Below, one piece after another: positions 1 to 64,000 of a stretch of 64,000 nt of DNA. The position numbers and the translations under genes are program-made. Position 1 is the stretch's first letter. Each line of letters begins with the position of its first letter. The notes under the pieces are model-generated. The model ran no database searches, had not been told where the DNA came from, and saw nothing but the letters and a program-made list of their open reading frames with translations. The stretch is from Desulfurococcus sp. (GTDB lineage: Archaea > Thermoproteota > Thermoprotei_A > Sulfolobales > Desulfurococcaceae), in assembly GCA_026626905.1 (NCBI GenBank), contig JAPNUX010000003.1, positions 186,001 to 250,000 on the forward strand, written 5' to 3'.

Positions 1-313
1 AAGCTTTAGCATAGTCCTCTACGAACTCCCAGATCGAGATCGGAGCCTCTCTTGGAACATGGAATTCCTGAGGGATGTAAGATATATGCTCGCGGATCCT
101 ATTAGGGGATCCATTAACGATAACACCGTTGACTCTGACAGAGCCTTTCACAGGCTTCAGTATACCCAGTATTGTGAGGAAGAGCGTGGTTTTACCAGCT
201 CCGTTAGGCCCGATCACCTGGATGAGACCTGGACCCTCGAATGTAGCATTCACGTCTTTAAGCACTAAAGTGCCGCCGCGGGCAACAGATAAGTCTACTA
301 GCTCTACAATCAT
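1..313 (-). CDS. Metal-type ABC transporter ATP-binding protein (partial, C-terminus off the left edge)
   Basis: The first 104 residues of an ABC ATPase are visible, reading leftward from the ATG at 313. Seen: a short N-terminal beta region, then the Walker A motif GPNGAGKTT near residues 35-43 and the Q-loop-like segment YIPQEF near residue 80. The start of the helical domain follows, and the signature and Walker B motifs lie outside the window. It is divergent from a ZnuA/TroA-type binding protein and its permease, so it is probably the ATPase of the same zinc/manganese/nickel-type importer. A TATA-like element (minus-strand TTTTATATG, 335-343) lies about 25 bases before the ATG, which suggests a leaderless transcript. 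The metal cannot be told from this fragment. Confidence 0.88.
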   Translation of the reverse strand, partial: MIVELVDLSVARGGTLVLKDVNATFEGPGLIQVIGPNGAGKTTLFLTILGILKPVKGSVRVNGVIVNGSPNRIREHISYIPQEFHVPREAPISIWEFVEDYAKA

Positions 314-322
314 GACTACTCC

Positions 323-368
323 CTTGTGCACAAGCATATAAAAGGGGTCTTATAAATCTGTGCACAAG
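323..368. promoter_or_regulatory. Divergent promoter with two matching palindromic operators
   Basis: Two near-identical palindromes, CTTGTGCACAAG at 323-334 and TCTGTGCACAAG at 357-368, flank two TATA-like elements (335-343 for the leftward gene, 350-356 for the rightward gene). Each palindrome sits between one TATA box and the start codon it serves (313 and 382). The centres are 34 bp apart. In Archaea a protein bound just downstream of TATA blocks RNA polymerase recruitment, so the layout suggests coordinated repression of both halves of the metal importer. The likely ligand is the NikR-like regulator encoded at 2292-2693. That pairing is inference. Confidence 0.65.
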
Positions 369-381
369 TGGTGAGGCCACC

Positions 382-1416
382 ATGACATCCCGGAGGGTAA
401 TATTAGCTCTATCACTTACCGCAGTATTCTTCATACTGATGGTTCAGGTACCTGTAATCCATGCGGAAAGATCTATTCACGTGGTCACCGTCTTCCCGAG
501 CCTAGTTGAAGATATTAGGCAGCTACTATGTAGTGGTGACACCGTAGACTACCTAGTACCTCCTGGAGTAGACCCCCACGAATACCAGTTGACCACTAGC
601 GATTTAGACAAGCTGGCGGGAGCTGACATAGTGGTTTCAACAGGCCATACAGGAGTTGAAGTGAAGATAGAGGAGCTAGCTGCTTCAGGCGAGCTGAAGG
701 CTATTGTAGTGAACATCATGGAGATCCCGGGGCTTAGAATCACTGTGAACCCTTCTACAGGTCAAGCTAACATGCACATGCCTATCTACGATCCATTGAA
801 CTACATGCTCTTCGTAGAGAACTTGACAGCAGTCATTGCGGGCATCAACCCCTCTAAGGCAGACTGCTACAGGGAGAAAGCACTCGAGGTTATAAGCACT
901 GTTACACAGCTTGCTGCAGATAACTATAGAAGATACCTGGGGGTTCCAGCAGTAGTAGATTCACCGGGAGTACAGTATGCTGTTGAATGGATGGGGTTCA
1001 AAGTCTTGAGATCCCTACAGCCCGAGCATGAAGTTGAGCCACAGCCAACAGACTTGAAGACTGTAGAAGACTTAATGAGAAGCGGGAGCGTGAAGATAGC
1101 ATTCGTATCATCTCCTGTGACTGGAACTCCAGGCAGGATGCTTGTAGAGATGGCTGAGAGATACAGGGTGCCAGTAGTTGAAGTTCCATCACCGTTAACA
1201 TTAAACTCAACTATAGTGAAGCTCAAGCTAGTGGCGAGTAGAGTAGAGGAGGCCGGCATAAAGCCTGAAACAGCCCAGGAGGCTTGTAGTGTAAGCGTGG
1301 ACTACAGGAGAGAACAAGAGGTTCAGTACGCGCTCATAGCTGCTTACACTATTATAGGCTTCACGCTGGGTGTACTTGCATCGAGATGGGCTAGTAGAAG
1401 AGGGTTGAAGAGGTGA
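382..1416 (+). CDS. ZnuA/TroA-type metal-binding protein of an ABC importer, membrane anchored
   Basis: A 344-residue extracytoplasmic binding protein of the TroA/ZnuA superfamily. Seen: an N-terminal hydrophobic signal (residues 6-25), the family motif VDPHEYQLT with His66, a STGHTG segment with His89, a NMHMP segment with His132, and SPGVQYA and FVSSPVTG segments in the second lobe. A C-terminal hydrophobic span (about 316-335) followed by basic residues would anchor it to the membrane, as in many archaeal binding proteins. The ATG at 382 lies about 26 bases after a TATA box, which fits a leaderless start. The permease overlaps its end by four bases. The family carries Zn2+, Mn2+ or related ions; the exact ion is not decided by sequence. 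Confidence 0.88.
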   Translation: MTSRRVILALSLTAVFFILMVQVPVIHAERSIHVVTVFPSLVEDIRQLLCSGDTVDYLVPPGVDPHEYQLTTSDLDKLAGADIVVSTGHTGVEVKIEELAASGELKAIVVNIMEIPGLRITVNPSTGQANMHMPIYDPLNYMLFVENLTAVIAGINPSKADCYREKALEVISTVTQLAADNYRRYLGVPAVVDSPGVQYAVEWMGFKVLRSLQPEHEVEPQPTDLKTVEDLMRSGSVKIAFVSSPVTGTPGRMLVEMAERYRVPVVEVPSPLTLNSTIVKLKLVASRVEEAGIKPETAQEACSVSVDYRREQEVQYALIAAYTIIGFTLGVLASRWASRRGLKR

Positions 1417-2291
1417 AATACTTGAAGGGGATTGAACCACTAGTTTTCCTAGCCGCCGTTCTCCTCACATCCCCTATGCTACTGCTCGAAGGCTCTGAGA
1501 CTGTTGGAGTAGAGAGAATCACCGCCTACATACTAACCAGCCTGGCTTTCAGCAGCGTGGGTATACTAGCATACTACAGGGGGCTGGAGTTCCTCACAGC
1601 CGGGTCAACACATGCGAGCTTCCTAGCGGTTACAGTAGGCTACCTGATTTCAGCTATGCATGGATTAAACCTCTATTACTCAGCTCTCCCCGTGGGATTA
1701 ATACTAGTGTACACTGCAGGCTACCTGGTTTACAGGGGTATGGATCCAGTTAAAGTTTCATCTTTCTTCGTATCCTTTACTACAGCTCTGGGCGTGCTGG
1801 TAGCATACTACACGCTAACTAGATTCCCAGCTCAGTATAGTTTATCAAGTATTATGCTAGGCGACCCAGTACTAATGACGAGACAGGATGCAGTCTTCGC
1901 CATGGTGCTCTCAGTAATAATAGTAGCTGTAGCAATCGCTGTCTACAGGCCAATAGTATTCATTAGCGTGGATCCTGTGTCAGCTAGAGTCTCCGGCTTG
2001 AACATGAGACTCTACGATCTAGCAACATTTACGCTTATAGGTTTAGCGACAATAGGCTTGCTGAGAGTTAGCGGCTACATAATGGAGCACGTAATGATAT
2101 TTCTCCCGCCTCTCATAGGAGCTAGATTCTCTACCAGCAGTAGAGATCACTTTGCCAGCACACTGCTCTCATCAACCATGGCATCAGTACTCGGGTACAC
2201 TCTAGCCTTAAACTATGGTTTAAGCCCTGTAGGCTTAAGCGGCTTAATCCTAATAGCTGTATACGTATACTTCCTTGCGAGGGGAAGATAA
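1413..2291 (+). CDS. Metal ABC transporter permease (ZnuB-like, ABC-3 family)
   Basis: A 292-residue polytopic protein with about eight hydrophobic segments, which would form the membrane channel for the binding protein just upstream. It starts at a GTG that overlaps the preceding stop (GTGA), the usual sign of translational coupling. The segment around residues 185-215, with VDPVSARVSGLNMR, resembles the cytoplasmic coupling loop of ABC-3 permeases (AxxxGxxxxxxD/N pattern). The next gene, a ribbon-helix-helix regulator, begins immediately after its stop codon. Confidence 0.87.
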   Translation: MKYLKGIEPLVFLAAVLLTSPMLLLEGSETVGVERITAYILTSLAFSSVGILAYYRGLEFLTAGSTHASFLAVTVGYLISAMHGLNLYYSALPVGLILVYTAGYLVYRGMDPVKVSSFFVSFTTALGVLVAYYTLTRFPAQYSLSSIMLGDPVLMTRQDAVFAMVLSVIIVAVAIAVYRPIVFISVDPVSARVSGLNMRLYDLATFTLIGLATIGLLRVSGYIMEHVMIFLPPLIGARFSTSSRDHFASTLLSSTMASVLGYTLALNYGLSPVGLSGLILIAVYVYFLARGR

Positions 2292-2693
2292 ATGAGCATG
2301 GTTAGAAAGACAAGTAAGAGGAGGTTCGGGGTTAGCATTCCTTCAAGCATGGCGGAGAAACTAGACTTGCTTAGCGAAATGTTCCGGTGCGATAGGTCAA
2401 CACTGGTCTCAAATGCTCTAAACGAGTACGTGCATGAAAACCTCCATGAAAGAGAGGAACACGAGTGCGAAGGTGTAGTCGTAGCCTACTCTCAGACCCC
2501 GCTTTCCTCAAAGCTCATTACAGACTTCAATAGCATAATAGTAGCATACTGCTCGTACAAGCTGAAGGAGAGATATATCCACGTGCTCGTAGTTAAAGGT
2601 TCATCAAGACTTATCCGGGAGCTGAGAAGCATTCTCGCAGCAAATACTAGAATACAGAGATACCTACCCTTAGACTACTTCGAGGAGGCGTGA
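2292..2693 (+). CDS. NikR-like ribbon-helix-helix metal regulator
   Basis: A 133-residue protein. Seen: an N-terminal CopG/RHH DNA-binding segment (RRFGVSIPSSMAEKLDLL then RSTLVSNALNEYV, residues about 11-48), followed by an ACT-like C-terminal domain with the VLVVKG strand, which is the NikR architecture. By hand alignment to E. coli NikR, the high-affinity nickel ligands His87, His89 and Cys95 are not kept; Cys87, Tyr89 and Tyr95 stand at or near those positions. A different metal or a weaker site is therefore likely. It directly follows the importer permease and is the natural candidate to bind the paired palindromes at 323-368. The metal specificity is inference. Confidence 0.8.
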   Translation: MSMVRKTSKRRFGVSIPSSMAEKLDLLSEMFRCDRSTLVSNALNEYVHENLHEREEHECEGVVVAYSQTPLSSKLITDFNSIIVAYCSYKLKERYIHVLVVKGSSRLIRELRSILAANTRIQRYLPLDYFEEA

Positions 2694-2708
2694 GGGGTTG
2701 AAGCACTA

Positions 2709-3563
2709 GTGAAGCCCTTCAAACCTGTAAAAGGCTACTGGTTTACTATTCACACAGTTAGAGAGCTAGCGGGGTCTAAGTGCACTGAGACAACCCTAGA
2801 TATTGGTTTAACTACAATCAGGGTTTGCAGCGAGAACAATAAGATTAGAGTCAAGGATTTCGAAGTCGACGTCAGGGATTTAGAGCCAAGTGAACCGGAT
2901 AGAATAGTCCTGCTTGAGGAAACCGGTAGAATATACGAGGTTATCTTACACTCAGATACCGGGTTCTACAAGCTTAAAGCCGTAGATGGATGGTCACCCC
3001 CAACACTAGAGATCAACGGGATACACATGCATAGAATCCAGGGGGTGAATCCTTGGCAGGATACTCTTCTAAAGATTAAAGCAGCTAGGATTCGAAGAGG
3101 CTCTATAGTCCTTGATACCTGCATGGGCTTAGGCTATACTGCTATAGCCTCCCTGAAAACCGGTGCTGTAGAAGTTCATACTTACGAGATTGATGAAAAC
3201 GTTATCTGGATTGCGGAGAGGAATCCTTGGAGCAGGAGCCTCGAGAACGACAGGATAGTAGTGAGGAAAGGTGATGTTGTCGAGGAGGTTGGAAAGCTGG
3301 AATCAGAGTTCTTTACTAGAATAATACATGATCCACCGAGATTCACGAAGAGCACGGGAGGCCTCTATAGTCTAGAATTTTATAGAGAGCTCTATAGAGT
3401 CCTCAAGCCTGGTGGAGTATTATTCCATTATACTGGTGAGCCGAGAAGACATGGAGCTCCTGATATACTCAAAGGAATCAAGAATAGGCTGCTTTCTGCA
3501 GGCTTCACTAGAGTAATCTATGACCCCCTTGCCCAGGGCTTCACCTGCTTTAAGCAGGCATAG
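2709..3563 (+). CDS. Predicted archaeal SAM-dependent methyltransferase (COG2521-like)
   Basis: A 284-residue protein starting at GTG. Residues 1-110 form a beta-rich N-terminal region. A Rossmann methyltransferase core follows: motif I VLDTCMGLGYTA (about 135-146), an acidic strand end YEIDEN for SAM ribose binding, and the catalytic-like motif HDPPRF (about 211-216). The next motif, LKPGGVLFHYTG, is typical of class I methyltransferases. The family is widespread in Archaea with no substrate I can name. It begins 15 bases after the NikR-like gene and may be co-transcribed with it, but a link to metal uptake is not evident. Confidence 0.75.
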   Translation: MKPFKPVKGYWFTIHTVRELAGSKCTETTLDIGLTTIRVCSENNKIRVKDFEVDVRDLEPSEPDRIVLLEETGRIYEVILHSDTGFYKLKAVDGWSPPTLEINGIHMHRIQGVNPWQDTLLKIKAARIRRGSIVLDTCMGLGYTAIASLKTGAVEVHTYEIDENVIWIAERNPWSRSLENDRIVVRKGDVVEEVGKLESEFFTRIIHDPPRFTKSTGGLYSLEFYRELYRVLKPGGVLFHYTGEPRRHGAPDILKGIKNRLLSAGFTRVIYDPLAQGFTCFKQA

Positions 3564-3589
3564 CCTCTACCATGCTAAATATGTTTAAG

Positions 3590-4021
3590 CTAGGAGCCAC
3601 GAGGGGATGCTTTAAGGGGCCTGGACTCCTTCACAAGGCTCCTCAAGTAGTTTGTTAGCAAGGTGCATGTTGAAGGATCATGGTATCCTCCCTCGTAGCA
3701 TCTATCTATATGGGGGCATTTCATGCATGGTATATCCATGACGCTCTTGAAGGCTTCCTCGAGGAAGATGCCTACTCCTAGTTCTTCTGCAAGCTCGAGT
3801 AGCTTCTCTCTATTAGGCTTCAACAGGAAGGTCTTTCTACTATTATACATTACAGGCTCTCTCCCCACAGCTCCCAGTTTCTCCAATTTTACGAGTACTT
3901 TTGAGACGACTCTTGAATCTATATTCAAGTCCTTGCTCAGCTGGCTCTGGTATACACTACCGCCTGGATTCCTTAGTAGGTACTTTACGATTAAGGCTTC
4001 AGCATTCTTCTCTCTATACAT
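3590..4021 (-). CDS. RPC34-like winged-helix Fe-S transcription factor
   Basis: A 143-residue protein. Seen: a winged helix-turn-helix (residues about 7-70, with VYQSQLSKDLNIDSRVVSKV as the helix-turn-helix) and a C-terminal four-cysteine motif, Cys99, Cys102, Cys108 and Cys119, with the CxxCPHxxxC pattern. This combination matches the crenarchaeal/thaumarchaeal homologue of RNA polymerase III subunit RPC34 (human RPC39), in which the cysteines hold a cubane Fe-S cluster. It would act in transcription, possibly of a subset of promoters. It faces the methyltransferase gene tail to tail. An Lrs14-type or other archaeal wHTH regulator is the alternative. Confidence 0.65.
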   Translation of the reverse strand: MYREKNAEALIVKYLLRNPGGSVYQSQLSKDLNIDSRVVSKVLVKLEKLGAVGREPVMYNSRKTFLLKPNREKLLELAEELGVGIFLEEAFKSVMDIPCMKCPHIDRCYEGGYHDPSTCTLLTNYLRSLVKESRPLKASPRGS

Positions 4022-4112
4022 ACCCCGTCACACTGTCTACTACTAGCTTTTAGATACTGCACCCAGCTACCAGTAATATTCTTTAGCTTGCAAGCTAATA
4101 TATTCGATTGCC

Positions 4113-4790
4113 CTACTGATCAAAAGCGGAGTTTAACGGGGGGTTACCACAGGATTCTTGAATGCTTGTTTCACGGGTTCCACCAGCACACAGGTAAGCG
4201 TTCTTCGTGTTTAGAATTAGTACCCTAGTCTCCTCAATCAACCTTGATGCAACATCAACTTTATGCCTTAACCCGGGTATTAGGGCGTCAGGGTACTCTA
4301 GGGTTTTAAGGCTACTGTATATTTCTTCAGCTACCTCAAGGTACTCTTCAGCGCGTTTAACTAAGCCTTCGTCCAGGAGCTTGATAATATATCTTCTAAG
4401 CTCTCCTATGAGGTCCCCGAGACCCTGGAGGTATGGTGCGTAGGGTATATCTAGCTCGCTTAGTGGTAGAGCTCTCCCCTCCACAATAATACTGTAGAAT
4501 AACACGGCCTCCACGTACTCGCTTAACCCATTATAAATCATCCCAGAGTAGTATAGGTCTGGATGGCTGCTTGTAATCTCCTTCAATCTGCGGGCTATGA
4601 TTCTAGCTGCTTCAAGCCTGGTTTTAGCATCCTCCACCATGCCTCTATGAACAAGCGTAATGATGCTACCACTCTCCCTCACCAGCTCTCTTACAAGCCT
4701 GTAGGCCTCCTCACGGATAGCATCCTTAATGCTTAAAACTCTATCTACAGCCTCAATATCCTTCTTGATAACCTCAACAATACTCCTCAT
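4113..4790 (-). CDS. Translin-family RNA/DNA-binding protein
   Basis: A 225-residue, almost wholly helical protein. The segment YNGLSEYVEAVLFYSIIVEGR (about 86-106) followed by YLQGLGDLIGELRR is characteristic of the translin/TRAX superfamily, whose members bind single-stranded RNA or DNA; TRAX members can have acidic-residue RNase activity. Archaeal homologues of about 200 residues form oligomeric shells in known structures. The last 25 residues are not family-like and may be a lineage-specific tail. It is transcribed away from tRNA-Tyr; the space between them must hold both promoters. Confidence 0.78.
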   Translation of the reverse strand: MRSIVEVIKKDIEAVDRVLSIKDAIREEAYRLVRELVRESGSIITLVHRGMVEDAKTRLEAARIIARRLKEITSSHPDLYYSGMIYNGLSEYVEAVLFYSIIVEGRALPLSELDIPYAPYLQGLGDLIGELRRYIIKLLDEGLVKRAEEYLEVAEEIYSSLKTLEYPDALIPGLRHKVDVASRLIEETRVLILNTKNAYLCAGGTRETSIQESCGNPPLNSAFDQ

Positions 4791-4810
4791 AGAGAACCCC
4801 GTGGTTAAAG

Positions 4811-4820
4811 CTATATAAAG
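4811..4820 (+). promoter_or_regulatory. TATA box of tRNA-Tyr
   Basis: CTATATAAAG lies about 40 bases before the first base of the mature tRNA, so a start 25 bases downstream would leave a short 5' leader for RNase P. Confidence 0.6.
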
Positions 4821-4854
4821 CCATACTTATAACATAGAGACTCTAGGATTAGAG

Positions 4855-4940
4855 CCCGCCGTAGCTCAGCGGCAGAGCGCCCGGCTGTAGTGAGGGGCGC
4901 AGCCACCGGGTGGCCGGGGGTTCAAGTCCCCCCGGCGGGA
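4855..4940 (+). tRNA. tRNA-Tyr (GUA) with a 14-nt intron after position 37
   Basis: The cloverleaf can be drawn completely. The acceptor stem CCCGCCG (4855-4861) pairs with CGGCGGG (4933-4939), with discriminator A at 4940. The D arm starts at 4864, the anticodon stem CCCGG (4880-4884) pairs with CCGGG (4906-4910), and the T arm is 4916-4932 with a TTCAAGT loop. The anticodon GTA is at 4887-4889. Fourteen extra bases (4891-4904) follow G37, the canonical place for an archaeal intron removed by the splicing endonuclease. C1-G72 is the archaeal Tyr identity pair, which supports the assignment. CCA is not encoded. Confidence 0.93.
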
Positions 4941-5042
4941 CTCTCTCACTCCACTCCTAGTCTCTACGCGTCTCCAACTACTATGCCCTCATATATCCTC
5001 CTGATGCTTACTACCGCTAGTAAAGCTAGACTAGTCTTCTTA

Positions 5043-5305
5043 TTAATTAAATACTGCTGGTAGTAGAGTTAACCCTAAAACTAGCAGTGCTACTAGAAAG
5101 TAGTATAGCTGGCCAGTCAAGTATACTCTAAAGAACAAGACTGAGTTACCGAGAACTAGATTGGGAAGCCATGTAGCATACCGAGGATAAGTATCATGAA
5201 CTCAGGTCGAACGAAGTCTATAAAGAACTTAAAGGGATCTAAAGGAGGTAAATGTCTCAGATCATTGTGGAATCAACGATTTCGAAAGCTCCTCGTACTT
5301 CCTCA
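5043..5305 (-). pseudogene. Remnant of a small membrane-protein gene
   Basis: No intact gene fits here, but leftward translation gives protein-like pieces in successive frames. The first, ending about 5265, reads MRKYEELSKSLIPQ. The second (about 5265-5150) contains PPLDPFKFFIDFVRPEFMI and a hydrophobic stretch. The third, ending at the TAA at 5043-5045, contains GQLYYFLVALLVLGLTLLPA. The pieces join in order if two frameshifts are allowed, near 5265 and 5165. I read this as a decayed gene for a small protein with two membrane spans. Its family is not recognised. It lies just downstream of another small gene in the same orientation, in a patch of decay next to tRNA-Tyr. Confidence 0.45.
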
Positions 5306-5348
5306 TGCTGTAGTCGCCTAAAGATACATGAGGGATTAAAAGGCTTAC

Positions 5349-5678
5349 TTAAAGGGAGATCAGCTTATCCTCTAATTCTTTTAATATTTCTACGATCTCC
5401 TTGTCGAAAGCCTCCACATCTACAACGATTACATATGGCTGTTTATCCAGGAACTTACTTGTAACTCCCTTACCATGTAGTGTCTGAATAAGCCTCTTCA
5501 TGTCTTCATACGAAACCTTAAAATCTACTAGGACTTCAACAGGGTTAACATTCATATGAGTGATCACATACGTAGCAAGTACAGTATTGAATTCCTTCAT
5601 TAAGCCGCTCTCATCTAACTTACGTAAAGCTTCATCCTTGAGGGAGTTAAAAATGTACTCCGCGAGCTCGGGGACCAT
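5349..5678 (-). CDS. Hypothetical protein, 109 aa
   Basis: An uninterrupted reading frame with a normal-looking acidic/basic composition and predicted alternating helices and strands (for example NPVEVLVDFKVSYEDMKRL and KQPYVIVVDVEAF). The ATG at 5678 has only a weak upstream ribosome site. I do not recognise a family. It lies between two decayed genes in the same orientation, so it may be the surviving member of an accessory cluster, or a relic that has not yet acquired a lesion. Confidence 0.5.
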   Translation of the reverse strand: MVPELAEYIFNSLKDEALRKLDESGLMKEFNTVLATYVITHMNVNPVEVLVDFKVSYEDMKRLIQTLHGKGVTSKFLDKQPYVIVVDVEAFDKEIVEILKELEDKLISL

Positions 5679-5699
5679 GCAAATTTCATCGCCGTAATA

Positions 5700-6714
5700 C
5701 TAACCTTTCGAGCCATATCTTCTGCCTCTAAATGCTAGGTGTAACTCCTCGAACCTCCCCGCAAACTCTATGCATTTACTTCTTACTTTAGGCAAATTAT
5801 AGGAATTCTCTGCGAATAGATAGACCTCGGGTGGCACCCTCGACTTTAGCGTATCGTAGTAAATTCACCGCGTGCCATAGGTAATTCTAGAACATACTCC
5901 CACTTAAGCTCTTCAATTTCAGAGCAACGTAATATGGAGGTTATAAACGGTATGATAACACCATATCTACGCATTTCGTCCCTGATCTTAGCCTCATTAC
6001 TAAGTATTACTTTCTGAGCGAGGCTACACGCTAATTCCTCGCCGTACGCAGAAAGTGAGGCGAGATATATTTTCCCATCGGCGTATGCGCGGCAGTCCCT
6101 AAATTTGATAACTCCTATTTTATCCAGCAGGTTGACCATTCTAATGTCCTCGTAAGCATCTACGTATTGTTGTGTGGAGTAGGGAGGTATATACACAGTT
6201 TTAACTAACGCCTCTCTAAGAGCATACACCCTAATATAAATTTTAAAGATTTTTCAACAAGCTCTGGGAGACCAAGCTCCTCAGCTATATATCTCTTAAA
6301 CTCTTCGAGTTTCCCTCCTGCTGGACGTATAATAAGCTTAGGTTTTTCACCGGAAATAGAGGATAATGTGAATGAATATCGAGAAGCCATCTAAGCAAGT
6401 GTTCGAGTCTCTCTTGTTATCCATATATTACCGAATATTGACGGTAACTCTCCATACGGCTTGAGGAGAACAACAAACTTAAGGTCGTAGCTGGCTTTAC
6501 TAAGCCTATCTAAATCTTTAGCTAAGTCGGATGTCCTGCTGACCTCGATAGCTACGGAGTAGCTCTTGCATAAATCCCTGTTAACACAACGGCCAGCTAT
6601 ATCAATTCTCCCTCCGCTAATCCATACCTCTTTTCGAGCATCAAAGCCGTAATATCGCAGGAGACTAACCACGTAGTCTTGAGCAGCTGCGTGTTCGTCG
6701 TAGCCGGAGTCCAC
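5700..6714 (-). pseudogene. Broken gene with an N-terminal PD-(D/E)XK nuclease-like domain
   Basis: Four protein-like pieces read leftward. The first (6714-6391, GTG start) has ISGGRIDIAGR and SYSVAIEVSRTSDLAKDLDRL, a D...ExS arrangement like PD-(D/E)XK nucleases. A TAG ends it, and the next piece (6390-6205) continues in the same frame. The third (to 5846) is in another frame and takes over within about 25 bases of the second. The fourth, in yet another frame, runs to a TAG at 5700-5702 and contains SRVPPEVYLFAENSYNLPKV. One stop and two frameshifts would restore a protein of about 335 residues. A natural set of tiny overlapping genes is possible but less likely, since most internal starts lack ribosome sites. 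Confidence 0.55.
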
Positions 6715-6723
6715 GTGGACTCC
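6706..6723. repeat. 18-bp perfect palindrome over the start of the broken nuclease-like gene
   Basis: GGAGTCCACGTGGACTCC is its own reverse complement and spans the GTG start at 6714. It could be an operator or a hairpin in the message; nothing else in the window matches it that I can see. Confidence 0.6.
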
Positions 6724-7036
6724 ACCATATAGGCTCTATGGGAAATACAGCATAATAAAAGTGTTTTCCTCTACGATGAGTGATAATTTTTATACATCCC
6801 ACTTAAAGAGTTATCAAGGTGCTATATTCTTTCTAGCTTGTGATGTCTAAGTGAATGGTGTCTCAGGTGCTCTACGGCTTGCCAGAGTCTTCGCCTCTCC
6901 TCTCGTGTATTCCTATGATGGTGTAAGGCAGTGAGCAGCCCTCCAGCTGTTCAAGCTGCTCTATATTTGTTTTTGCTAGCTGTGGATCCCTAACAGTTAT
7001 TAAGCTGCCGGATACTACTGTAGTCTGGTTTAGGCT
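6724..7036. other. Intergenic region of about 310 bases
   Basis: No credible coding frame or structured RNA is seen. TATA-like sequences occur near 6744-6752 (for the leftward broken gene) and 6786-6796. No clear ribosome site precedes the ATG at 7037. C-box-like GTGATGT near 6839 has no matching D box at a sensible distance. Confidence 0.4.
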
Positions 7037-7750
7037 ATGAGCAGTGAGGGGAGTAAAAGAGAGATTAGAATACTTGTAGATGAAGCACTCTACAGGGAGC
7101 TTGAGAAGAGGGCTATTTCTGAGGGTTTTAGTGATGTATCCAGCTATATTCTCAGCTTGATTACAGCTAGAATACCCTTAGAGAAGCCTAGCTTAGATAG
7201 CTTTGAGAGACTGAGGGCTCGCCTAGAGAGATTTATCCAGGATGAAATCAACAAGAGTTTAGCGTCAATTGAAGTCTTAAGACGGCAGGTTACCGATCTC
7301 ACCCAGAGAGTTGAGGAGCTAGAAGATAGAATTAAGAGTATTGAGGGGAGGGAGGCTGTAGAAGCTGTTGAAGCAGCCGTCGAGAAAGCTGGCAGGCCCC
7401 GTAAGCCGGGTAAGACGGGGATGGAGAGGCTGAGAGAGGATAAAGTACTCTTCGAGAGCTCTCTCCCACCGAGAATTCAACGCGATAGACTCTTCTCATA
7501 TTTTGAGAGAATGGGGGCTGTAATCCTACATTTAAGCAGGGAGCGGATAGCTGTAGACCCAGAGTACTGGAGGGAGTTTAAGGAGAAGTTGTTTAATGAG
7601 GTTAAGAGTAGTAGTGAAGAAGAGTTGAAGAGAATCCTAGGAGATAAAGGGTTTGCTCTCTGGAAAAACTTATATGAGGATGGCATGATCGTATATGACT
7701 CTAAGACGAGGAGCTGGAAGCCAGCGTCCGGTGAGCTGAGAGATAAATAG
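7037..7750 (+). CDS. Ribbon-helix-helix/coiled-coil protein of unknown function
   Basis: A 237-residue protein in three parts. Residues about 8-48 resemble a CopG-type ribbon-helix-helix (REIRILVDEALYRELEKRA, then VSSYILSLI). Residues about 55-105 form a long coiled coil (LRRQVTDLTQRVEELEDRI). A basic linker (GRPRKPGKTG) leads to a helical C-terminal domain of about 110 residues ending in KNLYEDGMIVYDSKTRSW, which looks like a small winged-helix or similar fold. It may be a DNA-binding protein. It lies 12 bases upstream of a metallo-beta-lactamase-fold gene, so the two are probably one transcript. I do not recognise a characterised relative. Confidence 0.65.
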   Translation: MSSEGSKREIRILVDEALYRELEKRAISEGFSDVSSYILSLITARIPLEKPSLDSFERLRARLERFIQDEINKSLASIEVLRRQVTDLTQRVEELEDRIKSIEGREAVEAVEAAVEKAGRPRKPGKTGMERLREDKVLFESSLPPRIQRDRLFSYFERMGAVILHLSRERIAVDPEYWREFKEKLFNEVKSSSEEELKRILGDKGFALWKNLYEDGMIVYDSKTRSWKPASGELRDK

Positions 7751-7762
7751 AGTAGTCGCTGC

Positions 7763-8830
7763 ATGCTGGCGAGAAGCGAGCTTAAGAGGCTGCTCGAGTA
7801 TATTGGAGTGCACAGTAATGGAGCCGTGCTACTCGGGAGAAACGTGGTTGCTGATGGATTCTCAGAGAGAGCTATAAGAGTTGTAACTCATGCCCACATA
7901 GACCATGTCTTAGGATTAGAGGATAGCGTTAAGTTCTCGAAGATTATAGCGGGAACCGCTGTAACCCTAGATCTCATCGAAGCACTAGGCTATGTTGATC
8001 GATCGATCCTCCCCCTCTACAAGCTGAAAAAGAAGCAGTTGAAGTATGGTGAGTGCGATACAACCAGTGATGATAGGCTATGCCTCCTGCCAGCCTCCCA
8101 TATCCCCGGGTCCACGCAAGTATATGTTGAATCCGATGGATTTAGGCTTGGATATACAGGCGACTTCAAGCTTGATGAAAGCACAGTTATCATGAAAGGG
8201 CTTGATGCCCTAGTCATTGAGGCAACATACGGTAACCCACACTACCGCCGGCCATTCAAGAAGGAGGTTCCAGTGCTACTCGTGGATCTAGTGGAAGAAG
8301 GGCTTCGACGCTACAAGCGAGTCTACATTTACGGCTATCACGGGAAGCTGCAGGAGGCTATGATGATACTGAGAGAAAGGGGTGTTGACGCCCCCTTCAT
8401 GCTGCCACGTAAGATATTCAATGTGACAAGGCTACTAGAGAAGCATGGATTCAGAATTAACGACTACTGGGCTGAAGAAGAATACCGTGGATTCAACAAT
8501 GAGAGAGTAGTAGTATTCAAGCATATGAGGGCAGCAGAGTATAGAAGGCTTGATGGAAGCGGACTCCACATTATTCTAAGTGGCTGGGAGTTCAAGGAGC
8601 CTGCTAGAAGACTAGACGAGTACACATTCCTGCTAGCTTTAAGTGATCACGCCGACTTCGACGAGCTCGTAGAGTACGTTGAGAAAGGGGGACCGGGGCT
8701 CGTGGTAGTTGATGCCTCGAGAGAAGGTGAAGCATGGAGCCTTAGAGAATCCCTAGTAAAGAAGGGCTTCTGCTCGATTGTCATGCCAAGCATGAACCTC
8801 CACGAGCAGCTAGAGGAGTGTAAGGGATGA
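7763..8830 (+). CDS. Metallo-beta-lactamase-fold protein, putative RNA/DNA nuclease
   Basis: A 355-residue MBL-fold protein. Seen: the metal motif THAHIDHVLG (about 47-56; HxHxDH), the ASHIPGSTQVYV and GYTGDFKL segments (about 113-137) that supply further metal ligands, and a final SDHADFDELVEYV motif (about 294-306). This order resembles nucleases related to mRNA 3'-end processing factors. The middle part (about 150-290) would be the variable cap. It would use two Zn2+ ions to cut phosphodiester bonds. The neighbouring DNA-binding-like gene upstream and a glycosyltransferase downstream do not fix its substrate. Confidence 0.75.
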   Translation: MLARSELKRLLEYIGVHSNGAVLLGRNVVADGFSERAIRVVTHAHIDHVLGLEDSVKFSKIIAGTAVTLDLIEALGYVDRSILPLYKLKKKQLKYGECDTTSDDRLCLLPASHIPGSTQVYVESDGFRLGYTGDFKLDESTVIMKGLDALVIEATYGNPHYRRPFKKEVPVLLVDLVEEGLRRYKRVYIYGYHGKLQEAMMILRERGVDAPFMLPRKIFNVTRLLEKHGFRINDYWAEEEYRGFNNERVVVFKHMRAAEYRRLDGSGLHIILSGWEFKEPARRLDEYTFLLALSDHADFDELVEYVEKGGPGLVVVDASREGEAWSLRESLVKKGFCSIVMPSMNLHEQLEECKG

Positions 8831-8837
8831 ACACCCT

Positions 8838-9953
8838 ATGGGAGAGTACATTCTAGTGAAACACCACATGTTTAACACGTACCTTATGGGGCCAGGGGGC
8901 TCAGAGTATGTGACTCTTGAAACAGCTATAGCATTAGCTAAGAAAGGCTACACAGTTTACATTGACTCAGCAACCTTGAACTCTAAGTGCAAGTTAATGG
9001 AGCTAATCGAGTACTACGGTTTAAACTATAGTGAAGCTAGATCAATAGGGCTCGGAGACCCCGGGGGAAAACCTGTTCTAACAGTTAACACGAGTGGAGA
9101 CGTGTTATCCGGGATTGGCGACGTCCTATACCTCCATTACCCTTCATTCCTCGACCACGAGACATACTACCCTGGTCTCAAGGGGTTATCAAGCATTGTA
9201 GGGAAAACCTACTCACTTATAAACTCGCTTGTATTCCCCTTGATCATGAGGCGTGTTAAAGTCTATATAGCTAACTCGAGGCTTACAGCTTCATTCTTCG
9301 AGAAATACTATGGTATTAGACCTCACATCATCCCCCCACCGGTCAACATAGATGACATCATCGAGAAGCCACTGCCACCGCGATACGAGAGAAAACCAGT
9401 AGTGCTCACAGTTGCCCGTATAAGCCCTGAGAAACACGTAGAGAACACTATATATGTGGCTAGCAGGCTGCGAAAACTAGGAGTTAAAGCTGACTTCATC
9501 GTAGCTGGGACTCTTTCAAAATACAATATAGACTACTATGACCATCTCCTAGAGCTAGCCGTCAAGGTAGGTGTCGACGACCTAGTAGACTTTAAAACTA
9601 ATATCTCGAGAAGAGAGCTTATAGAGCTCTACAGAGAGTCAATGGTTTACCTTCATCCTACCCCCAGAGAGCACTTCGGTATCTCAGTTGTTGAAGCCAT
9701 GGCTGCCGGGGTACCCACAGTACTACCCGTGGAGTCTGGGAGCTGGATTGACATAGCAGAGAGAGATAGAAGTATTGCTCTACCATACAAGAGCCTAAGT
9801 GATGCAGCCTCGGCAGTTAAACTACTATTAGAGAGGGAGGAGCTATGGTTAGAATTAAGCGAGTCCAGCAAGATGAGAGCAAGAAGAATGGACAGGCATT
9901 CATTCCACAGTAAACTATATAATACCGTGGAACCCTTACTTGCACCTAGATGA
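8838..9953 (+). CDS. Glycosyltransferase family 4-type (GT-B)
   Basis: A 371-residue GT-B glycosyltransferase. Seen: an N-terminal acceptor domain with the glycine-rich MGPGGSEYVTLE segment, a linker at PPPVNID, a second Rossmann domain starting VLTVARISPEKH (about 191-202), and the retaining-transferase motif EHFGISVVE (about 277-285; E-x7-E) followed by AMAAGVPTV. It would transfer a sugar from a nucleotide donor to a lipid, protein or polysaccharide acceptor at the membrane face. The segment MGPGGSEYV and the overall length resemble ALG11- or WbuB-type enzymes, but the acceptor is not evident. It starts seven bases after the preceding stop. Confidence 0.85.
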   Translation: MGEYILVKHHMFNTYLMGPGGSEYVTLETAIALAKKGYTVYIDSATLNSKCKLMELIEYYGLNYSEARSIGLGDPGGKPVLTVNTSGDVLSGIGDVLYLHYPSFLDHETYYPGLKGLSSIVGKTYSLINSLVFPLIMRRVKVYIANSRLTASFFEKYYGIRPHIIPPPVNIDDIIEKPLPPRYERKPVVLTVARISPEKHVENTIYVASRLRKLGVKADFIVAGTLSKYNIDYYDHLLELAVKVGVDDLVDFKTNISRRELIELYRESMVYLHPTPREHFGISVVEAMAAGVPTVLPVESGSWIDIAERDRSIALPYKSLSDAASAVKLLLEREELWLELSESSKMRARRMDRHSFHSKLYNTVEPLLAPR

Positions 9954-10023
9954 GGAGAAACCGCGATACTGAGTAGTGATGTAGAAGAGCCGTTCCGATC
10001 GAGTGCCAGGTCTTCTAGAGGAG

Positions 10024-10731
10024 TCATAGCGAGGTTTCGTGGAGTACTACAAGTAGTACTAGAAGAGCAGTGATTAAAGCTAGGAGAAGCAAATCCATTA
10101 AGTTAACCTTAATTACTACACGCGTTCTCACTAGTCTAAGTCCTCGTATCTCAGCACTTATACCACTCCACACAGCTCTATTATAGTTTACTGAGAGAAG
10201 AGGAGTGAGAATGGAGGCCAGGTCTGAAGGCTTCAATGGTATCCTACTATACCCCCTCTGCTTTCGCATGAAGAGCACCTCCTCCAGATCCCTCTTAATC
10301 AATGGAATTGACCTTAACGCGTAGGATACAGCGAGAGCAATAGAGTAGGGGAGTCCAAGTTCTTTCGTAAGCCCTCGAGCAATCTCGCTACTGCTGTGCG
10401 TTAAAGCGAATACTCCACCAGCACCAGCTATTAGTAGCAGCCTGAGAGATACAATGGTAAACTCTTCTAGAGCGTGTCTTCTAATAGTGAGGAAGCCGAT
10501 CTCAGCGACAGCCGGGCCAGTGTTAGCGAAGACCAGAGCGTTAACGAAGACCCCGAACAAGCCTATAGCTACTAAAGTTAGCAGATACACCACTCTTCTG
10601 CCCCCGTAGGTAAAGCTAATAGCTATGCTTACAAGCGAGGCTACAGTAAGCCAGAGGGTATCTCTGACGATGAACGCTAGTAGCGTCATTACAATAGCAT
10701 ATATGAAGGATGAGTAGACGTGCGGCTTCAC
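10024..10731 (-). CDS. ecfT: ECF transporter transmembrane component EcfT (module 1)
   Basis: A 235-residue membrane protein with about five hydrophobic spans. The cytoplasmic helix contains EEVLFMRKQRGYSR (about 162-175), which resembles the A-R-G type coupling motif of EcfT/CbiQ proteins. It would join an interchangeable substrate-binding S component to the ATPases. It overlaps the ATPase gene upstream by four bases, and no S component lies nearby, as in group II ECF systems where S proteins are encoded elsewhere. Confidence 0.82.
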   Translation of the reverse strand: MKPHVYSSFIYAIVMTLLAFIVRDTLWLTVASLVSIAISFTYGGRRVVYLLTLVAIGLFGVFVNALVFANTGPAVAEIGFLTIRRHALEEFTIVSLRLLLIAGAGGVFALTHSSSEIARGLTKELGLPYSIALAVSYALRSIPLIKRDLEEVLFMRKQRGYSRIPLKPSDLASILTPLLSVNYNRAVWSGISAEIRGLRLVRTRVVIKVNLMDLLLLALITALLVLLVVLHETSL

Positions 10732-12128
10732 GTATACCCCCTGCTAATAGATTTGTACATAGCTTCAACTACACTACACTTATCGGCTTCGCGAACCCCT
10801 CCATCTCCAACCACGTAGACTCTATCAGCTACATCTGCAATGAGCCTCGGGTCATGAGTTGCTATGAGGATACCGCGCTTCTTCAACTTTAACTCTCTGA
10901 GGAGCTCGATAAGCCTGTTGTACAAAGCATAGTCTATCCCGGATGTGGGTTCATCAAGTATCATTAAGCGTGACCCGTAGGCATAGGAGATAAGTAGAGT
11001 CAACCACCTCCTCTGACCATGGCTTAAACGGAGGGGGTGTAGCCGGCGTACCTCACTGAACCATGGGTACATTGACACCAGCTCCTCGAACCCTACGCCT
11101 GTTCTACGGGATACATCTAATAGCTCTTTTTCAACGCTTCCATGAATGAAAGCTATATCCGGGTTCTGGGGGGCGTAGAAGACTCCTCTACCACCACCTT
11201 TAACCTCGCCTTCCAGTGGCCTAATGAATCCTGCTAGTGTCCTCAGTATAGTAGTTTTACCCGAGCCGTTAGGTCCTGCTAGGACTACCACCTCACCGCG
11301 TCTTACATGCATGTTGACGTCTCTAACTAGTGGGGTATTATACCCGACTGATAGACCCCGTGCTTCAATTACTACTTCACCACTAGAATTAGAGGCTTCT
11401 CTGCATTCAACTGCCTTCTCGTAGTTAACTGGGAAGCCTTTCCTCAGGGCCTGTATCTTACGCTCTGCAAGCACGTAGACCTCGTCAACTACATCAGTGA
11501 AGAATTCCACTTTATGCTCTGTGAGAAGGATTGAACACCCCTTCTTCTTCCCTTCAGCAATGATCTTCTTGACTAGCCCTACCCCATTCGGGTCAAGGCT
11601 TGATGAAGGCTCGTCAAGCAGAAGTACTCTTGGATCATGTATTATTGAGAGCGCTATAGCTAAACGCTTTTTCTCACCACCAGATAAATTCTCCACGTGC
11701 TCCTCCGCTTTGCCAGCTAAGCCTAGAGTCCCGAGGATTTGAAACGCCTTCCTCCTAGCCTCCTCGTAACTGTAGCCTCTTGCTTCTAAGACCACTGTAG
11801 CTTCATCGAGAGGTGTCGGGTAGATGATCTGCCTCTCCGGATCCTGCATTATAAAGCCTACTTCACTGGGTATCCTAGTGTACTCACTGTAATCCAGGGG
11901 GTTTAAGCCGTTGAGGCTGATAGAGCCTTCTACAACCCCGTTTAGAAAGTGCTTGAGAACACCTGTAACCGCTAGGAGGAGTAGTGTCTTGCCCGTACCC
12001 GAGGGCCCGGCCACCATTACAGTTCTACCAGTCTCAACTCTCAGCGTGCTCTCAACTATGACAGGATGCTTGGAGTTGAAGCCGGCTAGCTTGATCTCCG
12101 CGTGTATCCCGTTATCCACAGCACTCAC
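10728..12128 (-). CDS. Fused dual ECF ATPase, EcfA-EcfA' (module 1)
   Basis: A 466-residue protein with two complete ABC domains in tandem. First half: Walker A GPSGTGKTLL (about 41-50), Q-loop IMQDPERQI, signature LSGGEKKRLA and Walker B VLLLDEPSSSLD. Second half: Walker A GPNGSGKTTI, Q-loop YAPQNPD, the less usual signature LSHGQRRW and Walker B LMILDEPTSGID. The DPxxQ motif in the first half is typical of ECF ATPases. One polypeptide would thus supply both nucleotide-binding domains for the EcfT partner that overlaps it downstream. The S component and vitamin are unknown. Confidence 0.88.
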   Translation of the reverse strand: MSAVDNGIHAEIKLAGFNSKHPVIVESTLRVETGRTVMVAGPSGTGKTLLLLAVTGVLKHFLNGVVEGSISLNGLNPLDYSEYTRIPSEVGFIMQDPERQIIYPTPLDEATVVLEARGYSYEEARRKAFQILGTLGLAGKAEEHVENLSGGEKKRLAIALSIIHDPRVLLLDEPSSSLDPNGVGLVKKIIAEGKKKGCSILLTEHKVEFFTDVVDEVYVLAERKIQALRKGFPVNYEKAVECREASNSSGEVVIEARGLSVGYNTPLVRDVNMHVRRGEVVVLAGPNGSGKTTILRTLAGFIRPLEGEVKGGGRGVFYAPQNPDIAFIHGSVEKELLDVSRRTGVGFEELVSMYPWFSEVRRLHPLRLSHGQRRWLTLLISYAYGSRLMILDEPTSGIDYALYNRLIELLRELKLKKRGILIATHDPRLIADVADRVYVVGDGGVREADKCSVVEAMYKSISRGYT

Positions 12129-12239
12129 TCTCTGTAATCTAACTAGTAATCAACAGGTTATTTGATGTAAAGTTAATAGTAGCTTGCTGAGAGGGAAAAT
12201 GGCTTTAGAAGTGTTCACTGTAGTGTGCATGCTTGTGCT

Positions 12240-13481
12240 TCAGGAGAGTTCTGTTTTCTCAGTGAATAATACGTAAGAGCCGGATTCAGGATTATACATG
12301 TATGTCTCTAGAACACCTTTCCCTAGAGCTCTAAACCCCCACAGCGTCCTAATACAGTTCTCGCCACTACAGAGAGCCTCTACATCCCTCGGATTCTTCT
12401 GGCTGGATGTGATTAAGCTTCTCACAGCTGCGACTTCCCTGTATACTTCATCCCTCTGGAGGCTTAAGGCTTCGAGTAGCTGAGCAAATATTACGATGGC
12501 ATCATAGCCTAAACTGAATAAGGGTGTTATGAACTCGCCTCTACTATTCAAGGCCATCACAGGTCTCTCTTTTCTCACAGTCTCTATGAACTTCTCTTCA
12601 TCCTCCACTATTTTCACGTGGTATCCTTTCTCAGCCAGGTACCTGGCTACAGTTGTCGAGGTATTCTTCTCGAGCACGATGCTGCTTCCAGCAGGATACC
12701 TTGTTAGCACTGCTAGAAGTATTTCCTCGGGAAGCAGGAAGCCTATTTCCCTCAAGTATACTGCTAGCGATGATGCATCAATATTGAAGACTACGCCTAT
12801 ATCAGCACCAATGGCTCTAGTGGATAATGCCACCTTCCCCATATCACTCGTCATGGGGTAGGCTCCTGATTCAACTCTACCACTACTCATTAATGTATGC
12901 TCTAATCCAAGTGAAGCCATCATTTTCCTCAGGATATCGCCTGAAGCACCATGACTGTAGCTTGCAACAATATTGAGTCTAGCTGCTGAGACATCATCAG
13001 ATTTAATGAAGCTTATCAATGCTGAAGCATAGAGCTCGTGCATGTATTCAGCGTAGTTAACCCAACCGATACTAGTAGTTGTGCTACCCGGCGGGGAGCT
13101 TATCGCTGATACTACATCTACAGCGTTCTTCCCAATTAACTCATACCCGGGTGCTTTATACAGCCTTATGGTAATAAAACCTGGTCTCGTAGGGCTTACA
13201 TGAATGTTGAAGCCTCCAGTAGCCCCAAACCGCTTCATGCTGAAAGATATCTCGCCGTTAACAGCCTCGTGGAAGTCCATTACATCGCAGCCAACACTCA
13301 TTAATCCAGCTGTTAACGCCCTCTTAAGCATCCGTGAGACCGGGGTTGAATCTCTTCCACTTACAACAAGAGCTTTTCCTCCAAGCTTCGAGCCGAAGAC
13401 TACTCCAAGCATTACTACATCCTCAAGTCTTATATCAGTTAGAGGCCTACCTGTTATCCTCCCATCAAGCACTCTGAGCAT
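12240..13481 (-). CDS. Degenerate phosphomannomutase-like protein (probable pseudoenzyme)
   Basis: A protein of about 413 residues with the four-domain phosphohexomutase layout but altered active-site loops. Around the phosphoserine, the usual TASHNP is replaced by a HVSPTR stretch: a serine remains, but the HNP is lost. The Mg2+ loop DGDADR is replaced by NIDASS, keeping one of three Asp. The C-terminal RxSGTEP phosphate loop is not found. The start chosen, ATG 13481, has GAGGTGG 9-10 bases upstream; an in-frame TTG at 13499 is the alternative. It overlaps the nucleotidyltransferase gene by 17 bases. The fused bacterial enzymes with nucleotidyltransferase, hexapeptide and PMM-like domains suggest it is a regulatory or structural partner. 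Confidence 0.7.
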   Translation of the reverse strand: MLRVLDGRITGRPLTDIRLEDVVMLGVVFGSKLGGKALVVSGRDSTPVSRMLKRALTAGLMSVGCDVMDFHEAVNGEISFSMKRFGATGGFNIHVSPTRPGFITIRLYKAPGYELIGKNAVDVVSAISSPPGSTTTSIGWVNYAEYMHELYASALISFIKSDDVSAARLNIVASYSHGASGDILRKMMASLGLEHTLMSSGRVESGAYPMTSDMGKVALSTRAIGADIGVVFNIDASSLAVYLREIGFLLPEEILLAVLTRYPAGSSIVLEKNTSTTVARYLAEKGYHVKIVEDEEKFIETVRKERPVMALNSRGEFITPLFSLGYDAIVIFAQLLEALSLQRDEVYREVAAVRSLITSSQKNPRDVEALCSGENCIRTLWGFRALGKGVLETYMYNPESGSYVLFTEKTELS

Positions 13482-14601
13482 AAGGAGATACCACCTCAAC
13501 CGGCTCCATAATGCTATTCCTTAGCTCGCCTGAAACAATACGTCTAGTTCCAATAATAGATGAGTAGACTCGGGTCTCCCGAGATATCTTCACGTTATTC
13601 ATGACTATGGAGTCGTATATTACTGAGTCCCTGCCTACAATAGTGCCATGCCATACTATACTCTCCACCATCCTCGAGCCCTCCTCTACTACAACCCCAT
13701 CCTCTAGCACAGCGTATGGTCCTACCACTGCTCCCTCCTTCACTCTAACCTCTCTACCAATATAAACTGGAGGCCGAATTTCACCTCTTACATCAGATGA
13801 TGGGTGAATATATACTCCTGGCGAAACCTCTGTAGCAGGAGGCTTTATACCTGCAATCTTCCCGTCGAGAAGATCCCACATAACACTCTTATATGTGTCT
13901 ATTCTGCCAATATCACTCCAGTAGACTCTATGGCTTAAAACATATCCTTTAACCTTAAATCCATTTTCAACAAGATAAGGGAATACATGGCGCCCAAAGT
14001 CCATTAACCCTGGGTTTCTCTCGAGGACTTCGAGCACGTAGGGGTTGAAAACGTATATTCCAGCGTTAACTAGATTCTCGTATGCAGATGTACTTCTCCT
14101 TCTGTAGTAGGCTAGACTGAGCAGGTATGCTTCAAGAGAGACAGGTTTTTCAACAAATAATGCTACATCCATGTTTTCATCTAAGTATACTACGCCGTAG
14201 GGTAGGGGGTTCTCAACCTGCTTAAGAGCTATTGTTGCAGCAGGGTTAGCGGATAAGTGGTACCCGTATATCTCACTGTAGTCGGCGTTACATATGACAT
14301 CCCCCATTGCCACGATGAAGTGGTCTCTAATGTAGTTGCCGAGTAATCTGACAGCATCAGCTGTATCCTTGGAGTCCAGTAGGACTGGTTTAGCGTGGGG
14401 GTGATTGCTGAAATACCTCACGATCTGCTCTCCGAGGTATCTAGCAGCTATAACTATCTCTTTAAATCCACGGGTATTCAAGTAATCTACGATATGCTCT
14501 AGTATCGGCTTGCCAGCTAAAGGCACCATGGGTTTAGGGACAATCCTTGTCAAAGGGTACATTCTACTTCCTAATCCACCAGCTAAAAGGATGACAGTCA
14601 A
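13465..14601 (-). CDS. Sugar-1-phosphate nucleotidyltransferase (mannose-1-P guanylyltransferase/glucose-1-P type)
   Basis: A 378-residue protein. The N-terminal NTP-transferase domain carries the signature LLAGGLGSRMYPLTR and KPMVPLAGKPIL (residues about 5-31), AMGDVI (Mg2+/sugar binding, near 97) and VEKP (near 154). The C-terminal part (about 245-378) has hexapeptide-type left-handed beta-helix repeats (YIGREVRVKEGAVVGPYAVL and following). It would make NDP-sugar from a sugar-1-phosphate and NTP for glycan or glycolipid synthesis. Its last 17 bases overlap the degenerate mutase-like gene, so the two products are probably made together and may form a complex. GDP-mannose versus UDP/dTDP-glucose cannot be fixed. 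Confidence 0.85.
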   Translation of the reverse strand: MTVILLAGGLGSRMYPLTRIVPKPMVPLAGKPILEHIVDYLNTRGFKEIVIAARYLGEQIVRYFSNHPHAKPVLLDSKDTADAVRLLGNYIRDHFIVAMGDVICNADYSEIYGYHLSANPAATIALKQVENPLPYGVVYLDENMDVALFVEKPVSLEAYLLSLAYYRRRSTSAYENLVNAGIYVFNPYVLEVLERNPGLMDFGRHVFPYLVENGFKVKGYVLSHRVYWSDIGRIDTYKSVMWDLLDGKIAGIKPPATEVSPGVYIHPSSDVRGEIRPPVYIGREVRVKEGAVVGPYAVLEDGVVVEEGSRMVESIVWHGTIVGRDSVIYDSIVMNNVKISRETRVYSSIIGTRRIVSGELRNSIMEPVEVVSPYAQSA

Positions 14602-14788
14602 CCCTAATCCATCCCTAGCTAATTATCTTGGTCTTCCCGAGATAATAAATTCCTAAGAGTAAGATAGTGCGGCATGCTCTGCTAGTCTGCTGGATCTCCA
14701 TTAATATCACTGAAAGCAGGCTGCTACTAAGTGTTTTAAGCTTACCTGGCATACCTACTGCTGGTAGCGAATACTGGAGGGAGCATGA

Positions 14789-16303
14789 ATGAGTATAGGA
14801 AGGCTTATCGCAATCATGTCTGTAATATTCATTATATCATACCTGCTGATGTCTTTCATTCACCTCTCAGGGCCTATGGGCGAGCAGATAATTGAGATCA
14901 TGAGAAGAGAGTACGGATCAACCATAGATCCTAATTCAAGCTACGCTGTCTTCGTTGAAGCACTCACAATGACGATATTCTTCACGGTAATAGCGCTTAC
15001 AGTAATTAAGATGGAGTGGCGGGTAGCAGCTGCTGCAGCAGGTATCGGTATACTAGCTTTAACAGGTATTGTACCCCCGCAGAACTTCGTTAACTACGCT
15101 GTAGACTGGAATTTAATATTATTCCTAATAGGCTCCATGACGCTCGCCGGTATTCTAAAAGAAGCCGGGGTTTTCAAGAAGCTCGCAGTGAATTTAATGG
15201 AGAGGAGTGAGTCAGCCTCAATTCTACTCACCCTCCTCGGATTATTCTCAGCGTTTTCATCGATTATCCTAGGTGAGGTTACAAGCATAATCTACGCTAT
15301 GATGATAGTATTAGAGTTAAGCAGGATTCTAAAGGTGAGCGTGAAGCCTCTTATAGTATTCACTGTACTAGCTACGAACACAGGGAGCCTAGCGCTACCT
15401 ATCGGCAACCCTATAGGCTTGTACATTGCTTTCCAGGCTGATATACCGGTCGTGGAGTTCGTGGTGAGGAGCTTTACGCTCTCACTGCTCGAGTTAGCTA
15501 TCTTGATATTGCTATTCAAGCTAATACAGCGTAGCTACGTTAGTAGGCTAGACTCCGAGCTGAAGGCTTCGAGAGAGCAGATCCTGAAGCTAGCTACAAG
15601 CAGGACTCTCGAGGTAAATCATGAAGCTGAGAGACGCTTCAGAATGGGTGTTCTCGTTCTCTTCGTTTTCATCACGCTAGTAGTATCAAGTGAGTACATT
15701 GCTAAGCTATTAAGCGATCTGAGCCATGTTAGTGTATCAAGCTCCTCGCTACTAGCCTTCACACCCTACTTCTCGATAGTACTAGCGTTAATTCTAATAG
15801 ACCCAGCCCGCATGAACGAGCTGGTTTCTTCAGCAGTCGAGTGGCCATCAGTAGTATTCTTCATATCACTCTTCATTCTAGCGTACTCTCTAAGCTATAC
15901 AGGTGCAATAGCTAAGATAGCATACATGATTGCATCGGTAGCTGAACCCGGTACATCCTGGGGTAACATAGCGGTAACCAGCGTGCTTCTCACAGGCTCA
16001 GCGGCTTTAAGCTCTGTTCTAGACAACCTTTCAGTTGTAGTGACACTAATGCAGCCGACAATCCTGCTGGTTAAGCTAGGCTTAACTAGCATGACGTACT
16101 TCGCCCTACTCTACGGTGGAGTACTCGGAGGCAACTACACGCCTATAGGGTCGACAGCTAACATAATAGCGGTATCTATGGCTGAGAGAAGTAAGATGAG
16201 TGTTTCATGGGGTGAATGGCTTAAAATAGCCTTTGTAACCACGACGTCCCAGATCATTATGGCGCTAGCATGGAGCTACATGTGGATTATGACAGGTGGT
16301 TAA
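14789..16303 (+). CDS. ArsB/NhaD-type (SLC13-related) ion transporter
   Basis: A 504-residue membrane protein with about 12 hydrophobic spans. The repeated half-motifs TGSLALPIGNPIGLYIAF (about 202-219) and YTPIGSTANIIAVSMAE (about 450-466) are the paired N-P-x-G/T-A-N-type hairpins of the ion transporter superfamily that contains ArsB, NhaD and SLC13 carriers. It would move an anion or Na+/H+ across the membrane. GGAGGGAG lies just upstream of the ATG. A central cytoplasmic loop (about 250-285) is highly charged. The substrate is not evident, and no arsenic genes lie nearby. Confidence 0.8.
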   Translation: MSIGRLIAIMSVIFIISYLLMSFIHLSGPMGEQIIEIMRREYGSTIDPNSSYAVFVEALTMTIFFTVIALTVIKMEWRVAAAAAGIGILALTGIVPPQNFVNYAVDWNLILFLIGSMTLAGILKEAGVFKKLAVNLMERSESASILLTLLGLFSAFSSIILGEVTSIIYAMMIVLELSRILKVSVKPLIVFTVLATNTGSLALPIGNPIGLYIAFQADIPVVEFVVRSFTLSLLELAILILLFKLIQRSYVSRLDSELKASREQILKLATSRTLEVNHEAERRFRMGVLVLFVFITLVVSSEYIAKLLSDLSHVSVSSSSLLAFTPYFSIVLALILIDPARMNELVSSAVEWPSVVFFISLFILAYSLSYTGAIAKIAYMIASVAEPGTSWGNIAVTSVLLTGSAALSSVLDNLSVVVTLMQPTILLVKLGLTSMTYFALLYGGVLGGNYTPIGSTANIIAVSMAERSKMSVSWGEWLKIAFVTTTSQIIMALAWSYMWIMTGG

Positions 16304-16326
16304 AAATGCTGTTAATGAACACTGGT

Positions 16327-16896
16327 TTAAGCCTCATATAGGTTCTCGTTAATTAATGGTATTAGCGCCATTACTGTAGCCATATAGCTTAAATCCATTC
16401 TGACTACAACACCTTTTGTCAGCAGGCTGATGAATCCTCCTTTATCCCCTATACTCTGTGTACCATAATACTCATCCACTACTTCTTCAAGCTCTCTTCT
16501 AGCACCTGAAACCACTAGCTCAGCGAACCTGCGCGGCACCTTAAACATTGGGGAAAACCCCAGGCTCCACCTACCGTTCACTGCTTGAATCCATGCTGCT
16601 TCAACATCATAGTAGTCTCCGTTAACTAACACCCAGCCGGCTTCAACGCCAACCCCGTACTCGCAGTCGTCGAGCACGCTCATAGCGTGTAAAGCCCTCC
16701 TCCTGGCTCCCTCGGTGATGGCTTGAAAGCCTATAGGCTGTGGTGGAAGACCTAAGTCTACGTTGGGATCACTGTGCATGGAGATCACGTTACCGAAGAA
16801 CCTCGAGAAAGCTGCTACCACGCCCTTAATCTTTGCAGGATTCCTCGACCCAATACATACGACGACCCTGCCAGCTCCTCCTTGATGCTGACTCAT
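16327..16896 (-). CDS. DUF84-family inosine/xanthosine triphosphatase
   Basis: A protein of about 189 residues. Seen: CIGSRNPAKIKGV near the N-terminus, GLPPQPIGFQAITEGARRRA in the middle, YGVGVEAGW, and YYGTQSIGDKGGFISLLTKG, all features of the YjjX/DUF84 family related to Maf/HAM1 folds. These enzymes hydrolyse ITP or XTP and so keep deaminated purines out of nucleic acids. The start was set at ATG 16896 because GGTGGAT sits seven bases before it; a GTG at 16914 would add six residues. It is convergent with the upstream transporter. Confidence 0.82.
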   Translation of the reverse strand: MSQHQGGAGRVVVCIGSRNPAKIKGVVAAFSRFFGNVISMHSDPNVDLGLPPQPIGFQAITEGARRRALHAMSVLDDCEYGVGVEAGWVLVNGDYYDVEAAWIQAVNGRWSLGFSPMFKVPRRFAELVVSGARRELEEVVDEYYGTQSIGDKGGFISLLTKGVVVRMDLSYMATVMALIPLINENLYEA

Positions 16897-17111
16897 AAGT
16901 ATCCACCAGTACACAAGGCGCTGCCACTATGCAAATGAAGACTGCTGGAAGTTAAAATTTGAAGTGTGAGAATGTATTTTCAGGGATCATTATGGTGGCA
17001 GCATAGTATACGGTATTCTAGTGTAGTGTATTGCCTTCCTCATGTTAGCTGAACCTAAGGCTTATTATCGGTCTGTTCAATGATCTCACGTACCACCATG
17101 AGGTGTAAATA

Positions 17112-18440
17112 ATGGGGGGTATTAGGAATACTATCGCTTTCACAATACTAGTAGTAATGGTGGCATTCGAGGTAGTCGATATGCAGCTACTTCCACCCAA
17201 CTACGTTCAAATAATGCAGGAGTTCGGTGTAACAGAAGCGCAAATGGGGTTTGTCTCATCAATCTTCATAGCTACAAACGCGTTAGCGACAGCAATGTGG
17301 GGATTTCTATCTGACGTGGCAACTAGAAAGAAGCTTCTCCTCATAGGAGTGTATAGTAGTAAGATACCGTGCTTGCTGACAGCGTTCGCACGCAACTACT
17401 GGGAGCTCCTCTTAATAAGATCAATGACAGGTTTATCTATAGGTTCAATAACGCCCATAGCATACACGCTTATAGCAGACTTATATGAGGAGGCTAAGAG
17501 GGGGAGAGGCTACGCGCTTATAGGAGCTAGCTCTGGGCTAGGCACTCTTTTCGGAATGATTCTAGGAGGCTTCATACCAGACTGGCGTTCCCCCTTCATT
17601 TACGCGGCAATTCCTAACATGATACTGGCACCCATATTCTACGTTATATTCCAGGAGCCTAAGAGAGGTATTAGCGAGAGCGCGCTCAGAGAGATATACG
17701 AGAAAGGCTTAGAGTACAGGTATAGAATATCCTGGGAAACCTTGAAATCTAGTCTTAAAACTAGAACGAATATACTGTTGTTTACTCAGGGAGTTATAGG
17801 TACCTTCCCATGGGGTGTCGTGGTCACCTGGCTTATATCCTTTCTGATAGTAGCTAGAGGGATGATTAAGAGTACTGCGACAATAGTACTAATGTTAATC
17901 GGGCTCGCCCAGATCCTAGGCGGTATTATCGGCGGGCTACTAGGAGACTGGGCTGAAAGCAGGAGGCGTGGAGGTAGAGCTGCATTAACAGGTTTAGCTA
18001 TATTCGCAGGTATGATTGCCGCTATATACTTCATAGTGCATCCATGGCCTTCGAAACCTAGTCTCCTCGATTTGCTGCTCATCGCTGCCTACGGGTTTGG
18101 ACTACTACAGGTGGTAAGCTATGCTGGACCGAATGTACGCACAATTCTATCTCAGGTGAATCCACCTGAGGCTAGAGGTACAGTCTTCGGGGTCTTCACA
18201 ATCCTCGATAATGTTGGCTGGGCGATTGGTCCAGTGCTTGATGGACTACTCATAGAGTACTTGAGGAGCCTTGGCTACAGCGATCCACTAGCCTACCAGT
18301 GGGCGCTTATTATCTCAGTGCTAGCATGGCTACCCTGTTCAGCTATATGGGTGTTAATATACAAGCAGTACCCGGTTGACAGGGATAGAATTGCAGGTAT
18401 ACTCGAGGAGAGAGCTAGAAAAATCCTGGGTGAGGCTTAA
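17112..18440 (+). CDS. Major facilitator superfamily transporter
   Basis: A 442-residue, about 12-span MFS carrier. Seen: motif A-like GFLSDVATRKKLLL between spans 2 and 3, SMTGLSIGSITPIAYTLIADLYEEAKRGRGYAL in the spans 4-5 region, and a second motif A-like GGLLGDWAESRRRGGRAAL in the C-terminal half. These resemble Spinster-like/organic-solute MFS proteins. GAGGTG precedes the ATG by seven bases. Its stop codon shares TTAA with the convergent beta-glycosidase gene. A link to sugar uptake is tempting from the glycosidase next door but unproven. Confidence 0.83.
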   Translation: MGGIRNTIAFTILVVMVAFEVVDMQLLPPNYVQIMQEFGVTEAQMGFVSSIFIATNALATAMWGFLSDVATRKKLLLIGVYSSKIPCLLTAFARNYWELLLIRSMTGLSIGSITPIAYTLIADLYEEAKRGRGYALIGASSGLGTLFGMILGGFIPDWRSPFIYAAIPNMILAPIFYVIFQEPKRGISESALREIYEKGLEYRYRISWETLKSSLKTRTNILLFTQGVIGTFPWGVVVTWLISFLIVARGMIKSTATIVLMLIGLAQILGGIIGGLLGDWAESRRRGGRAALTGLAIFAGMIAAIYFIVHPWPSKPSLLDLLLIAAYGFGLLQVVSYAGPNVRTILSQVNPPEARGTVFGVFTILDNVGWAIGPVLDGLLIEYLRSLGYSDPLAYQWALIISVLAWLPCSAIWVLIYKQYPVDRDRIAGILEERARKILGEA

Positions 18441-19711
18441 TCGAGTATCTTTTTCTCACCATACTTCTCTAGAAGTTCATCCCTAATAACGCTGGTTCTA
18501 GCTATCTCACCGTATATGTAAGCGCTTTTACGCGGCTTCCGCTCAAACGTATTGTAGTCGACTTCCACTAAACCAAATCTCTGCTCAAAACCCTTATCCC
18601 ACTCGTAGTTGTCGATGAAACTCCAGTAGAAGTAGCCTTCAACCGGTACACCCTCCTTGACAGCTTTCGAGACGTACTGGAGGTGTCTTATAATGGAGAG
18701 AACTCTTAACTCGTCATCGTCAACAGAAACCCCGTTCTCTGTTATCACCACACTCCTACCGGTTTCACTATAAGCTTTCTCCACAGCCTCATATATCCCA
18801 CGTGGATAGATACAGTAATTCATCTTAGTCCAGAGCCCGGTGTCAAGTGGCTTTACATCAATGAAGAGCTTGAATGGATTCCAGCTATGCTTAACTAGCC
18901 AAGCTGAATAGTAGTTAACTCCAATATAGTCTAGGCTGCTCTCTTTTACTCTAAGCTTTCTCCCAAGGAATTCTGCTGACCCGTTAAGTACTCCTTTAAT
19001 AAAAGACCAATTGTACGATTCATCGATCATGCGTGTCTTCTCAACATCGCGGCGTCTCTCCGAGAATGGTTTAAACGGTATAATGTTCTGTGCTATGCTA
19101 ACTCTCACTCCCCTCTTACTCAGAATATGGTAGGCTTCACTGTGAGCCTCCACAAGGTTTACCAGGGCTTCTCTAGCTTTACCGATGCTCTTGTAGCCTG
19201 GAGGCCACTCGCCTCTCATGAAGCCCATGAGAATGTAGATGTTTGGCTCATTGAAAGTTATCCAGTAGTCTACTCCACGTATACTATCAGCTACTTTCTC
19301 AACAAACCTCAGGAAGAACCTTATGTTATCTCTCTTAATCCATGAGCCTTTGCTGCTAAACCACGCTGGGCTCGTGAAGTGGTGGAGTGTTATCATAGGT
19401 TTAATATTATTCTTGGCGAGGAGGTCTAGTATTTCAGTATACCTGTTAAGAGCATCCTCGTTGAATACATCTTCTCTAGGATATAAGCGGCTCCACTCTA
19501 TGGAGAACCTGTAGGCACGGTAGCCCAGCTTACTCATTAACTCTATATCCTGCTTATACATCTCCCAGTGGTTGCATGCTTTACCCGACTTGTAGGGTAG
19601 TCTACCTTCAACCTCCCACTTCCACCAGTCGTTATATATGTTATCGCCTTCAACCTGGTGTGCTGCAGTAGCTGTCCCAAAGAGGAATCCACTAGGGAAG
19701 ACTACAGGCAT
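18437..19711 (-). CDS. Beta-glycosidase, GH family 1
   Basis: A 424-residue GH1 enzyme, shorter than the roughly 490-residue Sulfolobus LacS. Seen: the N-terminal signature FPSGFLFGTATAAHQVEG (residues 5-22), the acid/base in ITFNEPN (Glu155), the nucleophile in VVITENG (Glu325), and the substrate pocket SFIDNYEWDKGFEQRFGLV near residues 372-390. There is no signal peptide, so it acts in the cytoplasm on beta-linked glucosides or galactosides taken up by transporters. It is convergent with the MFS gene and ends in the same TTAA. Confidence 0.92.
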   Translation of the reverse strand: MPVVFPSGFLFGTATAAHQVEGDNIYNDWWKWEVEGRLPYKSGKACNHWEMYKQDIELMSKLGYRAYRFSIEWSRLYPREDVFNEDALNRYTEILDLLAKNNIKPMITLHHFTSPAWFSSKGSWIKRDNIRFFLRFVEKVADSIRGVDYWITFNEPNIYILMGFMRGEWPPGYKSIGKAREALVNLVEAHSEAYHILSKRGVRVSIAQNIIPFKPFSERRRDVEKTRMIDESYNWSFIKGVLNGSAEFLGRKLRVKESSLDYIGVNYYSAWLVKHSWNPFKLFIDVKPLDTGLWTKMNYCIYPRGIYEAVEKAYSETGRSVVITENGVSVDDDELRVLSIIRHLQYVSKAVKEGVPVEGYFYWSFIDNYEWDKGFEQRFGLVEVDYNTFERKPRKSAYIYGEIARTSVIRDELLEKYGEKKILD

Positions 19712-19861
19712 GCACTCCCCCTACAAGTGGGATCAAAGTAGCTGGTATAAGAATTAGTAATCTCATTAGATGATACTACCATTTAAGCCTGCGGCAACTC
19801 CAGCCAGCATTAACTATTAGAGCTGGTGGAGTGAAAGAACCCTGTCCAGCGAGTTTAAAGC

Positions 19862-20065
19862 CTACTTCTGCTTGGACAGCTTTCTCTTCTCCTCTAGTAT
19901 CCTGAGGAGATCCTCGCTCTTCAACTCGGCTAGCTCTTCAAGCCTCATGTTCTCGAGGATGCTTCTAGCCAGGTCTCTAAGAGAAGGATCTAAATCCCTG
20001 AGTATTCCTTCTATTACCTCCTTCCGAGACCTCCCAGGCTTGTATAAAGCCAATGAAACCCCCAT
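19862..20065 (-). CDS. Small hypothetical protein, 67 aa
   Basis: A highly charged, helical protein (VIEGILRDLDPSLRDLA, then EELAELKSEDLLRILEEKRKL). A minus-strand TATA box (TCTATATAAG, 20088-20097) lies about 27 bases before the ATG at 20065, which fits a leaderless message, and a palindrome lies between them. I do not recognise the family. The promoter context makes it more credible than its length alone. Confidence 0.55.
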   Translation of the reverse strand: MGVSLALYKPGRSRKEVIEGILRDLDPSLRDLARSILENMRLEELAELKSEDLLRILEEKRKLSKQK

Positions 20066-20069
20066 TATA

Positions 20070-20087
20070 CTGGTAGTTTAATACCAG
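20070..20087. promoter_or_regulatory. Palindrome between TATA box and start of the 67-aa gene
   Basis: CTGGTA-GTTTAA-TACCAG is an inverted repeat with 6-bp arms and a 6-bp centre, placed between the TATA box (20088-20097) and the ATG (20065). The position would let a bound dimer block transcription. The binding protein is unknown. Confidence 0.4.
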
Positions 20088-20191
20088 CTTATATAGAGGC
20101 TTAAAGCCGGCTCTCCTCGAGCTCCTGCTGCTACTGTACTGAGTGAGACATAAATCCCTGGATTAAAACTCTAGGTAACTCGTGGTGTGAT

Positions 20192-21592
20192 ATGCCTAGG
20201 CTTTTTGGTACTGCAGGCATAAGAATGAGATACCCTGAGGAAATAGATCCCGTGCTAGCTTACAGGATTGGGGTTTCAACAGGTAGCCTAGGGCTCGCGA
20301 GGAAAGGCTACATAGTGTACGATACCAGGGTTACAAGCCACGTGCTAGCCTACTCTTTCGCAGCAGGTCTAGCTGCATCAGGGAGCGATGTCTCAGTAAT
20401 AGGCTTAGCACCAACCCCTGTAGCAGGATACGCAGGGTTGAAGCATAGAAGCATAGGGGTTAGTGTTACAGCCAGCCACAACCCCCCGGAGTACAATGGC
20501 TTCAAGCTGTACGATACAGAGGGATATGAGTTCACGCGTAGCCTAGAAGAGAAGATAGAGGAGCTTCTAGAGGCTCCAGTAGCTTTAAGGTGGGATAAAG
20601 CTGGTAGAATAAGCTACGAGCCAGGAGTCCTCGACGACTACATCAGGGATCTCCTAGAGCACTCTCAGCCGAGCGCGAGGAAGTGGAGTCCTAGTGTGCT
20701 CGTGGACTGCGCTAATGGAGCCTCAAGCCATGTAACCCCGCTGGTAGCCCGTTCTCTTGGCGGCATACCAGTTACAGTCAACTGTAACCCGGATGGATTC
20801 TTTCCTGGGAGAACACCTGAGCCTAGAGTAGACGTGCTGGAGAAACTGCTCCCATTATATAGGAGTGCCGAACCAGCTGTAATCTTCGCGCATGATGGTG
20901 ATGCAGACAGGCTGGCCGTTTTAGACCCTGTTGAAGGCTTCATAAGGCAGGATAGACTGCTAGCCCTCTACGCTAAGCTGCTACTAGAGGAGAGGAAGGG
21001 GCTTGTAGTAGTAAGCATTGATACAGGTAGAGTCGTCGATGAAGTCGTAGAATCCATGGGGGGTAGAGTGGAAAGGTATCTTCTAGGGAAGACGCATGAG
21101 AGAGTTAAGGAGCTAGGTTTAAGTAGTGTAGCCATGGCAGGCGAGCCCTGGAAGCTCATAGACCCGTCATGGGGGCCGTGGGTTGACGGTATAAGACAGG
21201 TGGCACTACTCACGAAGCTCATTGTAGAGAGAGGTAAGCCGCTAGCCAAGATACTCATGGAGGAGGGGATACCTGAGTACCCATGGGATAGGAGAAGCTT
21301 CCTGCTCGACCCCCCTGAATCCAGGATCCACGTTTACAGGGATCTCGTGGAGGAGTTGAAAAGCAGGTTAGGCGAGCCGGCTAAAATCATAGATATTGAT
21401 GGATACAGGTTCGAGTATAGTGACGACTCCTGGATACTCGTGAGAATCAGTGGTACAGAGCCCAAGCTGAGAGTCTACGCTGAAGCGAAGAGCCGTGATA
21501 GACTGAAGGAGATAATAGAATCCGTTAGCAAGATTATCAAGGAGTCCGCTTTAGCAAGAAATGCTTGTGTGAAAGCTATTACAATCGGCTAA
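20192..21592 (+). CDS. Phosphohexomutase (phosphomannomutase/phosphoglucosamine mutase family)
   Basis: A 466-residue alpha-D-phosphohexomutase with all catalytic loops. The phosphoserine loop is VTASHNPPEYNG (Ser95), the Mg2+ loop is HDGDADRLAV (Asp235, Asp237, Asp239), and the phosphate-binding RISGTEPKLRVY lies near the C-terminus. The sugar-specificity loop is AGEPWKLIDP rather than the GGEESGH of bacterial PMM/PGM, so the preferred sugar is open (mannose, glucose, glucosamine or pentose phosphate). It interconverts sugar 1- and 6-phosphates and could feed the nucleotidyltransferase at 13465-14601. The ATG at 20192 follows a GTGGTGTGAT ribosome site. Confidence 0.88.
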   Translation: MPRLFGTAGIRMRYPEEIDPVLAYRIGVSTGSLGLARKGYIVYDTRVTSHVLAYSFAAGLAASGSDVSVIGLAPTPVAGYAGLKHRSIGVSVTASHNPPEYNGFKLYDTEGYEFTRSLEEKIEELLEAPVALRWDKAGRISYEPGVLDDYIRDLLEHSQPSARKWSPSVLVDCANGASSHVTPLVARSLGGIPVTVNCNPDGFFPGRTPEPRVDVLEKLLPLYRSAEPAVIFAHDGDADRLAVLDPVEGFIRQDRLLALYAKLLLEERKGLVVVSIDTGRVVDEVVESMGGRVERYLLGKTHERVKELGLSSVAMAGEPWKLIDPSWGPWVDGIRQVALLTKLIVERGKPLAKILMEEGIPEYPWDRRSFLLDPPESRIHVYRDLVEELKSRLGEPAKIIDIDGYRFEYSDDSWILVRISGTEPKLRVYAEAKSRDRLKEIIESVSKIIKESALARNACVKAITIG

Positions 21593-21629
21593 TAGAGTAC
21601 TTTCATTATTTCAAGCACGGCTCCACCTG

Positions 21630-22955
21630 CTACTGGCTTAAGCTGCCTCCCACAGCCCTCTCACGGAGGTACTTACCGAGTAGTAGAAAAACACAGTACT
21701 GCCCGCACATGTTGCATGAGCTTACGTTAACATTAAACTGCTTGTATATTCGTAGAGCACGCTCTCTATCAAACGCGTACTTGAATACCTCGCTCCATTC
21801 AAGCCTTGCCCTGTGAAGGCTCAGCTCGAAATCCCTCCTATAAGCTCTAGCTCCCAGCTTCACTATATCACCGGCGTGCGCTGCAATCCTGGCTGCTATT
21901 AACCCTTCTTTCACCTGCTCTGGTGTGGGGAGACTTAGATGCTCGGCTGGAGTTAGATAGCACAGGAAGTCAGCACCGCTTGCAGCTGCTATCGCTCCAC
22001 CTATAGCGGCAGCGATGTGATCGTAGCCCATAGCTATATCTGTGACTAAGGGTCCCAGCACATAGTAGGGTGCCCCATCAGTTAGCTTTTTCATTAACTT
22101 GATGTTACTGGCTACTTGATCTATTGTCATGTGGCCCGGGCCCTCCACGATCACCTGGACTCCTTTCTCTCTAAGGGATTTAACCTGCCTGGCAGCCTCG
22201 GTGAGTTCTGCTATTTGGAGCTCGTCGTGCTGGTCTACTATACTTCCAGGTCTCAATGCGTCTCCTATACTAACGACTGCATCATACTCAGCGAAGAGCT
22301 CAGCAAGGTAGTCCCAGTGCCTTCTAAACGGGTTCTCCTCATTGTTCTCGAGCATCCATGCAGCTAGCATTGCGCCACCACGGCTTACAATCGGCATGAT
22401 TCTACTGCTTCTAACAGCTCTCCTAGCTAGCTCGAGGCTTATAGCCGAGTGGATGGTCATGAAGGCTACTCCATCCCTTAAGTGCCTTTCTACAATCTCT
22501 AGGAACCAGTCGCTGGGAAACCCAGCGCCCCCGTACCTTCTAACACCTTCAATCCATGCCTGGTAAACTGGTACTGTGCCAACTGGTAGTGGTCTAGCCT
22601 CTCTTATAATTAATCGTCTTATTTCATCTAGATCCCCGCCTATACTTAAATCCATTACTGTATCGGCACCATATTCGACAGCTATCTTTACTTTCTCCCT
22701 CTCCATTTCTACATCCATGACAGTGCCACTGGTGCCTACATTAACATTAACCTTGGTATACAAGCCCCTTCCTACTCCAGTCACCTTTAAATTCTCAAGT
22801 CTATTGTTAGCTATGATAACTATCCTGCCCGAAGCTATTCTATCACGGATCTTCTCAGCTGGAACTCCTTCAAGCTCGCTGAGTTTCCTCATTTCTTCAC
22901 TTATACTTCCAGCTCTAGCTGTAGAGACAATAGTTTTACTCACGGCTTCCACCAT
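21630..22955 (-). CDS. thiC: Phosphomethylpyrimidine synthase ThiC
   Basis: A 441-residue ThiC that would convert aminoimidazole ribotide to the thiamin pyrimidine HMP-P with a radical-SAM cluster. Seen: [21 protein letters not shown] and [19 protein letters not shown] (about 70-110), [29 protein letters not shown], and the C-terminal cysteines Cys414, Cys417 and Cys421 (CNMCGQYC). The last spacing is CX2CX3C as read, one residue shorter than the CX2CX4C of the E. coli/plant form; the short form of the family may share this. The protein is the short type without the long N-terminal domain. It overlaps the 170-residue upstream gene by 20 bases. Confidence 0.92.
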
Positions 22956-23448
22956 GCTTCTCCAGAATGCTCTTATATTCGAGACTCAACTTTCTTAGTT
23001 CCCCGAATATTTCAGGCTTCTCACGGATTAACTCGTCTACGAGCGAGAGGTATCTTGCAACGCGTACCGCGTCTGAGCTTACCTCTACGAGTCTCTCAGC
23101 TCCTACCACCACGTAGTGCTTCTTTTCAACTTTCTCCCCTAGAATATACTCGGCTTCATTAGCTGCTGCATGCAGCATTAAGCAGTGTGGACTGCCATCA
23201 ATAGTGACCACAGTAATACTCCTAGGCTTAGAACTCTTCACGATACTTGCAAGCTTACCATAGTATGCTGAAGACTCGGCTTCAGGGCAGGCAAGTAGAA
23301 CTACTTTACCCTTAGAAAGCTCTCTGAAGAGCCTTGGATTCACGTAGGGCAGGCATGCTGATACGACAAGTAGATCACTATCTTTGAGAAGAGGGGCTTT
23401 AACCCATATACTCCACAAGCCAGGTAGGTGGAGGTCATCCTTCATCAT
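22936..23448 (-). CDS. Hypothetical protein co-transcribed with thiC
   Basis: A protein of about 170 residues with a Rossmann-like alternation of strands and helices: [40 protein letters not shown] and [14 protein letters not shown]. Three cysteines sit at the ends of strands, which might suggest a metal or cluster site, but no recognised motif is present. The start was set at ATG 23448, seven bases after GGTG; GTG 23457 is the alternative. Its 3' end overlaps thiC by 20 bases, so a role in thiamin synthesis or in ThiC cluster supply is a reasonable guess only. I do not know the family. Confidence 0.65.
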
Positions 23449-23592
23449 ACAGAGCACCAGGGTAAATAATCGCTAACACCTTTATAAATCTACTAATAAC
23501 ATAGTTATAATGGCGAGAACACAGCAGATACTCGTAGTTAAATACCTGTAATTACTTAAGAACCCACATAACTATTGATCTAACCTATGGAA

Positions 23593-23640
23593 AAATTTAT
23601 ATAGGGGTCCCATGATACCATGCAGAAGGTGAGGTAGTTG
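23593..23640 (+). promoter_or_regulatory. Promoter and ribosome site of the peptide importer operon
   Basis: An A-rich BRE-like run and TTTATATA (23596-23603) form a strong archaeal promoter. GGTGAGGT (23628-23635) is the ribosome site and supports the unusual TTG start at 23638, since no ATG or GTG is in frame nearby. Confidence 0.6.
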
Positions 23641-25830
23641 AGTCAAGCCCTTAGTAAGACCACAGCTATAATACTAGTATTAATAGTTATTGTTGCTATA
23701 GCTGTGGGAGCATACATCTATACTTCCCAGCTACCCTCCCCTACACCGACACCATCCCCTACTCCAACACCCACGCCTTCTCCCTCTCCAACCCCTACAA
23801 CCACGCCACAGCCCACTAAGCCTCTACACACTCAGGTACTCTACTTGATAGTTAACGATGAAATCACGCGGATACAAATGTATCAGGCGGGTACAGCTGA
23901 TATAGCTGTTGTAACCCCAGCTAGATGGAAGGATGTTAACAACACGCCAGTCGGCAGGTTCCACCTTGTACTTAGATACGACCCTAGTAAGCCACGTCTA
24001 ACCATACAGCACTTGATCCTCAATACCATGAAGGAGCCATTCAACATACCAGAAGTAAGACAAGCACTTGCATGGGCTACACCCTACCAGACTATACTAG
24101 ACCAGGTTTTCGCTGGATTATACACAAGGCTCTACACTATAGTGCCGAAGGGTCTTCAGGGCTATACTGAATACAATATTGTTAAATACGAGTACAATAT
24201 GACAAGGGCGAAGGAGATAATAAATAAGCTTAAGGAGGAGAAAGGCTTCGATCCATCCAAGTACACTATTGAAGTAGCCTACAACCTCGGGAACACTGCA
24301 AGAGCCCAGATAGCAGCATTACTTCAGAATGCTTGGAGCCAGCTCGGATTCAAAGTTATCGTAAACACGTACAACTGGCCACAGTACCTAAGTAAGGTCG
24401 ACAGCTTCGACTTCGATGTAGCAATTCTAGGCTGGATCCCAGACTACCTTGACCCAGATAACTACCTGATGCCCTTCGTATGGGGTGGAGCAGAGTTCAC
24501 CAGTATAGGATACCATGTCGTCACATCCCCGAGCGATGTAGCCAACTACATCTCTAAAGCTGAGAGAGTAATCGATACGGAGAAATACGTTGTAGTTGTA
24601 GGTCCAAGTGGTAGTGGGGCATCTTATACTGGCCCGACAGGTAAACCCATACTCGTAGTAGACTACGTATTAGATGAAGCTAAAACCAGCAAGAACTGGG
24701 AGAACCCAGTCTCAATGGTCACAATTGGAGCACCTGGCTGGAAAGATATACCTGTAAGCGCTCTAGTAAAGCTCTCGAGAACACTACTAGACCCTGAGAT
24801 CAGGACAGCTGTAATTAACGCTGCAGTAATAGTATTCAACAATGAAGCACCAATGATAATGCTAGGCCAGGCTGTGAGGGCCGAGAACTATGGTTCATGG
24901 GTACACGACATGTACTACCCGCTTTCAGCCTTCGCTAGATACGATCTCGTATGGGAGGACCCTGATGCCCCAGTAGTTGATACTGGTGTAGCAGGGGTAA
25001 AGAATGACCCCAACACTATGGTGATAGCTACCATAGGATGGCCTGACACATTCGATCCAGCTAAATCCTACGAGTCTTTCGGCTGGGAGCTATTCTGGCA
25101 AATATACTCGAAGCCTGTAACCTACTACTACGAGAACACTGAGCCGGAGCCAGAGCTCGCTGTAGCATGGGCTTTCAGCAGCGATGAGACAGAACTATAC
25201 CTCATTATTAGAGGAGGTGTTGTAGCATACGATCCATGGAATAACAAGACGTATCCAATAGACGCTACAGACGTGTTATTCAGCATCTGGAGGGTTGCTA
25301 GACTTAACCTACCTGGAGGACCCTCATGGATGGTCTCCGACTTCATAGATGTTAATGCATCCCAGGTTCTAAGTGAGGATGAGTTCGAGCAGATAGCGAG
25401 CAGTGGATTGAAGACTGTGTATCATGGTGAGTTAAAGACTGTTTCAAGCTTAAGTGAGCTGCTATCAATCTTCAACTATACTGGTAGCACAGCTGGAGTC
25501 GTTAAGTTTAAGCTGAAATTCCCGTACCCGCCGATACTCCATATATTCACAACAGCTGTTGGCAGCATTATCCCAATGGAGTATGCTCTAGGAGACAAGT
25601 ACCAGCAGGCACTAGCTGACAGCAACAACGGTAAGAACCCGAGTGCGTGGGCTAAATACGTTATTGAGGGAGAAGATGATGCTACCTATAAGCTACTAAG
25701 GGATAAGCCTGTGAGCACTGGCCCCTACTATATAGCCGACTACAAGGAGGACAGCTATATCCTGCTGAAGCTCAACCCATACTACTGGAATGCCACAATG
25801 TGGTATGAGCTCTACGGGTTCAGGCCATGA
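23638..25830 (+). CDS. Peptide/oligosaccharide ABC transporter binding protein, SBP_bac_5 family, circularly permuted
   Basis: A 730-residue surface protein. Residues 8-28 are a membrane anchor, 33-62 a Pro/Thr/Ser linker. The rest carries the family-5 fold in swapped order. Residues about 66-450 match the usual second half: QMYQAGTADIA (80-90), VRQALAWATPY (140-150), and ILGWIPDYLDPDNY (from 263). Residues about 460-730 match the usual first half: GWPDTFDPAKSY (about 468-478), PELAVAWAFSSD, DATDVLFSIWR (about 542), FKLKFPYPP, and STGPYYIADY...LKLNPYYW (about 692-715). The protein stops exactly where the normal fold would continue into residue 66. It would deliver peptides or sugars to the permeases downstream. 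Confidence 0.85.
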   Translation: MSQALSKTTAIILVLIVIVAIAVGAYIYTSQLPSPTPTPSPTPTPTPSPSPTPTTTPQPTKPLHTQVLYLIVNDEITRIQMYQAGTADIAVVTPARWKDVNNTPVGRFHLVLRYDPSKPRLTIQHLILNTMKEPFNIPEVRQALAWATPYQTILDQVFAGLYTRLYTIVPKGLQGYTEYNIVKYEYNMTRAKEIINKLKEEKGFDPSKYTIEVAYNLGNTARAQIAALLQNAWSQLGFKVIVNTYNWPQYLSKVDSFDFDVAILGWIPDYLDPDNYLMPFVWGGAEFTSIGYHVVTSPSDVANYISKAERVIDTEKYVVVVGPSGSGASYTGPTGKPILVVDYVLDEAKTSKNWENPVSMVTIGAPGWKDIPVSALVKLSRTLLDPEIRTAVINAAVIVFNNEAPMIMLGQAVRAENYGSWVHDMYYPLSAFARYDLVWEDPDAPVVDTGVAGVKNDPNTMVIATIGWPDTFDPAKSYESFGWELFWQIYSKPVTYYYENTEPEPELAVAWAFSSDETELYLIIRGGVVAYDPWNNKTYPIDATDVLFSIWRVARLNLPGGPSWMVSDFIDVNASQVLSEDEFEQIASSGLKTVYHGELKTVSSLSELLSIFNYTGSTAGVVKFKLKFPYPPILHIFTTAVGSIIPMEYALGDKYQQALADSNNGKNPSAWAKYVIEGEDDATYKLLRDKPVSTGPYYIADYKEDSYILLKLNPYYWNATMWYELYGFRP

Positions 25831-25839
25831 GCCCTGTAC

Positions 25840-25862
25840 CCCCTATATATCTTTTTTAATTT
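25840..25862 (+). terminator. T-rich terminator after the binding-protein gene
   Basis: ATATATCTTTTTTAATTTCTC follows the stop codon by about 15 bases. Runs of T are enough for archaeal termination. A partial stop here would explain higher expression of the binding protein than of the permeases. Confidence 0.4.
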
Positions 25863-25905
25863 CTCACTCATACTCTCCCTATGACGTCCAGCTCAGGGGA
25901 TCCAG

Positions 25906-26964
25906 ATGGGGCTTGGCAGGTTTCTTGTTAGAAGGGTGTTTACATTCATACCTACAGTTATAGGTGTGCTCTTCATAACCTACATTATAGCCTATGCTAT
26001 TCCAGCCGACCCTGTGCGAGCTTGGATTGGAGAGAAAAACATGAATCCTGAGGCCCTTGAGCAGATCCGCGTTAAGTATAGGTTTGATGCACCCTGGTAT
26101 GAGCAGTTTGCGTTTCTCGTTGGAAGCCTCCTCTCAGGTAACCTAGAAGACCCGGTTCTTCACAGAAATGTTTTCGATGAATTATTCTACAGGTTCCCTA
26201 TAACAGTTGAAGTAGCAATTGTCGGCTTTCTCTTCACAGTTATCATAGGAATACCATTAGGCTTCATAGCAGCCTTGAAGAAGGATACATGGGTAGACTT
26301 CCTTGTAAGAGTATTTGCTTTAGTTGGCAGCTCGCTACCAGCCTTCGTTCTCTACTACTTCCTAATACTATTCCTCTTCACATACCTCCATACAACAGTT
26401 CTAGCTGGAATACCCTTCCCCTCCAAAGCCTGCATGTCAACTCTTTCAGCTCTACCAGGAAGGATACCAGTTCTCGGCCACTTAGTTTCAGCTATTGGAA
26501 GCGTACCTATGTTTGGTGCAGCCATGTGTGGCGAGTGGAGCGTGGTAACTGATACTTTCAGGAGGCTCTACCTGCCCGGGCTAGCCTTAGGGCTACTGAA
26601 TGGTGGATTCATAGCTAGAATAGTGAGGAACAGTCTGCTCGATAACCTCAGCCAAGAGTACATTCAGTACGCTAAAGCTAGAGGCTTAAGGAAGACTAGG
26701 GTGTGGATGCATGCATTAAAGAATGCATCAATCCCAGTAGTAACAGTTCTTGGAGCTTTATTCGGAGGATTGCTATCTGGAGCTATAGTAGCTGAAACAG
26801 TTTTCAATATACCTGGAATTGGAAGATACATCTACAATGCTATAACAAGACTTAACTTCCCCGCGATAATAGGTGGAACATTCCTAGTCGCCATAGTATA
26901 CGTTACTATAAATCTAATCATAGACATAGTTTATGCAATCCTGGATCCGAGGATTAGGTACTAG
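25906..26964 (+). CDS. Dipeptide/oligopeptide ABC permease, DppB-like
   Basis: A 352-residue permease with six or more spans. Seen: the N-terminal signature FLVRRVFTFIPTVIGVLFITYIIAY, the extracytoplasmic loop before TVEVAIVGFLFTVIIGIPLG, and the EAA coupling loop YAKARGLRKTRVWMHALKNASIPVV (about 257-281) followed by LSGAIVAETVFNIPGIGR. The loop insert around residues 165-205, between the third and fourth spans, contains several cysteines (SKACMS, GAAMCGEW) that could form a disulfide outside the cell. It is the first of two membrane subunits of this importer. Confidence 0.92.
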   Translation: MGLGRFLVRRVFTFIPTVIGVLFITYIIAYAIPADPVRAWIGEKNMNPEALEQIRVKYRFDAPWYEQFAFLVGSLLSGNLEDPVLHRNVFDELFYRFPITVEVAIVGFLFTVIIGIPLGFIAALKKDTWVDFLVRVFALVGSSLPAFVLYYFLILFLFTYLHTTVLAGIPFPSKACMSTLSALPGRIPVLGHLVSAIGSVPMFGAAMCGEWSVVTDTFRRLYLPGLALGLLNGGFIARIVRNSLLDNLSQEYIQYAKARGLRKTRVWMHALKNASIPVVTVLGALFGGLLSGAIVAETVFNIPGIGRYIYNAITRLNFPAIIGGTFLVAIVYVTINLIIDIVYAILDPRIRY

Positions 26965-26974
26965 GTGGTAGACC

Positions 26975-28069
26975 GTGGAGATAATCTATAAGCTGCTAGT
27001 TAAAGCTATAGATGGCTACGCATCCCTAAGGAATAAGCTGAGTAGAGGGTGGAGTGAGAGAAATAGCTCTAAGATACGTGAATGGAAGCTCATGGCTTAC
27101 GCGTTAAGTAAGAGCAGGATAGGCGTACTAGGCGGTATACTCGTGTTCATTGAAGTAGTACTAGCTATTATAGGGCCATACCTAGCCTGGCAGCCATACT
27201 GGGTGTACCCAGTTATAGAGAACCCTGGATTAAAGCTACTACCACCATGTATACCACCCTGGTGTACTGGGCACCCGCTACTTGGAACTGATGAATGGGG
27301 AAGAGACCTGCTGTCCATGACGCTGGTTGGCATTAGGATATCATTCGTGATCTCAATAATGGTTGTAGTGCTAGGAGCCCCTCTAGGTATTCTACTCGGT
27401 TTAATAGCAGGGTACAAAGGCGGTGTTATTGATGAGATCATAATGAGGCTGACAGATATATTCATGGCTTTCCCAGCACTGGTGCTCGCAATAGCTTTCG
27501 CTGCAGTACTACCCAGCAGGTTCAGACTCTTCCTGGAATCAAACACTATTGCGAGAAACCTTATAGCAGGGCTACTCGGCTTAAGAGCCGAGGAATACCC
27601 TCAGATAGCCGCGCTCCTAGCATTATGGGTAGCAATGATCATAGTGTGGTGGCCAGGATACGCTAGAGTAGTTAGAGGGAGCGCGCTGAGTGCTAGAGAA
27701 CACACCTACGTAGAGGCTGCTAAAGTCCTAGGTCTCTCAACGTGGCGGATACTCTTCAAGCATATGCTACCTAACATTATCTCGCCTATCATAGTCATGA
27801 TGACATTTGATATAGCTACTGCAACACTCTTTGCTGCAACCCTCTCCTTCCTAGGCTTGGGTCCCCAGGAGCCTGTCCCGGAGCTAGGCTTCATGATATC
27901 TAAAGCAGGCAACTGGTTCCCTGAAAGCAGCTGGCATATAGTATTATTCCTAGGCTTAGTCCTCCTCTTCATAGCTTTAGGCTGGAACCTCCTCGGGGAT
28001 GCATTAAGAGACGTGCTAGACCCTCGAACTAGGAGGGCAATAGAGTTTAGTGAGGGTGAGAGGAAGTGA
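26975..28069 (+). CDS. Dipeptide/oligopeptide ABC permease, DppC-like
   Basis: A 364-residue permease starting at GTG. An amphipathic N-terminal region of about 40 residues precedes the first span, then the family motif LLGTDEWGRDLLSMTLVGIRISF (about 100-122) and the EAA loop EAAKVLGLSTWRILFKHMLPN (about 247-267). The extracytoplasmic loop contains CIPPWCTGHPLLG with two cysteines, a probable disulfide. It pairs with the DppB-like subunit ten bases upstream. The end overlaps the first ATPase gene by four bases (GTGA). Confidence 0.92.
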   Translation: MEIIYKLLVKAIDGYASLRNKLSRGWSERNSSKIREWKLMAYALSKSRIGVLGGILVFIEVVLAIIGPYLAWQPYWVYPVIENPGLKLLPPCIPPWCTGHPLLGTDEWGRDLLSMTLVGIRISFVISIMVVVLGAPLGILLGLIAGYKGGVIDEIIMRLTDIFMAFPALVLAIAFAAVLPSRFRLFLESNTIARNLIAGLLGLRAEEYPQIAALLALWVAMIIVWWPGYARVVRGSALSAREHTYVEAAKVLGLSTWRILFKHMLPNIISPIIVMMTFDIATATLFAATLSFLGLGPQEPVPELGFMISKAGNWFPESSWHIVLFLGLVLLFIALGWNLLGDALRDVLDPRTRRAIEFSEGERK

Positions 28070-29058
28070 GCTTGAATGAGAATATAGTTTTAAGTGTGAG
28101 AGGCCTAGAAGTCAAGTTCTACACTTACGCTGGGGTAGTACACGCTGTATCAGGTGTCTCATTCGATGTAGGTAAAGGCGAGATTGTTGCACTGGTAGGT
28201 GAAACTGGATGCGGTAAATCTGTGACTACAAGAGCTATCACTAAGCTAATAGACCCGCCTGGGAGAATAGAAGGAGGTGTAGCCTTATTCAGGAGGAGAG
28301 ATGGACGTATCGTAGACCTCCTCAGCTTAAGTGACGAAGAAATACGAGATATTAGGGGTAATGAAATAGCATATATATTCCAGGATCCAACGTCAGCGTT
28401 AGACCCGCTATACACGATCGGCCACCACTTCTACGAGACTATGGCTGATCACAGTAGAGTGAGCAAGAAGACAGCGTTAGATCGAGCCATAAGCCTCCTC
28501 AGAGAGACACTAGTGCCGAGTCCTGAAGCAAGAGTGAAAAACTATCCTCACGAGTTATCCGGGGGAATGAGGCAGAGAGCCGTAATATCCATAGGCTTAA
28601 GCAATAACCCTGTCCTGCTTATAGCAGACGAGCCTACAACAAACCTGGATGTCACTATACAGGCTCAAATACTAGAGCTAATAAAGGAGCTTCAAGCCAG
28701 GCATGGAATGAGCGTTATACTCATAACACATAATCTAGGCGTAGTCGCTGAAGTAGCTCACAGAGTCTACGTTATGTATGCAGGTAAAATAGTTGAGGAG
28801 GCAACAGTAGAGGAGCTCTTCGAGGATCCCCAGCACCCCTACACCAGGCTGCTCCTAAAGACAGTCCCTGACCCAACAAGGAGGATTGAACGATTAGAAT
28901 CTATTCCCGGCACGGTCCCAAGCCTCATAAACCCAGCACCTGGATGCAGATTTAGAGATAGATGCCCATTTGCCTTCGAGGAGTGCTCGAAGGAGCCTCC
29001 TCTAATCGAGGTGAGTAAAACACATAGAGTTTACTGCTGGCTTCACGCTAAGAGGTGA
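28066..29058 (+). CDS. Dipeptide/oligopeptide ABC ATPase, DppD-like
   Basis: A 330-residue ATPase. Seen: Walker A GETGCGKSVTT (about 44-54), Q-loop YIFQDPTSALDP, signature LSGGMRQRAVI and Walker B LLIADEPTTNLDVT. The oligopeptide-type C-terminal extension follows, with the cluster-type cysteines in PAPGCRFRDRCPFAFEECSKEPP and a final CWLHA. In this subfamily the cysteine-rich tail can hold a [4Fe-4S] cluster. It starts at GTG within the GTGA overlap with the permease. Confidence 0.93.
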   Translation: MSLNENIVLSVRGLEVKFYTYAGVVHAVSGVSFDVGKGEIVALVGETGCGKSVTTRAITKLIDPPGRIEGGVALFRRRDGRIVDLLSLSDEEIRDIRGNEIAYIFQDPTSALDPLYTIGHHFYETMADHSRVSKKTALDRAISLLRETLVPSPEARVKNYPHELSGGMRQRAVISIGLSNNPVLLIADEPTTNLDVTIQAQILELIKELQARHGMSVILITHNLGVVAEVAHRVYVMYAGKIVEEATVEELFEDPQHPYTRLLLKTVPDPTRRIERLESIPGTVPSLINPAPGCRFRDRCPFAFEECSKEPPLIEVSKTHRVYCWLHAKR

Positions 29059-29064
29059 TAGGCT

Positions 29065-30036
29065 GTGAGCCAAGTGCTCGTAGAAGCAGTCAACTTAAAA
29101 AAGTACTTTAAGGTTAGAGGGCTATTTTCAACAAAGCTTGTGAAAGCAGTCGACGATGTATCATTCAAGATATACCGGGGAGAGACCTTCGGGCTTGTAG
29201 GTGAGAGCGGTTGTGGTAAAACCACTCTCGGCAGGCTTCTACTACTGTTACACGAGCCGACAAGTGGGAGCATATTCTTCGAAGGTAAGGATATAGCTAG
29301 ACTTAAGGGTAGAGAGCTCAAGGAGTTCCGTAGAAACGCTCAAATGGTCTTCCAGGACCCGCATACATCTCTTAACCCTAGGATGACCATAGCTGAGATA
29401 CTCGAGGAGCCTGTAAGAGAGCATAATATCGAGGTAAAAGGAGGTATTGAGGACTTTCTAGCTGAACATATGAAGCTCGTAGGATTAAACCCTGAGCTAC
29501 TCTACAGGTACCCTCACGAGTTGAGTGGAGGACAGAAGCAGAGGGTGGCTATCCTCAGGGCATTAATATTGAAACCGAAGTTCATGGTGCTAGATGAACC
29601 GACTTCAGCACTAGACGTATCAGTTCAAGCACAGGTCTTAGAGCTTCTACGAGACCTCCAGAGGAAGTTTAATTTAACATACCTGTTCATATCCCATGAC
29701 ATCTCAGTGGTAAAATACATGAGCAATAGGATAGGAGTAATGTATCTAGGCAAAATCGTGGAGATAGGGGATTCAGAGCAAGTATTCAATAACCCGCTAC
29801 ACCCATACACACAGATGCTCTTCTCAGCAATCCCCATACCCAACCCGAAGATTGCTAGAAGCAGAAAGAGGATTAAACTGGAAGGCGAGCCGCCTTCACC
29901 AATAAACCCGCCGGCTGGATGCCGCTTCCACCCAAGGTGCCCTCTAGCCAGGGATATCTGCAGGAGGGAGGAGCCACCACTAGTAGAAGTAGAACCAGGC
30001 CACTACGTTGCATGCTGGCTGTACCACCGTAAATAA
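29065..30036 (+). CDS. Dipeptide/oligopeptide ABC ATPase, DppF-like
   Basis: A 323-residue ATPase, the second of the pair. Seen: Walker A GESGCGKTTLG (about 48-58), Q-loop MVFQDPHTSLNP, signature LSGGQKQRVAI, Walker B FMVLDEPTSALDVS and the H-loop LFISHDISVV. The C-terminal extension PPAGCRFHPRCPLARDICRREEPP ends in ACWLYH, giving the same four-cysteine arrangement as its partner. It starts at GTG six bases after the preceding stop and closes the importer operon. Confidence 0.93.
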   Translation: MSQVLVEAVNLKKYFKVRGLFSTKLVKAVDDVSFKIYRGETFGLVGESGCGKTTLGRLLLLLHEPTSGSIFFEGKDIARLKGRELKEFRRNAQMVFQDPHTSLNPRMTIAEILEEPVREHNIEVKGGIEDFLAEHMKLVGLNPELLYRYPHELSGGQKQRVAILRALILKPKFMVLDEPTSALDVSVQAQVLELLRDLQRKFNLTYLFISHDISVVKYMSNRIGVMYLGKIVEIGDSEQVFNNPLHPYTQMLFSAIPIPNPKIARSRKRIKLEGEPPSPINPPAGCRFHPRCPLARDICRREEPPLVEVEPGHYVACWLYHRK

Positions 30037-30127
30037 AAGGTTCCTCTACCCTCATGCTCTAGGAGCACACCTAGCTCTGAGGGCCTATTCGAGAGCTTTT
30101 AATATTAACTTACTGTTAAAAGTAATA

Positions 30128-30481
30128 ATGGTGGTCATGATGACATATAGAAATAAACTTAATGAAACACTAGCTGTACTAAACGAGCTGGTCCCCAGAG
30201 CACCCGAACTCCAGGAGTTCATTAAGTACTTGGAGGAGGCTGAAGCACCCAAGATACTTGACTCGAAGACAAAGGAGCTGATAAGTCTCGGAATAGCCAT
30301 TGCTATTAGGTGCGAGCCGTGCATAATATGGCATACTAATGCAGCAGTAAAAGCCGGTGCATCACTAGAAGAGATACTCGATGTAATCAAGGTTGCTGTA
30401 TGCATGGGTGGCGGTCCAGCCTTAATGTACGGCTTGAAAGCATATGAGGCTGCAAAGGAATTCACCGGCGTGAAGAAGTAA
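30128..30481 (+). CDS. AhpD-like/carboxymuconolactone decarboxylase family protein
   Basis: A protein of about 118 residues in the AhpD-like fold. Seen: LDSKTKELISLGIAIAIRCEPCIIWHTNAAVKAGAS (about 39-74), with the CxxC pair (CEPC) and the following His that serve thiol-disulfide chemistry in AhpD relatives, then EEILDVIKVAVCMGGGPALMYG. It may act in peroxide or disulfide reduction. The start was set at ATG 30128, about 27 bases after a TTTAATAT element; a frame extension to 30008 lies within the end of the ABC operon and is not family-like. Confidence 0.82.
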   Translation: MVVMMTYRNKLNETLAVLNELVPRAPELQEFIKYLEEAEAPKILDSKTKELISLGIAIAIRCEPCIIWHTNAAVKAGASLEEILDVIKVAVCMGGGPALMYGLKAYEAAKEFTGVKK

Positions 30482-30683
30482 CACAACATTAATCTCTCAA
30501 CCCGCGTCGAGTTAACACAGCGTCTCTTTTCCAGAACTCCTACTTTTCTTTTCAACAGGGTTTTTAACACTATGCTGGTTCAACGGGATTCCTGGTTATT
30601 ACTACACTAACATGTTCCTCGATCCATGCACAAGTCTAATAAATCCTCACAACTATACTGATTCAACTAGTGGTGTTAAATTT

Positions 30684-31652
30684 ATGGGAGCATACATTGT
30701 CACAGGTGGAGCAGGCTTCATCGGCAGCCACTTAATCGACTACTTTGCAAGCGAATCAAGCGGTAGAGACTTAATAGTAGTAGATAACTTATCCTCTGGA
30801 AGCATCAGGAATATTGAACAGCACTTAAGGAGCGGTATTGTTAAACTAGTGGAAGCCGACTTAACAGTATTCGATGAAAAATGGATTAAATGGTTTAAGG
30901 ATGGTGAGATAGTCTTCCATTATGCTGCTAACCCTGAGGTACGGGTTTCAAGTATTGAGCCGAGAATACACTTCGACAATAATGTTGTTGCAACCTTCAA
31001 TGTGCTTGAAGCCATGAGGATACATGACGTGGATAGAATAGTCTTCGCTAGCAGCTCCACAGTATACGGTGAGCCAGCGGTAATACCAACGCCAGAAGAC
31101 TACTATCCTTTAAAGCCTATATCAGTCTACGGGGCTTCAAAACTAGCATCAGAAGTGCTTATCCAATCCTACTGTAGTCTCTACGGCTTTAAAGCCCTGG
31201 TATTAAGATACGCTAATATAATTGGCGCTAGAAGCAGCCACGGTGTAATAGTAGACTTCATAAGCAAGCTTAAAGCTAACCCCTCAGTACTCGAGATACT
31301 TGGCGATGGATCACAGAGGAAGAGCTACCTCCATGTCAGCGATGCCGTAGAAGCCACAGTACACTTAGTTAAACATGCCGCTTGGACTCCCGGCAGTTTT
31401 GAAGTATACAATGTAGGCAATAATGACTGGATTACTGTCACTGAGATAGCAGATATAGTTGTAGAAGAAATGGGCTTAAAGAACGTTCAATACGTGTTCA
31501 AAAAGGTGACACCTGACGGACGAGGATGGCCGGGCGACGTGAAGCTAATGCTGCTTGACATAAGGAAACTAGAGTCATCCGGCTGGAAGCCCACGCTATC
31601 CTCGCGTCAAGCTGTAAGGAGAACTGTAAGAGAGCTTCTAGGTAAGGATTAA
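30684..31652 (+). CDS. NAD-dependent sugar epimerase, UDP-glucose 4-epimerase-like
   Basis: A 322-residue extended short-chain dehydrogenase. Seen: the NAD motif VTGGAGFIGSHL (residues 6-17), DNLSSG, the AANPEVRVS loop, catalytic Ser-Thr in FASSSTVYGE (near 115-124) and YGASKLASE with Tyr and Lys (near 149-157). It would interconvert UDP-glucose and UDP-galactose or a similar pair for glycan synthesis. The start was set at ATG 30684, immediately before the Rossmann strand; 24 upstream codons are not family-like. Confidence 0.88.
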   Translation: MGAYIVTGGAGFIGSHLIDYFASESSGRDLIVVDNLSSGSIRNIEQHLRSGIVKLVEADLTVFDEKWIKWFKDGEIVFHYAANPEVRVSSIEPRIHFDNNVVATFNVLEAMRIHDVDRIVFASSSTVYGEPAVIPTPEDYYPLKPISVYGASKLASEVLIQSYCSLYGFKALVLRYANIIGARSSHGVIVDFISKLKANPSVLEILGDGSQRKSYLHVSDAVEATVHLVKHAAWTPGSFEVYNVGNNDWITVTEIADIVVEEMGLKNVQYVFKKVTPDGRGWPGDVKLMLLDIRKLESSGWKPTLSSRQAVRRTVRELLGKD

Positions 31653-31666
31653 TAGGATACGACCTT

Positions 31667-32785
31667 CTAGCCTGCGAGAACCCGTAGAGCAATTGAAGTA
31701 AAGAAGTAGCCGAGAAAGTCTGCGACAGTCGTCATCACAGGGAACACGAGGTTATCTGGATCCCAGCCGTGCCTGAAGGATTCGAGAGTAAGGTAGAATG
31801 TAATTAAAGATGAGAGAACATATACTGCTAGGAAGACCAGGGAGACTGTCATCAGGGATAAGGCTAGGTTACCCACCACTCCTAGAGTTGCGATCACAGT
31901 GAAAGCCGTGAGAGTTGATACGTAAACTCCGAGAGCCTCTATAAACGCCTGCCTCGAGTATAAGGCTAGCTCAGCGCGTCCTTCTACATGTAGTCTCACA
32001 TTAAGCGTGTTACCAAGATGCCCCATAGACGCCCCGATCAAGGCGTTTAATGCTGGTAGAGTACCCAGTATCTCAGGGTATCTAGCGAGATCCCCTAGGC
32101 TTAAAGCGGCAATAAACACTCCTAGGCTACTTCCCGTTGAAGCAATAATTGAAGAAATATAATCAGATAGTAGTATGAGGCTGCTCTAAGTGCTAGTACA
32201 GCCACGAGAAGTACTAGTTTAAGAATCATGGGGAAGGAATGGTGGATCTGGGATACTAATATTAGCGTTAGAGGTGTTAGTGCATCACCCACCCCTGTAA
32301 CAACTAGTGCTACAAAACCTGAGGGATCCACACCCTTCCTGTATAAGGCTATTATAGATGCTGTTGTAGCAGGAGTTAGAATAGCGAAGACTATGAGTGT
32401 CGAAGCCATAACAACGAAGAATAACGAGAATATATCAATAGAGGTAAGGCTTGAAAAGACAGAATTGCAGAGAACACTGATAGCCATAGAGATGCCATAA
32501 CAGATACAGTGAAGCCTATGAGAGCGTTAACCAAGCTGAATCTACCAGAGAAACTCGCTTCGGCTTTACCTAGATGTAAGCCTGTAGCCCAGCGCCCCAT
32601 AGATATCCCCGCGTAAATCCATTAACCCTGGTAGCACCACCATGAAGATGCTGAATGCAACTAGCATGTCGACGTTTAGATTTAATGTTAAGCCAGCCCA
32701 TACCTCGATTAATGCTAGAGTAATGAGCGGTGTGAAGACGCCTGTAATCTCCTTGATATTTTTCTTTGCAATACTAGTCCACCTC
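31667..32785 (-). pseudogene. Broken MgtE/SLC41-type Mg2+ transporter gene
   Basis: A two-domain MgtE membrane protein is recognisable but in four frames. The first piece (about 32785-32570) ends PGLMDLRGDIYGALGYRL. The second (from about 32600) continues GLHLGKAEASFSGRFSLV. The third has YRKGVDPSGFVALVVTGVGD, and the fourth has PALNALIGASMGHLGN and DPDNLVFPVMTTVADFLG. The two DPD/DPSxxxPxxTxxxD motifs mark the two repeated MgtE domains. Frame changes fall at about 32569-32586, 32448-32475 (near a T4 run) and 32161-32190. The first change could be a deletion between overlapping repeats. The start of the first piece also lacks a proper start codon. Confidence 0.75.
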
Positions 32786-32860
32786 TAGTTTTAACTCTGC
32801 TCTACCACACGTTTTTAAGAGGCTTGATAATATATTAAATTCAGCGTTGAGGAGTCTGTG

Positions 32861-34061
32861 GTGTCTAGGAACATCTCACCTGATCAACACAGGCGTCTTC
32901 ACAGGAAGATTTCAAGAATAGAGTATAAGCCCACACCAATATCCGATCTACTAAGGAGTATATGGAAGCTCAGTGATATAGGCCTTGATCTAGCCTTCTA
33001 CGCCTACTTCTCGAAGGATATTTAAGCAGCTAAACAAGTCATTGAAATAGACGATGTGATAAGCGGGAATCTCGCTCAGTTTATAATGCACACCAAGTCT
33101 AGCATACGGGAGGAGTAGAGAGGCTGCTGAAGCTCACCTTCTAGCCTTCTATTATGGTTCATCAATTGATGCGATAGTTGACAGCATTAAAGACATAGTT
33201 TACACGCTGCTCGTCGGGTATACTCCACGTGTATCATACGAAGAAGTAATCCCGTTAACTGACGGTGAGATAGTAGCTAAGCTAACCATCATGGAATCGA
33301 TCAGGGTGGAAGATTTCGTGGAATCCTACCCAGTAGACATCTTGCTGAGCGTGCACTCAGGTAAATGGATTCTAGCCCCGCAGCCAGAACTAACACTTCC
33401 CAAAGGATCAGTAATATATGTGAGAGGATATAGAGAGAACGTGACTAGAATGCTCAGCGAGCTCGGTATAACCCTTCCAGAGAAACGAATGGAGGAATGG
33501 CTTGACCCGGTGCTAAAAGCTATTATCGAGTTAAAAGATTATACTAGGTTAATGATAGACCTAGCACACTACACTCTACTAGAACCTGAGCCAGGCGTAA
33601 TAGATGAAGTCGAGGATCTAGAGGTATACGTTGACTGGAGGCAGCTGGACGCACTAGACAAGCTTAAAGAAGCGAGTGGTAGAATAGACCCTGATACATT
33701 CATAGGGCTTTCAATTCTCTTCAAGGAGTTCGAGGACATAGCTGACGCATCAAACACTATAAGCCATATACCAAGCCTTCTCAGAGAGATGCCCGAAGAA
33801 TACAAAGACATCTTCAGTAAGGTTTTCGAGTCAATCGGCGAGAGAGTTCGCACTCTCACTATACATAGAGGCGAGAGCCTCGATAAAATAGCTGCATGGC
33901 TTAGAAAGTATGGGGGTACAGTTCTAGCAGTAAAAATAGGGGACACATGGCTTGCATATCCTCTCGCCAAGAACCCTGAGCTAAAACCAGGCGATAAACT
34001 GGTTATAACATATCCTGTAGAATTCGATGAAGAGGTTTCATCACTACTGAAGACTATATAG
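32861..34061 (+). pseudogene. Broken gene for a PhoU/TrkA_C-domain partner of MgtE
   Basis: Read from GTG 32861, the frame has PTPISDLLRSIWKLSDIGLDLAFYAY, then an in-frame TAA at 33023-33025. It continues to AQFIMHTKS, and changes frame between 33087 and 33110. After that the frame is open to 34061: SREAAEAHLLAFYYGSS, a TrkA_C-like strand set (VDILLSVHSGKWILAP, SVIYVRGY), a PhoU-like helical domain and a second TrkA_C-like end (LAVKIGDTWLAYPLAKNPELKPGD). Archaeal proteins with PhoU and TrkA_C domains are often paired with MgtE-type permeases. The downstream 257 codons from ATG 33291 could still be translated, but without the N-terminal half. Confidence 0.7.
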
Positions 34062-34145
34062 AAAACAAGCAATACTCTTCCGATGTAAGACATACGGGTA
34101 AACAGAACGTGATATCCTGGCTTGCAATAATGCAGTTATCGTACT

Positions 34146-34168
34146 GCAAACCCCCTTCACGGGTTTGC
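34146..34168. terminator. Hairpin between convergent genes
   Basis: GCAAACCC (34146-34153) and GGGTTTGC (34161-34168) form an 8-bp perfect stem with a 7-base loop, followed by TTAACTT. It lies between the broken PhoU/TrkA_C gene and the end of the leftward ECF operon, so it may act as a two-way terminator. Confidence 0.45.
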
Positions 34169-34208
34169 TTAACTTAAAATATCTCTAGCATTACTTCCTC
34201 AAAAGCAT

Positions 34209-34916
34209 TTATATATACCCGTATACTAATAGTAGTGCCAGTATTAACACTATAATGTAGAGATATATATCTCTCCACCTGAATACTGTGAGCTGAGCTA
34301 GAGGTCTAATAGGATACTGTAGTAGTGCTTCAAGCCTGCTTCTAGCTGTTAATGCCGAGTGATATATTAGTGGTGTCACGAGAACTCCAGGGGTCTTCTT
34401 ACCGTACTTAAGGCTTACAGCAGTATGCGCTTCACTAAAGTATACTAGCATTAATGGCACCTGGGATAGCGTTAGAGCTAATACTACTGCATACTCGTGG
34501 AGGCCGAGCTTAGCTAGAATTCCCAGCCACTCCCTAATAGTGATAAGCTGGAAGAAGAGTGTAAAGGCTAAGAAGAACGCGATCATCCTTATACTACCCA
34601 CAATGATTTCCACAGCTGAGGGGGCCGGCGTCCCTACTAGCGATGAAAGCATAAACAATAATACTCCAAGCATTACGAATACAAGCATAAGTTTCAAGCC
34701 TGAAAAAACAACCCTGTAGCCTTTATGGACTGATAGAAAGATAAGCTCTACGAGCAAGACGACTACAGGGTAAGTAGTGTAGACTAGTGGATTCCCCACG
34801 TTTCTCGAGAGTACTAGTAGAATTATAATGCTTGAACTGTAGAGTATCTTACCTAGAGTACTGAAACCTAAGTCTCTTCTAGATGTTAGGAACATGTAGG
34901 CTAGATCCCTAATCAT
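34209..34916 (-). CDS. ecfT: ECF transporter transmembrane component EcfT (module 2)
   Basis: A 235-residue membrane protein with five or six hydrophobic spans. The cytoplasmic segment near residues 160-205 (YFSEAHTAVSLKYGKK, then HSALTARSRLEALLQYP) stands where EcfT coupling helices lie, although a clear ARG motif is not seen. Gene order (S component, fused ATPase, then this gene) supports the call more than any single motif. It begins two bases after the ATPase stop codon. Confidence 0.72.
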   Translation of the reverse strand: MIRDLAYMFLTSRRDLGFSTLGKILYSSSIIILLVLSRNVGNPLVYTTYPVVVLLVELIFLSVHKGYRVVFSGLKLMLVFVMLGVLLFMLSSLVGTPAPSAVEIIVGSIRMIAFFLAFTLFFQLITIREWLGILAKLGLHEYAVVLALTLSQVPLMLVYFSEAHTAVSLKYGKKTPGVLVTPLIYHSALTARSRLEALLQYPIRPLAQLTVFRWRDIYLYIIVLILALLLVYGYI

Positions 34917-34918
34917 AG

Positions 34919-36364
34919 TTATCCACCTAGTAGCACTGCAGCTATCTCAGCGTACTTTTCCATCGGTGAATCATTGAAAGCATACACTTGTAGAGATCCA
35001 TCCTCAAGCCTGTAGATCCTTGAGGACCTCGGGTATCCAAGCATGCATCCACTACTCACAGCTACAATAACAGTTTTTCCTACTCCCTCGAGGTTCCTAG
35101 CTAACTCGAGTCTATCAATATATGTTTGACCCGAGAAGGGTTCATCCAGTAATATTAAATCTACGTCTCTTCTAATACTAGCTAAACCAACTGCAAGCTT
35201 AACCATTTCACCATAGGATAGATTGAAAGCTGGCTTATCGAGATCCACGCCGAGGGCTCCAGCAATCTTCTCACCTCTCTTAATACATTCAACTTTATCT
35301 TGCTGGGATCTACATGAGACCTCTATCTCCTTACGGATAGATTCCTCCGTGTAGAAGAGTGAGATATTCTGGGGGACATATACTGCTCTACCACTCCTCC
35401 AAACTCTTCCTCGGGTAGGCTTGAGGTAGCCGGCCAGTATCCTTAGTAGGGTTGTCTTACCCGACCCATTGTCCCCGTATATATACACGTATTCACCACT
35501 GTGAACAGTAAGGTCTACACCCTTCAGAATAACTGTATTATTCACCTTTAACCATAAGTTCTCAGCCTTTAAGACAACGGGCCTACTAGTATTATGTTCT
35601 CGTCTTACTTCTATACTGCTACCCAGATTCTCTCTAGAACGCTTAATGGTGATCTGTCTTTTAACCTGGTGTAGTCTTACTGTTTCATCGTTTAGTCTCC
35701 CATTTCTTAAAACTAATATTCTATCAATATAGTTTAGTAGAGGCATAAACCTGTGCTCCATGAATACCAGCGTCTTGCCTGCGTACCTAAAGACTTCAAC
35801 TAGTTTCAGAAACTCGTTCACGCCTTTATCGTCAAGCCACATTAATGGTTCATCAAACACTATTACTTTGGGTTCTGCAATCATGGATTTAGCAACCAGG
35901 GCTCTGCGTGCCTCACCACCAGATAGCTCGAAGAAGTACTTCTCGAGGAGGCCGGCTATGCTAGTCGATTCTACAGCCTTCCAGAAAACTCTGCTGGCAA
36001 CCTCGTTATCACCGTAGAGTGAGCGGGCATAGGACTCCAGGTCTTCTCTTAAATAAGGATCTATGAAGTAGAAGTAGGGGTTCTGCCCTATAACACCTAT
36101 AATCCTTGAAAGAATCCAGGGTGCAGTGCTTTCAACATCAACACCCTCTACGAGGACTCTACCCTTTAATTCACCCTGATAGATCCTTGTGGCTGAGCCG
36201 TTGAGTATCCTAGATATAGTTGTCTTACCTGAACCTGACGCGCCAGTTATAAGCACGCTTTCGCCTTTCTCAACGCAGAGATTAACGTCTCTTAAAACCC
36301 AGTCTCCCCTCGGATACCTAAACCACACGCCTTCAAAGCTGACTGCGCAGTTACTCCTTGTCAT
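34919..36364 (-). CDS. Fused dual ECF ATPase, EcfA-EcfA' (module 2)
   Basis: About 481 residues with two ABC domains. First: Walker A GASGSGKTTI, Q-loop IGQNPYF, signature LSGGEARRALV and Walker B VIVFDEPLMWLD. Second: Walker A GDNGSGKTTLL, Q-loop YVPQNIS, signature LSYGEMVKLAV and Walker B LILLDEPFSGQ. The start was set at ATG 36364; TTG 36376 would add four residues. In both cases it overlaps the S-component gene. Like module 1, the two ATPases are fused in one chain. Confidence 0.86.
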   Translation of the reverse strand: MTRSNCAVSFEGVWFRYPRGDWVLRDVNLCVEKGESVLITGASGSGKTTISRILNGSATRIYQGELKGRVLVEGVDVESTAPWILSRIIGVIGQNPYFYFIDPYLREDLESYARSLYGDNEVASRVFWKAVESTSIAGLLEKYFFELSGGEARRALVAKSMIAEPKVIVFDEPLMWLDDKGVNEFLKLVEVFRYAGKTLVFMEHRFMPLLNYIDRILVLRNGRLNDETVRLHQVKRQITIKRSRENLGSSIEVRREHNTSRPVVLKAENLWLKVNNTVILKGVDLTVHSGEYVYIYGDNGSGKTTLLRILAGYLKPTRGRVWRSGRAVYVPQNISLFYTEESIRKEIEVSCRSQQDKVECIKRGEKIAGALGVDLDKPAFNLSYGEMVKLAVGLASIRRDVDLILLDEPFSGQTYIDRLELARNLEGVGKTVIVAVSSGCMLGYPRSSRIYRLEDGSLQVYAFNDSPMEKYAEIAAVLLGG

Positions 36365-36947
36365 AGAGTAGACCAACTCTCGCTAGAATTCTGAAGATAG
36401 GGGCTGTAAGCACTAGTACTATTACAGCTAGAGTAGCATTGAATACAGCTATATATGGTGTTAGTTTAAGGGTTAGATTAAACGCTGAGATATAGTCTGG
36501 GTAGGACTTAGGGTAGGATAGCATAAGCCATAAGGGTGTTACCGCTAGGTTTACGAGAGTCATGAGGGCGGTCCTCGAGAGTAAGGCTGCAAGGCTAGAG
36601 AGAGTGTACGCAGTGCTCCACGGGGAGTGTTGAACCAGCCTCCTGTAGAGCAGTATGAAGGGAGTGAATGTAAATGCTTCTGCAAGCACCTTCATGGCCA
36701 TGCCAATAGGATCAGATCCCATTACAACAGGGATAACATAGTATGCTGGAAGCGCGAGTAAAGCCCACTTAAGTGATCTAAACCCTAACACCATAAGCGG
36801 TATACCAGAGAAATCATACTTGAGGAAGGGAGCCAGCGGGAAAGGTATCTCGAAGAACTTCAAGACTACTGCTAGAGCCGTGAAATTCGAGATGTAAACT
36901 AGCTTAACATATCTTTCAACACGTATATCACTCAACAAAGACACCAT
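36351..36947 (-). CDS. ECF transporter S component, RibU-like (probable riboflavin)
   Basis: A 198-residue protein with about six spans. The N-terminal stretch VLKFFEIPFPLAPFLKYDFSGIP (about 28-50) closely resembles the FLKYDxSDxP motif of RibU riboflavin-binding S components. It is the first gene of a complete S-A-A'-T cassette, so this unit should be self-sufficient for vitamin uptake. A TATTTAAG element on the minus strand about 25 bases upstream of the ATG fits a leaderless message. The substrate is inferred from the motif alone. Confidence 0.75.
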   Translation of the reverse strand: MVSLLSDIRVERYVKLVYISNFTALAVVLKFFEIPFPLAPFLKYDFSGIPLMVLGFRSLKWALLALPAYYVIPVVMGSDPIGMAMKVLAEAFTFTPFILLYRRLVQHSPWSTAYTLSSLAALLSRTALMTLVNLAVTPLWLMLSYPKSYPDYISAFNLTLKLTPYIAVFNATLAVIVLVLTAPIFRILARVGLLYDKE

Positions 36948-37144
36948 AACCCCCTTCAGGATTACAGTACTTAAATAGGGCTACTGAACTGTTCCACAAC
37001 CTATTACAATAGAGGGTTCAACAGTTAATAGAACTTCGAGAATAATCCTAGATATCCGTGTTTGCAGTGTAAGGTGATCACCAGCTACCTAAACCGTAAT
37101 CTTATAATCTGACTCCCACACGAACTATAAAACGGTAGAGTGGT

Positions 37145-37672
37145 ATGAGTGAAGCCCTGCTAGAGCTTCTTAAGTCGAGGCGGAGTATAAGACGGTTTAA
37201 ACCTGAGCCTATTCCTAGAGAGCTAATCTTGAAGATTATTGATACAGCTAGGTATGCACCGAGCTCTGGGAATAGCCAGCCATGGAGGTTCATTGTTGTT
37301 GAGGATCCCGAGGTGAAACGTAAGCTCAGCGCTTTACACGTGGGGGCTAGACCACTACTGAACGCGCCTCTCGCTGTAGTCGTCGCGTGCGTGGTTGATG
37401 AATCACCTACATCTTATCTCCTCGACTGCGCTAATGCAACAATGTACTTCATGCTGGCAGCACATGCACTAGGGCTTGGCACAGTATGGATTCAGACACT
37501 AAGAAACATTGAAGCAATTAGATCTATATTGGAGTTGCCAGCTAACGTGATACCGGTATCAGTGCTAGCAGTAGGCTATCCAGCTGAGAATCCACCACCT
37601 AGACCCAGGAGAAGCCTTGATAAAATAGTCTACTTGAATAAGTACGGGGAGGTATTTCCAAGCCTGCCTTAG
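37145..37672 (+). CDS. Nitroreductase-family FMN oxidoreductase
   Basis: A 175-residue flavin oxidoreductase. Seen: the phosphate-binding SRRSIRRFKPEPIP (about 11-24), the FMN segment YAPSSGNSQPWRFIVV (about 37-52), and GLGTVWIQT with AVGYPAE in the C-terminal half. Family members reduce nitro groups, quinones or enones with NAD(P)H; the natural substrate is not clear. A TATAA element lies about 45 bases upstream. Its last four bases overlap the convergent rhomboid gene. Confidence 0.85.
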   Translation: MSEALLELLKSRRSIRRFKPEPIPRELILKIIDTARYAPSSGNSQPWRFIVVEDPEVKRKLSALHVGARPLLNAPLAVVVACVVDESPTSYLLDCANATMYFMLAAHALGLGTVWIQTLRNIEAIRSILELPANVIPVSVLAVGYPAENPPPRPRRSLDKIVYLNKYGEVFPSLP

Positions 37673-39036
37673 AGTAGTGGAGGTATATACGTGTACTCCT
37701 CTGTGAAAGCTGAGACTTCGTCAGCCTTCTTAACTGAGATTATGGCGAGGATCGTTAGAGCCAGGGATGCTATGCCACCAAGGCTGAGCGCGGTCTCCAT
37801 CCTCAATCTCTCCGAGTGCAGCTCGAAGTTTATAGTAATAGGGTTTCCTAGCACGGCGCTCTCACCTAGGCTAGATACCCTTATGTTCACTACGCGTGTA
37901 TTCATCCATCCACTCCCGTAGAGAATAACACCACTGCTATCGTATGAAGCATTCGCGTGTAGCTCTACTGGAACCGTTAATCCACGTATAGTCACGCTAT
38001 AAGTTGCATCTATCACTAGACTTTCCCCACTTAAACTGGGATTGTAGATGTAGGGTTGCATTCTACCTAGCAGTATCCTGACTACGTCAACTGGGCTGTA
38101 GGATATCTCCACGCCGCCATCCCTGTATACTACAAGGGATACTGTATCTGATGCTGTAGCTGTACCGCTGGAAGCCTGAGCTCTCATAATATACGTTAAC
38201 GGGGGCTCGGATGTAAGAGTGTAGAGGCTGTAAGCGAAGCCTGCTGCCACAGCCACCAGAAAGATTATTAATACCGCCTTAGTGATCTTTCCTAGCCCGC
38301 GCCTTCCAGTAAAGATCACACCTATGCTCCTATACCAGTCGTATAGACTACTAAAAGCCCAGTAAGCGTACTGCCTGGAAGCCCTCCTCGCGATAAGGTA
38401 GGTCATGGCAATTCCAGCTATAAATCCACCCACATGAGCGAAGAATGCAACTCCTCCAAGCCTAGCATACCCGTATATCACTTGCTCCGCAAACCACACC
38501 ACGAGGAATAGTGAAGCTGGAACAGGAATACAGTAAGGCAGGAATAAGAAGAACATGCACCATATGAGCCTAGTGTGAGGGAATAGCAGGAGGTATGAGC
38601 CGAGGACACCACTTATCGCCCCCGATGCACCTATAGCAGGTATAACTAGTGAATCATATCCTCCAACTGGAATTATAGCCACATAGAATAGTGTGGCTGC
38701 AATCCCTGAGAGCATATAGAGTGAAAGATACTTCCTCGAGCCAAGGTAGCCTTCAACACTCTTACCGAACAACCAGAGGAAGTACATATTGAAGAATATG
38801 TGAAAGATGTCTGCATGAGTAAACATTGATGTAAACACTCTTACTACGCCTTGAATGGGATTAGTGAACAGTAGAGCGGGGATAAAGCCTAGAGAGTAAA
38901 CGCTCTCCTCGGTTGACTGGAGAAACATGTATGGGTAGCTAGTGTAAAGGTAGATTAATGTATTAGCGAGCACTAGGAGATAAGTTACCTTAGCTGAGCC
39001 TCTCACCCTAACTCTCTCTCCTGGAACCACAACCAT
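37669..39036 (-). CDS. Rhomboid intramembrane serine protease with a large C-terminal domain
   Basis: A 455-residue protein. Residues about 15-215 hold the six-span rhomboid core: THADIFHIFFNMYFLWLFG (with the HxxxN motif of span 2), the catalytic Ser138 in GASGAISG, and His201 in FFAHVGGFIAG. A seventh span follows near residue 252. Residues about 270-420 form a beta-rich, probably extracellular domain, and a last span lies near 420-440. The enzyme would cut membrane proteins within their spans. The long C-terminal domain is not part of the usual core and may bind substrates. Confidence 0.88.
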   Translation of the reverse strand: MVVVPGERVRVRGSAKVTYLLVLANTLIYLYTSYPYMFLQSTEESVYSLGFIPALLFTNPIQGVVRVFTSMFTHADIFHIFFNMYFLWLFGKSVEGYLGSRKYLSLYMLSGIAATLFYVAIIPVGGYDSLVIPAIGASGAISGVLGSYLLLFPHTRLIWCMFFLFLPYCIPVPASLFLVVWFAEQVIYGYARLGGVAFFAHVGGFIAGIAMTYLIARRASRQYAYWAFSSLYDWYRSIGVIFTGRRGLGKITKAVLIIFLVAVAAGFAYSLYTLTSEPPLTYIMRAQASSGTATASDTVSLVVYRDGGVEISYSPVDVVRILLGRMQPYIYNPSLSGESLVIDATYSVTIRGLTVPVELHANASYDSSGVILYGSGWMNTRVVNIRVSSLGESAVLGNPITINFELHSERLRMETALSLGGIASLALTILAIISVKKADEVSAFTEEYTYIPPLL

Positions 39037-39207
39037 CTAAAGTACCTCTTGCAACCTATAGCGGATATTCTACATTTTGAAACTAGATTATATACTGTAG
39101 CATTAAAATCTAAAATCCAACTTGCAGTCAACGGGGATTTAATACAGCTTCTACCCGGCCAGGTGATTGAATCCTGAAGCCATTATTTAAAAAGACCCCT
39201 GTTGAAC

Positions 39208-39278
39208 GCTCGATCAGAGTGAGCATTAGAGGTCTTCATCCCTTCATGGTCTAAGGCTGCCCGCCTCATCACTTAGTA
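39208..39278 (-). ncRNA. Candidate C/D-box sRNA 2
   Basis: On the minus strand a perfect C box GTGATGA (39272-39266) is followed 48 bases later by a D box CTGA (39217-39214). Between them lie ATGAAGA, close to a C' box, and an ATGA that could be a degenerate D' box. The length is typical of archaeal methylation guides. A TTTAATAAAC element about 25 bases upstream could be its promoter. It lies just downstream of the TBP gene. The targets are not identified. Confidence 0.4.
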
Positions 39279-39307
39279 GTAGGGATTCCATTAAGGTTTA
39301 TTAAAGA

Positions 39308-39892
39308 CTATTCTTCTTCAGGACGGGCTTCAACGATGCATCCAGCCTCATAGAGCTGCCTAGCTATATTGTGTACGGCGCGTTCAACCTCGCCTTCTTC
39401 TTTAGCTCCTGTAATCACCATTTTACCACTACTGAATATCAAGAGGACTACTCTAGGATCTCTCATCCTATGTATTAAACCAGGGAACTGCTCCGGCTCA
39501 TACATGCTGTCTTCAAGCGTGTAGGCTGCTTTCTCAAGATTGACGTACGCGTGGATGTCACCGCCTGCGACAATATTCTGTATTTGAACTCGTGGTCTAC
39601 CATGTATGTCAATACCGTTTTTCATGAACGTCTTTATGATTCTTTTAACTGCCTCTACAAGCTGCTGAGTGCTCTTAGTGCCTGTAACCACCATTTTACC
39701 CGACCTGAATATTAGTGCGGTGGCTCTAGGCTTCTCAAGCCTGAATATTAAGCCTGGGAACTGATCAGGCTTGTAGGTTATACTTGGAATTCTGGTTTCA
39801 ATGAGCTCTAAGTCAAGGTCGTGCTCTAGGATGACTGTAGCCACAATGTTTTCAACGCGATAACTGGTTTTAAAGGGAAGGGCCTTGCTCAT
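39308..39892 (-). CDS. tbp: TATA-binding protein (TBP)
   Basis: A protein of about 194 residues made of two direct repeats, each with the saddle pattern: first [35 protein letters not shown], second [35 protein letters not shown]. Each repeat has the FPGL and SGKMV motifs that contact the TATA minor groove. It nucleates transcription initiation with TFB. The start was set at ATG 39892, seven bases after GGTGA; GTG 39904 is the alternative. An acidic C-terminal tail (RPEEE) is usual in Archaea. Confidence 0.96.
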
Positions 39893-39961
39893 CGCTTTAA
39901 TCACCTATTCAAACCACTTTAATAAACCCGTGTAGCTTTATAAACCTGGTATACCCTGAGG

Positions 39962-41635
39962 CTAGTGGAATCCCAGCATCCAGGCTACTAGTGGTAGAAG
40001 AAAAGCATAGGATAATAAGAGTACTGTTGACTCGATATACGTCTCCTTAAGCAGGTCTTCGAGCACGCGTGCTGAGTAACCCATAACTTTAGCATCAAAC
40101 CTCATTGAAGAGTAGAAGGCTCCACGCATATAGGGCTTTGATACCAGCTCTCTTACAGCTTCCTCTAGATCCCGTAGAAGCTCTGGCGACTCGTGTACTG
40201 GTACATAGGTTAGAGTAGCTCTGGTACCGGTTTCACTATGCTCGTCATTCGTGAATACCTCCACGTAGTCGGCTCCAGTCAGCTCCCTGAGAATCTTGAC
40301 CAGTTGATCCCTGAGGCCTGGCTTCATATTGTTTCCTCTAAGGTAGAGGAGGACTACTCTCCCCCGCCCTTCCCCGGCTATTTCGAGCAGGCATGCATCC
40401 CCCTCGATCAACCCTGGCGACTTCGACTTAAAGCACACGTATCTTGATAACACTTCTACGGGTGGAAGCTTCTTCAATTCTAGAGCTTGATTTAAAGCTT
40501 CCTCAAGGAGGTTTTCAAGTGCTCTTATATCATGCTCTACTTCCTTCTCCCAGTTATGCGAGTCAACTAGAATGAGGTTCCCTAACCCCATTCTCTTCAC
40601 TGTAGCGTTAAAACGCATGTACACGTAGTATGGTGGGTCGTCAATACCCCTACCAGGTCTCGAAGTAAACGCCAGGATCAGCTTATCAAAGACGAGCATT
40701 AGAATCTCCCAGTTGTCTTCTCCACTCAGTCTCAGTGCGCCATGATACTGTAATCTCACTCTCCCAGCGTCGAGGATCATGGATTGAACTCTCTTCAAGT
40801 ACTCTGCAAGATACCTGCTTGAAGCGAGATTTCTATCGTGGAACCCGTATCCGTGTAGCGTTATAGCTGTATAGCCTAGCCTCCCCAATAGCTTCTTCAA
40901 CTCGCCTGGCAGCTCACTGCTACCAGTATTAGAGAACGGGCCGTAGTGTAGGTCCGTGTAGACTACCACTAGGTCATCCAGGTATATGGCTTGCGGGTGC
41001 ACGATCTCATAGGTGGATAGGGCTTCAAAAACTCTCTCTATATCTTTTTTCCTATCAAGCCAGTTCTGTAGGTACAGCGTACCGAGGTCTGGTGCACTAA
41101 AACTGTTTACCCTATGCCTACTCAGCACGAGGTATATCACGTAGTCTAGCACTATGAATAGCAGTAGAAGGATTGAAGCTCTACTTACAGCTAGACCCAA
41201 CGGCTCCTCCACTACAAGGGAGGATATAGCTATTGATGTAAAGGCTGGTGAAACCGCTATAATATACCTCCACCACCTGGTTCCATCAAGCCCTTGAAGC
41301 ACAGCTATCACTAGAGTAGAAGACGCGGTAACAGCTAGAATCCAATCCTTTGTCACCACATCGTACAGCAGAGTATACAGTAGTACCACTAGTGTGAGGC
41401 CAAGTATTCTCTTCAACTTGTAGAATACAGTGGATGGATAAAGCAGCCCATAGATCCTCAATACGATTACAAGCATTATGGAATTCACTAGTAGTGGCGT
41501 AGCACCTGCTCCTTGAAGTATTAAGAGCACAGTAGAGAGTACTACGAGTAGAGCTGCAAGAGTTCTCCAGTGGGGTAGCGTGAAGAGAACCGTGTAGTAC
41601 TTGCTTACTGATGTTCTAGGCTTGTACAGCTTCAT
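39962..41635 (-). CDS. DUF2070-family archaeal membrane protein
   Basis: A 557-residue protein. The first 180 residues form about six spans, a large soluble region follows (about 190-520), and a final hydrophobic segment lies at the C-terminus. The soluble part contains YTDLHYGPFSNTGSSELPG and LHGYGFHDRNLAS, and VDSHNWEKEVEHD, which together hold many His and Asp residues that could bind metal. DUF2070 proteins are archaeal and uncharacterised. The soluble part resembles a hydrolase by its residues, but I can name no activity. It begins four bases after the upstream membrane-protein gene ends. Confidence 0.78.
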   Translation of the reverse strand: MKLYKPRTSVSKYYTVLFTLPHWRTLAALLVVLSTVLLILQGAGATPLLVNSIMLVIVLRIYGLLYPSTVFYKLKRILGLTLVVLLYTLLYDVVTKDWILAVTASSTLVIAVLQGLDGTRWWRYIIAVSPAFTSIAISSLVVEEPLGLAVSRASILLLLFIVLDYVIYLVLSRHRVNSFSAPDLGTLYLQNWLDRKKDIERVFEALSTYEIVHPQAIYLDDLVVVYTDLHYGPFSNTGSSELPGELKKLLGRLGYTAITLHGYGFHDRNLASSRYLAEYLKRVQSMILDAGRVRLQYHGALRLSGEDNWEILMLVFDKLILAFTSRPGRGIDDPPYYVYMRFNATVKRMGLGNLILVDSHNWEKEVEHDIRALENLLEEALNQALELKKLPPVEVLSRYVCFKSKSPGLIEGDACLLEIAGEGRGRVVLLYLRGNNMKPGLRDQLVKILRELTGADYVEVFTNDEHSETGTRATLTYVPVHESPELLRDLEEAVRELVSKPYMRGAFYSSMRFDAKVMGYSARVLEDLLKETYIESTVLLLSYAFLLPLVAWMLGFH

Positions 41636-41639
41636 TGGT

Positions 41640-42218
41640 TCACCACTTGAATGAAATATATAGGTATATGCGGAGAGATACGAGCAGAACTATAAATAGT
41701 AATGCCAGTAGAGGACTGGAAAGCCGGGATAAACCCACGTAAATCAATGCTAGCCCGGCTATAACTGTAATAGATGTTACGAGTATATCTGAAACAACAT
41801 AGAAGAATAAGAATAGCAGTATAAAGACTAGTATAGAGAGCACCTCTAAGCGATGCATGAAGGGGAGATTCGCTAGAATAGGCCATATGGATAGAGATGC
41901 CAGCAGAGATATAGTGATCCTGAAGAGAAACCAGCCTACCAGCGTCACCAGGATGGAAACCACGATGAAGACTGCAAGTGACCCAGTGTATCCTAGGCCA
42001 GCATGTATAGCACTTAAATAGGCTATGTAGCCTCCAATCAAGCCTAAGCCTAAAGATACAGCGATCTTAACGATAAACCTTCCAGCTAGAAGCAGGATCA
42101 AGCCGTAAATAACAGCCAGCTGTGAAACCAGGCTACCCGTCTCTAAGGTTATCCACTGGCTCATCATGGAACCCCTGTAGCCGCCGGCATCCTTGCATAG
42201 AAATATTATCCCCACCAT
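41640..42218 (-). CDS. Multi-span membrane protein of unknown function
   Basis: A 192-residue, strongly hydrophobic protein with about seven spans. An N-terminal stretch of about 35 residues is followed by spans in AVIYGLILLLAGRFIVKIA, LGLIGGYIAYLSAI and so on. A TTATTAAAG element lies about 25 bases before ATG 42218, which fits a leaderless start; ATG at codon 18 is another possible start. It lies four bases upstream of the DUF2070 gene and is probably in its operon. No family is recognised. Confidence 0.65.
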   Translation of the reverse strand: MVGIIFLCKDAGGYRGSMMSQWITLETGSLVSQLAVIYGLILLLAGRFIVKIAVSLGLGLIGGYIAYLSAIHAGLGYTGSLAVFIVVSILVTLVGWFLFRITISLLASLSIWPILANLPFMHRLEVLSILVFILLFLFFYVVSDILVTSITVIAGLALIYVGLSRLSSPLLALLFIVLLVSLRIYLYISFKW

Positions 42219-42258
42219 TTATATTGTTGGCAGCAGGTATTCTTTAATAAGGTTCAGT

Positions 42259-43026
42259 TCAGGTTAAATCTCCGCAAGCACAGAAAGCTTCATGAATTAG
42301 AGAGTGTAGCTCGTAAAACCCTCTATTCTCGACTACCGATACTTCAACAGCTCTATATGGCCCCTTAGTCTTCATAGCCACGTTAAGTAGGTCTGGTATA
42401 ATTTCAACGGCAAAACTGTGCTCACTAGATGCCAGCTTAACCAGATCTGATGGGTTTTCAACTATTAATCGCAGTATCTCAGGTCTCCTGGCCGCATCTG
42501 TTTTGCTGACCACGGGAACTGTAGTTAAACCCGTCTTCACTTGCAGGAGAACGTAGATGAACCAGAGCGTGACAGCATCAGCAACGGATTCTACGGTTGA
42601 AGCGTCTATAAGATATGCTAGTACTGTGTTTCCACGCCTAGCTATATGCCTGAGGAAGATGTTGCCGGCAGGCCTGAATATAAATGCCTCCATCTGTCCA
42701 GGTGTATCCACTAGCACAAGATCCCATTTATGCATGTTGGAGAAGGGAGGCTTAGCTAGCATGAGGTCAATGTAATCAAGTAGTAGCTCTGAGGATTTCA
42801 CGAAGGCACCATTAGGTCCTAGACCGTACTTAGCCATTACATCTCTCAGCGTGAAAAACTCTCTTATATCGAGAGTAGGAGTATAGCCTAGCTCCTCAGC
42901 ACCCGGGTCTAAATTCACTATTGCTGTCTTTAAAAGCAGGTTTCTCCGAGCCCACTCACTATAGGATTTAACAAGGCTAGTCTTGCCTGAACCAGCTGGA
43001 CCCACAAATACAGCGACAACCACCAT
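42259..43026 (-). CDS. GPN-loop GTPase
   Basis: A protein of about 255 residues. Seen: the P-loop VGPAGSGKTSLVKSY (about 6-20), NLDPGAEELGYTPTLDIR, the diagnostic Gly-Pro-Asn in YGLGPNGAF (about 70), the G3 motif LVDTPGQMEAF, and VVSKTDAARR as G4. Family members form dimers that switch on GTP hydrolysis and in eukaryotes help assemble RNA polymerase II. It was started at ATG 43026; the frame upstream is open to the ligase stop but is not family-like. It directly follows the ligase gene and is probably co-transcribed. Confidence 0.9.
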   Translation of the reverse strand: MVVVAVFVGPAGSGKTSLVKSYSEWARRNLLLKTAIVNLDPGAEELGYTPTLDIREFFTLRDVMAKYGLGPNGAFVKSSELLLDYIDLMLAKPPFSNMHKWDLVLVDTPGQMEAFIFRPAGNIFLRHIARRGNTVLAYLIDASTVESVADAVTLWFIYVLLQVKTGLTTVPVVSKTDAARRPEILRLIVENPSDLVKLASSEHSFAVEIIPDLLNVAMKTKGPYRAVEVSVVENRGFYELHSLIHEAFCACGDLT

Positions 43027-43080
43027 CACTTGCTCCCATATACTCCTGAAACTCCGGCATGGTTTATGAAGAATTTTCAA

Positions 43081-44919
43081 CTACTGTTCTTCCATGCTTT
43101 TAGTTTCACTAGTGATCTTCTTTAACTGCCTCTGGTACATTTCAACTAGCTCCGAGCTAGTAGTAGCATCCTCCGGATTCTTATCTGTTCTCCACCGTAT
43201 GAACCTCGGGAATCTTATAGAGATACCTGCATCACTTCTAAGCTTCCCGTACGCGCATGTATGTATTGGCGAAAGAGTTAGCTCGGCTCCTATTATCTCA
43301 GCAACAAATACTGGTTCAACCCATACATCAGGCTCCATTTTAGCTACTACACGGGGATGTCTTCTATCCCTTAAGTAGGGTTTAAGCATCTCCGGTAGCT
43401 TATCAAGGTCTTCATCCGAGAAGCCTGAGCCCACCTTGCATACCGTCTCGAAGACATCCTTCTCCTCATTGTATGCAGCCATTAGAAGAGCACCGTACTT
43501 TCCTCCTCTACGCCCCTTCCCGTAGAAGGCTCCCACTACGACTAGGTCTACTGTATCAATCATTTCACTTCTATAATCACGCTTGAACTTAATCCACAGC
43601 CAGCCTCTAGTTCCAGCCTGGTATATTGATGAATCATGGATTGCTTTAACCATGACTCCTTCAGCTCCCTCACTTACAGCCTTTAAGAAGAATTCTTCAA
43701 GCCTGTCAACGCTACTCGTCTTCACGTACTCAGCGATCATGAAGTTCTCTGATCCTTCCACTATCTCCTCTAATTTCCTCCTCCTCTCGGGCAGCGGCTT
43801 CATAGTATAGTCCTCGCCATTCAAGTATAGGAGGTCGAAGAGGAATACTTTGACAGGATATTCTTTAACTGCTGAACGGATATCATGCTTTCTCTTCCTG
43901 TGCATTAACTCTTGGAAGGGTTTTAACTCGCCGGTTTCAGGATCGTATGCTACTATCTCGCCTTCAACTATTGCTTCCCTAGCCTTCAAGCTGTTTCTAG
44001 CCATCTCCACGACATCAGGGTACTGGTGGGTTATATTCTCAAGCCTTCTAGAGTATATTAGTACCCTACTATCCTCCTTGTGGATCTGTGCTCTCTCACC
44101 ATCATACTTGTATTCTACGAATGCTTCACCGCCAACCTTACTGAGTATTTCTCTAGGCTCGCTGAGTCTTTCAGCCAGCATAGGCCTTATAGGAGTCCCA
44201 ACCTCAGGCTTCAAGTTTCTCAGGGAATCTAAGCCTTTAGAGGCTAGTAATACTGCTATCTCTCCTAGATCTGCTCTAAGATTGTATGCTCTCTCGATTA
44301 CCTGTCTTGCAGCCGCTCCACCCCCGTAGGTTATAGCGAGGGCATCCATTATTGTTGCTTCACCTATACCTACTCTCAAGCGTCCTTCAACAAACCTCAC
44401 AATGAACTTAGCCTCCTTGGGTGAAGCATCTCTTAAAAGCCCTGCTAGGAGCCTTATCTTCAAGTCTTTGCTTCCTTCTCCTTGAGCCATAGCTATCCTA
44501 GCTAGTGTGTCATAGACTCTGTTAACAGTTAAACCTTCAGCCTGCTGCCTTGTAAAACTGAGTAGTGTGACATGCTGGGGCATCTTACTGGTAACCCTGG
44601 CCTTCAACTGCTCAGCTGTTCTACCAAGGTCTCCTACACTCTTAGCTAAGCTCTCCACTTCTGATTCACTAGTATTCACTGCTAAAGCTATAGACTTAAC
44701 TATCAGCTTCTCTCCTACCCCTAGCTCGGGAAGCCCCTTCCAATCAGGCCATAGTCTACCCTGGATTAAGTACACTACGCGGTCTAGTATCTCTATAGGT
44801 GTCTGCTTAAATAGTGATGCAAGCATGTTTGTCATCTGAATTCTAGATGATATGGCTTCAACACGCTCGAAAATCTCGGCAAGTAGACTTAAAGGCATAT
44901 CACTCTGTCTCTCACTCAT
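43081..44919 (-). CDS. lig: ATP-dependent DNA ligase
   Basis: A 612-residue ligase of the usual archaeal/eukaryotic LigI length. The N-terminal DNA-binding domain (about 1-235) is followed by the adenylation domain with motif [13 protein letters not shown] (nucleophile Lys271), [23 protein letters not shown] and EGVMVKAI. An OB-fold domain holds WIKFKRDY and the C-terminal basic region [22 protein letters not shown]. It seals nicks in DNA replication and repair with ATP. It heads a leftward unit with the GPN GTPase. Confidence 0.96.
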
Positions 44920-45007
44920 AGTAGTACACCAATCCCACTACTAGTGTTTCATGATACCCCGTTATAAACCACAAGATCAAAATTTTTCAACCCCAAAGAC
45001 ATTACAT

Positions 45008-45080
45008 TCTATCGAAGTGATGAGAACCCGGCAAGTATGAGCCAGGCGGCCATGATTGATCAGTGTTACGCTGAGAGGAA
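45008..45080 (+). ncRNA. Candidate C/D-box sRNA 1
   Basis: A perfect C box GTGATGA (45017-45023) is followed 47 bases later by a D box CTGA (45071-45074). Between them ATGATTGA (45052-45059) can serve as C' and ATGA (45037-45040) as a weak D'. The first guide (45024-45036) is complementary to CUUGCCGGGU, close to a conserved stretch of domain IV of archaeal 23S rRNA as I remember it. The region is otherwise non-coding, between the ligase and UDG genes. The target match needs checking against this organism's own rRNA. Confidence 0.5.
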
Positions 45081-45144
45081 TACTTAGGGCCTCAAAAACC
45101 TGCTCTTGGAGGCTGCGCGTCTAACAGTATCCTCTCCTCTAGTA

Positions 45145-45783
45145 TTAGCGCTTATGCTTAGCTGAATCCTCCGCGAAGTCTAGAATTGTTCTCCCGCCAG
45201 GTTTTAGCGAGTACTCTGCATACCTTTTTATCGTGGTCTTAAAGTCTTCTTCAAGAGTGCTCTTTAAGCCTGGATTATAGAGGGCTGCGGCAGGATGGAA
45301 TGTAGGCACTATAAACACGTGTAAGCCTGCTATACGGGCACTATAAGGCTTGCCGTGCATTTCACTCATGTTAGACCATTTAAGCCCTGCAATCCTGAAT
45401 AAAGTTCTAGCTGCATGCCTACCAAGTGCTACTATCAGTTTAGGCTTGATTAACTCGATCTGCTTGATCAGGTATGGGAGGCATGCTTCAATTTCATCTT
45501 CCTCGGGATCCCTGTTTCCCGGGGGCCTGCATTTAACAATATTAGTTATGTAGACGTCTTCCCGCTTAAACCCTATGGACTCAATGAGCTCTGTGAGAAG
45601 CCTGCCGGCGGGCCCTACAAAAGGCCTCCCCACTTCATCTTCTTTTTCACCTGGAGCTTCACCAATAAACATGATCTTACTGTTAGGGTTTCCTTCACCT
45701 GGAACTGGATTCCTCCTATACTCGCTCAGCCTGCACTTTCTGCAGCTGGCAATAGCGTTGATGAGCTCACTCCACTCAGACAT
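45145..45783 (-). CDS. Uracil-DNA glycosylase, family 4 (Fe-S)
   Basis: A 212-residue UDGa-type enzyme. The [4Fe-4S] cysteines are Cys14, Cys17, Cys85 and Cys101. Catalytic segments are FIGEAPGEKEDEVGRPFVGPAGRLL (about 39-63), TNIVKCRPPGNRDP (about 80-93), and the His motif TFHPAAAL (about 166-173). It removes uracil formed by cytosine deamination, a heavy burden at high temperature. It is transcribed in the same direction as the ligase, about 220 bases upstream. Confidence 0.95.
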   Translation of the reverse strand: MSEWSELINAIASCRKCRLSEYRRNPVPGEGNPNSKIMFIGEAPGEKEDEVGRPFVGPAGRLLTELIESIGFKREDVYITNIVKCRPPGNRDPEEDEIEACLPYLIKQIELIKPKLIVALGRHAARTLFRIAGLKWSNMSEMHGKPYSARIAGLHVFIVPTFHPAAALYNPGLKSTLEEDFKTTIKRYAEYSLKPGGRTILDFAEDSAKHKR

Positions 45784-45922
45784 CTCTTACCCCCATGTGA
45801 ATCAATGCTAGTAGCAGGAGCTAGAGGCTATTTTTATGCTTAACTTACATCCCAGTAAAAGAATGTAAGGCTTTTAGATGTAAGAATTTAAAGGCTGATG
45901 TTAATGCTGGTAGTAGAGTGGT

Positions 45923-45996
45923 GGGCCGGTAGCTCAGCCTGGAAGAGCGCCGCCCTCGCAAGGCGGAGGACCCGGGTTCAAGTCCCGGCCGGTCCA
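45923..45996 (+). tRNA. tRNA-Ala (CGC)
   Basis: A full cloverleaf without intron. The acceptor stem GGGCCGG (45923-45929) pairs with CCGGTCC (45989-45995), discriminator A is at 45996, and the anticodon loop CTCGCAA puts CGC at 45957-45959. G3-U70 is the alanine identity pair. CCA is not encoded. A TTTAAAG element about 35 bases upstream (near 45886-45892) is the likely TATA box. Its 3' end faces the end of the 2-oxoacid oxidoreductase gene cluster. Confidence 0.95.
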
Positions 45997-46007
45997 CTCC
46001 TTCTACT

Positions 46008-46544
46008 CTAGGCTGGTAGAGAGTAGCCTAGCTCGAGTGCCTTAATGTTTATTTGATGCCATTTCTCGGGTACTAGCTCGACTATAGTTTTCTTCAAGTG
46101 CTCTAGGTCGAGTAGCCTGCTCACCTTTACTATGTGGCCGGCTATAATTATGTTAGCGACTCTTCTAGTAGCTAGCTTGACTTCAGCTAGCTCACTATAC
46201 CTGTGTGAGTACAGCTTGTAGCCTCCGAATAACCTGGGTTCAACGTACTCTTCATCAATAAATACGATTGAGGATGGCTTCAGTAGCTTAATGTATTCTT
46301 CCACCCTATACGGGTACATGAAGACAGCTATATCAGCTGATTGAACCTTCACGTAGTCTATATCATGTATAGAGTCTCCTACGACTACATCAGACCTGCT
46401 TTCCCCACCCCTGATCTCGGAGGCATATGTCTCGGTTGCCACTGCATATAGTCCAGCGTACTTGCTAGCTGCTAATCCTAGCAGTCTTCCCAAGAGTAGC
46501 ACGCCTTGGCCTCCTCTCCCCACTATAAGTATCTCCCGTTTCAC
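46008..46544 (-). CDS. korC: 2-oxoacid:ferredoxin oxidoreductase gamma subunit (KGOR-type)
   Basis: A 178-residue gamma subunit. Seen: the N-terminal motif IVGRGGQGVLLLGRLLGLAA (about 6-25), then ATETYASEIRGGESRSDVVVG, typical of KGOR gamma chains. It helps bind CoA in the 2-oxoacid oxidoreductase. It overlaps the beta gene by four bases and is the last of four genes in the order ferredoxin, alpha, beta, gamma. Confidence 0.9.
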   Translation of the reverse strand: MKREILIVGRGGQGVLLLGRLLGLAASKYAGLYAVATETYASEIRGGESRSDVVVGDSIHDIDYVKVQSADIAVFMYPYRVEEYIKLLKPSSIVFIDEEYVEPRLFGGYKLYSHRYSELAEVKLATRRVANIIIAGHIVKVSRLLDLEHLKKTIVELVPEKWHQINIKALELGYSLPA

Positions 46545-47371
46545 TTTACAACACCCTGCCTCTCCAGGTATGATGGATTATCTCTCACCAGGAATTCACC
46601 TACCACAATACCTGTATTCCAGTCTATATCGGCTTCATCAATGGTTGGATTAGGCTTGTACTTAACTTTCTTCTTCAACTCATTGTACATTTCAACAGGG
46701 TTCCTCAAGCCTATGTGTCTTCCATAGACTTCCGGGCACGTGCTGATCACCTCGATGAATCTAAACCCCTTCATGCCTAAAGCCTTATAGAAGAACTGCT
46801 CGATGTAGTGGGGTAGTGTAACGCTTGCTCTAGCAACGTAGTTAGCGTTGAGTGATGCTACAACCTTCACGATATTTAAAGGTGGCTCCGGGTTCCCGTA
46901 GGGTGTGGTTGTCGTTCTAACCCCTAGAGGCGTGGTGGGAGCCATCTGACCTCCTGTCATAGCATAAACGAAGTTTGTGAGCATTACTGTGATTAAATCC
47001 ATGTTTCTTCTAGCAGCATGAAGGATGTGGTTCCCGCCTATCCCGGCTATATCGCCATCACCTCCTACAACTATTACAGTGAGATCTGGGTTAGCTAGCT
47101 TTACTCCTGTTGCGAAAGGTATAGCTCTCCCGTGGAGGACGTGCGCTGAGTCGTAGTTAACATAGAATGATAGTCTAGCAGCACACCCTATGCCTCCAAC
47201 CCATACAACTTTATCCCGGTTTACTACACCTTCATTAATCCTCCTGTCAAGAGCTCTCAGCATAGCTCCTAGCGCTATACCCAGCCCGCACCCCGGGCAG
47301 AATAATGTTGGTATTCTATCAACTCTTAAATGCTTATCTAGAGGATGAATGTACCTGGAGGCTACAGCCAT
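46541..47371 (-). CDS. korB: 2-oxoacid:ferredoxin oxidoreductase beta subunit (KGOR-type)
   Basis: A 276-residue thiamin-pyrophosphate subunit. Seen: FCPGCGLGIALGAMLRAL near the N-terminus with the CxxC pair, GIGCAARLSFYVNYDSAHVLHGRAIPFATG, and the TPP/Mg2+ motif GGDGDIAGIGGNHILHAARRN...TVMLTNFVYAMTGGQ. It would decarboxylate the 2-oxoacid and pass electrons to the ferredoxin-like subunit. It overlaps alpha by ten bases. Confidence 0.92.
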   Translation of the reverse strand: MAVASRYIHPLDKHLRVDRIPTLFCPGCGLGIALGAMLRALDRRINEGVVNRDKVVWVGGIGCAARLSFYVNYDSAHVLHGRAIPFATGVKLANPDLTVIVVGGDGDIAGIGGNHILHAARRNMDLITVMLTNFVYAMTGGQMAPTTPLGVRTTTTPYGNPEPPLNIVKVVASLNANYVARASVTLPHYIEQFFYKALGMKGFRFIEVISTCPEVYGRHIGLRNPVEMYNELKKKVKYKPNPTIDEADIDWNTGIVVGEFLVRDNPSYLERQGVVK

Positions 47372-48480
47372 GGCTCTACAGCCTCTAAGACTTCTCTCAC
47401 TGTGGGTAGCTCTAGGTTTATCACTGGAGCCGGGTAGACCTCTCTATCCCTGAAAATCCTCTTCATATCTAGGTATAATTTCCCTATGTTATTTTCTACA
47501 ACAATGACTCTCTTAGCTTTAACGCTATTCAGTATCTTCTCCTCATTGAGAGGCCAAAGGGTCTTTAACCGTAGAAGTCCTGCTCTAACACCCTTTCTCC
47601 TCAGCTCTCTCATAGCTGCATAGGTTGACCGAGCAGTCGAACCGTATGAGACTAAGGCTACTTCAGCGTCATCCAGCATGTATTCCTCCTGCTCGAAAAC
47701 GAAGTCGAGATGCTTGATGATCTTAGATGTCAACCTTAAAGCAGTATTCTTATGGTACTGGGTTGATGGAGCATAGTAGCCTCTCTCATCGTGGGTTAGT
47801 GATTCAGCCAGTACTCTGAATCCCTCACCGAAGACGGCCATTGGGGGGATTAAGTCGTCGTCAGGCATGTATGGCTTGTAGCCTTCTCTGCTTGAAGGCT
47901 TCTTTCTCTCAACGATTTCTACCTCCCCTCTCTCATATATTCTTAAAGGCTCCCATAAGTGAGCGATGACAGCATCACTTAAGAGTATCACTGGTGTTCG
48001 CAGTTTCTCAGCTGTATTGAATGCTTTAATTGTTAGATCATAAGCTTCCTGGACACTCCACGGCGCGTAGCTTGGAATAACGTAGTCTCCGTGCGCCGGC
48101 CATCTGACTTGGAATACATCTGCCTGCGTGGTTTTAGTGGGGACTCCGGTGCTAGGCCCAGCTCTCATGACATTTACAACTACTATGGGTGTCTCAGTCA
48201 TAACAGCCAGCCCAATCCCCTCAGCCATTAGAGAGAAGCCTGGGCCGGATGTAGCAGTCATAGCTTTAGCTCCAGCCCAGGATGCCCCTATTATAGTATT
48301 TATTGACGCAATTTCATCCTCCATCTGAATGACAATACCCCCTCTCTTAGGGAGGTGTTCGGCAAGATACTCCATTATATCAGAGCTTGGGGTTATAGGA
48401 TACCCAGCGTACACTCTTAGCCCAGCAGTCATAGCGGCCTCTGCTATAGCCATATTGCCGGATGCAAAGGTGAGCTTCAT
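47362..48480 (-). CDS. korA: 2-oxoacid:ferredoxin oxidoreductase alpha subunit (KGOR-type)
   Basis: A 372-residue alpha chain. Seen: ASGNMAIAEAAMTAGLRVYAGYPITPSSDIMEYL (about 5-38), the QMEDEIASINTIIGASWAGAKAMTATSGPGFSLMAEGIG loop and VVNVMRAGPSTGVPTKTTQADV. The last two are diagnostic for the KorA rather than PorA branch. It shares one base with the ferredoxin-like gene upstream. The substrate is probably 2-oxoglutarate or branched 2-oxoacids; gene order favours 2-oxoglutarate. Confidence 0.92.
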   Translation of the reverse strand: MKLTFASGNMAIAEAAMTAGLRVYAGYPITPSSDIMEYLAEHLPKRGGIVIQMEDEIASINTIIGASWAGAKAMTATSGPGFSLMAEGIGLAVMTETPIVVVNVMRAGPSTGVPTKTTQADVFQVRWPAHGDYVIPSYAPWSVQEAYDLTIKAFNTAEKLRTPVILLSDAVIAHLWEPLRIYERGEVEIVERKKPSSREGYKPYMPDDDLIPPMAVFGEGFRVLAESLTHDERGYYAPSTQYHKNTALRLTSKIIKHLDFVFEQEEYMLDDAEVALVSYGSTARSTYAAMRELRRKGVRAGLLRLKTLWPLNEEKILNSVKAKRVIVVENNIGKLYLDMKRIFRDREVYPAPVINLELPTVREVLEAVEPWL

Positions 48481-48746
48481 TACTGGACAGCCTCCACGAA
48501 TATAGCGAAGTCCGGGCAGTTGAACTCACAGAGCCTGCAGCCTATACACTTCTCCATGTTGGCTGGCTCAGGTGGATAGTAGCCATATTTGTTGAGGAGG
48601 CTGGATTTAACGAGGACCTTCGTGGGGCATACAGCTATGCATATACCACACTCCTTGCATCTATCTACTATGACGTTAACTCTGTACTTCTTGTTCTCTC
48701 TGGTGATCAACTCTAACTCCACGCGGGGTGTAGTCATGGATAACAC
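48480..48746 (-). CDS. korD: 2 x [4Fe-4S] ferredoxin-like subunit (KorD-type)
   Basis: An 88-residue protein with two cluster motifs, CKECGICIAVCP (about 27-38) and CIGCRLCEFNCP (about 67-78). It accepts electrons from the TPP subunit and passes them to ferredoxin. It is the first gene of the operon. An AT-rich CATATATATACG element on the minus strand lies about 30-40 bases upstream, between this gene and the divergent phosphate permease. Confidence 0.9.
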   Translation of the reverse strand: MLSMTTPRVELELITRENKKYRVNVIVDRCKECGICIAVCPTKVLVKSSLLNKYGYYPPEPANMEKCIGCRLCEFNCPDFAIFVEAVQ

Positions 48747-48775
48747 CTATTCTAACCGGAGTATACAGATTTACA

Positions 48776-48856
48776 GTAGCGTATATATATGTAATACAGG
48801 TATATGTGAGCTGTAAGCTCTGAGATACCAGTATTACAATACTATAAAGTTTAAAT
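48776..48856. promoter_or_regulatory. Divergent promoters of the KGOR operon and phosphate permease
   Basis: The region holds a leftward TATA-like run (GTATATATATG, about 48779-48790) for korD and a rightward one (ACTATAAAGTTTAAATT, about 48839-48855) for the permease. GGAGGAGTACC and GGTGATTT further down provide a ribosome site for the permease ATG at 48908. Confidence 0.45.
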
Positions 48857-48907
48857 TCCAGCTCTAGCAGTTAATGGAGGAGTACCGGTTTCAGCTGGTG
48901 ATTTACC

Positions 48908-50107
48908 ATGAATATCATTGCTTTAGCAGGCTTCATCGGGGCATTTATGCTCGCATGGATTGATGGAGCTAATAATGCTGCTAACAGCATAGGCACTCTT
49001 ATAGGCGTAAAAGCTCTAGATGTACGGAAAGCTCTACTAGTAGCAGCAGTCTTCGAGTTAATCGGGGGGTTAGTGTACGGGCATTACATCTCTACAACAC
49101 TTACCTCCACCCTAATTAATACATCCGAGGTGCAGCCTACAATCATAGCCCCAGGTTTCACTATAGCGTTATTTACATCCTTTATGATCGTTTACACTGC
49201 AACGAGAATCCACATACCTTTCAGTATCAGTATAGTTGTCGTCGGAGCTCTTTCAGGAGTAGCTTTAGCAGTAAAACCTGAATCCCTCAATCTAGCTCTA
49301 CTCGCCGGTCTCCTGGTACTCTGGATTATAATACCTTTCACTGGTACCGCAGCCGGCTTCCTCTACTACAAGCTCTACGCGTTTCTCCGCTCAAGGAGAA
49401 ATATATATGTTAGAACAGTTATCCCTCTTCTACTTCTCTACACGGTATTCACTATTTCAGCAGTCTACATGGCTATACCCAGCGAGCTCGTCGGGAATAT
49501 AGCTCTCTCATCAACTATAATGGCCATTATAGCTGTACCACCGCTACTAGTAATCCTGTATACCCGTAGAGCTACCAGTAGCAGAGTAGAGGCGAGAGAA
49601 GACCTCGAGGACTTCGTCTCCAGGTTTAACAATAAGATGCTTCTAGCATCATCTTCAATACTGGCTTTCACGCATGGAGGCCATGATGTAGCCAACGCGT
49701 CAGCCCCATTAATGGTCATCCTCGAGTCAACGGGCTCGGAGTACTCTAATAGGATGCTTTTGATACTCGCCTACTCCTCCCTTGGGATCAGTATGGGTGT
49801 CCTCATGTGGGGTATTAGTGTTGCTAGAACTATAGGCGAGGAGATCACGCTGTTAAGCCCTGAGTCAGCGCTTATAGCTAACATAGCAGGAGCTCAGGCC
49901 ACACTAATAGTGACAAGGCTAGGCCTCCCAAGCAGCATGGTTGGCATTATAGTAGGCTCAATAATGGGGGTCGGCTTTGCGAGAGGAGTCTCAAAGGTGA
50001 ATACAGGTCTCTTCACGAGGATTCTAGCATACTGGTACATAGGTTTCACTATAGCTATGATCCTCACGTTTACTGCAACACGCCTCCTGCTAGCTCTCGG
50101 CGTCTAA
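48908..50107 (+). CDS. Inorganic phosphate transporter, PiT family
   Basis: A 399-residue permease with about ten spans. The paired family signatures are DGANNAANSIGT (about 18-29) and HGGHDVANASAPLM (about 257-270), one in each inverted half. A charged cytoplasmic loop (RATSSRVEAREDLEDFVSRF) lies between halves. It would take up phosphate with a cation. GGTGATTTACC precedes the ATG. Confidence 0.93.
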   Translation: MNIIALAGFIGAFMLAWIDGANNAANSIGTLIGVKALDVRKALLVAAVFELIGGLVYGHYISTTLTSTLINTSEVQPTIIAPGFTIALFTSFMIVYTATRIHIPFSISIVVVGALSGVALAVKPESLNLALLAGLLVLWIIIPFTGTAAGFLYYKLYAFLRSRRNIYVRTVIPLLLLYTVFTISAVYMAIPSELVGNIALSSTIMAIIAVPPLLVILYTRRATSSRVEAREDLEDFVSRFNNKMLLASSSILAFTHGGHDVANASAPLMVILESTGSEYSNRMLLILAYSSLGISMGVLMWGISVARTIGEEITLLSPESALIANIAGAQATLIVTRLGLPSSMVGIIVGSIMGVGFARGVSKVNTGLFTRILAYWYIGFTIAMILTFTATRLLLALGV

Positions 50108-50147
50108 AAACCACTTAAACCATGATTCCGGGAAACAGGGGTTTTTC

Positions 50148-50858
50148 TTGGAGATTTATGTTGGCACCAGCGGCTGGCTCTACGACTGGAATGAGGGTGC
50201 ATCACTAGACTGGTATGTAGAGGAATCCGGATTAAATAGCGTGGAGCTTAATGCAAGCTTCTATAGATTCCCGTATAGAAGCCAGGCTACCTCCTGGGTT
50301 AAACGCGGCTGGGCATTAAAGTGGAGTATTAAGGTTCACAGGTCGATAACTCACTTCAGAAAGCTGCGTCCTGAAGCCCTGGATACATGGTTTAGATTCC
50401 ATGATTTATTTAAGCCTATGGAGAGCGTAATAGACTTCTACTTATTCCAGATGCCGCCTAGTTTCAACTGCAGCAGTGAGAACCTGGCAAGGATCACTAG
50501 ATTCCATGAAGCATCGAATACAGGATTAAAAATGGCTGTAGAATTCAGGAATAAATCCTGCTTTAATGAGAGAATTATAGAGTGGTGTAGAGAAAATGGT
50601 ATAGTAGTAGTCTCAGTTGATTCACCTATAGCTTCATGGATTGTTGAGTGCAACAGAATAGTCTACTTGAGGATGCATGGAAGGACAGCTTGGTATGCTC
50701 ACGACTACAGTGTAGAAGAGTTGAGAGAAGTGGCTAGCAGGATAACTGAGTTGAACCCCGAGAAAGCCTACGTCTTCTTCAATAATAACCACTGGATGCT
50801 AGCAAATGCCCGCATAATGAAGAGTCTTCTCGAATCCATGGAGGGGTCGAGTACTTGA
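50148..50858 (+). CDS. DUF72 (YecE-like) protein
   Basis: A 236-residue TIM-barrel-like protein of DUF72. Seen: YVGTSGWLYDWNEG at the start, NSVELNASFYRFPYRSQATSWVKR, KWSIKVHRSITH and YLRMHGRTAWYAHDYS, all features of the family. The function is unknown; relatives may bind nucleotides or metals. The start is TTG at 50148. It ends in a four-base overlap (TTGA) with the RNA methyltransferase gene, which suggests a link to RNA metabolism. Confidence 0.82.
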   Translation: MEIYVGTSGWLYDWNEGASLDWYVEESGLNSVELNASFYRFPYRSQATSWVKRGWALKWSIKVHRSITHFRKLRPEALDTWFRFHDLFKPMESVIDFYLFQMPPSFNCSSENLARITRFHEASNTGLKMAVEFRNKSCFNERIIEWCRENGIVVVSVDSPIASWIVECNRIVYLRMHGRTAWYAHDYSVEELREVASRITELNPEKAYVFFNNNHWMLANARIMKSLLESMEGSST

Positions 50859-51886
50859 GTATAAAGCTGTACGATATCTACAGGGAGATATACACCGAGC
50901 CATCCAGCAATGCTGTTGAACTAGCATTAAGATACGGCTACCTACCCTACATGATTCAAAGATACATCGATATGCTTGGATACAATGAGACTCTCGAGCT
51001 CCTAGAAGCCTTCACGAAACCCGTGAAACCCGTGGTTAGAACTAACACACTGCTAATTCAGCCCAGTGAGCTTAAAGGGAGACTTGAGAAGCTGGGCTTC
51101 CAGCTAGAAGAGATCCCATGGGCTCCAGGATCCTTCTGGGTTGTTAAAGCGCCTGGAAGCCCGAGTATAGGCTCCACGCATGAGTACTTGAAGGGATACT
51201 ACTACGTGCATAGGGATGCAACCAGCTTGATACCAGTGATCCTCCTCCTAGGCGATGGGTATAGAGGAGATGTACTAGACGCTTGTGCAGCACCTGGCGG
51301 TAAAACCTCATTCATAGCACAGATACTTAAAGAGAGAGATGGTGGCATCGTCTACGCTAACGACTACGTGCTCTACAGGCTTAAATCACTTATAGGGCAT
51401 GTTATGAGAATGAAGCTAGATAACGTGGTTGTCACGTGGAGTGACGCAGTAAAGCTACCTAGCAGGATAGGAAAAAAGTTTAAGAGAATACTACTCGACG
51501 CCCCCTGTAGCGGTGAAGGTAGAATATCCGTAGACCCTGGCAGGAAGACTCGGACAAGTATCCTTGACCTAGCAGTAATGGTTAAACGCGAGATTAAGCT
51601 TCTAGACAGCTTGATTAATGCACTAGACGAAGATGGAGTGCTAGCGTACTCTACGTGTAGTATAGCCCCCGAGGAGAATGAATACGTTGTAAGCAGGATA
51701 CTCGAGAAGAGAGGGGACATAGTGATAGTAGAACCCTCTGTCAAGCTATTCGAGTATAGCGGGTGGTTAACAAGCTACAGGAACCTGGAGTTTCCAGAGG
51801 AATTCGAGAAGTGCGTGAGGGTATGGCCTCATAGACACAGCTTATTCGGGTTCACAACATGCTTGATTAAGAGGGTTAAAGCTTGA
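50855..51886 (+). CDS. RNA m5C methyltransferase, RsmB/NOP2 (NSUN) family
   Basis: A 343-residue methyltransferase. The N-terminal part (about 1-110) includes the RRM-like VVRTNTLLIQPSEL segment of this family. The core has motif I LDACAAPGGKTSFIAQIL (about 142-159), the motif IV cysteine in LLDAPCSGEGRISVD, and the catalytic motif VI cysteine in AYSTCSIAPEENEYVV. It would methylate C5 of cytosine in rRNA or tRNA. It starts at TTG in a TTGA overlap with DUF72, and ends in a second TTGA overlap with a PUA-like gene. Confidence 0.9.
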   Translation: MSIKLYDIYREIYTEPSSNAVELALRYGYLPYMIQRYIDMLGYNETLELLEAFTKPVKPVVRTNTLLIQPSELKGRLEKLGFQLEEIPWAPGSFWVVKAPGSPSIGSTHEYLKGYYYVHRDATSLIPVILLLGDGYRGDVLDACAAPGGKTSFIAQILKERDGGIVYANDYVLYRLKSLIGHVMRMKLDNVVVTWSDAVKLPSRIGKKFKRILLDAPCSGEGRISVDPGRKTRTSILDLAVMVKREIKLLDSLINALDEDGVLAYSTCSIAPEENEYVVSRILEKRGDIVIVEPSVKLFEYSGWLTSYRNLEFPEEFEKCVRVWPHRHSLFGFTTCLIKRVKA

Positions 51887-52389
51887 GTAAAATCAAGATT
51901 AGAAGAGGAGTAGCTGGAAGGCAGCTAGTTGCAAGACTCTACAGAATCCTAGAGGAGGTGTTTAATGCTAGACTGGAGAGATATATCAGCGGTAGACTAG
52001 AATACACGTGCATCAATAACACGTGCATAGTATACGAAGCAAGCACAGGCTTCACCGAGAGGAACCTAGTAGTACTGTACATGAGTTCATGGATAGCTAT
52101 AGTTGTAAGAGGGGAAGTAGTTCCATCAATAACTTTAGCAGATAGAATATTCCGTGAAAAAGGGTATAGAGCCACCATAATAGTAGGAGATAAAGGCGTT
52201 AAAGCATTCCTCTACGGCAACGACATACTCCCAGAGAGCATAGTTGAGAAGCATGAGCCCGTAGACAGTATTGTCGCAGTAGTAGACTCCAGCGACTACG
52301 AGATACTAGGATTCGCGAAATACAATCCCCGTAGAAGAATCTACGAGAACATCTACGACCTAGGAGTATACCTCAGGATACTAGGCTAA
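51883..52389 (+). CDS. PUA-domain-like RNA-binding protein
   Basis: A 168-residue protein. The N-terminal half looks like a small pre-PUA domain, and the C-terminal half (about 80-165) has the beta-rich PUA pattern with VVVDSSDYEILGFAKYNP near the end, similar to NIP7-like and other PUA proteins. It follows the m5C methyltransferase by overlap (TTG start at 51883), so it may supply RNA recognition in trans for that enzyme. The family is not firmly identified. Confidence 0.6.
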   Translation: MSKIKIRRGVAGRQLVARLYRILEEVFNARLERYISGRLEYTCINNTCIVYEASTGFTERNLVVLYMSSWIAIVVRGEVVPSITLADRIFREKGYRATIIVGDKGVKAFLYGNDILPESIVEKHEPVDSIVAVVDSSDYEILGFAKYNPRRRIYENIYDLGVYLRILG

Positions 52390-52553
52390 ACTACACCAGG
52401 CCGAGCTATACTGAATGTTAAGCCTCACCCTCGTATCCTACAAGATCCAGATACCTAAGCTTACATGGAGGGGTAAGGCAGGGCATGTTAAATTATTATA
52501 TAACAAAACTTATAAGATATGGAAGCAATCATATAGTTGTTAAGGTGAAGTAC

Positions 52554-53792
52554 ATGGGAAGTGGGAAATCTCCCTACAGGTTTCTAATAGTTATAGGGGT
52601 GGCATTCCTGGCTGGAATAACCTCAGGTTACATTATAACTCAGACTGTCCCCGCCAACGTTTCCTCTGAGGCGGCATCCTGGCTGAAAGCTCTAGGAGAT
52701 ATATTCGTTAGGTTGATTAGGATAATTATTCCACCACTAATATTCTTCACTATTGCAGCAGCCACGTCAACTATAGCTAATGCAAGACAGCTAGGCGTGA
52801 TCCTGGCATGGATGCTATTCCTCTACATTATTACTTCAGCGCTCGCCGCATACTGGGGTGTCCTCGGTGGATCAATCTTCCAGCCTGGCATTGGAGTAGG
52901 GCTGCAAGTGCCAGCTGGGTTTAAGCCACCAACACCTCCATCAGGACCCGAGCTACTCCTCTCATTCTTCCAGCTAGATTTCGCAAACCTCCTAACTGTC
53001 GGTGGAGCAATGACCATGATAATACTAGCAATGATCATCGGTGTTGCAGCAGTACTAATGGGTGATCCTGGTAGAAGAATTGCTTCAGTTCTCTCGCTCC
53101 TCTCAGACCTCATGGTGAAAACCGTGCAAATTATAATGTACTATGCACCTATAGCTGTATTCGGTTATGCTGCCTGGCTTATGATATCCTATGGACCTAA
53201 GATGCTGGGAGCCTACGCTAAGTTTCTTGGTGTACAGTACTCGTTTACTCTATTCCACTTCTTCGTTATATACTCCATAATAGTAGCTATTGGAGGGTTA
53301 AACCCAGTCAAGTACTTTAAGGCTCAATCAACCCCCTTCCTCATAGCGTTCACAACGCGCTCCTCAGCCGCCACACTACCCTTCAATATGGATGCAGCTA
53401 GGAGAATGGGGATCCCGGATGAAGTATTCAAGATAACTCTCCCTATCGGGGCCACAGTAAACATGGATGGAACAGCATTATACCAGGCTCTAAGTGCATT
53501 ATTCATTGCACAGTTATTCGGCATAAATCTTACACCATGGCAGCTGGCTATGACAGTAGTTGCAGCAACAATAGGTTCTGTAGCCACAGCAGCCATACCA
53601 GGTGGAGAAACCATAATGCTCGCCTACGTGCTCTCAGTAGTGGGATTACCATTAGAGGGGATAGGTATAATGCTAGTAATAGACCCGTTAACAGACGCTA
53701 TAAGAACAGCAATAAATGCATCCGGGGATAATGCTTGCTCAGTACTAATAGCTAAGTTAGCCGGCTATAAACTCCATGAGCCCCAAGTATAG
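52554..53792 (+). CDS. Glutamate/aspartate:Na+ symporter, GltPh-like (DAACS family)
   Basis: A 412-residue elevator-type symporter. Seen: the HP1 tip TRSSAATLPFNM, the span-7 NMDGT motif, the HP2 tip AIPGGETIML, and span 8 with VIDPLTDAIRTAINASGD, in which the positions equal to GltPh Asp390, Asp394, Arg397, Asn401 and Asp405 are kept. Arg397 points to acidic amino acids. The HP2 tip has Gly-Glu-Thr where GltPh has Ala-Gly-Ala. The start was set at ATG 52554 after AAGGTGAAG; an upstream ATG at 52485 would add 23 residues. Confidence 0.9.
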   Translation: MGSGKSPYRFLIVIGVAFLAGITSGYIITQTVPANVSSEAASWLKALGDIFVRLIRIIIPPLIFFTIAAATSTIANARQLGVILAWMLFLYIITSALAAYWGVLGGSIFQPGIGVGLQVPAGFKPPTPPSGPELLLSFFQLDFANLLTVGGAMTMIILAMIIGVAAVLMGDPGRRIASVLSLLSDLMVKTVQIIMYYAPIAVFGYAAWLMISYGPKMLGAYAKFLGVQYSFTLFHFFVIYSIIVAIGGLNPVKYFKAQSTPFLIAFTTRSSAATLPFNMDAARRMGIPDEVFKITLPIGATVNMDGTALYQALSALFIAQLFGINLTPWQLAMTVVAATIGSVATAAIPGGETIMLAYVLSVVGLPLEGIGIMLVIDPLTDAIRTAINASGDNACSVLIAKLAGYKLHEPQV

Positions 53793-54160
53793 GATCCTCA
53801 TGGTTAAACTGTGCATTAACTAACTTTTTTAATTTTTAATCAAATGCATGAAACCACTGAGACCAGATCTTCTATCCCTCCCGGCTGGTATTTAACTCTT
53901 AGAAGGCTACCTATAGATTACTCCCAAGTAAATGGTGTGTTACCTCTATCTACGAGAACTAGCATAAGCTTTAAGAAACACTTTAGTATCCAACCTAACA
54001 CTTGTAGAATACCTCTTCGACATCTCCTAGCAATCAGCTTAATGTACTCTAGTTAACAATTTACCCGGTTTACGACTGCTGAATAGGCTTAAATCGAAGG
54101 ATTACACGCAGAAAATACATATATACCTGGTCATAGTATTACAATCAGTGGGAAGGGTAC
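53793..54160. other. Intergenic region between two amino-acid symporter genes
   Basis: About 370 bases. A T-rich run (TAACTTTTTTAATTTTTAAT, 53821-53840) follows the glutamate symporter and is a likely terminator. An ACATATATACC element (about 54116-54127) about 40 bases before the next ATG is the likely TATA box, and GTGGGAAGGG precedes that ATG. A 70-codon frame at 53844-54056 has no ribosome site and is not protein-like. Confidence 0.5.
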
Positions 54161-55705
54161 ATGAGTGCAGAGAGGGAGACGTGGGCTACTAGAGTAGGAT
54201 TGATATTATCAATGGCTGGGAATGCTATTGGATTAGGGAACTTCTGGCGGTTCCCGAGACTTATGGCTGCAAATGGTGGAGGAGCATTCATGATACCATA
54301 CTTTGTTGCACTGTTACTAGTTGGCCTTCCATTAAACTGGGTTGAATGGGTTACCGGCAGGTACGGCGGTAAATACGGGCATGGCACGTTAGGCCCTATG
54401 TTCTACTTAATGGCTAGAGAAACATTGAAGCCGAGAAGAGCTATAATCTTCGGTATAATAGGAGGAATGCTAGCATTCGCTGTGACAACACTATTAAACT
54501 CCTACTACATTCACGCGATAGGGTGGACGACCGCCTACACTATCTACAGTGCCACCGGTGCATACTACGGGGTTGATACAGTAGCATTCTTCGAGAGTCA
54601 TATCAACAATATAGGCATGGTTCTAGCTACATGGGCTATACCAATGATACTATTATTTATAGCTGCATATAGAGGTGTTGCAAAAGGCATTGAGCTCTTC
54701 AATCTCATTATGATGCCACTACTATTCATCTTCGGTGTGATCCTAGCTGCGAGATCCATAACTCTCGGCGCGCCAATAAAACCCGAGTGGAGTACGTGGG
54801 CTGGGCTCTGGTATGCTTGGAAACCAGACTTCGACTACCTTGCAAAGAACTTCTGGAGTGTTACACTTGCTGCAACCGGCCAGATATTCTTCACTCTAAG
54901 TCTTGGAATGGGTATAATACAGAATTATGCTTCATACATTAAGAAAGGCGAGGATATAGCATTAGGCGTAATGACAATGACATCGCTGAACGAGTTCGCT
55001 GAGGTAGTCCTCGGAGGCTCGATCGCAGTACCACTAGCCTACGCGTACCTCGGTCCAGAAGTAGTTAAAGCTGGCTCTCTTGGGCTAGCATTCATGGCTC
55101 TACCAAACATATTCGTGGCCATGGGAAGTATTGGCAGGTTCTTCGGAGTCCTATGGTTCCTCCTACTATTCTTCGCAGGGTGGACTTCAGCGATAGCAAT
55201 GTACAACTATCTTGTAGCAATGTTCGAGGAGGAGCTAGGTATTAAAAGAAAGATAGGTTCAGTAATAGTATTCATATTGTACTTCCTGCTAGGATTACCA
55301 ATAGCACTAGACCCATCACTTACATACTTCGATGAACTCGACTTCTGGGTCGGCTCATTCGTGCTAATAGTACTAGGATTATTTGATGTAATAGTAGGAG
55401 TATGGCTCTTTAAACCAAGCAACCTGTGGAGAGAACTACACGATGGTGCATTAGTGAGAGTTCCAGAGGTGTTCAAGTGGATACTAATAGCGATAACACC
55501 AATATATATCGTCATACTCCTAGTAGGATCTATGGTTGACTACTACTTGAGGGGACGTTTTGCAGTAGCTGACCCACGGATAATAGGAGCTAGAATTGCC
55601 GTGATAATAATGTTCATTATTGGAGCTATTGAAACCTACTACGCTCTCAAAAAGAAGTATGCTAAGGAGCTAGCTGAGAACAGAAAGATAATTATTGTCG
55701 AGTAG
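54161..55705 (+). CDS. Sodium:neurotransmitter symporter family (LeuT/MhsT-like) transporter
   Basis: A 514-residue NSS symporter with about 12 spans. The unwound first span signature is ATRVGLILSMAGNAIGLGNFWRFP (about 9-32), followed by NGGGAFMIPYF. Span 6 carries ATGQIFFTLSLGMGIIQNYASY, and span 8 carries FLLLFFAGWTSAIAMYNYLV. It would take up amino acids with Na+. The very next gene is a 36-residue single-span protein with a strong ribosome site, as in NSS transporters that need a small subunit. Confidence 0.92.
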   Translation: MSAERETWATRVGLILSMAGNAIGLGNFWRFPRLMAANGGGAFMIPYFVALLLVGLPLNWVEWVTGRYGGKYGHGTLGPMFYLMARETLKPRRAIIFGIIGGMLAFAVTTLLNSYYIHAIGWTTAYTIYSATGAYYGVDTVAFFESHINNIGMVLATWAIPMILLFIAAYRGVAKGIELFNLIMMPLLFIFGVILAARSITLGAPIKPEWSTWAGLWYAWKPDFDYLAKNFWSVTLAATGQIFFTLSLGMGIIQNYASYIKKGEDIALGVMTMTSLNEFAEVVLGGSIAVPLAYAYLGPEVVKAGSLGLAFMALPNIFVAMGSIGRFFGVLWFLLLFFAGWTSAIAMYNYLVAMFEEELGIKRKIGSVIVFILYFLLGLPIALDPSLTYFDELDFWVGSFVLIVLGLFDVIVGVWLFKPSNLWRELHDGALVRVPEVFKWILIAITPIYIVILLVGSMVDYYLRGRFAVADPRIIGARIAVIIMFIIGAIETYYALKKKYAKELAENRKIIIVE

Positions 55706-55716
55706 AGGTGATGCAA

Positions 55717-55827
55717 ATGGAGCTTTCAGCACTAATCTTCCTACTAGTCAGCTGGCTATCTATTATTATATGGACGGCATGGTGCATCTGGAAGCACCTC
55801 GAGAGCAAGAAGAAACCCTCCAAATAG
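55717..55827 (+). CDS. 36-residue single-span protein, candidate NSS transporter small subunit
   Basis: The frame from ATG 55717 encodes a short lumenal N-terminus, one span (about residues 5-25, with LIFLLVSWLSIIIWTAW), and a basic tail ending KKKPSK. GAGGTGAT (55705-55712) is a near-perfect ribosome site; ATG 55711 lies inside it and would add two residues. It begins 11 bases after the symporter stop. In bacteria the NSS methionine/alanine importer MetP needs a single-span partner, MetS. Size, topology and position match that role. Sequence similarity to MetS was not tested. Confidence 0.7.
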   Translation: MELSALIFLLVSWLSIIIWTAWCIWKHLESKKKPSK

Positions 55828-55866
55828 TTTTTCCCCGCATCTTCCTTAAATTTTCGGGGTGGTTTC

Positions 55867-56562
55867 TTGGAGAGTATTAAATTACTAAGGGATACTGTTA
55901 GCTTGATGAGGATGATTGCAGCTAATCGAAAGCTAGGTAATGTTAAATTGAAGGCTAAAATAGAAGAGGCTGCTTCAGTCCTTGAATCCATGCTAGGAGA
56001 GATAAGCGTTGATAACGTAGAGTTAGCGAGATTAATTAACTCTAAGGCTAGAGAAGTCTACTTTAAGATGGAGAAGAATGGATTAACGAGTGATGTAGTT
56101 AACGAGATTAATAGGCTTGTTAAATGGTGCAGGATGGCTCCATACGATTTTACAGATAGAATCAAATATGTTAGGAGAGGTTATAGATCCTACCTCTACG
56201 GCATGATAATATTCTTCATAGTAGCTGGCACCTACACTCAAGCCTATGCAATTTCAGCATTAATTCTAGCGCTTCCCACAGTCTTAGCGATGATGTTTAC
56301 AAGGAGAAGACTAGCTACAGGCTTAATGCTCGCTTTCTCCACGATACCCTTACCTCTAGCTATTTTCTCATGGACTGCCCACTACTCTATCTACGCTCTA
56401 ATTAATTCTGGAGAAGCCTTGTCTCTAGCAGGAGAGCTTGGACTACCAGTAGGCCTCATCTACATGATACTCCTCCTATACCTTACTGGAAGCATTAGCG
56501 GCATGATACTGCTATCAGCAGCTGTATACTACCTCTACAGGAATAGATACGCTTTCATCTAG
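55867..56562 (+). CDS. Membrane protein of unknown function
   Basis: A 231-residue protein starting at TTG (55867). Residues 1-105 are soluble and helical, with repeated short basic segments; residues about 108-225 hold four or five spans (YGMIIFFIVAGTYTQAYAISALILALP and so on). It would sit in the membrane with a cytoplasmic N-terminal domain. No family is recognised. It follows the 36-residue gene by 39 bases and may share its transcript. Confidence 0.6.
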   Translation: MESIKLLRDTVSLMRMIAANRKLGNVKLKAKIEEAASVLESMLGEISVDNVELARLINSKAREVYFKMEKNGLTSDVVNEINRLVKWCRMAPYDFTDRIKYVRRGYRSYLYGMIIFFIVAGTYTQAYAISALILALPTVLAMMFTRRRLATGLMLAFSTIPLPLAIFSWTAHYSIYALINSGEALSLAGELGLPVGLIYMILLLYLTGSISGMILLSAAVYYLYRNRYAFI

Positions 56563-56651
56563 CAGCTCTCCCAGTTAACTCTAATCGTGTAGGATTACGT
56601 TTATTAATGGCGTTCACTGTAGCAGGTATAGTGAAGCCTGGTGGATTGGAA

Positions 56652-57209
56652 ATGCATGTGGAGATCCGCTGGCACGGGAGAGGTGGTCAGGGGGCCTGGA
56701 CAGCCAGCAACTTGATTGCTATGGCTGCAGCACTAGAGGGACTCTACGTGCAAAGCTTCCCTGCATTCGGTGCTGAAAGGTCTGGTGCTCCAATGCTAGC
56801 CTTCACGAGGATAAGCGACCAGCCGATTGAGTATCACAGCATGATATACGAGCCTGACGTGGTAGTGGTACTCGACCACACGCTACTCTACCCTGATGTA
56901 AAGCAGGGGTTGAAGAAGGGTGGCGCGGTAGTAACCAACTACCTGGGTAATAAGGACATGGTGCTTAAGAGGCTTGGAGTTGAGAGAGGAGAGTACAAGA
57001 TTATTGCTATCCCTGCGTCAAAGCTGGCTCTCGAGATACTTAGAGCTAACATAACTAATACCGCCATGATCGGAGGGCTCCTCAAGCTCGGAGATATTAT
57101 TAAATGGGAGAGCGTGGAGAAGGCTGTAAGATTAAGGTTTAAGGGTTCTATCGCAGAGAAGAACATAGAGCTGATAAGAAAAGCTTACGAGGAGGCTGTG
57201 GAGGTGTAG
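56652..57209 (+). CDS. porG: Pyruvate:ferredoxin oxidoreductase gamma subunit
   Basis: A protein of about 185 residues. Seen: IRWHGRGGQGAWTASNLIAMAA (about 5-26) and SFPAFGAERSGAPMLAFTRISD, typical of PorG. The start was set at ATG 56652, six bases after GGTGGAT; an upstream ATG at 56607 would add 15 non-conserved residues. It is the first gene of a gamma-delta-alpha-beta operon, the usual archaeal POR order. It takes part in CoA binding. Confidence 0.92.
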   Translation: MHVEIRWHGRGGQGAWTASNLIAMAAALEGLYVQSFPAFGAERSGAPMLAFTRISDQPIEYHSMIYEPDVVVVLDHTLLYPDVKQGLKKGGAVVTNYLGNKDMVLKRLGVERGEYKIIAIPASKLALEILRANITNTAMIGGLLKLGDIIKWESVEKAVRLRFKGSIAEKNIELIRKAYEEAVEV

Positions 57210-57212
57210 CAT

Positions 57213-57491
57213 GTGAGTGAGCCTAGAGGCTGGAGAAGTCTTCCAATGGGTGGCGTTGCATACAGGCTCTCCACGGATGTTAAAACAGGCGACTGGCGTG
57301 CACTGAGACCAGTGGTAGACCACGATAAGTGCATTAAGTGCATGCTATGCTGGCTCTACTGCCCCGACATGGCTATAGTATGGGATGGCGAGAAGATCCA
57401 GGTTAACCTGGACTACTGTAAGGGATGCGGGATATGTGCTCACGAATGCCCTGTTAAAGCTATAAGCATGGTTCCCGAGTTCGAGGTGTAA
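57213..57491 (+). CDS. porD: Pyruvate:ferredoxin oxidoreductase delta subunit
   Basis: A 92-residue ferredoxin-like subunit starting at GTG after GAGGTG. The two [4Fe-4S] motifs are CIKCMLCWLYCP (about 36-47) and CKGCGICAHECP (about 70-81). It carries electrons from the TPP subunit to ferredoxin. The N-terminal 30 residues, with WRSLPMGGVAYRLSTDVKTGDWR, are typical of PorD rather than KorD. Confidence 0.92.
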   Translation: MSEPRGWRSLPMGGVAYRLSTDVKTGDWRALRPVVDHDKCIKCMLCWLYCPDMAIVWDGEKIQVNLDYCKGCGICAHECPVKAISMVPEFEV

Positions 57492-57495
57492 GCCT

Positions 57496-58755
57496 ATGGT
57501 GAAAGCTGTCTCTAAGCCTAGAATACCACTTGAGAAGCAGACTTTAATGCTTGTTAACGGTGATGAAGCCGTAGCATATGCAGTTAAGCAGAGCCATGTA
57601 GATGTTGTTGCAGCATACCCTATAACACCGCAGACCATAATAGTTGAGAAGTACTCGGAGTTCGTGTTCGATGGGCTAGTTCACACGGAGTTCATACCAG
57701 TAGAGTCCGAGCACTCAGCTATGAGCGCGTGCGTGGGTGCAGCAGCCGCTGGAGCAAGAGCCTTCACAGCAACCTCCTCGCAGGGATTAGCCTTAATGGT
57801 TGAAATAGTATACATTGCCTCAGCAATGAGGCTACCAATAGTTATGGCTGTAGTTAACAGGGCTCTCTCAGCACCAATAAACATCCACAACGACCATAGT
57901 GACGCATACCTTATGAGGGATTCAGGCTGGATACAGCTGTTCGTGGAGAACGTGCAGGAAGCTTACGATACAACAATACAAGCCTTCAAGATAGCAGAGG
58001 ATCCAAGCGTTCAGCTACCAGTAGCCGTGAACCTCGATGGATTCTTCCTAAGCCACACCCTAGAGAAGATATACATGCTACCCGATGAAGACGTCTACAA
58101 CTATCTCGGCGGCCCCAGAAAGCTCGTTAAAGTCAAAGTAGACTACTTCGATGAAGAAGTACCCCTCGCTCTAAACCCTGCAAGACCGCTAACATTCGGA
58201 TCCCTAGACCTCTACGACTACTACTTCGAGCACAAGGTTCAACAGGTTGAAGCAATGAAAGCAGTACCAGAAGTCGTCAGAAGAGTAAACGATGAGTGGT
58301 TCGAGCTAACTGGCAGGAGGTATGGTGACGGCATTCTTGAAACATACGGCATGGAGGACGCTGATATAGCAGTAGTAGTAATGGGTAGTACAGCAGGAAC
58401 TGTGAGAAGCGTAGTGAGAAGCCTCAGAGAGAAGGGGGAGAAGGTAGGATTAGTTAAGGTTAGAATGTTCAGGCCATTCCCCCACAACGAGATAGCTGAG
58501 GTGTTATCAGGCGCTAAGATAGTTGCTGTGATGGATAAAGCTGCTACTCCAGGAAACTTCAGCGCGCTATACGAGGATGTAGCTGCAAGCCTCTACGATT
58601 TAAGTGAAAGACCAATGCTAGTCAACTACATCTACGGGCTCGGCGGGAGGGATACACCACCATCACTAATCTACAAGATGATTGAGGAGGTTAAGAGGGA
58701 TCTCGAGGCGAAACGTATTGAAAGAAAGATAAGGTATCTGGGGGTGAGGGAGTAG
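57496..58755 (+). CDS. porA: Pyruvate:ferredoxin oxidoreductase alpha subunit
   Basis: A 419-residue alpha chain. Seen: VNGDEAVAYAVKQSHVDVVAAYPITPQT (about 15-42), TEFIPVESEHSAMSACVGAAAAGARAFTATSSQGLALM (about 57-94) and the substrate-region NRALSAPINIHNDHSDAYLMRDSGW. A C-terminal Rossmann-like domain has VVVMGSTAGTVRSVV. It is typical PorA. It starts four bases after the delta gene. Confidence 0.94.
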   Translation: MVKAVSKPRIPLEKQTLMLVNGDEAVAYAVKQSHVDVVAAYPITPQTIIVEKYSEFVFDGLVHTEFIPVESEHSAMSACVGAAAAGARAFTATSSQGLALMVEIVYIASAMRLPIVMAVVNRALSAPINIHNDHSDAYLMRDSGWIQLFVENVQEAYDTTIQAFKIAEDPSVQLPVAVNLDGFFLSHTLEKIYMLPDEDVYNYLGGPRKLVKVKVDYFDEEVPLALNPARPLTFGSLDLYDYYFEHKVQQVEAMKAVPEVVRRVNDEWFELTGRRYGDGILETYGMEDADIAVVVMGSTAGTVRSVVRSLREKGEKVGLVKVRMFRPFPHNEIAEVLSGAKIVAVMDKAATPGNFSALYEDVAASLYDLSERPMLVNYIYGLGGRDTPPSLIYKMIEEVKRDLEAKRIERKIRYLGVRE

Positions 58756-58757
58756 CC

Positions 58758-59816
58758 ATGACCGTTAGAACTCTACCTGAATTCCCTGTTAAGAAAGGAG
58801 AGCCAGCCTACAAGCTATGGATATTCGAGCCGGGATGGAAGGGTGAGCTACCACTAGTATTCAATTTAAGGCAGATGGCTGAGCAGAAGAGGCCTGCACT
58901 ACTCCCAGGACACAGATTATGTGCTGGATGTGCTGCACCACTAGTAGTAAAATTAGCGAGCTTCGCCTTCAGAGGACCGACAATAGTTGTTAATGCAACC
59001 GGGTGCCTAGAGGTATCATCAACAGTATTCCCCTACACTAGCTGGGCTGTCCCATGGATACACGTAGCTTTCGAGAACTCTGCTGCAGTAGCTGGAGGCA
59101 TCGAGGCAGCAATTAAAGCCTTGAAGAAAACTGGGAGGCTTCCATACGATCATGTAGATGTTGTAGTATTCGCTGGCGACGGAGGTACCTTCGACATAGG
59201 CTTCCAGGCTCTCAGCGGGATGGCTGAGAGAGGCCATGACGTGCTATACATACTCTACGATAATGAAGCATACATGAATACTGGCATCCAGAGGTCTGGT
59301 GGAACCCCTAGGTTCGCAGCAACCACGACATCCCCCGCAGGTGAAGTCATACCAGGTAAACCTGAGCAGAAGAAGCCTATAGCCGAGATAATGGTTGCCC
59401 ACAGAATACCCTACGTAGCTACCACTACACCAGCCCACTGGATGGATTTAATGAAGAAGGTGAGGAAAGGCCTTGAAGTAAACGGGCCAGCATTCATACA
59501 CGCATTAAGCGATTGTGACCGAGGGTGGAGGCATGAAACCGATATATCTGTGGAGGTTATGAGGAGAGCCGTTGATACATGCTACTTCCCTCTATGGGAG
59601 TGGACGCCTCAGCAGGGATACATGTTAACAGATAGAAGCCTCGCTATAGCTAGGAATCCAGCGTTAAAGCAGCCCATAGAGAAGTACATTGAAGTTCAGG
59701 GTAGATTCAGGCACTTATTGAAGCCGGAGAACAAGGAGCTCTTAAAGCAGTTCCAGGAGTATGTTGACGCTGTATGGGAGGATCTGTTAAGGAGAGCCGC
59801 TAATGCACCTAAATGA
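58758..59816 (+). CDS. porB: Pyruvate:ferredoxin oxidoreductase beta subunit
   Basis: A 352-residue TPP subunit. Seen: HRLCAGCAAPLVVKL with the CxxC pair, ATGCLEVSSTVFPYTSWAVPWIH, the TPP/Mg2+ motif FAGDGGTFDIGFQALSGMAERGHDVLYILYDNEAYMNTG, and IHALSDCDRGWR. The residue set TGIQRSGGTPRFAATTTSP is typical of PorB. It would decarboxylate pyruvate to hydroxyethyl-TPP. Its end overlaps the next gene by 14 bases. Confidence 0.94.
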   Translation: MTVRTLPEFPVKKGEPAYKLWIFEPGWKGELPLVFNLRQMAEQKRPALLPGHRLCAGCAAPLVVKLASFAFRGPTIVVNATGCLEVSSTVFPYTSWAVPWIHVAFENSAAVAGGIEAAIKALKKTGRLPYDHVDVVVFAGDGGTFDIGFQALSGMAERGHDVLYILYDNEAYMNTGIQRSGGTPRFAATTTSPAGEVIPGKPEQKKPIAEIMVAHRIPYVATTTPAHWMDLMKKVRKGLEVNGPAFIHALSDCDRGWRHETDISVEVMRRAVDTCYFPLWEWTPQQGYMLTDRSLAIARNPALKQPIEKYIEVQGRFRHLLKPENKELLKQFQEYVDAVWEDLLRRAANAPK

Positions 59817-60315
59817 ATTTTTTCATCAAAACGTAGACCTCGCTTCAATTCTACGCAGGCTTCTCGAAGGCTCTACGCTAATTATTGGTTTAGGCTCGCC
59901 TCTCCGAATGGATGATCAAGCCGGCCTTCTACTCTGCGACGAGCTTACATCAAGAGGCGTTGAGTGCGTTAAATGCGAGTATGGTCTTGAGAACTGTTTA
60001 AGTGAAATGAAAGGAGCGAGAAGAATAATAATAGTTGACGCTGTTCTCTACGAGGATGCAAAGCCTGGTGAGATAGTTATTGTAGGCGAGGATGCCTTAC
60101 TTGAAAAGTACTCGCTGGCTACAACCCACAGCATCCCCTTGAAGACACTGTTAAAGCTTATGCACGAGTCAGGCATTGAGGAGATATATATTATAGGAAT
60201 AGTACCGCAGAGCCTCGACTATGGTCTCGAGGTATCTGAAGTAGTACGCGAGAGCGTAAGAAGGCTAGTAGCAGCTTTCATTGAAGCCATTAAAACACAG
60301 GGAGACCACATCTAA
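59803..60315 (+). CDS. Hydrogenase maturation protease-like protein (HycI/M52 family)
   Basis: A 170-residue protein. Seen: LIIGLGSPLRMDDQAGLLLCDEL (about 26-48; the GxGxxxxxDD start of the family), RRIIIVDAVLYEDAKPGEI and ATTHSIPLKTLLKLM with the His expected for nickel binding. Family members clip the C-terminus of the [NiFe] hydrogenase large subunit. No hydrogenase genes are in the window. Overlap with porB by 14 bases ties its expression to the oxidoreductase. Its first 25 residues are not family-like. Confidence 0.8.
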   Translation: MHLNEFFHQNVDLASILRRLLEGSTLIIGLGSPLRMDDQAGLLLCDELTSRGVECVKCEYGLENCLSEMKGARRIIIVDAVLYEDAKPGEIVIVGEDALLEKYSLATTHSIPLKTLLKLMHESGIEEIYIIGIVPQSLDYGLEVSEVVRESVRRLVAAFIEAIKTQGDHI

Positions 60316-60412
60316 GCGTTCACTAAGCCTCTAGTATACTAAGCCTAGAGTACCAGGTTTAATTACAGAGATAAGGATAGTCTTAGCAAGTGTTGACAAG
60401 TGAGGGTTAGAC

Positions 60413-61081
60413 TTGAAGGGTCATATAAGTGTGAGTAGAAGGATTCTAGCTAAATGCAGAAATCTCTATCAGTGTATATGGGTTGAAACAGCCCTAGTGA
60501 GGCCACTAGACTCCACGACACTCTACTGTTTCGACTGCTTCTTCCACAAGTACTCCACTAATGCTAGAGTAGAAGACAGGCTTCTCCTATCATTTAATTC
60601 TAAAAGCAGTACCAGAGAAGTCAGCCTAGGAGTCTCAGAAGGCTTTAGAAGTGTAAGCGCTGAGAAATGCGATAAGAAGAGTATTGAAGCCTATCTATCC
60701 GGTATACATGAGCTAGCAGTAGAGAAAATAGAGGATTTAACAGCTAAGCATAAGACTAGCCCAAGCAGGCTTTCATTTAAAGCCATGCTACTCGGCCTGA
60801 TACTACCAAGGCAACGTGAGACACTACAGGAGGAAGGCAAGTACTGGGGAAATCTAGCTAAGTACAGGATACTTCTTGAACTCATAAGTCTACTAGGCTA
60901 CAGGAATGGAGTTTTAAGCGCTGAGGTTGACTCAGCATTCATCCTCTACGGATTCCGTCTAGATAGGAGAGAGGTGGTGGCTCTTATAGGTGATAATATA
61001 GTGGAGCTAGCAAACTATGCTAGAATCCTCGATTTGAAGAAGCTAGCGAACGATTTATTCCCGGATAGAAGTGTAACGTAA
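60413..61081 (+). CDS. Hypothetical protein, about 222 aa
   Basis: The frame starts at TTG 60413, with weak support from a GTGAGGG upstream. Four cysteines lie near the N-terminus (CRNLYQC, and CFDCF near 39-42), a possible metal-binding cluster. The rest is helical and charged. A conserved-looking end is ANYARILDLKKLANDLF. No family is recognised. A cysteine pair of this type is common in archaeal nucleic-acid-binding proteins, but that is not evidence for a function. Confidence 0.5.
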   Translation: MKGHISVSRRILAKCRNLYQCIWVETALVRPLDSTTLYCFDCFFHKYSTNARVEDRLLLSFNSKSSTREVSLGVSEGFRSVSAEKCDKKSIEAYLSGIHELAVEKIEDLTAKHKTSPSRLSFKAMLLGLILPRQRETLQEEGKYWGNLAKYRILLELISLLGYRNGVLSAEVDSAFILYGFRLDRREVVALIGDNIVELANYARILDLKKLANDLFPDRSVT

Positions 61082-61133
61082 TCACTGCATTTATTTACTG
61101 CCTGGAGTATTCAGTAGTATCCTGGTGAAAAAC

Positions 61134-62234
61134 GTGAGCTGGAGAAGCGAGTACCTTGAACTAGTTAGAAGGCTTACAAGCATTCATGGACCGAGCGGGA
61201 GAGAGGATTCTGTTAGAGACCTAGTAGTAGAGTTAATGAAGCCTCATGTAGACAAGCTCTGGATAGATGTCTGGGGTAATGTAGTAGGCTATAGGAGAGG
61301 GAGAAGTGATTCCGGGAGGATCATGCTGGCAGCCCACATGGATGAGATAGGATTATTTGTATCCCATATAGAGGATGACGGCTTCCTCAGAGTCGTACCT
61401 ATAGGTGGAGTCCTCGAGAGAACACTACTGTACCAGAGAGTTGTCGTGAAGACAAGGGATGGGAGAACATGGAGGGGTGTTATAGGCTTAAAGCCTCCCC
61501 ACATCGTGAAACCCGAGGAAGCCCAGAAGATACCAGAGATTAGAGAGTTATTCGTAGATGTCGGTGCTTCATCGAAAGAGGAAGTAGAGAAGATGGGTAT
61601 AAGGGTTGGAGACACCGTAGTCTTCGACAGAGAAGTTGCAGAGTTAAGTGGCGACAGGATCACCGGCAAGGCGTTTGATGATAGAGTTGGGGTAGCAGTC
61701 ATGCTGAAAGCCCTCGAGATGCTTGAGACACCAGGAGTCGACGCCTACTTTGTCGCTACAGTTCAAGAAGAGGTTGGATTAAAGGGCGCCAGGGTATCCT
61801 CGTATGGTATTTCACCTGATGTAGCGTTAGCAATAGATGTAACCATAGCCAGCGATGTCCCAGGGGTCTCGAAGAGCGAGTGGTTCACTCGACTTGGATA
61901 CGGGCCGGCGATAAAGATAGCTGATGGAAGAAATGCTACTGGACTCATATCCCACCCCAAGGTCGTGGAGTTCCTGGTGAATATAGCTGAGAGGAGAAAG
62001 ATACCATATCAGCTTGAAGTAATCTCAGGAGGTACAACTGATGCATCTATAATAGCATTGAATAAAGAGGGGGTTGCTGCAAGCACGATCTCTATTCCAG
62101 CCAGATACATTCATAGTCCAGTCGAAGTAGTAGACTTAAAAGACCTGTACAATGCATCCCAGCTTGCAAAAGCATTCATAGAGGAGGTTACACCAGAATG
62201 GATTAAGAGTGTTAAAGGAGTAGTAATAAAGTAG
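61134..62234 (+). CDS. M42-family metallo-aminopeptidase (TET-like)
   Basis: A protein of about 366 residues. Seen: TSIHGPSGREDSVRDLV (about 13-29), the metal-binding AAHMDEIGLFVSHIEDDGFL (about 66-85), the bridging Asp in GKAFDDRVGVAVML, the catalytic Glu pair in VATVQEEVGLKGAR, AIDVTIASDVPG and the His ligand in IPARYIHSPVEVV. TET enzymes form large tetrahedral particles and trim peptides, which fits with the peptide importer in this window. The start was set at GTG 61134, six bases after GGTG; GTG 61125 is the alternative. Confidence 0.92.
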   Translation: MSWRSEYLELVRRLTSIHGPSGREDSVRDLVVELMKPHVDKLWIDVWGNVVGYRRGRSDSGRIMLAAHMDEIGLFVSHIEDDGFLRVVPIGGVLERTLLYQRVVVKTRDGRTWRGVIGLKPPHIVKPEEAQKIPEIRELFVDVGASSKEEVEKMGIRVGDTVVFDREVAELSGDRITGKAFDDRVGVAVMLKALEMLETPGVDAYFVATVQEEVGLKGARVSSYGISPDVALAIDVTIASDVPGVSKSEWFTRLGYGPAIKIADGRNATGLISHPKVVEFLVNIAERRKIPYQLEVISGGTTDASIIALNKEGVAASTISIPARYIHSPVEVVDLKDLYNASQLAKAFIEEVTPEWIKSVKGVVIK

Positions 62235-62241
62235 TAAGGGA

Positions 62242-64000
62242 TTAACCGCTATCTCTACCCAGCAGCAGAAAACCATATCTTCCCAGCTCTACATTCAACT
62301 CATCCTCTACATCTATAGTTTCACCTGTGAGCAGATTAGTGAAGCGGCCTTTCACCCCTTCAATTCTCACAGTCTTCTTTTCCTCCGAGAGATTAGCGAT
62401 CAAGTATACTTCCTCATTCTTAAACCACCTCCTAACGAGGATGACATCATCATTGATTACTAGAGCCTTGTAGAAACCATGCCTTAGCGGCTTCCACGCT
62501 TTATAAATTGCGATCATTCTTCTAACGAAGCTGTATACTTCTATCACCCATTTATCTCTAGCCCATTCCATGGGTCTCCTGTTATCCGGGTCTCTACCCC
62601 CCTCCATCCCTATCTCGTCACCATAGTAGACTGCAGGAGAACCAGGAAGCGTGAAGAGTAGAGCGTAGAGTAATTTAATCTTTCCTATATCACCTTTTAC
62701 GTAGCTCATTATCCTTGGCGTGTCATGTGTTCCAAGGGTGTGATAGAGCGATATGGATTTATAGTGTGGTAGCTCTCCATACTCTACGGCGAGAGCCTCC
62801 AGCATTTTAGTGGTAGGTAGGTTTTCATCTATGATTTTCTCTAGGAGTATTTTCCTCCAGTAGTAATCCATGGAGGAGTCAAAGTATTCAGCGTAGTAGA
62901 CTGGGTAGTCGTTTAACTCGCCGAGTAGCAGGAATTCTCTGTAGATGCTTTTAATTTTCTCGTAGTATAGTTTAAGCCATGCATGGTATATCCCCATTGC
63001 AACATCAATACGGAATCCATCGACTCCTCTCTCAACCCAGAATCGTGTTATATTAGTGAAGTATTCGAGTACCTCAGGGTTCTCGTGGTTTAACTTAGGC
63101 ATATGCCATAAGTTGAAGAAGGACTCGTAGAAGGGGCTTGAATACTTCTCTCTCAGTTCCCTCAGCAGCTCCCCGAGGACACGGTAATCCATGGTTCTAC
63201 AGGCCTCCTTCAATAGCCTTGATACTCGGTGGAGATCCTCTCTTGAAGGTGTATCCCTGAAGAGATACCATGACCATGAAGCTGAACCCGGCCCTTCTTC
63301 TAGTGCTTTAATGAACATAGGGAAGCATACTCCAGTGTGGTGTAGTGTTATATCCAGGACAACCTTAATGTTCCTCTCGTGGAGTCTTCTAACAAGTTCA
63401 TCGAAGTCGTTGATTGTGCCGAGATATCTATCTATACTAGTGAAGTCGCTGATATCGTAGCGGTGGTACGAGCCTGCCTGGAAGATGGGTGTTAAATATA
63501 AGGCTTCTACGCCCAGGTCAGCTATATGATCTACTCTACGGATTATACCTTGGAGATCCCCTCCATAGTAGCCATGCTCTCTTGGAGCTGTACGCGTGAT
63601 CCTCGTAGGTGGATCGTTCCCGGGATCCCCGTTGTCGAAGCTATCGGGGAATATCTGATAGTATACTGTCCCCATGTACCACTCTAAACGGTCTGCTCCC
63701 GGTATACTTCTTGAGTGAACTATGATGGGGCTTGTATTATAGCCTACTCCCTCATCACCATAATAGTATTCTTCGCCGTGAAATCTCACGAGAAATCTAT
63801 AACTGTATACATTATTCTCGATGAATGGTAGATGATACTCGTATATAATGGTATCCTCGAAAGCATAGCTCGTAGCAGCTTTAAACTCCTCGCCTCTCCA
63901 AGCTACGAGCCTGGGCTCCTCGATCAATCTAGGTGTTCTAATTCTAACTACGAGTGTATCAAGGAATCTATGTAGAAATGCTTCATCCCCCTCATCGTGG
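62242..64000 (-). CDS. Alpha-amylase family (GH13) enzyme, partial (N-terminus off the right edge)
   Basis: The frame is open from the right edge to the stop at 62242, giving at least 585 residues. An N-terminal beta domain, with EAFLHRFLDTLVVRI and VYSYRFLVRFHGEEYYY, resembles the starch-binding domain of neopullulanase-type enzymes. The catalytic barrel has YYQIFPDSFDNGD, VVLDITLHHTG, the nucleophile in DGFRIDVAMG, the acid in LLGELND and LGTHDTPR. A C-terminal beta domain follows. It would hydrolyse starch-like or cyclic glucans. The true start lies outside the window; the TTG at 63927 is not the start, since upstream codons are protein-like. Confidence 0.9.
   Translation of the reverse strand, partial: HDEGDEAFLHRFLDTLVVRIRTPRLIEEPRLVAWRGEEFKAATSYAFEDTIIYEYHLPFIENNVYSYRFLVRFHGEEYYYGDEGVGYNTSPIIVHSRSIPGADRLEWYMGTVYYQIFPDSFDNGDPGNDPPTRITRTAPREHGYYGGDLQGIIRRVDHIADLGVEALYLTPIFQAGSYHRYDISDFTSIDRYLGTINDFDELVRRLHERNIKVVLDITLHHTGVCFPMFIKALEEGPGSASWSWYLFRDTPSREDLHRVSRLLKEACRTMDYRVLGELLRELREKYSSPFYESFFNLWHMPKLNHENPEVLEYFTNITRFWVERGVDGFRIDVAMGIYHAWLKLYYEKIKSIYREFLLLGELNDYPVYYAEYFDSSMDYYWRKILLEKIIDENLPTTKMLEALAVEYGELPHYKSISLYHTLGTHDTPRIMSYVKGDIGKIKLLYALLFTLPGSPAVYYGDEIGMEGGRDPDNRRPMEWARDKWVIEVYSFVRRMIAIYKAWKPLRHGFYKALVINDDVILVRRWFKNEEVYLIANLSEEKKTVRIEGVKGRFTNLLTGETIDVEDELNVELGRYGFLLLGRDSG

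Follow-up and report, generated by a model that had tools for sequence, protein, structure and literature searches.

A circularly permuted family-5 substrate-binding protein of an archaeal DppBCDF operon and its probable serial origin

The gene at positions 23638–25830 of the window (the whole 64,000-nucleotide stretch of Desulfurococcus sp. DNA that was analysed) encodes a 730-amino-acid substrate-binding protein (SBP) of family 5. Profile coordinates, relatives, phylogenetic trees and a confident structure model support its identification as a circularly permuted family-5 fold. The protein very probably serves the DppBCDF importer encoded beside it and originated serially, from the canonical order through a tail-first arrangement (type C) to its own arrangement (type A), from which type B was derived. 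Archaeal family-5 proteins probably shift their chain ends repeatedly, with at least three successive openings in one operon lineage (C, A, and B) and openings at other points elsewhere (D, E, F, and G). The tether and the pairing with the permease would be kept, while the attachment site changes.

Segment order and predicted structure of the protein

The features of the gene, all on the + strand, are as follows:
23597–23634, TATA-like stretch tttatata (~23597) and SD-like GGTGAGG (23628–23634), 5' of the TTG start; read directly from the sequence
23638–25830, permuted family-5 substrate-binding protein, 730 aa, order middle, insert, tail, N-half; from Pfam, NCBIfam and PDB order and same-order relatives
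23656–23721, N-terminal hydrophobic anchor, aa 7–28; from the sequence and a survey of N-termini, with Q-A-LSK in place of a K/R-A/G-LSK-like motif
23722–23820, Pro/Thr/Ser linker, aa ~29–61; from the sequence
23821–24513, middle segment M, aa 62–292, PF00496 profile 145–361, containing D269; from profile, PDB and segment HMM searches
24535–24723, insert I, aa 300–362; absent from canonical relatives, hhalign match to joined type C ends
24733–24972, tail T, aa 366–445, the C-terminus in the normal fold; from segment HMM order
24973–25008, ring-closing linker of ~12 aa, aa 446–457, from the old C-terminus to the old N-terminus; from the sequence and segment HMMs
25009–25803, N-half N, aa 458–722, PF00496 profile 1–142; from Pfam and segment HMMs

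The open reading frame starts with TTG, and the TATA-like stretch is positioned about 35–40 bases upstream of it. A first half of the protein missed upstream, which the preliminary description had named as a possible refutation, is ruled out, because a TAG stop codon abuts the TTG and the gap of ~180 bp upstream of 23638 contains no SBP frame. Further upstream, a 173-aa protein encoded at 22936–23457 adjoins thiC and matches no Pfam family at E ≤ 1e-5.

The Pfam profile PF00496 (SBP_bac_5) matches the protein significantly (E = 1.6e-56), and its whole length is covered, with aa 61–281 corresponding to profile positions 145–361 and the C-terminal 276 aa to positions 1–142. The segments do not follow the canonical N-to-C order, and the protein is a permuted relative of SBP_bac_5 and not a canonical member. 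Positions 288–445 of the NCBIfam profile DppA_dipep are located on aa 119–278. Sequence searches of the PDB gave the same inverted order: the start of DppA is matched by aa 458–552 and 690–719, and its middle by aa 118–278. Family 5 is the only family matched in the profile and PDB searches, and the Type I sugar-binding fold is not among the matches.

Segment HMMs for the middle (M), insert (I), tail (T), and N-half (N) resolve the order M[62–292]-I[300–362]-T[366–445]-N[458–722], with one copy of each and no second copy of any segment in the protein. When the core is rotated in silico, the hits of the HMM of canonical archaeal relatives become collinear, and the early strand, middle, and tail form one hit of 107.8 bits, compared to 94.1 bits for the unrotated sequence. 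The old ends are joined, new ends are opened, and every segment is kept once, as in a circular permutation. The new ends are at the boundary between the middle and the N-half, after NPYYW, which in the alignment falls within the interval ~236–245 of the DppA precursor. From the known domain limits of DppA, we take this cut to be in the N-lobe. The reversed order of the halves that the preliminary description had proposed is confirmed by the Pfam, NCBIfam, and PDB coordinates and by the rotation, and its joining segment, placed at about residues 445–460, is found close by at aa 446–457. It had overlooked the ~60-residue insert (aa 300–362) between the middle and the tail.

An AlphaFold2 model of aa 56–730, calculated with 27 same-order sequences, has a pLDDT of 85.5 and a pTM of 0.82, and the structure prediction proposed as a check thus yields a confident model of the chain in permuted order. 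The top Foldseek hits of the model in the PDB all belong to family 5 (DppA, AapF, AppA, OppA, and NikA). They span ~380 columns with a target TM of ~0.5 and cover about three quarters of the target. Partial coverage of this kind is what would be expected for a permuted fold from an aligner that follows sequence order only. For a type B protein, with no more than 10 close sequences to draw on, AlphaFold reached a pLDDT of 66, and this poor model was left out of the analysis.

Arrangements of archaeal family-5 proteins and their history

The same order occurs, at 82% identity, in a genome of the same genus assembled in one contig (locus L008 of G001). A scan of genome contigs identified several dozen further type A loci, 45–76% identical, in Desulfurococcales, Sulfolobales-labelled, and Thermofilum records; the search of other Desulfurococcales that had been suggested was thus productive. 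A profile of the junction between tail and N-half has matches in 45 of 398 Thermoproteota genomes (26 of 164 genera). The matches are contiguous in all but two of the 45, G067 with the N part only and G035 cut by the end of a contig. Another single-contig genome of the genus, G002, is without the permuted gene and contains a canonical family-5 protein, and the presence of the gene therefore varies within the genus.

Among the archaeal family-5 proteins covered by the survey, the ring is opened at four regions. In the canonical type, PF00496 positions 1–366 are continuous (L173 and L083). The 730-aa protein represents type A, which is cut at position ~143 of the profile. The other ARRANGEMENTS were defined by Pfam coordinates on parts of representative proteins and by segment orders. 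Type F is cut at ~190 (~185/194), behind a CARDB domain (L156–L159), and types D (L064) and E (L090) are cut at ~287 (~280–288). Types B, C, and G are tail-first, with the cut at the junction of the middle and the tail. Permutants of the last three types match PF00496 in normal order and escape annotation because their moved tail lies outside the profile.

Several of these proteins have additional features. L156–L159 are Thermoproteota proteins in which the CARDB-like domain is positioned between the anchor and the family-5 fold, with DppB directly downstream. The tail-first protein L078:7914–10298 has a Sec-like signal and an extra C-terminal region of ~150 aa that is unlike other type C proteins. 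The type E protein (L090:7884–9629, 582 aa, from a DHVE2-group archaeon) is cut at ~287 and ends in a short unrelated C-terminal tail. Canonical proteins related to it, from the same archaeal group, share 72–91% identity with its N segment, a search of six related genomes found one copy only, and no permease was found adjoining the gene. Type E is apparently a single, recent permutation, with misassembly as an alternative.

The SBP trees were built after rotating all sequences to the canonical order. Types A, B, C, and D cluster in a single clade (support 100) separate from their canonical relatives, and E, F, and G are placed outside it, together with or close to proteins of canonical order. 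Type B is nested within type A (98/96), and B groups with L048 (93/95). Type A is monophyletic in none of 200 bootstrap trees, and the AU test rejects an A clade (p = 0.025); a C clade is not rejected (p = 0.29). In the tree of the DppB permease, which is a separate gene, C is basal and paraphyletic, A is paraphyletic, and B is nested beside the same A genomes. Type C is at the base of A and B in both trees.

The insert I, ~60 aa in type A, is common to types A, B, and D and matches no Pfam family. It corresponds to the C-terminal tail of type C joined to the N-terminal segment of type C (hhalign probability 97.5, E 8e-12). Profile-profile comparison with the type C tail alone gives E 1.2e-9, and the single-sequence HMM signal of the insert as a scar is weak (best 9.4 bits versus a shuffle maximum of 6.6). 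The cut of type B falls inside the insert, about 20–25 residues from the type C cut.

Because the trees are nested and the insert matches the joined ends of type C, we infer the succession canonical, C, A, B. A canonical protein would have become tail-first (type C), the ends of type C would have been fused and the ring reopened to give type A, and a further opening of type A, within the scar of that fusion, would have produced type B. Each permutation probably proceeded by tandem gene duplication and loss of the outer parts, the duplication being the presumed step. Since the monophyly of C is not rejected, the polarity of C before A is argued from the scar together with the DppB tree and parsimony.

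Three other explanations of the permuted order were considered. Many of the relatives are metagenome-assembled genomes, as could be expected of an assembly or annotation artefact. However, open frames are conserved in many independent assemblies, and the order recurs in one-contig genomes beyond that of the same genus. An assembly error is excluded because the same-genus contig and several dozen loci share the order, and an artefact of either kind has next to no probability. The split of the PF00496 match into two stretches of one protein could also reflect a fusion of two half-proteins of different origin, or tandem partial domains. This is highly improbable, as the stretches are complementary (145–361, then 1–142) and each is single, the chain gives one confident model, and rotation brings the sequence into collinearity with the canonical HMM. 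Two tandem partial domains are rejected for the complementarity and single copy of the segments, and alignment of both halves to the profile, which had been put forward as a test, shows no tandem domains in normal order. Independent origins do occur, as the positions of E, F, and G near canonical-order proteins indicate. It is nevertheless quite improbable that every permuted type goes back separately to a canonical ancestor, given the single A–D clade, the nesting of B within A for both the SBP and the permease, and the shared insert with its likeness to joined C ends. The serial origin of a single permuted fold is preferred.

Comparison with known binding proteins

Circular permutation in natural proteins usually turns up as a single ancient event, and the DNA amino-methyltransferases are a further family in which several permuted classes occur in nature. 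Here, a single family combines several arrangements with a canonical outgroup, a second record in the co-inherited permease gene, and a scar that orders the events. The duplication-and-trimming route to permutation becomes testable, as does the question of which tether point of the flytrap matters for docking. Annotation overlooks permutants such as B, C, and G.

Canonical SBP_bac_5 (cluster C) proteins, namely DppA, OppA, NikA, and the archaeal L173 and L083, share the fold segments and the type of operon partner with type A, and the archaeal paralogues also share the type of anchor. They differ in the order of segments (N-half, middle, tail), the continuous profile match, and the absence of the insert. 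A literature search, with most subscription journals outside it, found no published permuted member of family 5, in agreement with the preliminary description; the one permuted binding protein that it returned, TpMglB-2, belongs to a different class. This protein (Tp0684, from Treponema pallidum) is presented, in the portion of the article used here, as a 'Type Ic' circularly permuted sugar-binding protein, and the authors of that work proposed that its permutation and its tethering are connected (PMC4990184). Like type A, it is a natural circular permutant and a tethered ABC binding protein; its fold and binding are retained, according to the same portion. In contrast to the archaeal family-5 (cluster C) proteins with at least four cut regions, it is a bacterial Type I (cluster B) sugar fold with one arrangement. 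Bindosome proteins, which have class III signal peptides, are likewise binding proteins with a pilin-like anchor at the N-terminus; the described examples bind sugars, and permutation is not mentioned in the part of the source drawn on here (PMC2910488).

Operon, ligand, and tether

The permuted gene is the first of a DppBCDF operon, with two BPD_transp_1 genes and then two ABC_tran and oligo_HPY genes directly downstream (all + strand):
25906–26964, DppB-like permease; E43-K44 align with scoop residues E41-R42 of E. coli DppB
26975–28069, DppC-like permease; from domain search
28066–29058, DppD-like ATPase (ABC_tran and oligo_HPY); from domain search
29065–30036, DppF-like ATPase (ABC_tran and oligo_HPY); from domain search

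Where the flanking sequence is long enough, most loci of types A, B, C, F, and G have DppB ~0–200 bp downstream; an adjoining DppB was not detected at some A and B loci. In DppA, D436 binds the amino group of the peptide, and R383 binds the carboxylate of the dipeptide (PMC12136057). The equivalent of D436 in the permuted protein is D269, which is invariant in the type A alignment, so the Asp of DppA is kept, and the Arg is replaced, with Y215 at the position of R383. The score against DppA_dipep is 98.7 bits, compared to the equivalog cut-off of 1005 bits. The ligand may differ from a dipeptide because of the Tyr at the R383 position, and may carry an amino group. The family and the operon make a peptide the likely substrate.

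In its most likely role, the protein is an ordinary flytrap that binds substrate for the DppBCDF importer of its own operon, with a peptide as the putative ligand. It would close on the ligand in the normal Venus flytrap manner and hand it over to the adjacent DppB/DppC, with docking and hand-over probably conventional judging by D269 and E43-K44 of DppB. It is less likely, though by no means negligibly so, that the folded permuted protein mainly binds ligands or acts as a scaffold at the surface, as in a bindosome, or serves an oligosaccharide importer. Such a role would fit the class III signal motifs of homologues, a feature of archaeal sugar-binding proteins in the part of the source considered (PMC2910488), the Tyr in place of R383, and a GH1 glycosidase encoded near the operon at 18437–19711, which is a possible hint at the substrate. 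However, the gene heads a DppBCDF operon whose ATPases have oligo_HPY domains, the D436 equivalent is invariant, and the DppB scoop residues are retained as E-K, all of which favor the importer-bound flytrap protein.

All types, the canonical one included, have a hydrophobic N-terminal segment, in most cases followed by a Thr/Pro/Ser linker. Many homologues contain a K/R-A/G-LSK-like class III (pilin-like) signal motif. In the 730-aa protein, the hydrophobic segment and the Pro/Thr linker most likely form the tether. The preliminary description had placed this anchor next to a loop of the first lobe and not at the usual N-terminus; an anchor and Thr/Pro linker of the same kind occur in canonical-order archaeal paralogues, which means that the tether is kept and that the change concerns the point of the ring to which it is attached. 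From alignment and the known domain limits of DppA, the tethered point would be in the N-lobe in type A and in the C-lobe in types B–G. At the C-terminal end of the type D protein L064:7899–10163, RKKEE follows another hydrophobic segment, which suggests anchors at both ends.
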